Below are positions 1 to 31,948 of a stretch of 31,948 nucleotides of DNA, piece after piece; the first letter of the stretch is position 1; every line of letters starts with the position of its first letter. The notes beneath the pieces are model-generated. The model was not told the DNA's origin. It ran no database searches and saw nothing but the letters and a program-made list of their open reading frames with translations. The translations under genes and the position numbers were made by a program. The stretch covers positions 1 to 31,948 of the IMG/VR virus record IMGVR_UViG_3300048102_000188. One strand, written 5' to 3'. Origin of the DNA: a virus.

Positions 1-37
1 ATTATATCTACATATGTTTTAGAGAAGTGTTTTTGAT

Positions 38-388
38 ATGCCTTACAAAGATAAAGAAGAAAATCGTAAGTACCAGCGCGAGTGGGCGAAAAAGAATTCA
101 AAGACTATTAAATCAAATCAAATTGGTTCTCAGAGGAGAAAGCAGATAGTAGAGGATGCAAAGAAGCATTCATGTATCATTTGCAATAAAGACTTTCATC
201 CTGTACAAATGGATCTTATTCATGTAGATCCATCACCAAAAAAACATAGTGTATCGAAATTATTACAGATAGCTAGTTACAAGACATTACAAGAAGAGAT
301 TGATAAGTGTGCCCCAATATGTGCAAACTGTAATAGACTACTACAGAATGGTCATGTAGATCTACCAGAACTCATTGTCATGCCATAA
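38..388 (+). CDS. HNH-endonuclease-like protein, divergent active site
   Basis: A 116-aa protein with the layout of small phage HNH nucleases. It has a basic N-terminus of the MPYKDKEENRKYQREW type (residues 1-16), a zinc-ribbon pair C46-x2-C49 and C95-x2-C98, and a central LIHVDPSPKKHSVSKL stretch that corresponds to the usual FHHxDPxxK core. H62 would be the catalytic histidine and D64 a structural residue. The second motif, normally NCHR, is NCNR here (N97, N99), so the metal-binding histidine is replaced by asparagine. HNN variants exist in the superfamily, so activity is not excluded, but the nuclease could also be decaying or act only in DNA binding. Position next to a late structural gene is typical of free-standing phage homing endonucleases. 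It is followed by a hairpin and a late promoter. The family call is fairly secure; activity is uncertain. Confidence 0.75.
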   Translation: MPYKDKEENRKYQREWAKKNSKTIKSNQIGSQRRKQIVEDAKKHSCIICNKDFHPVQMDLIHVDPSPKKHSVSKLLQIASYKTLQEEIDKCAPICANCNRLLQNGHVDLPELIVMP

Positions 389-405
389 GGTTCAAATCTC
401 ACTAC

Positions 406-420
406 TTCTAAATTTTAGAA
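406..420. repeat. Short perfect inverted repeat (7-1-7)
   Basis: TTCTAAA and TTTAGAA flank a single T just after the HNH-like gene. It is AT-only at the core and could be a weak RNA hairpin, or chance in AT-rich DNA. It lies directly upstream of the stronger hairpin at 424-449. Confidence 0.35.
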
Positions 421-423
421 CCC

Positions 424-449
424 ACCAGTATTTTCAGTCTTCTACTGGT
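424..449 (+). terminator. Hairpin, probable terminator of the HNH-like gene
   Basis: ACCAGTA (424-430) and TACTGGT (443-449) form a perfect 7-bp stem with a 12-nt loop. The last base of the right arm is the first T of the TATAAATA late promoter. There is no clean U-tract, only TATAAATAAA, so termination is inferred from position. A transcript reading in from the left would meet this hairpin before the structural gene. Confidence 0.5.
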
Positions 450-456
450 ATAAATA
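449..456 (+). promoter_or_regulatory. T4-type late promoter TATAAATA
   Basis: An exact match to the T4 late-promoter core (TATAAATA), recognised in T4-like phages by the gp55 sigma factor with the sliding clamp. It lies 39 bp upstream of the ATG of the giant structural gene, giving a 5' leader of roughly 30 nt. No -35 element is expected for this class. It is the only exact match I noticed in the window, and it sits where a late virion operon should begin. Confidence 0.8.
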
Positions 457-495
457 AACCCGAGGACAAAGTATCACCGCAGGGTCAGAGTAATC

Positions 496-3400
496 ATGCC
501 ATTAACACGTTTAGATAACCTTATTAGTTCCAAGACTGGTAAGTATCTTTATGTTTCGCCAGACGATTTTAACGCAACGGATGCGTTATCTAACCGAGGC
601 AATTCACCAGTAACACCTTTTAAGAGTATTCAGAGAGCATTCTTAGAGATTGCTAGATATTCTTATCTACCTGGTTTCCAGAACGATAGGTTCGACCAGT
701 TCAGCATTATGCTGATGCCTGGTATTCACTATATTGATAACCGTCCTGGTCTTGTTGACACCAGCGGTATTGATGTATTTGGATTTGATCAAGCTACTAA
801 TGCTTGGACTGATGATAGCATCCTAGACATCTCTAACCCAGATAACGTCTTCTATAAATTTAACAACACTGAGGGTGGTGCAATCATCCCTAGAGGTTCT
901 TCACTCGTAGGTTATGACCTAAGAAGAACTGTTGTTCGTCCAATGTACGTTCCCGACCCTGCAACAACGGAACGTGAAATTCCTCGCTCTGCAATCTTTA
1001 ACGTAACTGGTGGTTGTTACTTCTGGCAGTTCACTATTAAGGATGGACAAACTACATCTGAATCTCCTCTCTACGATAACTCTGAAGGAAGTGGTTTAGT
1101 CTATTATGATCCTAAAGATTTCGCAAAAAAATCCGCACCAAATTTTTCTCACCATAAGCTAACTGTATTTGAATATGCTGATACAGAAGAGTTAAGTCTT
1201 TTCTATAGAAAAATTGCAAAAGGTTTCTCTGCATATCAACCTACAATTGATGATCCTGGTGAATTTGATTTCAGGGTTCAAGAGAACAGAATTGTTGGTC
1301 CTTTATCTGACTCTAGAGTTATTGAGTCTTTAACTCTTGCAGATGCTACAACTGATCCTAGTATTCCTGCATCCACTGCAGAAATTACAGTAACAACTAA
1401 AGTTGATCATGGATATTTTGCTGGTCAGTTTGTTGCTATTGCTAATACAGAAATTGATGATGTATTAGAAGGTATCTTCCAGATCAAAGAGATTGATCAG
1501 AATGATGCTCGTAAATTTAAGTATGAAGTTCCATTCGTTGTAAGTGGAATTGGTAGTAATATTGTATCTGGTCAGACAGTTAGTGTTGACACTACTCCTG
1601 CACTAGGACAGAATGCACAAACATTAGCAGAGGTTGACTCTGTTGAATCTGCATCACCATATGTCTTTAACGTATCGATTAGATCTACGTGGGGTATTTG
1701 TGGTATCTGGGCGAATGGTCTTAAGGCAACAGGCTTTAAGTCGATGGTTATCGCTCAGTACACGGGCGTATCGTTACAGAAGGATGACAGAGCATTCATT
1801 CGTTATGATGAATATACTAACACATGGAACCAAGCATCACTAGTAGATGCATTTGCTACTGTTCCTTATCACACCAAGGGTGATAGCTATTGGAAGGATG
1901 AGTGGAGAAACTTCCACGTTCGTGCTTCGGATGATGCTTTCATTCAGAACGTTTCTATCTTCGCTGTTGGTTTCGCTGATCACTTCCTCATGGAAAGTGG
2001 TGGTGACATGTCTATCACCAACTCGAACTCTAACTTTGGTAATACATCTCTACATGCTATTGGTTTTAAAGGTTTCGCCTTTAACCAAGATAAGGGTGGT
2101 TTCATTACTGACATCATTCCACCTGAAGCAGTTGTTGACAATACTGCCAGCACTAAAAAGATTTCATATTATACTATTGATATTCAGGGGACATTACAAA
2201 CTTCCTCAAATTATACCAAACTATTCCTTGGTAATGATGACATCGTAGATCCTCTGGTAAGACCAGCTGCGACTATCACTGGTTATAGACTTGGTGCTAA
2301 GTCTAATGATAGACTATATGTCAAGTTAGATAATGCTCCTGGCACAGATGAATTCTTTAATGTACAACTAGAACCAACTGGTTTTGTTAAGTATGTTGCT
2401 AAGGGTTCTATTCTTAATCCTTCTGGTGGTGTAGTTAATAGTGTCTATGCAGATGCTGCTAACCTAATTGAATCTAACCGCCGTATGATTCAGGAGGAAG
2501 TCTTTGGATATATCCTAGAGAAGTATCCTAGACTCCAGAATATTCCTTATGTTAATCCTGGTCTAAATCCTGCAGGTAACAGATACTTTGATGCTCGTAA
2601 TTTAATTGCTGCTAACCGTCAAGAGATTGTTGATACAGCATTCGATGATATGATCACAACCTATGGATCTAGTGTGATCCAAGGTATTGGTGATGGTAAG
2701 TGTAAGAGAGATATTGGTCTGATTGTTGATGCTGTTGCAGAAGATCTTAAGGACGGTGGTAACTCTAACGTTATTGCTGCAACCAGAACTTACTTTGATG
2801 GTGATGGCAATCCACTAACTAATGGTTTAGTTGGTGAGGAAGACTATGCAACCTATGCATTCCGTAGAGCTCGTGATTTATGTAAACTTGCTATTGCTAA
2901 CCTACTAACTGTACAGGCAGATCTATATGATCCTGATCCTAACAGTAATCTTGCTCCTTATGGTATCAATGTCGGTAAGACAGGTTCTCAGGCAGAACTA
3001 GATGGTGATACAACTAACGGTGTAACGATTGACCTTGCACTTAAGGCAGATCCTGCATCCCGTTATAAGGACGCACGTAACAGAATTGTCGCCAATAGAG
3101 AGTTCATCCTAGATGCAGCACTTGCTGAGGTAAGTGTATATCATCCTGACTTCTACATTCCTGGCGACACACAAACCAATTCACAGTCTAGACTTGCTGA
3201 TGGATTTAGAATGATCCGTCGTAACTCTTCTGAGATTAGAGATAAGGCACTTGCAGCTATTGCTGTTGCTCATCCTAACTTCTATATTGATGGTGATAAT
3301 CAGACTGATGAAGGATCTAGATATGCATCTGCATATCGTTTGATTGCAAACAATAGAAACCAGATTATTGATGTTGCATTGGCAGAAACAACTGTACAAC

Positions 3401-6400
3401 ATCCAGACTATTACTTTGTTGGTGATCAACAGACTGATGCACGTTCAAGATATGCTGATGGTTATCGTTTAATCCAGCAAAACAAAACTGAGATTGTCAA
3501 CACTGCATGGACAAATACACTAGGACAGTATGCAGGCGCTGCAGCTACTGAAGTTAAGTGTAAGCGTGACATGGGAATCTTCGTTGATTCTGTATCTCTT
3601 GACCTCTTCGTTGGTGGTAACAAGTACGCACGTAAGTTTATTCAAGAATACTTCAATGCTGCTGGTAATGCTTGGATCTCTGGTGGTCTACAGGGTGAAG
3701 AGACTGAAAGTATCTACGCATTCAACCAAGCAAGAGATTTAATGAAATCTGCTGTAGCTAACCAGTTGAGTGTTCAGGATCTTAGTGTTACACCAGGTCC
3801 TGCACAATATGCTGGTGGTGGTGGAGATATTGCTAACACTAACGCTGGTGCATGTGATGATGTACAATCTGCAATCACAACTCTAGTTGATATTGTTACG
3901 ACACAGATTGCTGCTGGTAATCTCAATGCTTTACCTACCGAGACAGCATACATCGCAGGTCCTGGCGAAGAGAAATGCCGTAGAGATATTGGTATCTTTG
4001 TTGATAGTATCGCACTTGACTTGTTCTGTAAGGGTAATGTTTACACTCACAGATTTGGAGCAGAGTTCTTTACAGATGCTTCAACTCCTGAGTTCTCATT
4101 CAACTCAGCGGTATACAATACCAACTTCAATAAAGCTGCTGAGACGATCAAGAAAGCGATCACTAATCAACTTTACGAGAAAGATCTATTCAGAACAGCA
4201 GACAATGCACCTGGCTCAGCATATGGTCAGGTATCTAAGGATTACACACCACATGGTGCAACTTATGATGCAGCAACTGGTGATATGGTTCTCAGTATCG
4301 CTAACCATGGTTTAAGTAATGGCGATCGTGTTAAGATTGCAGATTCTGGAGTTGTATTTACATGCACTATGGATAGCAATGGTAGTAACCATGCATATCC
4401 ACGTAATACAGACCCTGCATCTGGTCAGTACCTTGAGATTACTGCATCTACAACAGATAGTATCACAGTTAATGTTGGTGCATCTCCTGCTGGACAGCAA
4501 TACGATCATACATTTGTAAGTGCTGTTGCTAATTGTGTAAACTTTGCTGGTAACACTGCTAATCAACTAATCGACGCTCAGACTGCTCTATGCTCTGACG
4601 TTCAATCTGCTGTTGACTCACTAACAAGTATTGTAACTACAATTCTTTCTAATGGCAACCTCAGCACCATGCCTATTGAGGTTAACTATGGTAGTGGTAG
4701 AGGTCCTGGCGAACTTAAGTGTGCTCGTGACATCGGTTACTTTATCGATGCTATCTCCGTTGATATGTTCTGTGAAGGTAATAAGCATACTAGAACATTC
4801 ACTGAGCAATACTTCACTAATGCTACTACACCTCTAAACAACGGTCTTGTTGGTGAAGAAGCAGAAAGTGTTACTGCTTTCAACACTGCTCTTAATGAAA
4901 TGAAGAGAGCAGTTACCAACCAACTATACTATAAAGATCTCACTGTCACTGAGGGTGAAAGTCAATGGGGAGATGGCAATGGCACTGTTGCTAGAAATTC
5001 TTCTACTGCATGTGCTGATGTTCAGAATGCTATCACTACACTAGGAACTATTGCTACTGATGCAATCACTGCTGGTAATATTACTGGTGGTATCTGGAAC
5101 TCTGCTGCTAACGCTGGAACGTTCATTACTGGCGAAGCTAAGTGTCGTAGAGACCTTGGCATCGTTGTTGATGCTGTTGCACAGGATCTCTGGTTTGGTG
5201 GTAACGAGTTTACTATCGCTGCAACTAAGGAATACTTTAATAACAATGCATTAATTGCTAACGGTGTTGATGCTGAAGTTGCACCTTCTATCACTGCATT
5301 CAAGCGTGCTGAAGATTTAATGCAGCGTGCATTAAACAACGTTTACTATGATCGTGACCTTAATATTACACTAGATCAGACGGGTGATCCACCAATTGTA
5401 GGTGACATCGAGTGTGATGCACATGACATGGTAACCTCTAACCTAGACTTCATTGCAGAAGAAGCATATCTTCGTATGATTGCTGCATATCCTGCTTACA
5501 CACCACAGGCAAACAATACTGCACAAGATTGTAAGGATGATGTTATTACTGTCCTTAAAGAAGTCATGTGGGACGTTAAGTTTGGTGGCAACTACAAGAC
5601 ATATGATGCTGCTAAGATCTATGTCACCAACTACGACTATCAAACTGGCACTAACATCTCTACTTTCCTTGATGCTGAGCGTGATGAAGCTGCTAAGGTA
5701 ATGCTTGAGGCGAAGAACATCGCCATGCAGGTTATCAAGAATGAAACCGTAACTGTTGATGCTGCTAACACCAAGACTCAGGTCATTGATAATACTATCG
5801 TAGAAGACTGGGATGCAACTGAACTACTACCTAAGTGTGGTTCTGCTGTAGCTGCTGTTGATACTTTGTTTGGTATCGTTATTCAAGCGATTGGTAATGA
5901 TGGTGGCGTAGGTAATCTTGATGGTGTAGTTAGAACTACTCTTGATGGTCCTGATCCTGCATGGAACAAGGCACTCAATGTTATCAGCACCACTGCTACT
6001 TCCGTTACACTTAACGTTGGTGCATCTGCATCTGGTGATCAATATCCACATACATTTATCGCCGCAGCTGCTGGTGCTTTAGTATCTGGTGGTGCTTATG
6101 CTCATACATTTGTAAGTGCATCTGCTGACGCTGTTAACGTGGTTAACGGTAGTCCATTAACACCAATTAATGCAACATATGATGCTGCAACTGGTGATCT
6201 AACTCTATACTTTGGAACTGCACACGGTGTAACTACTAGTGATCAACTATCTCTGGATAATAACTCACTCACATTCTCTTGTGATATGGGTAGAGATTCG
6301 ACAACTAAGACTTATCCTCGTGCTGGATCTGATCCTGTTGCTGGTCAAAATGTTAACCCAACTGCTGTAACTGCAACCTCTATTACAATTAATGTTGGTG

Positions 6401-9400
6401 CATCTCCTCTAGTTGAGCATAACGTATCTAACGCAGTATATGATTCTGCAACTGGTTCTATTGCTCTTACGATTGGTGCTCACACACTAACCTCTGGTAC
6501 TAGCGTCAAACTTAAGGAAGAATCTTTAATCTTCAAGTGTACTAAGGATCAGAATGTTATGACACATTCCTATCCTAGAGCATCTGGTAAGTACAGACCT
6601 GCTGCATATGCAGATGGCAACTGTTCTGATGTTCTTGCAACTGTTAACGCACTGATTGACATCACATGTAACTCTCTTAACGATGGTAACCTCAACAACT
6701 TACCACCTCTAAACAATGGTGAGTGGGATTGTGCAAACGTTCGTAGTTCTATCGAAGTTCTCTTTGATATTCTACAGGATGCAATCGTTGGTGGTACACT
6801 TGCTGGTCTACCTCCTCTTAACACTGGAGACTTCACAATCAATAACGAAGCATCTAAGTGCTTCCGTGATGTTACTTACATCGTTGATGCTGTTGTTAAT
6901 GACTTACGACTTGGTGGTAACCTCAACAGTATCCAAGCTGGTGAAGCATACTATGTTGGTAACAACCTAGAGTACATCGACGGTGAGAAGACTGAAACTC
7001 TAGATGCATGGAACTATGTCGGACAGATGGCAACTGCTGCCATGAGAAACTTCGATGTTCTTGCATTCAACTGTTCTACAACTACTGGTTCTGCAATCGT
7101 TGACGTTAACGATACTCGTGGCATCATTATTGGTATGGGTGTCAAGGAATACGATGACACTGATCCAACTGCACCAGCATATGTCAATGGATTGCTACAA
7201 AGTGGAGCAACTCAACTAGTATCTAATATCCCTGCTGGTACATATGTCAAGAACATTGTAAGTAATACACAAATTGAACTTGGTGTTAATGGTTCTAGAC
7301 TAACTGAAGGTAACACAGTCAACGCCTTACAGACTAGCACTACAACTGAACTATACTTTGTATATGAAAATGGTATTTGGGCAGATACATTACCCACAAC
7401 TAAGATTGTCGGTCCTGCAGGAACTGGTGAAGAGGTCATTCAAGACACCACAGTTTCTCCAACAAATAGAGAGTGTTCTGGTACTGCTAATGCTATTGAA
7501 ACGTTAGTTGGTAACATCACTACTATTATTAATAGTGGTCTTGGCACAGTTACTAGACAAGAGCAGACAGTTAACACTGCACTTCTTGCATCTAGAGCTA
7601 CAGTATTTACGATTGACGTTTCTGGTAGTGGTCCTTCTAACCCACATGACTTTGAAACTGGTACAGCAGTTAGATTGGTTCCACGTCCACGTTTCGATCA
7701 AGTAACTGGTAAGTATGTTGATGTTGATAAGCGTCTTGTTAGACTACCTAATGGTTTTGATACTAACAGAACATACTATGTCATTGCACCAGGTAGAGTA
7801 ACACAACCAGAGAACTACGGTGGTACATCATTCTTCGATGGTAGTGATCAAACTAGATTGATGCTTGCAACCTCTAGAGAGAACGCAGCATCTGGTATTT
7901 ACATCTATGCATCTGAAACAGATAGCATCGATAAGGATGTTGAGATTGATCTTTATCAGTTTGTTCTTGACGACAAGTATGATCTACACAATTATACTGG
8001 TGTATTAAGCACATCAGTTAACGCTGGTATTCAAACAGATGTATCTCACATCTTTGATGTTCCTAATGCTGGTACTACACCTCAGAAAGCATTCATCAGA
8101 GCTGTTGAAGGTGGTGTTCTACCTCTAATCTCACAGACCTATGTTAATGATCCTCAAGTTGCGGTAACTGATCCGCAGAACTCTGCTATCGGTAGAATCA
8201 ATCCTAACATTGAGTTCTTCACTCGTTATCAGAATAATAAGACACTTACATTACACAAGACACATGCTGATGCAATTAACAATGTAAATCCAATTACATT
8301 TGCAGCTGGTCAATCTGGTCTTGAGTTCAATGTTTATGCTAACAAGAGTCGTTCGCCAATGCGATTCGATCCTGGTTTCACTGATGCTACTGCAACCAAT
8401 GGTAAGTGGTACATCCAGTGTAAGGACGAGGTAACTGGTAGTGGTGATCCTACAGATAATATCTTCTGGAGAATTTCTCAATCTGATTACGCTGATAGAC
8501 AGAGATCCACTGACATGTGGTATGAGCGTCTAGAAGATAATCGTGATAAGGATGATAGAACATACAAACTACGTATGGTCATTCCTAAGTATCTTGAGAA
8601 TGCAAGAGATCCTATTAATGGATTTGTTCTTAAGACAAGAACTGATGACACACGTAAGTTAGTACCTCAGAAGGTTGTATTGAAACCAGTTGTTGGTACA
8701 GTATATGGTGCTCGTTTTGAAAACCCAGTACAAGCTGGTGAATATATTGGATATGATTCTGCTGATTTCAATACTAATAGTCTTAATTTAGATGCACAGT
8801 ATGATCCATTTAAAAAGGATCAAACAGGTGCAGGTATTGAGTATAGAGCATTTGCAAGATTCACATCTGGTATTCAGGCAACTATCCAATCTGGTCGTTA
8901 TGTAGAAGACGTTTTAGATCCTTCTATCAAGTATCTTGAGTTGAATCTATATGATCATGCTGTTGATACTAGAAACTTCCCTGGCTTGAGGAACGAGACA
9001 TTTACTACAGTTAAGATTACTGCTCCTCAAGGTGGTAACTTTGTAACTAGTAAGGTTGATAACCAAGCATCATCTCCTAACGCTATTAGTTTTGCTGGTA
9101 ATTCTTCTGGTTTAGCTAACGTTCATGCATATTATACAGTAAATGGTGAACATTACTTAATCATCAAGAACGTTCGTAGTGGTGATTTAGAGTATAGTGA
9201 ATATGCCAATACAAGATTCACTCAAGGCACTGTCTTTGCTGACATGCTTGAGGATCAGGACATGGGCAAATCGCTTCCTCTAAAAACTCAAATCAGAAAA
9301 AATAATCCCCAGTTTTTCTACAAGCAAAACGGCGCTAACGTTTACACTATCACACCTGGCGACAGAATTCAAGATGACGCTGGTGTTGAGTACTATGTTG

Positions 9401-12400
9401 ATAGCGTTGAAGATGCAGGAGTTATCGAAGATACATTCTATATCTTCGGATATGAAACTCTACAAAAGAGAATTTCTGGACAGCAAGATGGTATCTACTA
9501 TCTAACTGCCCTCCGTGGTAACGTTTCACCATTCCCAACTGGTGCTGGTGTAACTAACAACTTCAAGAAGTTTAAGTTCTCTCAACCAGTCAGTAAGCTA
9601 TATCCTCTTAACTATAGAAACGATCCTCTTTGGTTTAAGAAGTCTGGTACTTCACAAGAAGAAAAAGATCTATATGCTGCATTAATTGACCCACCACAGG
9701 TATACTCTGCTGCTGACAACTATGTACATGGTCTTGTCACAGTTAACGACTTTAAGAACTCTACAACCAGAGAGATGGTTGCAGACCTTACAGAACAACC
9801 TGCATTCTTGCTTAACACCTATACTGGTGGCAATACAATTCAAGCACAAAGTGGTAATGCAACTTCTGGTTCTGAAGATCGTAGGATTCCGATTTCTGGT
9901 GATAGCACAGTTCTCTCTGATCAGAGATATTATGTTGAACTTAGACGACCATCTATCGCTCGTGCTGGTAACCATACGTTTGAATATCTTGGTTTCGGTC
10001 CAGGCAACTACTCCACTGGTCTACCAGCTAGGCAGGAAGTCGTCCTAACACCTGAAGAGGACTTCTACGCACAAAGTAAGAAACAAGACGCTGGTATTGT
10101 CTTCTACACTGGTATTAACTCACAGGGTGATTTGTACATTGGTAACAGAAGAATCAATGCTATTACTGGTGAAGAGACATTCATCGATTCTGCTGCATTA
10201 GTAGATGATGGAGACGAGGATGATACATTAGGCGGTCTAGTTACTACCTTCGATACTCCTGTAACATTCAACCAGAATATTACAGTTGTTGGTGGTGATG
10301 GTGAACTAGTTAATACATTTGAATCACCAATTACTATCGCTGTTCAAGATTCTGATCTAACACAGTCAAGAGATGCATTAATCATTCGTTCTAACGTATC
10401 TTCTATTGATCCTGTAACACAACTAGAACAAGATGAGCAATTAGATAGAACTGCATTTGCTCCTCCTACTGATGGTGACATCAGACTTGGTAAAAACAGA
10501 ATTCAATCCGCTATTTTTGGATTTAATTCCAGAGGAAATGGTCAAGAATATAAGATTCAAACACATACTACAGGCGGTGTAGCTTCTAACGTTACTCCTA
10601 ATCAGTCTCCACTGATCGCTAATGGTGGATCTAGAATTGATGTATCTCAGTTTATCACTTATGGTGGTGTAATCGCCGCACCTGGCGATATGCTACTCAA
10701 GGGAGCTGAAGTTGGTAAAAACGGATCTATCGCATGGATTCTTTCTAACTACTTCTCTAATATTTCTAATAATCAGATTGATAACATCGAGTTTGATGGA
10801 ACCAATGTTGTTAAACTCTCATTCAGAGACTTTACCAGTGGTGTTGCACTCTCAGTTGGTAATGATATTGGCATCACATCTGGTTCTCAGATTAGAATTA
10901 AGAACTTCTACTATGATCCTAGACTAAACCTAACATGGCAGGTATACGCTGCTAAACCTGGTGATGCATTTAACCCAACAAATAACTACTGTCATTTCCA
11001 AGTTATTGATCAAATTCCACAAGATACACAAGCTTGGGAAAACATTATTGCTGGTACAGCTACTGGACAACCTAGTCCTACTATTGAATTCTCTAACTCT
11101 AACTTCAAGGAATTTGGAGTCATTGGTGCTGAAGCACTTAGAACAGAGACTGAGAGCATTGGTGAGTATAAGTTAGGCATCAACACTGTTGCTCGTGCTC
11201 CACATAGTGCATATGCAAATGCATGGGTAAATCCAACAACGACTGATCCTCGTGCAAACCTTGATGTTGTTGGTAACGCATTCATCAGTGGTAGAGTTAC
11301 AGGTGATTTCTTAGATCACACTAACTTCGCTGATCGTGATAAGACTGCAATCGACAATGCACTATTAATTGGTGGTGATAGTTCTGCTCCTAACGATGAG
11401 GCAGTCCTACGTGTTGCGACTACAAACGGTGGTCGTGTTGGTATTAATGTTGATAACTCTCAACTAGATAGAGCTCTGGTTGTAGATGGCACATCTAGAT
11501 TCACTGATGATGCTCGTTTTGAGCATGACATTGAAGTCAATGGTGATGATGGTGTAATTGCCGAGATCAGAACATCACAGACAACAGGTACATTTAACTT
11601 AGTTGATGATACCACATTTACTGGAACACTCAACATTGGTAGTCAGGTTGGCACATTCAACCTAGTCAATGATACTACTGATGATCAGTTTATCTACGTT
11701 GGTACTTCATCAACACACAGTAATATCTTCATCGGAACTACTTCTGATACACCTAGTTCTAATATTTCTAAGGTTGAAATTGGTGGTGGATATAACAATA
11801 ACGAGTCTCTATCCTTTACTAGAATCAAAACCAAGTCCTTTAAGGTTGATGGTGACTTCCAGCTAGGTGCGAGAAGAACAATTAATGATACTGTAAACCT
11901 AACCACTAGTGCAGGTAAAGTTTCATTCTTCTCTAACTCTGGTTCTGCTTCTATTCTTGATTTCGCACTTAATGCATCTGAAATCAACATTGCTGGTCAG
12001 GGTGGTCTAACCACAATTAACAACCAGTTGAGAGTTGTTGCTTCTGCACAGTTTGATGGAAACATCCTAATGTGTGGTGGTGTTGCGGCATTCTCCTTCT
12101 TAGGTGACAGGGCACAACTTGGATCCACTGCATTCGCTCATGCTGATGGTATTCTAAGTGATACATTATTCAATAAGAACATTGACATTCTTAATGTCTT
12201 AGTTCTACAGACAACTGATGAAGGTTACAACCAAGTTGATACTGCTGGTGCTGGTCTCTGGGGTGGTGCTGCTTATCAACAGGAAGTTACAAACATTGGT
12301 GGAGCACCAGCTGTTGAACCACAGACATTGGGTGTTCTAACTGGTGATGAATACTGGTTACCACTCAAGTTTGCACCTGTTAAGCAAAATGGTGATCCAT

Positions 12401-14802
12401 ACTTTGTTGAGAATGATTATATTATTATCAACAGTGCAGTTTCTGGTAGCGGACATCCTGAGATCGTTCAGGTTCTAGAATTAACTAGAACATCTGTTGC
12501 TCCTTACTACCTCAAGGTTAAGCGTCAACCACTTGGTACTTACACTGCAATTCTAAACAATCATATTGATACTACACCTATTTTCAAGGTTAACGTACAG
12601 TTTGATGCCACATGGACTGAGCAGGCACTAGATTCTACTGGTCCTCAAGACAATGTATATCTTTCTGAGTTTGGTGGTGTTCTAACAAATAATGATTATG
12701 TAATCATTGACCGTGAAGATACAAACAGCGATGGCATCTTTAATCAAGGTGAAGTTATCAAGGTTGTTACTCCTCTAGAGGCAGTAGAACAGAAATTCAG
12801 AATTTCTAAAGATTGTTCTCAAGGTGAAGCTGGCGATGTGTTCATTGTCAACTCTGTAACAGGTGACACTACTATCCTTGGCGATACTACTATCAATAAC
12901 ACTCTGACAATTAAGGGTGGTTGTGGAACACTATCCAATGTTCAGTTTAATGGAACTGCAACTGCTGGAACTAATATTATTACTGGTGTAACTGTTACGA
13001 GTCCTGATAAGACAATTGCTGATATCAAGATTGGTGATACCATTGTTAATATTACTAACGAGTCTCCAATTAACTTCTCGCCAGATGCAGTCATTACAGC
13101 AATTGATTCAGTCAATGGTGAGTTAGTTCTAAGCAGAAACACACTTGGTTCTTCTTCCCAGACTGTAGGATTAGCAGCTAGGAGAAATGAGCAATTCTTG
13201 ATCACAGATGGTAATCAAGTACCAACATTCAGGGTAGATTCTTGTAGTGGAACTACACATATTGGTAATCAATATGGTAGATTCGATATTGAATACTCCA
13301 GTGCTGGAGAGACTACTTCTAATACTGCTGGTATTCCTGCACTATTTGATGCTGGAACTATCAAGAGAGCATATAGTTTCTGGTTCGATCCACAGCATGT
13401 ATCTGATGGTGGTCCTACTACTACAATCGCTAGTGCTGTTGCTGGTAGCGCAAGTCAAATCCAGATTCCTGTTCAATCTCTTGGTGTTGGTTCTGGTGCG
13501 TTTGCTGTTGATGATTTAGTATTTGTTGGATCACCAACTGCAACAACTACTCAAATTGGTGATTATATTATTGGTAAGATTACACAAATTATTACCAACC
13601 CTGCTAACTTAACTATTGTTGTTGAAGATGCTGGTACTGGTTTAAATACCAACAAGACATTTACTCCATCTGATAGTGCATTTGATGCTGGTAATACTGT
13701 TAGAAGACTAATCAAGCATAAGGAACTTGCTAATATCATCGATGTTGAGCAGAGAACTAGAGTTAACTCTGGTGCTTCTACCACATATATCTCGATGATC
13801 CTTGATAAGGGATATATCTCTCAGCAAAAACTTGATTACGCTCAATTCTTAGCTCTTGCAGATGACGAAGGTGATGCTAAGATTTGGGTCAAGGTTGTTG
13901 GAAGACTGAAAGGTGATGTTCATCAAGTAACGATGAACGAACAAATTCAAGATGGTGCAATTGGATATAGAAGTGGTAACACTCTCATCAATGGCAACTT
14001 GGATATGGCTGGTGGAAGCTTCCAGATCTTCGATTCTGTTAATCAGACAAGACTGTTTGCTTTAGTTAATGATGATGGTCACGCTGATCACCAAGGTCTA
14101 CTAACTTGGGATGCTGGTGTTACTGCAAGAGGTGACTTCTATCTCTTCAGCGCACAAGATCCAGAGAACGTTGTTTTAAATCCAGATGCTAATGTTCCAT
14201 CATTCTCTGTTGATAACCTGGCTAATGTAACTGCTGGTAGGTCGTTTACTGTTAATGGTCTGGCATCTAATCCACCTTCTACAACATTCAAGCAATTTGC
14301 TTTAGAAAATCTTGGTGTAGATGGCACAGAAGAGTATGCAATTAAGCAAGATAGTTCTATCGATGCATTTGGTATTACTAACTTCACTACTTCTAGTGGT
14401 GCTAGACATACAAGATATATTTCTTCTGCATCTCCAGAAGAGGATCTAACATTAGTACCAAATATTACTTATATGGTAAATACTACTGCTTCAACTACAT
14501 TAGTTCTTACATTACCATCTGGTCCTCAATCAGGAGATATTGTGAGAATCACAGATGTTGGTGGTAACTTAAGCTATAATACATCATTGGTACTAAGAAC
14601 AGCAGAATCTTCTGGAACTAAGATTCAGGGAGATGATACTGGAACACTGTTGGGTGGAAGAATTACACCATATCCTTCTGGAGAACTGGTAGTTCAAACT
14701 CCTAATGCTGCGTTTGCTCTTGTATATCTTGGTTCTGTTGATAGTAATGGACAAGTTGGTATTCCAACTTCAGTACAAGGATGGTGGTTAACCGAGGTAT
14801 AA
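496..14802 (+). CDS. Giant repeat-built virion structural protein (fibre/baseplate type)
   Basis: A 4768-aa protein in one uninterrupted frame. Residues 1 to about 600 start with a GKYLYVSPDDF...PFKSIQRAF stretch that resembles the entry to a right-handed beta-helix (pectate-lyase-like) fold. Residues about 650-2300 are built from repeats: helical ANRxxI units, seven KCxRDIGxxVDAVxxDLxxGGN units (starting near residues 735, 1021, 1160, 1408, 1549, 1678 and 2121), interleaved CxDVQSAIxTLxxI units, and three YDAATGD...YPR...ITVNVGAS beta modules (near 1257, 1895 and 1982). The rest is beta-rich fibre sequence, with a GTFNLVDDTT repeat near 3700 and a terminal TRYISSA...LVLTLPSG domain (about 4637-4720) of the kind seen at cyanophage fibre C-termini. 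It has its own late promoter and is followed 3 bp later by collar-domain genes, so a host-contacting fibre or baseplate component is likely. The exact structural role is inferred. Confidence 0.85.
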   Translation: MPLTRLDNLISSKTGKYLYVSPDDFNATDALSNRGNSPVTPFKSIQRAFLEIARYSYLPGFQNDRFDQFSIMLMPGIHYIDNRPGLVDTSGIDVFGFDQATNAWTDDSILDISNPDNVFYKFNNTEGGAIIPRGSSLVGYDLRRTVVRPMYVPDPATTEREIPRSAIFNVTGGCYFWQFTIKDGQTTSESPLYDNSEGSGLVYYDPKDFAKKSAPNFSHHKLTVFEYADTEELSLFYRKIAKGFSAYQPTIDDPGEFDFRVQENRIVGPLSDSRVIESLTLADATTDPSIPASTAEITVTTKVDHGYFAGQFVAIANTEIDDVLEGIFQIKEIDQNDARKFKYEVPFVVSGIGSNIVSGQTVSVDTTPALGQNAQTLAEVDSVESASPYVFNVSIRSTWGICGIWANGLKATGFKSMVIAQYTGVSLQKDDRAFIRYDEYTNTWNQASLVDAFATVPYHTKGDSYWKDEWRNFHVRASDDAFIQNVSIFAVGFADHFLMESGGDMSITNSNSNFGNTSLHAIGFKGFAFNQDKGGFITDIIPPEAVVDNTASTKKISYYTIDIQGTLQTSSNYTKLFLGNDDIVDPLVRPAATITGYRLGAKSNDRLYVKLDNAPGTDEFFNVQLEPTGFVKYVAKGSILNPSGGVVNSVYADAANLIESNRRMIQEEVFGYILEKYPRLQNIPYVNPGLNPAGNRYFDARNLIAANRQEIVDTAFDDMITTYGSSVIQGIGDGKCKRDIGLIVDAVAEDLKDGGNSNVIAATRTYFDGDGNPLTNGLVGEEDYATYAFRRARDLCKLAIANLLTVQADLYDPDPNSNLAPYGINVGKTGSQAELDGDTTNGVTIDLALKADPASRYKDARNRIVANREFILDAALAEVSVYHPDFYIPGDTQTNSQSRLADGFRMIRRNSSEIRDKALAAIAVAHPNFYIDGDNQTDEGSRYASAYRLIANNRNQIIDVALAETTVQHPDYYFVGDQQTDARSRYADGYRLIQQNKTEIVNTAWTNTLGQYAGAAATEVKCKRDMGIFVDSVSLDLFVGGNKYARKFIQEYFNAAGNAWISGGLQGEETESIYAFNQARDLMKSAVANQLSVQDLSVTPGPAQYAGGGGDIANTNAGACDDVQSAITTLVDIVTTQIAAGNLNALPTETAYIAGPGEEKCRRDIGIFVDSIALDLFCKGNVYTHRFGAEFFTDASTPEFSFNSAVYNTNFNKAAETIKKAITNQLYEKDLFRTADNAPGSAYGQVSKDYTPHGATYDAATGDMVLSIANHGLSNGDRVKIADSGVVFTCTMDSNGSNHAYPRNTDPASGQYLEITASTTDSITVNVGASPAGQQYDHTFVSAVANCVNFAGNTANQLIDAQTALCSDVQSAVDSLTSIVTTILSNGNLSTMPIEVNYGSGRGPGELKCARDIGYFIDAISVDMFCEGNKHTRTFTEQYFTNATTPLNNGLVGEEAESVTAFNTALNEMKRAVTNQLYYKDLTVTEGESQWGDGNGTVARNSSTACADVQNAITTLGTIATDAITAGNITGGIWNSAANAGTFITGEAKCRRDLGIVVDAVAQDLWFGGNEFTIAATKEYFNNNALIANGVDAEVAPSITAFKRAEDLMQRALNNVYYDRDLNITLDQTGDPPIVGDIECDAHDMVTSNLDFIAEEAYLRMIAAYPAYTPQANNTAQDCKDDVITVLKEVMWDVKFGGNYKTYDAAKIYVTNYDYQTGTNISTFLDAERDEAAKVMLEAKNIAMQVIKNETVTVDAANTKTQVIDNTIVEDWDATELLPKCGSAVAAVDTLFGIVIQAIGNDGGVGNLDGVVRTTLDGPDPAWNKALNVISTTATSVTLNVGASASGDQYPHTFIAAAAGALVSGGAYAHTFVSASADAVNVVNGSPLTPINATYDAATGDLTLYFGTAHGVTTSDQLSLDNNSLTFSCDMGRDSTTKTYPRAGSDPVAGQNVNPTAVTATSITINVGASPLVEHNVSNAVYDSATGSIALTIGAHTLTSGTSVKLKEESLIFKCTKDQNVMTHSYPRASGKYRPAAYADGNCSDVLATVNALIDITCNSLNDGNLNNLPPLNNGEWDCANVRSSIEVLFDILQDAIVGGTLAGLPPLNTGDFTINNEASKCFRDVTYIVDAVVNDLRLGGNLNSIQAGEAYYVGNNLEYIDGEKTETLDAWNYVGQMATAAMRNFDVLAFNCSTTTGSAIVDVNDTRGIIIGMGVKEYDDTDPTAPAYVNGLLQSGATQLVSNIPAGTYVKNIVSNTQIELGVNGSRLTEGNTVNALQTSTTTELYFVYENGIWADTLPTTKIVGPAGTGEEVIQDTTVSPTNRECSGTANAIETLVGNITTIINSGLGTVTRQEQTVNTALLASRATVFTIDVSGSGPSNPHDFETGTAVRLVPRPRFDQVTGKYVDVDKRLVRLPNGFDTNRTYYVIAPGRVTQPENYGGTSFFDGSDQTRLMLATSRENAASGIYIYASETDSIDKDVEIDLYQFVLDDKYDLHNYTGVLSTSVNAGIQTDVSHIFDVPNAGTTPQKAFIRAVEGGVLPLISQTYVNDPQVAVTDPQNSAIGRINPNIEFFTRYQNNKTLTLHKTHADAINNVNPITFAAGQSGLEFNVYANKSRSPMRFDPGFTDATATNGKWYIQCKDEVTGSGDPTDNIFWRISQSDYADRQRSTDMWYERLEDNRDKDDRTYKLRMVIPKYLENARDPINGFVLKTRTDDTRKLVPQKVVLKPVVGTVYGARFENPVQAGEYIGYDSADFNTNSLNLDAQYDPFKKDQTGAGIEYRAFARFTSGIQATIQSGRYVEDVLDPSIKYLELNLYDHAVDTRNFPGLRNETFTTVKITAPQGGNFVTSKVDNQASSPNAISFAGNSSGLANVHAYYTVNGEHYLIIKNVRSGDLEYSEYANTRFTQGTVFADMLEDQDMGKSLPLKTQIRKNNPQFFYKQNGANVYTITPGDRIQDDAGVEYYVDSVEDAGVIEDTFYIFGYETLQKRISGQQDGIYYLTALRGNVSPFPTGAGVTNNFKKFKFSQPVSKLYPLNYRNDPLWFKKSGTSQEEKDLYAALIDPPQVYSAADNYVHGLVTVNDFKNSTTREMVADLTEQPAFLLNTYTGGNTIQAQSGNATSGSEDRRIPISGDSTVLSDQRYYVELRRPSIARAGNHTFEYLGFGPGNYSTGLPARQEVVLTPEEDFYAQSKKQDAGIVFYTGINSQGDLYIGNRRINAITGEETFIDSAALVDDGDEDDTLGGLVTTFDTPVTFNQNITVVGGDGELVNTFESPITIAVQDSDLTQSRDALIIRSNVSSIDPVTQLEQDEQLDRTAFAPPTDGDIRLGKNRIQSAIFGFNSRGNGQEYKIQTHTTGGVASNVTPNQSPLIANGGSRIDVSQFITYGGVIAAPGDMLLKGAEVGKNGSIAWILSNYFSNISNNQIDNIEFDGTNVVKLSFRDFTSGVALSVGNDIGITSGSQIRIKNFYYDPRLNLTWQVYAAKPGDAFNPTNNYCHFQVIDQIPQDTQAWENIIAGTATGQPSPTIEFSNSNFKEFGVIGAEALRTETESIGEYKLGINTVARAPHSAYANAWVNPTTTDPRANLDVVGNAFISGRVTGDFLDHTNFADRDKTAIDNALLIGGDSSAPNDEAVLRVATTNGGRVGINVDNSQLDRALVVDGTSRFTDDARFEHDIEVNGDDGVIAEIRTSQTTGTFNLVDDTTFTGTLNIGSQVGTFNLVNDTTDDQFIYVGTSSTHSNIFIGTTSDTPSSNISKVEIGGGYNNNESLSFTRIKTKSFKVDGDFQLGARRTINDTVNLTTSAGKVSFFSNSGSASILDFALNASEINIAGQGGLTTINNQLRVVASAQFDGNILMCGGVAAFSFLGDRAQLGSTAFAHADGILSDTLFNKNIDILNVLVLQTTDEGYNQVDTAGAGLWGGAAYQQEVTNIGGAPAVEPQTLGVLTGDEYWLPLKFAPVKQNGDPYFVENDYIIINSAVSGSGHPEIVQVLELTRTSVAPYYLKVKRQPLGTYTAILNNHIDTTPIFKVNVQFDATWTEQALDSTGPQDNVYLSEFGGVLTNNDYVIIDREDTNSDGIFNQGEVIKVVTPLEAVEQKFRISKDCSQGEAGDVFIVNSVTGDTTILGDTTINNTLTIKGGCGTLSNVQFNGTATAGTNIITGVTVTSPDKTIADIKIGDTIVNITNESPINFSPDAVITAIDSVNGELVLSRNTLGSSSQTVGLAARRNEQFLITDGNQVPTFRVDSCSGTTHIGNQYGRFDIEYSSAGETTSNTAGIPALFDAGTIKRAYSFWFDPQHVSDGGPTTTIASAVAGSASQIQIPVQSLGVGSGAFAVDDLVFVGSPTATTTQIGDYIIGKITQIITNPANLTIVVEDAGTGLNTNKTFTPSDSAFDAGNTVRRLIKHKELANIIDVEQRTRVNSGASTTYISMILDKGYISQQKLDYAQFLALADDEGDAKIWVKVVGRLKGDVHQVTMNEQIQDGAIGYRSGNTLINGNLDMAGGSFQIFDSVNQTRLFALVNDDGHADHQGLLTWDAGVTARGDFYLFSAQDPENVVLNPDANVPSFSVDNLANVTAGRSFTVNGLASNPPSTTFKQFALENLGVDGTEEYAIKQDSSIDAFGITNFTTSSGARHTRYISSASPEEDLTLVPNITYMVNTTASTTLVLTLPSGPQSGDIVRITDVGGNLSYNTSLVLRTAESSGTKIQGDDTGTLLGGRITPYPSGELVVQTPNAAFALVYLGSVDSNGQVGIPTSVQGWWLTEV
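2458..3520 (+). repeat. Protein repeat array, ANRxxI type, in the giant protein
   Basis: At least six copies of a helical unit of the form (R/K)YxDAxxLIxANRxxIxDxA. They begin with ADAANLIESNRRMI (about residue 652), then DARNLIAANRQEI, DARNRIVANREFI, ADGFRMIRRNSSEI, ASAYRLIANNRNQI and ADGYRLIQQNKTEI. The last copies are separated by a conserved linker of the form HPxFYIxGDxQT(D/N)xxSR. The regular spacing suggests internal duplication. Boundaries are approximate. Confidence 0.75.
2698..6920 (+). repeat. Protein repeat array, CxRDIGxxVDAVxxDLxxGGN type
   Basis: Seven copies of the motif occur at nucleotides 2698, 3556, 3973, 4717, 5140, 5527 and 6856. Each is followed by an aromatic (Y/F)(F/Y) stretch and a helix of the form AFxxAxDLMKxAxxNQL. 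Between copies lie CxDVQSAIxTLxxIVTxxIxxGNL units. The copies have diverged in both DNA and protein sequence, so the amplification is old. The paired Cys in each unit could be structural or metal-binding; the sequence alone cannot say which. Confidence 0.8.
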
Positions 14803-14805
14803 TCA

Positions 14806-16062
14806 ATGGCAAATTACAATAGAATCAAATCCGCCAAGGCAGTTCCAATCGGAACAATTATGCCTTGGACGGGTTCATCAAGTACATCTGCTGTCGCAGA
14901 AGACGCAATCCCTTTTGGATATATTGTCTGTAGAGGACAAACTCTCAGAGCTCTTGATTATCCTCTGTTGGCACAACTGATAGGTAATACATATGGTCCT
15001 TATCAGGAAACTGGTGGTCCTGCAGTTGGTATCCAAAACCCATATCCATACTATGAAGAGGAAGATGTATTCATTCTCCCAAGTTTAAATAATTGTAGCA
15101 TGGTTGATCTAGAATCTTCTAGACTTGATCCAGCTGATAATGCGGTTGTTGGCGCATATATCACAGAAAATGGTAATGATGCAGCACCGTTAAATCTTAT
15201 TACATCTTATATCGATGTGAATTTTTCTGTTGATCCATCAACAACTCTATCTGGTAAAATTACTGGAATTACTTTAAGCGATCCTGCATTCTTTGACACA
15301 TTTAGAACTATACCAAGAAAATTAGGTATTGACCATACTCCTGCACATACTCATCCAAGACCTACAAATTCTGATGGTACTAATGGTTCTTATCCATCAG
15401 CTCAAACACAAGGAACATATGTTTCTACTTTTATGCCTGGTCAATATGATACACAAGGATCTGAATGGACAACTGTTACACCAGAACCACTTGGCAATGA
15501 AGGTACAGTTGATAACTTTACTGCGAGTGAAGTATCACTCACATGGTATGATCCACTTGCAGATAGTTTAGTAGATTGTAGTACATTCCGTGATTTTACT
15601 TCTGCTTCACAAACAATTCCACAAGCTAGAGCAACATCCAGTCCAAGAACTATTCAACAGTATTATACTATTGAAAACGCTTATGACGATGATTATTCAT
15701 GTATCCCTCAAGTGGATCAACCTGCAGTTTCTTTGCCATTCCCTCCAGAAGGAAGATATAATGGGGCTCAAAACTCATATGTAGGTGGTAGTAGTGTTAC
15801 TAATGCAAGAAGACAAGGACCATATCCTACAACGTTAAATCATAATGCTGATCAGTGGGGGTCGCAGTCACTTGCATCTCATAATCATTTCACAATTGAT
15901 CTATCAATGACAAGAGGTCAGTTGAGAATTCCAAGCACTACGCTCATAAATAATATGACAACGGGAACTATAGCACCTGTAAGTGTTGACAAGGCTTTAA
16001 GTGTGCAGATTAATCCCAATACCCCGTCACTTACTACTCTTGTTATAATGAGGGCATTCTAA
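14806..16062 (+). CDS. Tail-collar-domain fibre/baseplate protein A
   Basis: 418 aa. Residues 13-64 match the phage tail-collar domain (PF07484-like): PIGTIMPW, then GYIVCRGQTLRALDYPLLAQLIGNTYG. Two histidine pairs follow, HTPAHTH (H177-H183) and SHNH (H359, H361), similar to the HxH metal site of T4 short tail fibre gp12. The C-terminus ends in TTLVIMRAF, a common ending for collar proteins. A GAGGT ribosome site overlaps the end of the giant gene 9 bp before the ATG, and only 3 bp separate the two genes. It is probably a receptor-contacting tip or a baseplate-fibre connector made with the giant protein. The two following genes share the same architecture, so this is one of a tandem paralogous set. 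Confidence 0.8.
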   Translation: MANYNRIKSAKAVPIGTIMPWTGSSSTSAVAEDAIPFGYIVCRGQTLRALDYPLLAQLIGNTYGPYQETGGPAVGIQNPYPYYEEEDVFILPSLNNCSMVDLESSRLDPADNAVVGAYITENGNDAAPLNLITSYIDVNFSVDPSTTLSGKITGITLSDPAFFDTFRTIPRKLGIDHTPAHTHPRPTNSDGTNGSYPSAQTQGTYVSTFMPGQYDTQGSEWTTVTPEPLGNEGTVDNFTASEVSLTWYDPLADSLVDCSTFRDFTSASQTIPQARATSSPRTIQQYYTIENAYDDDYSCIPQVDQPAVSLPFPPEGRYNGAQNSYVGGSSVTNARRQGPYPTTLNHNADQWGSQSLASHNHFTIDLSMTRGQLRIPSTTLINNMTTGTIAPVSVDKALSVQINPNTPSLTTLVIMRAF

Positions 16063-17490
16063 ATGGCAGTATTCTATAATAGAGAAAAAGCAAAGATTGG
16101 AACTACTAGTGGTTCCATCATTCACTGGTCGTATGAGTTAACCACTAATGATCCAGATAATGCTTCTACAAAAGAATTACTACCAGCTGGATATCTAAGG
16201 TGTGATGGTGCTATCTATGCTGCAGATATTTTTCCAGAACTAGCAGCAATTTTAGGTGTTGGATCTCAGTCTAGATATAAAAAACCAAATGTCAACTTAC
16301 TAGAGAATCAGTTCCAATTACCTGATTATGGTTCTAAAAAGTTACGAGCATCATCTGGTGCTAACTTAGGACTAGAAGTTGATTTGAGAATTCAGGATGA
16401 TAACAACCAAGAGATTACAAAATCTGGTGTTGGATTAGAAGTACAGAGTAATATTGGTGAAGTATATGAAATATTATATCAGGGTAATTTCTTTATCCCA
16501 TCTCAAATAATTCCTGTTACTGGTGAACCAGGATTTGTAAGAAATACAGGTAACTATACAGAAACTATTGAAGTTCTTCCTAATGCTTTTATACCACATG
16601 CTCACTTCCATGACGGCAATAGAACTAGGGTAAGATCATCGATTGGAAATGAATTTAGTTCATTTGGCAGAAACTTTTATAGAAGAAAATCTACTCTATG
16701 TGTTGTTCCATGGTATTATAATACTAGACAAGATCTTTGTGCTGTTGCATCTACTAGATTTAAATTGTCTGGTGTTAGTAATCCTGATGGATTTAGTAAT
16801 GCATTACTTGGTAGCTGTACCAGATATGTTTATGGTGGTTGTTTACAAGGTTGTAATTTCTATATTCCACCACAGAACTATTGTTTAACACCAGATCTTG
16901 CTGATACAGATGTATTTAATAATGATACAATGTCTAGTTATGTACAGGGATTAATTGGCAGTGGAGACACTGAATCAGATGGAAGATGTTTATATCCAAT
17001 GTGGTCTGGAACTAGTATTGGTTGTGATGATAGTGAAGGATCTCAACCTCAAGATAATACCACATGTGGTACAGTAGACTACACAGGAACAATTTTTACC
17101 AAATGTGAACCATCTGGTTTAATTGGTGGTATTGTTTGTTCTGGTATGCCACAGATGGCGGGACCAACATCCTTAATTGGAGAGTTTTCTATACCAGGCA
17201 ACTGGAAGTTTACAAACGTTCCTTTTGATGGTAATAAAGATGGTGATAGAGAGGGCATTTCTGCTATCTCAAACACCACTACTGAAGTGCAACAATTTGG
17301 TAATGATGCTTCACATAGACACTTTGTAAACTTTGAAGCACAACCACATACATATCAATTGAATACTGTGCCAACATTTATTCCAGCAGCTAACTTATCT
17401 TCTACATTGAAGATTATAGTTAATGAGCAGAATAAAGCAGACCAGTTTATACAACCATATCTTGTCCAAGAGTTTCTAATCAAATACTGA
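16063..17490 (+). CDS. Tail-collar-domain fibre/baseplate protein B
   Basis: 475 aa, starting at the base after the previous stop codon, with a GAGG ribosome site at 16050-16053. Residues 40-65 (LPAGYLRCDGAIYAADIFPELAAILG) and 81-91 (ENQFQLPDYGS) are the two halves of a tail-collar domain. Histidine motifs are HAHFH (H179, H181, H183) and SHRH (H418, H420). A cysteine-rich middle section (residues about 200-370) is unusual beside its neighbours and may form disulphides or bind metal in the extracellular fibre. It ends in YLVQEFLIKY, similar to the end of the third paralogue. The role is most likely in a tail fibre or adhesin complex; the specific position in the particle is unknown. Confidence 0.78.
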   Translation: MAVFYNREKAKIGTTSGSIIHWSYELTTNDPDNASTKELLPAGYLRCDGAIYAADIFPELAAILGVGSQSRYKKPNVNLLENQFQLPDYGSKKLRASSGANLGLEVDLRIQDDNNQEITKSGVGLEVQSNIGEVYEILYQGNFFIPSQIIPVTGEPGFVRNTGNYTETIEVLPNAFIPHAHFHDGNRTRVRSSIGNEFSSFGRNFYRRKSTLCVVPWYYNTRQDLCAVASTRFKLSGVSNPDGFSNALLGSCTRYVYGGCLQGCNFYIPPQNYCLTPDLADTDVFNNDTMSSYVQGLIGSGDTESDGRCLYPMWSGTSIGCDDSEGSQPQDNTTCGTVDYTGTIFTKCEPSGLIGGIVCSGMPQMAGPTSLIGEFSIPGNWKFTNVPFDGNKDGDREGISAISNTTTEVQQFGNDASHRHFVNFEAQPHTYQLNTVPTFIPAANLSSTLKIIVNEQNKADQFIQPYLVQEFLIKY

Positions 17491-20400
17491 TGACAGTTTC
17501 GTACAGAAATAAATTTACTGCTTATAAGCAGGAACATGAAGCTAACTATGCTTCTATTGGATCCATTTTTCCTGTGCCAGTAGATACTTTTTCTACTGAT
17601 CCAGCACATGCACTTGGTGGTGCAGGTTCTGGTGGTTTGAATATGGAGCATAGTTACAAAGGATATTTGTACTGTGACGGAAGTGAATTAAATATTAGAG
17701 ATTATCCTCAATTATATTCTACTATTAGAAACACTTACGGTGGATCTACAACTTCCAGACCAACACAGTCAGCAAATGCTGGTGGTATGAGAAGGATTTT
17801 ATGGATTGGTAATAAATGCTTTATCAATTTCTATAGAGATCCTGGTATTGCGAGTGGAAATAAACTACCATATCCATATGGAACAGCATTTAGAATGCAA
17901 GATGATACTGGTAGTACACCAGCTGGACCAGGATTGGGATCTATGCCCTCAGGTGATTGGGAGTATTCTATATTTTATGTAACTAAAGTACCAACAGAAA
18001 CTCTTAGTAGCGCACAACTTCCATCAGGTGAATTTGCATATGAAATTGTATTTCCTGACACTATTGACCCAGCTACGTTACCTAAAAACAATGTAGATAT
18101 TACTACTGGCACTCATCCTACTATTCTACTTAATAAGTCTTTTACATTTGCTGATTCACCTCATCAGGTAGGAACATTTAATCTACCAGACTACAGAGAT
18201 AGAATTATTGTAGGTATTGGTGATGTAGATGGAGAAGGAACACCAACAGTAGAAAATGCATTGGTTAATAGTGTTGGACAAACTGGTGGTAGATGGTATA
18301 TTTCAAAAGATCAAATTTTAGACGGTGGGGTATTTTTTAGTGTTGGAGATGTAAGAACAACTGGATATCAAAATATTAGTGCTGATGTATTCACTTACGT
18401 TACTGGTAAGGTTGAATTTAGAATTGGACCTATTGATGATCATATTTTCAATAGACCAGTAGAACATAATCATTATATTTTATCATCTATTGCTGATGAT
18501 TCTGTTGATAATGAAAGAGATGGTGTACCTATCGATGAATTTGCTGTAAATTATACTACTCAAAGAGCTAATATACTACCATTTGAACCAGTTGGACAAG
18601 GTGGATTAGCATTAGGTCACTCACATGGATTAACTCGCGAGAAGTTAAACGATCCATCACTTGCAACTTTTGGTAATACACCAGGACCTGGTGGTGTTGA
18701 TCCTAATCAACCTGCTGATATTTTTTGGGATGTCTCTGACCCAGAATTAGTTTCATACTTAACACCTATTAGTGGTGGTCGAATTGGATATGATGATGTT
18801 TCATTAGAACCACATGGTCCTGGAACAGGAGAGTGGGAAGGATTTGTTAAACCAGGAGTTGCACAAAGTAATGTCTATCTTGCTTTTGGATATCGTGCTA
18901 CAGCAACTGGTTTTGATAATCCAGATCAATTAAAATTAAGTAGAAGCGTCACATATACACTTGATTTCACTGGTTATACTCAACTTTACGTCTTTGCTGT
19001 TGCTGGTAATGATAGTAATGGTGGAGAACGTCCTAACAATGAAAATGAAGGATTATATTGTATTTTCAGTGATGGTACAGAACTTCGTCTTTTCCCATCT
19101 GTAAACGATTACAGAATTGAAAATGGATTAGAAGGGGCAGAAGCATTTGCTTTATATGATGCTATTCACTCTAACTGGAGAGAATTTATTATTGATATTC
19201 CTACAGCATTACAAGATCAACCAAATCAAAATATTCAATTAAAACAAACTCTCAGAGCAGGAACTGAACAAGATTCTGGTGTTCCAGCTGGCAATGACAA
19301 TGCTAATGACATGTTGGGCATTCAAGGTATTGGACTACGTGGTGGTATTATTGAGGATCCACCAGAACCAGATGGTTGTTATCCTATTACTGGTAGTCCG
19401 ATTGTTCCTGTTCTTACAGCAGTATTTGATTCTGCTAACAATATTGTATTAGTCACCACACCAGAAGCACATGGATTTAGTAAAGGTGATTATATCACAA
19501 TTCAAGGTGCAATACCAGAAGATCAAGGAATGTATAATGGAACGTTCCAAATTTTAGAGTCTCAGTTTTCTAGTACGGCATTTGCATATACACCAGAATC
19601 AACTCCTACACTTGGCCAAGCTTCTGGTACTGTTGCAGTTAGAATTGCTGCTGGTACATTTGAAGATGTAGTATCAACACCTTCTCCAAGATTATATGTT
19701 GTTGATGGACAAACTAAAATTGGTGGTAAAGCAGATGTATTTACACCACCTGGCACTGGTACAGTCTTCCAAAATGATGAACTAGTATCACAAGGATCAT
19801 TTACTTTACCAGCAATTGCTGCATCAGCTGGCGATGTAACACGAATTGATATTGTATTAAAAGCGCCTGGCGGTGGTGGTGGTGGAACTTCGGGTGATGG
19901 TGGCAATGGTGGATTTTCATATGCAACATTTGATATTGGTGGAGCTACTTACACTTGCTATGCATATGGCGGTAATGGCGGTAGTGCTGGTGACAATGGT
20001 GGTAATGGTGGTAATGGAGGAACATATCTAGTTCCTGCTGCTCTATTAGCTATGGATAATGTTTCTATCAGTGGTTCTTCAAATGGTGCTTCAGGAAGTA
20101 ATGGTGGTAATTTTGGTAGTGGAACTATTAATGGTGGTTCAGGAAGTGGAGATGGAGGTGTAGGTGGTTTTGGAACATCTGGTACATTCACTATAACTAC
20201 CGATACTGGATTTGTAACACAAGGTGGATCATCATGGAATGCACCTTCTAACGCTGGTGTTACAGCTAGAACCGTAACTATCAAAGCTGCTGGCGGTGGT
20301 GGTGGTGGTGGTAATGGAAATGGTAACTCTGGATGTAATAATAGTGCAAACGGTGGTAGTGGTGGTGCTGGTGCATTAGTTACTGCAAACCTTGGATTTG

Positions 20401-22061
20401 GTCCTACTAGTCTGACGTGGACTACAGGAAGTGGTGGTGGGCAAGGATGGAATGATGTTGACTCTCTTGTTAGTGGAACTGGAACAGAATATCGGTTTGG
20501 TACAGGAGGTTCTGGTTCATCGCCAGGCGGTAACGCTGGACTTGGTTATTGGGGTAATGGTGCTTCAGGTGGTGGCGGTGGTGGATCCACTGGTATTTTC
20601 TGGGATGGTGCTATTCCTATTTGTGGCGCAGGCGGCGGTGGCGGCGGCGGTGGATCAGGTGGTGGTTTCAACGGTGGTGGTACTACTGATGGATGCTACG
20701 CTGGGGGTAATAACCAAGGTGCATCATCTAACTTAAATTCACAAACATCTGCACTCGACTTTACCTTTGGTGCTAATGGTACTACTGGTAACTGCACCGC
20801 TGGTGGCGGTGGAGGAGGCGGCGGTGGCGTCGGTATTGGTGGACAAGCTAACGGTGGTACTGGTGGACAAGCAGGTGTTGGACATAATGGTAATGGTGGT
20901 GGTACTGGTGGTGCTCGTGGTAGATCTGCTTACAGATCTGATTATTGTTCAGCATCATGGAGCACTGCAGGTAATGGTGGTAATCCAGGAAATTCTGGTG
21001 GTTCTGGATATGTTCAGATTAGAGTTCAAGATGAAAGTGAGCAGGATGGAAGACTAGGTGGTGGCGGTGGTCAAGGTGCTACATTAATCCTTTCTATTGC
21101 CAACGTTAATACATCTGTTACATGTGGTCTACAATCTGCTGGTTCTAATGGTGGTGATGGATCTGCAAACGGTGGTGTTGGTAATGTTACAGCAGAATTT
21201 AGAGGAACATTACCTGGCGAAGAAATAGAGGGAACTCTATCTAATCCTGAAGGTGGATATTATGAATGTGATTTAACAGGTGTACCTGGTGCTACAAGAT
21301 TTGATGATGGTATTTGGAAACTTTCTAGTGCTGATGGTGATACTAAAGAAGTTCTTTTGAAACCAGTAACTCCTGGCAATGGAACTGGAAATAATGGTAA
21401 ATTCCAGATGTCTACTAGTGGCAATGGTGATTCCCCAACATATGGTACTCGTTCTAATAGATACTTACCTTTTGCAGGTCCAGGTACTAGAGAATATACA
21501 ATTGGTCCTTTAGATCTATCTAATGTAGAAAAGATTGAATGGTCAGTTATTCGTGGTACTAGTTTGAATGGTGGTGAAACACCTGACGAGGATCTTTTAC
21601 TCTATTATAGTGTTGTTGGTTCATCAACAGTAAATCTATTAGGAGTTGTTAAATCTTCTACTGGTGGTGATTCAACTTGGTCAGAAACTTCTATAGATAT
21701 TCCTGAAAATAGTAATGCAAGAGCATCAGCAGTTGAATTATTTGTGAGACAAACTAGAGTTCTTACTCAAGATGATAACTCTGATCCTACTCTAGACAAC
21801 TACGGTATCTCTGGCATGGCACTATTTTATGGTGAGATTACAACTAGAGTATTCACACCAACAGATGGTACAGAAATTTGTGACATTGATTTTATTGACA
21901 GAACTGTTAATGTTATTGAGTCTGGTTTATCTTCTGATGAGGGACTATTCACAATGAGTTCTTCCACACCTATTACAGTTACAGCAGAAGCTATTCCAGA
22001 AGTCAATATTCCTTTAATTACAAAGTACCACAGAGTCAAGTACCTAATCAAAGCCGTCTAA
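17490..22061 (+). CDS. Large collar-domain adhesin with glycine-rich section
   Basis: 1523 aa; its ATG overlaps the previous stop codon by one base (TGATG). Domain order: a collar domain at residues 57-86 (YKGYLYCDGSELNIRDYP) with a GTFNLPDYRDRIIVGIG half near 227; histidine pairs EHNH (H326, H328) and GHSHG (H377, H379); a beta module near 480-625; a long glycine-rich region (about 790-1235); a second beta module near 1325-1450; and a C-terminus ending YHRVKYLIKAV. Glycine-rich stretches in phage adhesins (for example the polyglycine-II bundle of Salmonella phage S16 gp38) carry receptor-binding loops, and this section is the natural candidate for host recognition. It is the largest of the three collar paralogues and the last fibre gene before the chaperone-like gene. 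Confidence 0.8.
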   Translation: MTVSYRNKFTAYKQEHEANYASIGSIFPVPVDTFSTDPAHALGGAGSGGLNMEHSYKGYLYCDGSELNIRDYPQLYSTIRNTYGGSTTSRPTQSANAGGMRRILWIGNKCFINFYRDPGIASGNKLPYPYGTAFRMQDDTGSTPAGPGLGSMPSGDWEYSIFYVTKVPTETLSSAQLPSGEFAYEIVFPDTIDPATLPKNNVDITTGTHPTILLNKSFTFADSPHQVGTFNLPDYRDRIIVGIGDVDGEGTPTVENALVNSVGQTGGRWYISKDQILDGGVFFSVGDVRTTGYQNISADVFTYVTGKVEFRIGPIDDHIFNRPVEHNHYILSSIADDSVDNERDGVPIDEFAVNYTTQRANILPFEPVGQGGLALGHSHGLTREKLNDPSLATFGNTPGPGGVDPNQPADIFWDVSDPELVSYLTPISGGRIGYDDVSLEPHGPGTGEWEGFVKPGVAQSNVYLAFGYRATATGFDNPDQLKLSRSVTYTLDFTGYTQLYVFAVAGNDSNGGERPNNENEGLYCIFSDGTELRLFPSVNDYRIENGLEGAEAFALYDAIHSNWREFIIDIPTALQDQPNQNIQLKQTLRAGTEQDSGVPAGNDNANDMLGIQGIGLRGGIIEDPPEPDGCYPITGSPIVPVLTAVFDSANNIVLVTTPEAHGFSKGDYITIQGAIPEDQGMYNGTFQILESQFSSTAFAYTPESTPTLGQASGTVAVRIAAGTFEDVVSTPSPRLYVVDGQTKIGGKADVFTPPGTGTVFQNDELVSQGSFTLPAIAASAGDVTRIDIVLKAPGGGGGGTSGDGGNGGFSYATFDIGGATYTCYAYGGNGGSAGDNGGNGGNGGTYLVPAALLAMDNVSISGSSNGASGSNGGNFGSGTINGGSGSGDGGVGGFGTSGTFTITTDTGFVTQGGSSWNAPSNAGVTARTVTIKAAGGGGGGGNGNGNSGCNNSANGGSGGAGALVTANLGFGPTSLTWTTGSGGGQGWNDVDSLVSGTGTEYRFGTGGSGSSPGGNAGLGYWGNGASGGGGGGSTGIFWDGAIPICGAGGGGGGGGSGGGFNGGGTTDGCYAGGNNQGASSNLNSQTSALDFTFGANGTTGNCTAGGGGGGGGGVGIGGQANGGTGGQAGVGHNGNGGGTGGARGRSAYRSDYCSASWSTAGNGGNPGNSGGSGYVQIRVQDESEQDGRLGGGGGQGATLILSIANVNTSVTCGLQSAGSNGGDGSANGGVGNVTAEFRGTLPGEEIEGTLSNPEGGYYECDLTGVPGATRFDDGIWKLSSADGDTKEVLLKPVTPGNGTGNNGKFQMSTSGNGDSPTYGTRSNRYLPFAGPGTREYTIGPLDLSNVEKIEWSVIRGTSLNGGETPDEDLLLYYSVVGSSTVNLLGVVKSSTGGDSTWSETSIDIPENSNARASAVELFVRQTRVLTQDDNSDPTLDNYGISGMALFYGEITTRVFTPTDGTEICDIDFIDRTVNVIESGLSSDEGLFTMSSSTPITVTAEAIPEVNIPLITKYHRVKYLIKAV
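19858..21190 (+). repeat. Glycine-rich coding section (GGN repeats)
   Basis: Dense runs of GGT/GGC/GGA codons encode many G4-G8 clusters (for example near 19870, 20295, 20575, 20635 and 20805), broken by Asn, Ser, Thr and scattered Cys. Two modules share the same order: a hydrophobic strand ending IDIVLKAPGGG or TVTIKAAGGG, then glycine clusters. GGN repetition makes this a likely recombination and slippage point. Codon choice varies within the runs, so the repeat is maintained at protein level and is not pure DNA slippage. Confidence 0.75.
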
Positions 22062-22073
22062 ATACTATGACGG
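22054..22073 (+). terminator. Hairpin with a late-promoter-like CTAAATA in its loop
   Basis: CCGTC (22054-22058) and GACGG (22069-22073) form a 5-bp GC-rich stem immediately around the stop codon of the adhesin gene. The loop holds CTAAATAC, one mismatch from the T4 late core when read as TCTAAATA. It could end the fibre message, restart late transcription for the chaperone gene, or both. The arrangement recalls the hairpin-promoter fusion at 424-456. No U-tract follows. Confidence 0.4.
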
Positions 22074-22096
22074 TATGAGATCCCTAATCTAATACA

Positions 22097-22921
22097 ATGA
22101 ACGAGTATTCTTCACAAGATGTAGCACTATATTTAAATGCCATTAATAGAACAATGGCAAAAAATGGTGTAACGAAAGTTATTACTGATGATTTCTGGAA
22201 AGACGAAATTGTCCCTATTCTATATCCTATTTGGGATTCTGATAGGGATAAATTAGAAAGTTTTATCAGGTATAAGACTGGTGTCGCCTTGATGAACAAG
22301 AACAAGTTTCAAAGAAATCAAAAAACAGGTGAATATAAGTGGGTTTCATATGAAATGAATCTCGATGCATTTGAGAAGGCAGAGATTGATGACTTATACA
22401 CCAAGCTAGATGCAAAATTTATTGAGTTTAGAGACTTAAGTGATATTGATCTTGAGGGTAAACTTGCTTCACAGTTTGCTGCTGATGAATACACAAACTG
22501 GACTAAGATTACAATAGTCAGAAATTTCCTACTTATGGATAGTGACTGGTCACAACTTGGAGATGCTCCTCTTACTGATGATGAGAAAGCACAGTGGGTT
22601 GCATATAGAAAGAAATTAAGGGATATTCCACAAGAGCAACTATCAATTCCTCCTAGTAACGTTAAGTTTCCAATTAGTCCTAAGAAATATGCAGAAATGC
22701 TAGTTGAGAACTCTGAATTGGGAGCGTATCTAGCATCTGATGAACAATTCTTCCACATTGCTCAGTCAGTGTATCGCAAGTTTGCTAGTAGATCAATGTC
22801 TTATATGGCAATGGCAATCACTACTAAGCAAGTGGATGGAATGCCACAAAACAGAGTATACAGTGAGAGTAATACTCTTGATGCTATTTTACGAGCTATT
22901 GATGACGGAGGACTTGACTGA
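22097..22921 (+). CDS. Protein with tail-assembly-chaperone motif
   Basis: 274 aa. Residues 142-178 (RNFLLMDSDWSQLGDAPLTD... then WVAYRKKLRDIP) match the phage tail-assembly-chaperone family (PF16778-like; the family signature is R-x-LL-x-SDW-x-Q-x-xDxPL...W-x-xYRxxLRdiP). Members sit directly downstream of tail-fibre genes and help fold or attach the fibres, as here. The N-terminal 130 residues, which include a GEYKWVSYEMN stretch, and the C-terminal 80 residues are not recognised. At 274 aa it is longer than the usual stand-alone chaperone (about 150-200 aa), so extra structural roles are possible. No strong ribosome site is visible. The next gene overlaps its stop codon. Confidence 0.7.
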   Translation: MNEYSSQDVALYLNAINRTMAKNGVTKVITDDFWKDEIVPILYPIWDSDRDKLESFIRYKTGVALMNKNKFQRNQKTGEYKWVSYEMNLDAFEKAEIDDLYTKLDAKFIEFRDLSDIDLEGKLASQFAADEYTNWTKITIVRNFLLMDSDWSQLGDAPLTDDEKAQWVAYRKKLRDIPQEQLSIPPSNVKFPISPKKYAEMLVENSELGAYLASDEQFFHIAQSVYRKFASRSMSYMAMAITTKQVDGMPQNRVYSESNTLDAILRAIDDGGLD

Positions 22922-23310
22922 TGGCACTTATCTCTTTAAATCCAAAAACAATTGGTGAAATGTGTGCTCGTTTAGCAGAGCTAGAGAACAAATTTGTTAT
23001 GGTAGTAGATAATACTGCATATGATTCAATGTCTTCTGATAATAAAGCATTGATGTATGCATATTATAAGAGTGTAGACGAGAATGGTGAAGCACAATGG
23101 ATCATTCCTGAGAGTGAGATTGATGAAATCTTCGCACAAAAGCATACATTTTATGTGTTCAAGACTGAGCAGATTGCTGTAGACAATTGCTGTGACTGGT
23201 TCCCACAACCACAAAATTTACCAAACGCAGCATTTAGAATTCCTGCATATATTGTCAAACCTAATGGGACAATCCCTTACATCAACGAAGATCCTTCAAA
23301 TCCTGGTTGA
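22921..23310 (+). CDS. Unknown protein coupled to the chaperone-like gene
   Basis: 129 aa, soluble, family not recognised. The ATG overlaps the upstream TGA by one base, and a strong GGAGG ribosome site (22907-22911) lies 9 bp before it, so co-translation with the chaperone-like gene is likely. The sequence mixes an N-terminal helix (IGEMCARLAELENKFVMVVD) with an aromatic centre and a Pro/Asn-rich C-terminus (WFPQPQNLPNAAF...). Its place at the end of the fibre operon suggests a second assembly factor or a small virion protein; this is inference from position only. Its TGA stop lies inside the -35 box of the next promoter. Confidence 0.75.
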   Translation: MALISLNPKTIGEMCARLAELENKFVMVVDNTAYDSMSSDNKALMYAYYKSVDENGEAQWIIPESEIDEIFAQKHTFYVFKTEQIAVDNCCDWFPQPQNLPNAAFRIPAYIVKPNGTIPYINEDPSNPG

Positions 23311-23335
23311 CACGCCATCGATGGTGTGATAGGAT
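23307..23335 (+). promoter_or_regulatory. Sigma70-like promoter with palindromic operator in the spacer
   Basis: TTGACA (23307-23312, perfect -35), a 17-bp spacer and TAGGAT (23330-23335, 4/6 to TATAAT). The -35 overlaps the TGA stop of the previous gene. Bases 23311-23328 form CACGCCATC|GATGGTGTG, a 9+9 palindrome with one mismatched pair that covers essentially the whole spacer, as a repressor or spacer-binding regulator site would. It would drive the small-gene block starting at 23357. It is placed as an early or host-polymerase promoter, in contrast to the late promoter of the virion genes. Confidence 0.6.
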
Positions 23336-23356
23336 GACCTCATCTAGCATTCAACT

Positions 23357-23641
23357 ATGAAGGTTCCCACCAAACCAGAACTCACACATATGCAGATCCA
23401 AGCTATTTTAAGGGAAAATTCAATTCCTGAGGATCAGATCAAGTATATTGGTGATAAAGAATACACAACACAATATGCTGCCCATCCTGAATACCATGGA
23501 GATATTATGCCATGGTATTTGATTGGTGGTGAGCATGAGGTGCCAGTTTGTGACATTGGATCAATTGATCAGGTAGACGAAGACGACTGTGTGCCTGAAA
23601 ATGATGGTTGGGGTCCTGCTGGTCCCCCACCTGAAAATTAA
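23357..23641 (+). CDS. Unknown small acidic protein
   Basis: 94 aa, not recognised. The N-terminal third (PTKPELTHMQIQAILREN) looks helical. The rest is rich in Tyr, His, Pro and acidic residues (HPEYHGDIMPWYLIGGEHEVP) and ends in a low-complexity GWGPAGPPPEN tail. It is the first gene after the spacer-palindrome promoter. Codon use, with T- and A-ending codons, matches its neighbours, which supports it being a true gene. No function is proposed. Confidence 0.7.
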   Translation: MKVPTKPELTHMQIQAILRENSIPEDQIKYIGDKEYTTQYAAHPEYHGDIMPWYLIGGEHEVPVCDIGSIDQVDEDDCVPENDGWGPAGPPPEN

Positions 23642-23660
23642 TTTGTTTCGATTTCCCCTT

Positions 23661-23690
23661 AAACCACTGCAAACCACTAGAAACCGACTA
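23661..23690 (+). repeat. Three tandem 10-bp direct repeats upstream of a small gene
   Basis: AAACCACTGC, AAACCACTAG and AAACCGACTA follow one another without a gap and end beside TATACT (23689-23694), which abuts the ATG at 23695. A 10-bp period puts each copy on the same face of the helix, as for a cooperative activator or repressor. A promoter using that TATACT would start transcription inside the next gene, so the site's role is unsettled. Confidence 0.5.
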
Positions 23691-23694
23691 TACT

Positions 23695-23883
23695 ATGAAC
23701 TGGGACACTTCTAAAGAAGAAAAACGCAAAGACGCATTCTTTATTTTTTATGAGAGTGTTCTGAAACCAGATCACGAACTACGTCAGGATGCACATGATC
23801 AGCAATGCTATCATGAACTGCTAGAATGGCGTGGAGAGATCATTGAATACTTAGACCGTCGTCGTAATGAGGAATTTTCATGA
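23695..23883 (+). CDS. Unknown 62-aa charged protein
   Basis: Short, highly charged and probably all-helical (NWDTSKEEKRKDAFFIFYE..., then ELLEWRGEIIEYLDRRRNEE). The family is not recognised. Its stop codon overlaps the start of the next gene (ATGA), the first of several such joins. The start is directly preceded by TATACT and the 10-bp repeats, with no ribosome site visible, so the real message may come from upstream. Confidence 0.65.
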   Translation: MNWDTSKEEKRKDAFFIFYESVLKPDHELRQDAHDQQCYHELLEWRGEIIEYLDRRRNEEFS

Positions 23884-24125
23884 GCAGTCCCATTGTTGGT
23901 ACTGATACCACCTATGAAGAACATCGTAGGGATCGATTACAAGAGTGTATCGAGGACTATCTCCAAGATGGTTTTGGAGACAATACTGATCCACGATACG
24001 TATATGAAGAAATGCTAGTAGTTATTCAACAGCTAGCAGACTATCATGAAAAGCATCGAGCACGTTACACAGAACTAAAAAATTACATGCTCGGTTATAA
24101 TAATCATCTTCCTGATAGATTTTGA
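23880..24125 (+). CDS. Unknown 81-aa protein
   Basis: Starts at an ATGA overlap with the previous gene, so translation is probably coupled. The protein is acidic and mostly helical (EEHRRDRLQECIEDYLQDGFG, then YEEMLVVIQQLADYHEKH). No catalytic motif is visible. The next gene starts inside its stop codon. This compact chain is typical of cyanophage accessory regions. Confidence 0.68.
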   Translation: MSSPIVGTDTTYEEHRRDRLQECIEDYLQDGFGDNTDPRYVYEEMLVVIQQLADYHEKHRARYTELKNYMLGYNNHLPDRF

Positions 24126-24382
24126 TGGATAAAAAAGAGAGAATCCTGCTTGCATTACAGGATATACATACTGTGACCAAACTGATTGATGGCATTGACT
24201 ATCACGGTTACATGATTAATAAACTTATCATGGTTGAGGTCGAACTAGAACGGCAACTTACTAATTTGATTCACAATGAACGAAGAGGAATTCAAAGCAG
24301 CAATCCAGAATATGCTGCAGATGCAAAATTCAGTACAGAACAACAACGATCAGAATTTTCAGATTCTGCAGGCACAAATTGA
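24125..24382 (+). CDS. Unknown 85-aa protein with overlapping 3' end
   Basis: I start this gene at the ATG at 24125, which overlaps the upstream TGA (TGATG). A TTG one codon earlier is possible but less likely. Residues 1-50 look like a genuine helical protein (KKERILLALQDIHTVTKLIDG). The last 35 residues (NERRGIQSSNPEYAADAK...) are low in hydrophobic content and share their DNA with the next gene for 107 bp, so they may be a run-on tail or reflect a lost stop. Function unknown. Confidence 0.55.
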   Translation: MDKKERILLALQDIHTVTKLIDGIDYHGYMINKLIMVEVELERQLTNLIHNERRGIQSSNPEYAADAKFSTEQQRSEFSDSAGTN

Positions 24383-24485
24383 TAGACTGCAGACACAACT
24401 GAATGAACTGAATGATCTCAAAGAGATGTTCAGATTACCCAAACCACAGAACAAAGATCGCAAGTTGTTCGATGAACAAGAATGA
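24276..24485 (+). CDS. Small coiled-coil protein
   Basis: 69 aa, almost entirely Gln/Asn/Leu-rich heptads (residues about 18-52: FQILQAQIDRLQTQLNELND), a clear coiled-coil candidate that would oligomerise. It overlaps the previous gene by 107 bp in another frame, and of the two this frame reads as the more protein-like in the shared stretch. There is no obvious ribosome site, so it depends on coupling. Its end overlaps the next gene by 14 bp. Confidence 0.6.
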   Translation: MNEEEFKAAIQNMLQMQNSVQNNNDQNFQILQAQIDRLQTQLNELNDLKEMFRLPKPQNKDRKLFDEQE

Positions 24486-24786
24486 TTTTGAATTGCTACA
24501 ACCTGTTGAATACGATGGTATCAAAGGTTATATTTCCTTTATCGATGATGCTTATCTAACGATTTGCTTCATCGATCAACCTCTTCCTGAATCAGCAAAT
24601 TCACGATGGGGTCGTCATTATGTTAACATTTTAGTATACCCTTGTTATTGGCATGAAATACGCTGTCGTTTGGATGAAGAACAAGAAGAAGGGATGCACG
24701 TCCCGCCAACAAGCGACCTTTTACAATTTGGACGATGCCGCTCAGTGGGAGCAGCACATAAACAGAACCCTACACGTAAGAACTGA
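24472..24786 (+). CDS. Unknown 104-aa beta-rich protein
   Basis: The start at 24472 (MNKNDFELLQPVEYDG) is preferred to an upstream in-frame ATG at 24412, because the 20 residues between lie under the coiled-coil gene and look non-native. Residues 1-65 read as a small beta-sheet domain (GIKGYISFIDDAYLTICFID, then HYVNILVYPCYWHEIR) of a kind common in cyanophages without assigned function. The C-terminal 40 residues are less natural and share DNA with a second short frame (24674-24814). The gene may originally have ended near residue 70. Confidence 0.65.
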   Translation: MNKNDFELLQPVEYDGIKGYISFIDDAYLTICFIDQPLPESANSRWGRHYVNILVYPCYWHEIRCRLDEEQEEGMHVPPTSDLLQFGRCRSVGAAHKQNPTRKN

Positions 24787-24814
24787 CATCATTCCTATTT
24801 TCAATGACAATTGA
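24674..24814 (+). CDS. Unlisted 46-aa protein overlapping two neighbours
   Basis: Reading the +1 frame under the end of the previous gene gives a 46-aa product from ATG 24674. Its central part (RQQATFYNLDDAAQWEQHIN) and end (RTDIIPIFNDN) look far more protein-like than the frame above it. It begins Met-Lys-Asn-Lys-Lys-Lys. It overlaps the previous gene by 113 bp and the next by 11 bp. It may be a real micro-gene, or the displaced C-terminus of the previous gene after a frameshift. Function unknown. Confidence 0.5.
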   Translation: MKNKKKGCTSRQQATFYNLDDAAQWEQHINRTLHVRTDIIPIFNDN

Positions 24815-25019
24815 GCTAATGACTTACACTAAAGAACAATTGATTGATGCACTCGTTCATGAATGGGAGTATCTCTGTCATGATGATTATGATCCAGAAG
24901 ATGACACACCAGAGGAGTATCGTTTGAAGATGGAGTTTCTCACCATTGAAGAACTGATTGAAGAAACATCAACTGGTGAAGGTTACACACTAGATGAGTT
25001 CATGGACAACCATGGGTGA
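24804..25019 (+). CDS. Unknown 71-aa acidic protein
   Basis: Very acidic (DDYDPEDDTPEEYRLKMEF, then TIEELIEETSTGEGYTLDEF), probably helical. A second in-frame ATG at 24819 is an alternative start. Small acidic phage proteins often act as DNA mimics or host-protein inhibitors, but nothing here singles out a target. An intergenic gap with a promoter follows. Confidence 0.65.
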   Translation: MTIELMTYTKEQLIDALVHEWEYLCHDDYDPEDDTPEEYRLKMEFLTIEELIEETSTGEGYTLDEFMDNHG

Positions 25020-25040
25020 CAGTTGAGCTAGTGTCCACTC

Positions 25041-25073
25041 GACCTTCCGCATGACCTCCGCACCCCTTATAAT
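25041..25073 (+). promoter_or_regulatory. Promoter with perfect TATAAT and repeat-occupied -35 region
   Basis: TATAAT at 25068-25073, 25 bp before an ATG with an AAGGGAG ribosome site. There is no TTGACA at the usual distance. Instead, two imperfect 12-bp tandem units, GACCTTCCGCAT and GACCTCCGCACC (25041-25064), fill that position, suggesting an activator-dependent promoter. The GC-rich repeats stand out from the AT-rich surroundings. Confidence 0.5.
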
Positions 25074-25098
25074 ATAGAGGTCACCAAGGGAGCACCCA

Positions 25099-25377
25099 AT
25101 GCAACTCACTAACTCTGTCTGTATCGTTGACTTCTTCCCTGAAGCATTCATTGCTGAAGCATGTGACGTTCACGGTATTAAAACATGTGTCAAGCGTTTT
25201 GTCAAGCGTGTTACCTTCCCTTCCGATTATGGTAAGGACATGGTATCATGGTCAACCATCACAGCACTGACTTTCTCTCATGAAGTCAACTCACGTATCG
25301 CTAGTGGTGCAGATGTTACTGCATTTCACACTGATAAGTGTCCTGACCGTTACTCTGGTTTCTCCTGTGTCTGCTGA
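25099..25377 (+). CDS. Unknown 92-aa Cys-containing protein
   Basis: Preceded by a good ribosome site (AAGGGAG, about 6 bp before the ATG) and a TATAAT promoter, so it is the first gene of its message. The N-terminus NSVCIVDFFPEAFIAEACD and the Cys residues spaced through the sequence, including a terminal CVC, are notable: the five or six Cys could bind metal or form disulphides. The family is not recognised. Confidence 0.7.
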   Translation: MQLTNSVCIVDFFPEAFIAEACDVHGIKTCVKRFVKRVTFPSDYGKDMVSWSTITALTFSHEVNSRIASGADVTAFHTDKCPDRYSGFSCVC

Positions 25378-25423
25378 GAGGCACCTAGGAGCGACTACAA
25401 TGCCCCTTTAACCTATTATTGCT

Positions 25424-25600
25424 ATGAACACTCGTTCTATGGAACTGACCGTTAATCAGGTCAATTTCATTATTGATATGATGTGGGATACAGATCCCAA
25501 AGTTAGCGAGAAACTTGCGAAGCAGAATCAAGTAGATGATATTCAATTACACGATCAACTTCAACACCAACTTCACAACAATCCTAGAACAAATGACTAG
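25424..25600 (+). CDS. Unlisted 58-aa protein
   Basis: An ATG-started frame in what would otherwise be a gap. The product begins MNTRSMELTVNQVNFIIDMM and ends in a His/Gln-rich tail (QLHDQLQHQLHNNP). The first 40 residues are amphipathic and plausible. The TAG stop overlaps the ATG of the next gene (ATGACTAG), as in the rest of this block. Function unknown. Confidence 0.5.
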   Translation: MNTRSMELTVNQVNFIIDMMWDTDPKVSEKLAKQNQVDDIQLHDQLQHQLHNNPRTND

Positions 25601-25787
25601 CTTCGACACCTTTATTGAAAAAATGGCATCACAACCTGATGTTATCGCCGCTGTTGCTAAGAGCAACCAAGAATGGGAGGAAGCAGCAGCAGCAGAACTA
25701 GAAATCACTGTAGACGAACTCTTGTCTCAGTTGAACAGTCGTGTGACAGATGGCAAACTGCCACACCAGAGGATGCACGGTCACTGA
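25593..25787 (+). CDS. Unknown 64-aa helical protein
   Basis: The start at 25593 is chosen over an in-frame ATG at 25536, because the upstream part lies entirely under the previous small gene and reads as noise, while 25593 makes an 8-bp overlap typical of the region. The product is helical and acidic (MTSFDTFIEKMASQPDVIAA, then EWEEAAAAELEITVDELL). Family not recognised. Confidence 0.6.
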   Translation: MTSFDTFIEKMASQPDVIAAVAKSNQEWEEAAAAELEITVDELLSQLNSRVTDGKLPHQRMHGH

Positions 25788-25791
25788 TCCT

Positions 25792-25800
25792 TGCTATACT
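25792..25800 (+). promoter_or_regulatory. Extended -10 promoter TGC-TATACT
   Basis: TATACT at 25795-25800 preceded by TGC, giving an extended -10 (TGn). No acceptable -35 lies 17 bp upstream. It is 23 bp before the ATG of the 150-aa gene, a sensible distance for a short leader. Confidence 0.45.
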
Positions 25801-25823
25801 AAGTACATCAACACAAAAGACAC

Positions 25824-26276
25824 ATGACCACATCTTCCTTCGCTGACTTCGCTGCTTCTGCTCAAGATAGAGCAGACAACGCGGCAAATGTACATCACTA
25901 CACTGAGATTCTCTGTGAAGCACTCGTTCAAAACTTCATTGAGTACAGTACTCACTCTATGAAGCGTAGTGCTCTCACTGCAGAAACAAAATCAGAAGCA
26001 GAATACTACATCAATCGCGCTAAGGAGATTGCTGAGAAACCTGACTACAGCTTCACTATTGAAACTGGACGTAAGTATCTCAAGGTCATCATGAACGATT
26101 GTACTGGTAGCAGCAGTGTCCATGCATTTGTTGACAAAAAGACTGGTGAACTCTACAAACCAGCAGGATGGCGTGCTCCTGCAAAGCATGTCCGTGGTAA
26201 TCTGCTAGATTCCGCTAGTAGGGAAGATGTTTTGAGTCGCTGCGACTGGGCGGGTGGGTATCTCTACTTGCGTTGA
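25824..26276 (+). CDS. Conserved-looking unknown protein, 150 aa
   Basis: The N-terminal half is helical (FADFAASAQDRADNAANVHH). The C-terminal half (residues about 80-150) has a small beta domain with KYLKVIMNDCTGSSSVHAFV, then DKKTGELYKPAGWRAPAKHV and RGNLLD. I recognise this pattern as recurring in cyanophage and actinophage proteins of unknown function, though I cannot check homologues here. The KKTGELYKPAGW signature suggests a conserved fold with a functional role, not a filler protein. It is monocistronic by context: an extended -10 lies upstream, and the next promoter's -35 overlaps its stop codon. Confidence 0.75.
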   Translation: MTTSSFADFAASAQDRADNAANVHHYTEILCEALVQNFIEYSTHSMKRSALTAETKSEAEYYINRAKEIAEKPDYSFTIETGRKYLKVIMNDCTGSSSVHAFVDKKTGELYKPAGWRAPAKHVRGNLLDSASREDVLSRCDWAGGYLYLR

Positions 26277-26301
26277 CACCCAACCCATTATACATTATAC
26301 T
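26273..26301 (+). promoter_or_regulatory. Strong sigma70 promoter TTGACA-N17-TATACT
   Basis: TTGACA (26273-26278), exactly 17 bp, TATACT (26296-26301), 27 bp before the ATG of the next gene. The -35 box contains the TGA stop of the upstream gene, as at 23307. This is close to the host vegetative consensus and should be used early by unmodified host polymerase. It would serve the chain from 26328 onward. Confidence 0.7.
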
Positions 26302-26327
26302 ACATAGGTCACCCTGCTTTTAATCTC

Positions 26328-26558
26328 ATGTCTTCTCCTAATTTCTATCTCGTTGCCGAAGGTAACGCTTATGCATTAGATGATGACGGCACTCCATATG
26401 GTGCTGCTGTATTCCAAGATGGTTCTGTTGATTGGGACAATTCCTACGATCTAGAACCAGATGAGAATGATATTGAGTATGTTGCACACATGTGCCAACT
26501 CCTTGTACAAGCACAAGGATTAACTATTGAACACAACAACGAGGTCTTTGTTAAATGA
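26328..26558 (+). CDS. Unknown 76-aa acidic protein
   Basis: First gene after the strong TTGACA/TATACT promoter. Beta-type sequence (NFYLVAEGNAYALDDDGTPY) followed by an acidic helical end. No ribosome site is clear. It overlaps the next gene by ATGA. Being first behind a strong promoter, it may act early against the host, but this is positional inference. Confidence 0.68.
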   Translation: MSSPNFYLVAEGNAYALDDDGTPYGAAVFQDGSVDWDNSYDLEPDENDIEYVAHMCQLLVQAQGLTIEHNNEVFVK

Positions 26559-26812
26559 GTAAACCAAACCCACTAGCTGAGTATATCACCACGCTAGTTG
26601 AACCATTCTCGAATCGTCACACACGAGGTGAGTATACTATTTCAGTTGCTCCTCGTGCTGATCTGGATGATGAAGGTGTCGAACGGTATTGGCGAGCATT
26701 CTCTAAGTTTCCTAACGATTTTGCCTCAGCACTCAACCGTATGCTGCCTAAGGATGTAGAATTCATCCAGTACGATCACCTCTCCAACACACTTACTCTC
26801 ATCAAAAAATGA
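26555..26812 (+). CDS. Unknown 85-aa protein
   Basis: ATGA overlaps at both ends. The protein has a helix-strand mix: residues 20-30 (RHTRGEYTISV) and a C-terminal strand pair (VEFIQYDHLSNTLTLIKK). No recognisable catalytic residues. Probably co-translated with its neighbours. Confidence 0.68.
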   Translation: MSKPNPLAEYITTLVEPFSNRHTRGEYTISVAPRADLDDEGVERYWRAFSKFPNDFASALNRMLPKDVEFIQYDHLSNTLTLIKK

Positions 26813-27036
26813 ACAACGAAGACGTACTCCGCATTTCTCAGCAACGTGACGACATCTACGATTGGGTAGTAGCACGTTTCAGGTATTTCATGGAGAACGA
26901 CGAAATCGACAATGCGCTATGCCTTGCTGATGAGTTCTTTGAATGGATGGACCCTGATCAACTAGATAACGAGCAGACATTATTCATTAACGAGGATGAA
27001 CTCAAAGAACGATTCCTTGAAATCACAGAAGGTTGA
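26809..27036 (+). CDS. Unknown 75-aa acidic helical protein
   Basis: Strongly acidic (NDEIDNALCLADEFFEWMDP, then NEDELKERFLEI), likely a helical bundle. Overlaps the previous gene by ATGA. Another of the acidic small proteins that dominate this block. No family recognised. Confidence 0.65.
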   Translation: MNNEDVLRISQQRDDIYDWVVARFRYFMENDEIDNALCLADEFFEWMDPDQLDNEQTLFINEDELKERFLEITEG

Positions 27037-27043
27037 TGACACC

Positions 27044-27157
27044 ATGAAGACATTGATACTTGATTATATCAATCAGAGTAACAATGGTAACCATGCTCAA
27101 GCAGAAGTCATCTTACACAAAATTAATATGATGAGGAAGCTAACTGATGACAGTTAA
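27044..27157 (+). CDS. Unlisted 37-aa protein
   Basis: A short frame in the gap before the oxygenase gene: begins MKTLILDYINQSNNGNHAQA and continues with a helical VILHKINMMRKL segment. It overlaps the oxygenase start by 11 bp, consistent with coupling, and its N-terminus is a plausible amphipathic helix. Could be a leader peptide for the oxygenase gene. Confidence 0.45.
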   Translation: MKTLILDYINQSNNGNHAQAEVILHKINMMRKLTDDS

Positions 27158-27728
27158 TTGTATTTCAGCGTTTCCTTCTCCTATTTTACAATTTAGTTTG
27201 TCCGACTTTGCTGACCATCGTCAGCAGATCGTGGATAACATTTACTCTGTGATGGAAACAACCGAGTCTGTCAGTCTATCAAATGAAGGTGGATGGCAGT
27301 CTCCAAATCAAGAACCACAACCAAAGGTGCTGTTTAAGAGTGTCAACGATATCATGACACAATTCCTTACGGAAGAACTACAGTACAGTATTGGTAATGT
27401 GTGGTATAATGTGAACACTGAAGGATCCTTTAATCATAAGCATACTCATCCAGGATGTGATCTTGCTGCTGTATTCTATGTCAAGGTTCCTGAAGGTGAT
27501 TGTGGTAGACTTGAGATCGAGAATCCAAGTTACTTCAATCAGTTCAGACTACTAGATGCGATGAATCCAAAGTTGAAAGAGGACATGATTACATTTACTT
27601 CGATGTGGTTTCCACCAGTAGAAGGTAATGGTCTGATCTTCCCATCTAATCTAATTCATCGTGTATCAAAGAACAACACTCAAGAAGACAGGATTAGTAT
27701 TTCATGGAACATTCACATCAACTACTGA
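27147..27728 (+). CDS. 2OG-Fe(II) oxygenase-family protein 1
   Basis: 193 aa with the core of the putative 2-oxoglutarate/Fe(II) oxygenase family (TIGR02466-like): WYNVNTEGSFNHKHTHPGCD (residues 86-105), then AAVFYVKVP, a distal PSNLIHRV (H171) and RISISWNIH (R182). Candidate iron ligands are His in HKHTH (97-101), D105 and H171, with R182 binding 2-oxoglutarate. Such enzymes hydroxylate proteins, nucleic-acid bases or small molecules, and cyanophages often carry several. The substrate cannot be read from sequence. A paralogue lies at 30487. It overlaps a 37-aa gene at its start and the exported protein's gene at its end (25 bp). Confidence 0.75.
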   Translation: MTVNCISAFPSPILQFSLSDFADHRQQIVDNIYSVMETTESVSLSNEGGWQSPNQEPQPKVLFKSVNDIMTQFLTEELQYSIGNVWYNVNTEGSFNHKHTHPGCDLAAVFYVKVPEGDCGRLEIENPSYFNQFRLLDAMNPKLKEDMITFTSMWFPPVEGNGLIFPSNLIHRVSKNNTQEDRISISWNIHINY

Positions 27729-28393
27729 AGCAAGTAGTGGCAGCAGGGTTATGTTTAGGATTGTCAGGTGTAGCATTAGCTAACGAAGACAAGATCACAC
27801 AAGGTTTTAAATCATACGACGCCATGGGTTGTATGTTATTGCGTGAGTGTAAGGAGGATGTTGATGAAGTCTTCACTCTATTAGATATCTCACATGAGTA
27901 TCCTAATACGGAAGCATACACACCATACTCACAAGAATTCAACACGATGTTGATGACACTGAATCAAATCGGTGTCAAGGTATATCTTGCTGATGCAAAG
28001 TATTTCCCTGATGGTCATCGTGGTGTCTATCACACAGTCAGTAATAACTTTTACTTGAATCGTGATTGGATGGGTGATCCTGGTACACTGATGATGTTAA
28101 TGCGCCATGAAGGATGGCACGCCGCCCAAGATTGTATGGCAGGCACAATTGATAATAGTATGATTGCTATTATTATGCCTGAAGATGCAGTACCGATGCT
28201 ATGGCGTGTGTTAGCAGAGCGTACATATCCTGAGAACGCAGTACCATGGGAAGCAGAAGCACAATGGGCGGGTCGAACTGAACATATGACTATGAAAGCA
28301 CTTCAAGCTTGTGCAAAGGGAGAAATGTGGACAGTTTATGAACCGACACCTATGACTCGTGAATGGTTGGAGATCAATGGATATATCAAATAA
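27704..28393 (+). CDS. Exported HEGWH metallopeptidase-like protein
   Basis: 229 aa. It opens with a signal peptide: K9, a hydrophobic core of residues 11-25 (VVAAGLCLGLSGVAL), and a probable AxA-type cleavage after A26. The mature part contains MRHEGWHAAQDC, a zinc-peptidase HExxH motif (H135, E136, H139), with WEAEA downstream (E183 or E185) as a candidate third zinc ligand, as in gluzincin-type enzymes. Four mature-region cysteines (C43, C49, C143, C203) suit an exported, disulphide-bonded protein. The gene starts inside the oxygenase gene, with AGGA 10 bp before the ATG. The role could be envelope modification, release or superinfection exclusion; the substrate is unknown. The domain outside the motif is not recognised, so peptidase activity is inferred. 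Confidence 0.7.
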   Translation: MEHSHQLLKQVVAAGLCLGLSGVALANEDKITQGFKSYDAMGCMLLRECKEDVDEVFTLLDISHEYPNTEAYTPYSQEFNTMLMTLNQIGVKVYLADAKYFPDGHRGVYHTVSNNFYLNRDWMGDPGTLMMLMRHEGWHAAQDCMAGTIDNSMIAIIMPEDAVPMLWRVLAERTYPENAVPWEAEAQWAGRTEHMTMKALQACAKGEMWTVYEPTPMTREWLEINGYIK

Positions 28394-28652
28394 ACAAAAA
28401 CTCATTGTACTTACTCACAAATATGGTTCAGAAAACGACCTCTACATCGAAATCCCGCAAACCATCCGCGAAGACCTCGACTGGAAAGAAGGTGACACGC
28501 TCATCTGGGAAATCAAAGGCGACAACAGTATCGTCATTAGAAAAGAACTTAGCGTCTCTGAATACAAAGAGCAAGCAATCAAAGAACACCTCGAAGACCA
28601 AGACTTCGACTCGTACTACGACTGGATCTACCAAATCTGCTTCGAGTCGTAA
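28377..28652 (+). CDS. AbrB/SpoVT-like DNA-binding protein
   Basis: 91 aa from ATG 28377, with GGAG 4 bp upstream; an ATG at 28359 is less likely. Residues 21-56 (DLYIEIPQTIREDLDWKEGD, then TLIWEIKGDNSIVIRK) match the swapped-hairpin AbrB fold found in transition-state regulators and antitoxins. The C-terminus is an acidic helix ending SYYDWIYQICFES. Residues 1-19 use T-ending codons like the neighbours. From residue 20 onward, by my count, 39 of 44 pyrimidine-ending codons end in C. The switch coincides with the start of a second frame at 28423, suggesting dual-coding constraint. It overlaps the peptidase-like gene by 17 bp. Targets are unknown: it may regulate phage or host promoters. Confidence 0.7.
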   Translation: MDISNKQKLIVLTHKYGSENDLYIEIPQTIREDLDWKEGDTLIWEIKGDNSIVIRKELSVSEYKEQAIKEHLEDQDFDSYYDWIYQICFES

Positions 28653-28905
28653 GAGCAAAGATCGTGGTGTGAAGCATACACGTTGTAAGGACAAGAGTTT
28701 GTTCCCACATTATTCAATGCCATGGCGTATGGAGCCACGTACAGGTAAATTTAACCTGAGTTGGTATATGTGTTTTGATCATGCAGTAGATCAGATTGAA
28801 CGTTCACACTTACAACCAAAGGATTATAAACTGCAATGTTATACGTCCGTCCCTATCACTGATCCATTAACTGGTTCAGTCCGAACTCAACGCTATGTTA
28901 CCTAA
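28423..28905 (+). CDS. Basic Lys/Ser/Thr-tailed protein, overlaps the AbrB-like gene
   Basis: 160 aa from ATG 28423. Residues 1-79 are low-complexity and strongly basic (17 Lys and 4 Arg by my count, a single Glu, the rest mostly Ser and Thr), like a histone-type disordered tail that would bind nucleic acid. Residues 80-160, beyond the AbrB-like gene, look like a folded domain (GKFNLSWYMCFDHAVDQIER) with normal codon use. The first 230 bp are shared with the AbrB-like gene in another frame. No ribosome site precedes 28423. A GTG at 28670 would give a short version without the tail. The downstream domain is certainly coding; whether the tail is translated is the open question. Confidence 0.55.
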   Translation: MVQKTTSTSKSRKPSAKTSTGKKVTRSSGKSKATTVSSLEKNLASLNTKSKQSKNTSKTKTSTRTTTGSTKSASSRKSKDRGVKHTRCKDKSLFPHYSMPWRMEPRTGKFNLSWYMCFDHAVDQIERSHLQPKDYKLQCYTSVPITDPLTGSVRTQRYVT

Positions 28906-29056
28906 AGTTATTGTGCAACAAGATACAAAAGAACAACTCATTGAAGCATTAGAACATGTCCTGAATGTCAAGTGTCAGACTGTATACATCCTGAATTCTC
29001 AGGGTGTTGAAACAGTTCGATATCAGTTTACTGTACCACTTGCAAACAAGGATTAA
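28895..29056 (+). CDS. Unlisted 53-aa protein
   Basis: Begins MLPKVIVQQDTKEQLIEALE and continues with a strand-turn-strand (QTVYILNSQGVETVRYQFTV). The alternation of helix and beta strands and the 11-bp overlap with the previous gene support a real small gene. Function unknown. The next promoter's -35 lies inside its 3' end. Confidence 0.55.
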   Translation: MLPKVIVQQDTKEQLIEALEHVLNVKCQTVYILNSQGVETVRYQFTVPLANKD

Positions 29057-29069
29057 TTTGTGGTATAAT
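29040..29069 (+). promoter_or_regulatory. Promoter TTGCAA-N18-TGGTATAAT for the pyrE chain
   Basis: TTGCAA (29040-29045), 18 bp, TATAAT (29064-29069) with an extended TGG directly upstream. 28 bp before the first gene of an eight-gene overlapping chain. The -35 hexamer plus the following A is the same TTGCAAA found at 31325. Confidence 0.6.
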
Positions 29070-29097
29070 TAGATGTGAACTCCACTACATTACGACC

Positions 29098-29223
29098 ATG
29101 GATAACGAAGAGTTAATGAAAGAAATGGAAGTACAAGAACAATTTGAAAGAGAGCATTTTGGTATCATCGATGAATACGATGATGCATATTCAGTGGACA
29201 TCGATTACACAACACAATCATGA
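29098..29223 (+). CDS. Unlisted 41-aa acidic protein, first of the pyrE chain
   Basis: Begins MDNEELMKEMEVQEQFEREH and ends in an acidic Tyr-rich segment (DEYDDAYSVDIDY). Too small to classify. It lies just behind the TTGCAA/TATAAT promoter and overlaps the next gene by ATGA. A tiny acidic early protein; no function proposed. Confidence 0.55.
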   Translation: MDNEELMKEMEVQEQFEREHFGIIDEYDDAYSVDIDYTTQS

Positions 29224-29360
29224 GACTTACACCAGACGAATGTGAATACCTGATCCTATGTCTCCATAGGACAACGGAGTTCACCAAAGCTACGCAACGT
29301 GATCAGCACACAAAAGTAGAGAGGAAACTTAAAGACTACATTTACAAACTTAAATCATGA
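29220..29360 (+). CDS. Unlisted 46-aa basic protein
   Basis: Begins MRLTPDECEYLILCLHRTTE and ends in a Lys-rich helix (KVERKLKDYIYKLKS). ATGA overlaps on both sides place it firmly in the chain. The helical, basic C-terminus could bind nucleic acid; the family is unknown. Confidence 0.55.
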   Translation: MRLTPDECEYLILCLHRTTEFTKATQRDQHTKVERKLKDYIYKLKS

Positions 29361-29440
29361 ATAACTATGCACTTGAAATCGTATTCTGGGTTGTACTCGG
29401 ATGCTATTTTGTATACCTATGGGAGGAACGTCACTCATGA
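29357..29440 (+). CDS. 27-aa single-pass membrane peptide
   Basis: A 27-codon gene between two ATGA overlaps. Residues 5-22 (ALEIVFWVVLGCYFVYLW) form one uninterrupted hydrophobic helix followed by a charged EERH tail, so it should insert into the host inner or thylakoid membrane. Its last codons contain the GGGAGG ribosome site for pyrE, so its translation may also control pyrE. Similar micro-membrane proteins in phages act as holin-like or inhibitor peptides; no specific role can be claimed. Confidence 0.5.
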   Translation: MNNYALEIVFWVVLGCYFVYLWEERHS

Positions 29441-30015
29441 AAATTAGAACTCAGTTCACAACACCTGAAGATACAAAACATAAAACTACGCTCCTGAATC
29501 TTCTGAAGGAACGAGCATACCGTAAAGGACAGTATACTCTCTCATCTGGTAAACAGTCAGAGCATTATGTCAATTGTAAACCTGTCACACTCTCATGTGA
29601 AGGTAATGCTCTCTTGTCTCATCTCCTACTACCACTCATTGATCATAATGCCGTAGCTGTTGGTGGTCTCACATTAGGTGCTGATCCTCTTGTCATTGGT
29701 ATCTCTCAAAAGTCTTATTACAAAGGTAATAGACATATTGATGCTCTAATCGTCAGAAAGAACCCTAAGGACTATGGTACACAAGAAGTCATTGAAGGTC
29801 ACAAACCACCTAAAGGATCAGTCATCACTGTATTGGAAGATGTTACCACAACAGGTGCATCTGCCTTAATCGCAGTGAATACACTCAGACAAGCAGGTTA
29901 CATTGTAAATAGAGTCGTAACTATCATTGATCGAATGGATGATCATAAGATATGGGATGATAATAACATTGAATTTAAATCATTGTATCATCTGAATGAC
30001 CTCATATCAGTTTAA
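29437..30015 (+). CDS. pyrE: Orotate phosphoribosyltransferase
   Basis: 192 aa, the normal size for OPRT, which joins orotate to PRPP to give orotidine monophosphate in pyrimidine synthesis. Visible motifs: TLSSGKQSEHYVNCK (residues 35-48), the OPRT N-terminal signature; RKNPKDYGTQEVIEG (107-121), the flexible catalytic loop; and VLEDVTTTGASA (132-143), the PRPP-binding loop with acidic E134 and D135. The start at 29437 is set by a strong GGGAGG site (29421-29426) and an ATGA overlap; an in-frame ATG at 29401 lies inside the membrane-peptide gene. The enzyme would raise UMP supply for phage DNA and RNA synthesis. Adjacent genes are not obviously nucleotide enzymes, so the metabolic link is to pyrE alone. 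Confidence 0.88.
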   Translation: MKIRTQFTTPEDTKHKTTLLNLLKERAYRKGQYTLSSGKQSEHYVNCKPVTLSCEGNALLSHLLLPLIDHNAVAVGGLTLGADPLVIGISQKSYYKGNRHIDALIVRKNPKDYGTQEVIEGHKPPKGSVITVLEDVTTTGASALIAVNTLRQAGYIVNRVVTIIDRMDDHKIWDDNNIEFKSLYHLNDLISV

Positions 30016-30181
30016 TAGCAGACCTAGATCACCAACACATTTACTCTTACTCATATCAGAACTTGAAGGGTCATATCAACACCTCAAGTACATGGGATAT
30101 GAAGAAGACATGAATACATTAAATGAAATCAAACAACGTTACTACAAGGAATACTTCAAAGCGAAAAAGAATGTCAACTGA
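29996..30181 (+). CDS. Unknown 61-aa helical protein
   Basis: Overlaps the end of pyrE by 20 bp. The N-terminal 12 residues share DNA with pyrE. The rest is helical (LLLLISELEGSYQHLKYMGY, then LNEIKQRYYKEYFKAKKN) with a basic end, a coiled-coil or nucleic-acid-binding candidate. Family not recognised. Confidence 0.6.
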   Translation: MTSYQFNSRPRSPTHLLLLISELEGSYQHLKYMGYEEDMNTLNEIKQRYYKEYFKAKKNVN

Positions 30182-30281
30182 ACAACTACTACGTATCTAC
30201 ATGAATGCTAAACGTATAGCTGTTAAGGATAAACAACCACGTCCAGTACGTACTCATTACAATGCTCACTCATTCGGATGA
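30171..30281 (+). CDS. Unlisted 36-aa basic protein
   Basis: Begins MSTEQLLRIYMNAKRIAVKD and ends in a His/Arg-rich QPRPVRTHYNAHSFG tail. Overlaps its neighbours by 11 bp and 4 bp (ATGA). Basic and short; function unknown. Confidence 0.5.
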   Translation: MSTEQLLRIYMNAKRIAVKDKQPRPVRTHYNAHSFG

Positions 30282-30487
30282 CTCCTACAATTAAACAATC
30301 AGATTGGTTTACTAATACATCAGATAAACCATACGATAGACACTTCTACATTGCTAACTATCCTGATGATAGGTCCTATGCATTTGAAGACTATGATCAT
30401 CTTAGAGCACATTGGTTTCAACAAGCAGATACACATGATGCTACTGTCACTGTCATGGACATACAACAATCTAAGGGATTCAAATAA
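30278..30487 (+). CDS. Unknown 69-aa aromatic-rich protein
   Basis: Rich in Tyr, Asp, His and Trp (DRHFYIANYPDDRSYAFEDY, then LRAHWFQQADTHDATVTV). Probably a small alpha/beta fold. It starts at an ATGA overlap and its stop codon shares its last base with the oxygenase start (TAATG), so it may be translated together with oxygenase 2. Not recognised. Confidence 0.65.
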   Translation: MTPTIKQSDWFTNTSDKPYDRHFYIANYPDDRSYAFEDYDHLRAHWFQQADTHDATVTVMDIQQSKGFK

Positions 30488-31059
30488 TGTATAATATCAT
30501 CCCCCTATTCCCTACACTTGTCTATCATACTCACATCAACAATAACATTGATGCACTCATAGACTATTGTTATGAACATAAAAGAAAGGATGAAATAGGA
30601 TCAACATACGAACAACGATCAGGTGTTAACTCATACCAATCATTACATCTGAATACAACATTACTACAACCAGTAAGAGATAAGGTAGATGAAATACTAC
30701 GTGAGGTATACACTCAACCAACCTATCATAAATCCAATTGGATTAACATTAACCCAACAGGATCAAGAAACGTACAACATACACATCCTGGTGGAGACTA
30801 CTCAGCAGTATACTATCTGAAGAATACAGATAAGACTGGTATTGTGTTTATTAATCCAGTCGCTCATACCTCATATAACATTACCACATACACTAACCCT
30901 AAGCTAGTAGATGATACAAGAGCATCACCACAGTTTAGAATTGAACCAGCTCAAGGTGATCTATTATTGTTCCCATCATACTTACCACATTGGGTAGAAG
31001 AAAACAAGGGAACAGACGATAGAATTAGCATATCATGGAACATTAATGTGGTAATCTGA
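30487..31059 (+). CDS. 2OG-Fe(II) oxygenase-family protein 2
   Basis: 190 aa, the same family as the protein at 27147: IPLFPTLVYHTHI start, WININPTGSRNVQHTHPGGD (residues 85-104), SAVYYLKN, distal PSYLPHWVEEN (H168) and RISISWNIN (R179). Candidate metal ligands are His in HTH (98, 100), D104 and H168; R179 should bind 2-oxoglutarate. The two share the HTHPGxD and RISISWNI signatures but differ elsewhere, so they are old paralogues or separate acquisitions. It ends the pyrE chain. The substrate is not predictable. The insertion between the HTHP core and the distal His contains a TNPKLVDD segment matching MNPKLKED in paralogue 1. Confidence 0.77.
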   Translation: MYNIIPLFPTLVYHTHINNNIDALIDYCYEHKRKDEIGSTYEQRSGVNSYQSLHLNTTLLQPVRDKVDEILREVYTQPTYHKSNWININPTGSRNVQHTHPGGDYSAVYYLKNTDKTGIVFINPVAHTSYNITTYTNPKLVDDTRASPQFRIEPAQGDLLLFPSYLPHWVEENKGTDDRISISWNINVVI

Positions 31060-31150
31060 TGCAATAGAACTGAAAATGGAAACACCCATTGCTATTGATT
31101 CTCAACAAGGTTTTCAGAGGTGCTTGCGCGTCAGTCATACCAAGGGTTCT

Positions 31151-31179
31151 CAATAAGACTTCTTATTGATAATCAATAA
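31151..31179. repeat. Two nested, mutually exclusive palindromes
   Basis: CAATAAG (31151-31157) pairs with CTTATTG (31162-31168). The same TTATTGAT (31163-31170) also pairs with ATCAATAA (31172-31179) around a single A. Only one hairpin can form at a time. This could be a switch, or an AT-rich protein site. Confidence 0.5.
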
Positions 31180-31201
31180 TTAATAAATGGTTAATTAAAT
31201 G

Positions 31202-31314
31202 GGGTGTAGGTACTGTGAAGATACTGTGAAGGTACTCTGGAGACGCTAGCTTAGCCTACTACCTACCGAAAGTCAAGGAGAAGTGTGCCAGTTCTTTTAG
31301 TGGCACAATAACCC
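31202..31314 (+). ncRNA. Candidate structured RNA, three-way junction
   Basis: Three nested stems can be drawn by hand: GGGT/ACCC (31202-31205 with 31311-31314), GTAGGTA/TACCTAC (31206-31212 with 31260-31266) and GTGCCA/TGGCAC (31285-31290 with 31301-31306). The first two are contiguous on the 5' side and could stack. It is not a tRNA and does not match the glutamine riboswitch core. The fold is a hypothesis only, without covariation. Confidence 0.3.
31209..31241 (+). repeat. Three tandem 11-bp repeats
   Basis: GGTACTGTGAA, GATACTGTGAA and GGTACTCTGGA, back to back. The first two differ at one base and the third from the first at two. A period near one helical turn resembles iterons or regulator boxes. 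It overlaps the 5' part of the candidate structured RNA. Confidence 0.6.
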
Positions 31315-31324
31315 TCAGAAACAC

Positions 31325-31353
31325 TTGCAAATCCCTCAGCGGTCTGTTATAAT
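31325..31353 (+). promoter_or_regulatory. Promoter TTGCAA-N17-TATAAT with -10 inside a palindrome
   Basis: TTGCAA (31325-31330), 17 bp, TATAAT (31348-31353). The -10 lies inside CTGTTATAATAACAG (31344-31358), a perfect 7-1-7 palindrome that could be an operator. Transcription would start near 31360, about 20 bp before the 22-bp inverted repeat. Confidence 0.65.
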
Positions 31354-31380
31354 AACAGTATGGTTCTCCAAAAGACTCGG

Positions 31381-31451
31381 AAACTCAGTTTTTTGACTTT
31401 TTGAGTTTTTTGGGAATCTCACTTTTCTTAAAAAGTCAAAAAACTGAGTTT
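31381..31451 (+). repeat. Perfect 22-bp inverted repeat with 27-nt loop
   Basis: The left arm 31381-31402 begins AAACTCAG and continues T6-GAC-T5; the right arm 31430-31451 is its exact reverse complement (A5-GTC-A6-CTGAGTTT). The 27-nt loop holds TGAG/CTCA, a smaller possible stem. The transcript from the promoter at 31325 would carry this hairpin in the leader of the gene at 31481. It could attenuate, stabilise or block translation, or be processed by RNase III. Confidence 0.75.
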
Positions 31452-31480
31452 TTAAGATTTTTATAAAATTAAACTTTAAG

Positions 31481-31717
31481 ATGTTTGTGAAAACTTACGA
31501 AAACCTTGATAGTTCAGCTATTAATACACTGAAAGTAGATAAAAGTGTAGTATATGTTACATATCAGAGTAATATTGACAAAACTTATGAATTTAGCTGT
31601 GAGAATACAGTAGATTTCAATGAATTAGTGTCAAATACTCTCAATAATAAAGAATCTATTGGTAAACTAGTTAATAGTAGTATTAAAGAAGGTAAACTAG
31701 TTGATATCACTAAATAA
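31481..31717 (+). CDS. Unknown 78-aa protein, faintly KTSC-like
   Basis: Begins MFVKTYENLDSSAINTLKVD, then a beta pair (KSVVYVTYQSNIDKTYEFSC) and a helical end (NNKESIGKLVNSSIKEGKLV). The order of strands then a helix with SIGKLV resembles the KTSC domain, but the match is weak. No ribosome site lies before the ATG (ACTTTAAG only), and the leader contains the 22-bp hairpin, so translation is probably regulated. Confidence 0.65.
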   Translation: MFVKTYENLDSSAINTLKVDKSVVYVTYQSNIDKTYEFSCENTVDFNELVSNTLNNKESIGKLVNSSIKEGKLVDITK

Positions 31718-31753
31718 ATCACGTATTTGCGGTATAACAACCAATTCTAATCA

Positions 31754-31909
31754 ATGGGCAAGCGTCATCAAGGCGACAAGACTAAGTACAATTTAATAAA
31801 TGATGATTTTGAAGACTTTGGATATGATGTAAAGAATATTAGGAGATCACATAAGAAAAAGGTAGCAAAATTTAAACGAGAAGTCAATGAGTATGATGAC
31901 AGTTTCTAA
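31754..31909 (+). CDS. Unlisted 51-aa basic protein
   Basis: Begins MGKRHQGDKTKYNLINDDFE and ends in a Lys-rich helix (RRSHKKKVAKFKREVNEYDD). Strongly basic centre; possible nucleic-acid binder. A frame of this style is familiar from cyanophages but I cannot assign it. The next gene appears to start inside it. Confidence 0.55.
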   Translation: MGKRHQGDKTKYNLINDDFEDFGYDVKNIRRSHKKKVAKFKREVNEYDDSF

Positions 31910-31948
31910 ACTGTCTACTATTGCTCCCATTTCTAACCCGATCGTGTA
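31893..31948 (+). CDS. Start of a further gene, cut by the window end
   Basis: Two adjacent ATGs at 31893 and 31896 open a frame that runs off the window, reading MMTVSKLSTIAPISNPIV. It overlaps the previous gene by 17 bp in another frame. The hydrophobic-polar pattern is protein-like, but 18 residues are too few to identify it. Confidence 0.45.
   Translation, partial: MMTVSKLSTIAPISNPIV

Follow-up and report, generated by a model that had tools for sequence, protein, structure and literature searches.

Organisation of the locus

The window, i.e. the whole stretch of DNA analysed here, is the 31,948-base virus record IMGVR_UViG_3300048102_000188, and its relatives are Kyanoviridae cyanomyoviruses. 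It contains two overlapping coding sequences on the forward strand. The first one (28377..28652), referred to as the partner, encodes a protein of 91 aa with a net charge of -11, comprising an AbrB/MazE-like domain and an acidic C-terminal extension. The domain matches Pfam PF04014 (E 1.2e-8, 35.2 bits for a gathering score of 24.7) as well as phrog_661, and the AlphaFold2 model of the partner exhibits a beta-rich core followed by two helices. A Shine-Dalgarno-like GGAG (28369..28372) precedes the AbrB start with a spacing of 4. The second coding sequence (28423..28905) would encode a protein of 160 aa, comprising a basic tail and a C-terminal domain, of the family phrog_23641/phrog_1609; the matches of the window protein itself are modest (1.6e-4 and 7.8e-4, domain alone).

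The original prediction described two forward frames open from the ATG at 28423 to the AbrB stop at 28652, and these coordinates were reproduced. The shared segment (28423..28652) appears to be dual-coding, as indicated by its C bias, by shuffling and by the suppression of silent changes in both frames. The basic frame is offset by +1, with position 3 of each AbrB codon being position 2 of the basic-frame codon. Its internal ATG (28423..28425) has no Shine-Dalgarno motif upstream. The GTG suggested as an alternative, domain-only start does exist, but at 28669 (28669..28671) and not at 28670, and it is not conserved among homologues.

With regard to the surroundings, an ORF just downstream (29401-30015) resembles, by eye, orotate phosphoribosyltransferase (PyrE), and the locus is flanked by two mutually similar ORFs (27147-27728 and 30487-31059) which look like 2OG-Fe(II) oxygenases, also by eye. 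A single open reading frame of 4768 aa, very large for a phage gene, is present at 496-14802.

Codon bias within the overlap

Among the pyrimidine-ending AbrB codons of the window, the C:T ratio shifts from 2:7 before the second ATG to 39:5 in the overlap, although the neighbouring genes favour T (329C:670T). The original prediction had reported both the switch at the second start and these counts, and both were reproduced exactly. The bias in the overlap is highly significant in a binomial test (p 2e-14) and in Fisher tests against the neighbouring genes (9e-14) and against the part of the same gene that precedes the overlap (1.5e-4). A T at the third position of a partner codon would fall on position 2 of the basic-frame codon and give a hydrophobic residue, which very probably explains the selection of C at the third positions of the partner.

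Synonymous reshuffling of the AbrB frame with background codon usage gave 2.7 stops on average in the second frame, which was open in 2.8% of the shuffles. The openness of the 74-codon second frame in the window (P 0.028) is by itself only modest evidence. As a single open frame is only mildly unlikely, homologues were needed, and the case is carried by the codon bias together with these homologues.

Conservation of the overlap in cyanophages

Homologues were gathered by tblastn and by scans of viral contigs, and a domain profile was used to place the domain in every locus. The main set comprises 47 non-redundant loci with a partner in the same register, and 31 further informative loci were added later. 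The basic frame is open and basic in 47/47 and 31/31 of these loci, respectively. In the loci located with the domain profile, every stretch upstream of the domain that a partner overlaps has this frame open, with a basic product. Homologues that keep the C bias while carrying stops in the second frame, for which the original prediction had proposed a search, were found neither among the 47 loci nor among the 31 informative new ones. Likewise, among the complete loci from the domain-seeded scans, which are blind to the tail, none has an interrupted tail frame. As a control, the third forward frame is open in 1/47 loci and the antisense registers in 0, 3, and 19 of 47. An antisense ORF at 28428-28694 was rejected on this basis, the antisense registers not being conserved as open frames.

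The partner is of the AbrB type in 25 of the 47 loci, of the GC751 type in 19, and of other types in three. GC751 (T4-GC751, phrog_1364) is acidic and unrelated in sequence to AbrB, with a consensus of roughly DGSFTIxWDENDPxESIxNDWTxEDF. The overlap extends over 63-139 codons in most loci. The second frame starts +25 to +46 nt from the AbrB start and mostly +7 to +22 nt from the GC751 start; scripted partner starts are unreliable for L038 and L040 (no ATG found) and for L049 and L050 (downstream Met taken), which leaves the overlap counts unaffected.

The internal ATG is always built from partner codons NAT GNN (47/47 loci), the encoded residues being variable (Y, H, N, D and G, A, D, E, V), and an in-frame stop is often found 1-5 codons upstream of it. 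A Shine-Dalgarno motif is missing at this ATG in nearly all loci, and ribosomes would have to initiate there without one. A domain-only start was rejected: GTG 28669 is not conserved, and 24 of the 47 loci exhibit no ATG, GTG or TTG between -8 and +12 codons from the domain start.

The overlap recurs in many genera of marine cyanophages, and up to 265 phage records give a match to the domain. The 38 aligned members match phrog_23641 (38/38), phrog_1609 (37/38), and phrog_3790 (28/38), all of which are cyanophage proteins of unknown function. In most of the records examined, the partner is listed by itself or together with a fragment of the domain. In Sf-CH1b, the annotated CDS of 399 nt is the partner frame, and in S-MbCM6 a short, full basic protein is annotated.

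Selection on both frames

The C bias of the window is found throughout the family. In the 47 loci, the pyrimidine-ending partner codons of the overlap are 1774C:386T (82% C), compared with 118:182 in the partner before the overlap and 3917:6926 in neighbouring genes, and the 31 further informative loci exhibit 79% C in the overlap. In 19 pairs of relatives, partner-silent C<->T changes affect 25/784 sites (~3%) in the overlap and 294/1383 (~21%) in upstream genes, i.e. an approximately 7-fold suppression (p 8e-36, although loci and pairs share branches and ancestry, so that p-values are overstated and serve as guides only). Where the partner core is overlapped, partner-silent changes (11/363, 3.0%) and basic-silent changes (6/199, 3.0%) are equally rare; in the C-terminal extension of the partner, the values are 13/298 (4.4%) and 10/163 (6.1%), respectively. 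In the same basic gene past the partner stop, third-position C<->T changes reach 104/498 (20.9%). The low rates of silent change in either frame indicate that each frame protects sites which the other would leave free. Comparison of the loci shows both frames to be open, conserved and, judging from these substitution patterns, under purifying selection.

Properties of the basic protein

In the window, the basic tail comprises about 80 aa, with a net charge of +19, 46% Ser/Thr and 26% Lys/Arg. AlphaFold2 models built with 32 homologues exhibit a folded C-terminal domain (residues 81-140, 28663..28842, single-coding) with a pLDDT of 82-90, while the tail mostly remains at 42-58. A helix is predicted, itself with low confidence, at residues 36-46 (28528..28560), at the position of a conserved TQxxLxKNLxxLT motif. 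The idea that a basic, disordered tail is overprinted and fused to an ordinary domain downstream finds strong support in the homologues and agrees with the contrast in model confidence between domain and tail.

The description of the tail as histone-like holds as far as a basic, disordered tail of low complexity is concerned. However, no histone or Hc1/Hc2 profile was matched in Pfam by the 38 members, no Pfam histone was matched by the relatives with a C-terminal tail, and the basic protein family exhibits no Pfam match of any kind; a histone-like function would be deduced from composition. A Foldseek search of the PDB with the model of the C-terminal domain gave no significant match (best E 0.98), and the best VIA-align hit (Z 3.6, 4.5 A over 63 residues) is at an uninformative level. 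The BFVD matches are uncharacterised cyanophage proteins, and a sequence search of the PDB gave nothing convincing.

From its composition, we infer that the tail binds nucleic acid, either DNA or RNA, in the infected cell. The tail, predicted to be disordered, may bind nucleic acid or an acidic surface, perhaps that of the partner (charges of +19 and -11 in the window). Electrostatic pairing of the basic protein with its acidic partner is possible.

Probable origin of the overlap and exchange of partners

Stand-alone GC751 genes, with no domain nearby, are found in S-CRM01, S-SRM01, and S-SZBM1. They encode only 53-54 aa and exhibit no C bias (C:T of 13:12, 8:18, and 10:19, respectively), which supports the view that the partner core predates the tail overprinted on it and that the acidic extension arose with the overlap. 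Conversely, in L051 and L044 the TQxxLxKNLxxLT motif is overlapped little or not at all, and in the shortest proteins (L049 and L050) it lies at the extreme start. As the motif can lie outside the overlap, it seems to be older than the partner extension overprinted on the helix region. Both genes have thus probably grown into each other by reciprocal overprinting, as far as the sequences indicate. Distant relatives (phrog_3790) exhibit the domain first, followed by a single-coding C-terminal basic tail (L074:868-1227 in S-T4, L073:862-1251 in S-SM2, and L072:895-1266 in ACG-2014f), which argues that the basic tail itself is a selected trait. To the eye, the S-T4 tail is histone-H1-like, e.g. 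AAKKTATKAKAPAKSTRRKK.

In the domain tree, which is based on 60 columns only, the partner types are interleaved, with at least eight changes among four labels; the starred branches force at least 2-3 changes for AbrB and GC751. In addition, L021 (AbrB) and L060 (GC751) have different cores but about 100 nt of near-identical overlap, a pattern suggestive of recombination within it. The original prediction of a tail overprinted on a regulator gene stands with regard to overprinting, but a regulator host is not required, since the partner can be AbrB or at least one other, unrelated protein. Moreover, the C-terminal extensions of the partners appear to be overprinted in their turn.

The acidic extensions in L021:2504-2826, L060:1695-2005, and other overlaps look as if built from recurring dual-coding pieces, combined differently across AbrB and GC751 partners. 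These pieces, given as partner = basic frame, include ISEATxEDWxDFW = KKTGxTSG, YYNSESEGK = TTAKAKAK, and FGQVFHSPEAQGSWG = KKPSVKSSTRQK. In L076 (Sf-FR1, 627-890) and in L120, the same basic protein overlaps yet another type of partner (MEDRIKQLEEEVKIWRDRYEAL...), whose C-terminal end in Sf-FR1 is the same YYNSESEGK piece.

Interpretation and alternative explanations

The locus is very probably a same-strand dual-coding pair, comprising an acidic partner and a separately started, basic-tailed protein with a small domain, linked by reciprocal overprinting, with translation of both deduced from the DNA. The first protein would start upstream and be AbrB/MazE-like in the window and the unrelated GC751 in many other cyanophages. 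Separate initiation at the internal ATG, offset by +1, would produce a disordered tail rich in Lys/Ser/Thr/Arg, a short helix motif, and the small C-terminal domain. For the N-terminal part of the tail, the partner core would be the old sequence and the tail the overprinted one; for the acidic C-terminal extension of the partner, the helix/linker region of the basic protein would be the older sequence, with the extension overprinted on it. The basic-tailed protein is probably nucleic-acid-binding, in view of its composition. We tentatively propose a broader scenario, which may well be wrong: the two genes would have grown into each other over about 60-140 codons, with the host gene exchanged several times for an unrelated one by recombination inside the overlap. 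Throughout, the second frame would have kept encoding a disordered tail of basic character and the first frame an acidic product, and the oppositely charged products may bind each other.

It is very unlikely that translation yields just the partner and the domain by itself, from GTG 28669 or a similar start, with the basic frame as a by-product of the C bias of the partner. Several records do list just a domain fragment, the internal ATG has no Shine-Dalgarno motif, and the hydropathy of the basic frame ceases to be exceptional once the C bias is taken into account (own-third-position mode of the shuffling). Nevertheless, the bias begins at the second ATG, is missing from stand-alone GC751, and lowers the chance of an open frame (median P 0.01 vs 0.05). 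Moreover, 24/47 loci exhibit no start codon near the domain, the partner-silent changes are down about 7-fold, and basic tails, like the helix motif, are also found outside the overlap. The presence of an ATG at the beginning of the tail in 47/47 loci, with an offset that differs between them (+7 to +46 in most) and often just downstream of an in-frame stop, leaves equally little room for programmed frameshifting from the partner, which would give an AbrB-tail-domain fusion instead of or besides the separate protein, even though a shift anywhere in the 63-139 codons of most overlaps would yield such a fusion and the second start lacks a Shine-Dalgarno motif.

An element acting as RNA or DNA, and not a second protein, could also underlie the C bias and the conservation, which would fit the few changes in both frames. 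This is extremely improbable, as the RNA fold z-score is 0.16, no Rfam match was obtained, and the pattern tracks the codon register over two unrelated partners and stops at the partner stop. A toxin-antitoxin-like pair, in which the acidic partner (MazE-like in the window) neutralises the basic protein, would fit the AbrB/MazE-like nature of the partner, the opposite charges (e.g. -11 and +19), and the upstream, overlapping position of the partner gene. Such a role is weakened, and in our opinion unlikely, because partners are exchanged, those of unrelated sequence being nearly as common. Moreover, the basic protein family has no Pfam toxin match, and some relatives have no overlapping partner.

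Natural controls are available for the dual-coding pair, in the form of partners and tails without overlap and of two partners that are unrelated to each other. Apart from those of small viruses, long same-strand overlaps for which selection has been shown in both frames are rare, and annotation pipelines discard such overlaps. The locus is thus a good test bed for the onset of overprinting, for two proteins sharing one sequence, and for internal starts without Shine-Dalgarno motifs, and it extends the cyanophage gene set by a basic protein that is mostly missing from annotations. In the literature covered, most subscription journals being outside its scope, no paper on overlapping cyanomyovirus genes or on this pair was found, nor any ribosome profiling or proteomics. 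S-CREM1 has an annotated MazE, and gene overlap is not discussed in the passages considered (PMC9964418).

Comparison with known systems

Within the known families, phrog_1609 (59 aa) is essentially the domain alone, the long overprinted N-terminal tail being mostly missing from records, and phrog_3790 exhibits a C-terminal basic tail without overlap, in contrast with the N-terminal overprinted tail described here. MazE antitoxins share the AbrB/SpoVT-like domain (PF04014) of the window partner and of about half of the loci, but here the partner bears an acidic extension that would be dual-coded with the basic protein, and no MazF-like gene is recognised in the overlapping frame. In Rz/Rz1, a phage gene is embedded in the +1 frame and has an internal start inside a same-strand gene. 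The present pair is similar in that a second protein would be made from an internal start in a same-strand gene. Unlike in Rz/Rz1, the second gene continues beyond the end of the host gene, where it has a domain of its own, the host can be replaced by an unrelated gene, and both genes extend into each other. De novo overprinted frames tend toward disordered and compositionally biased sequence (review PMC8227390), and the viral overprinting considered there mainly concerns small eukaryotic viruses, whereas the overlap presented here belongs to a lineage of dsDNA phages of 170-200 kb and is accompanied by partner switching.
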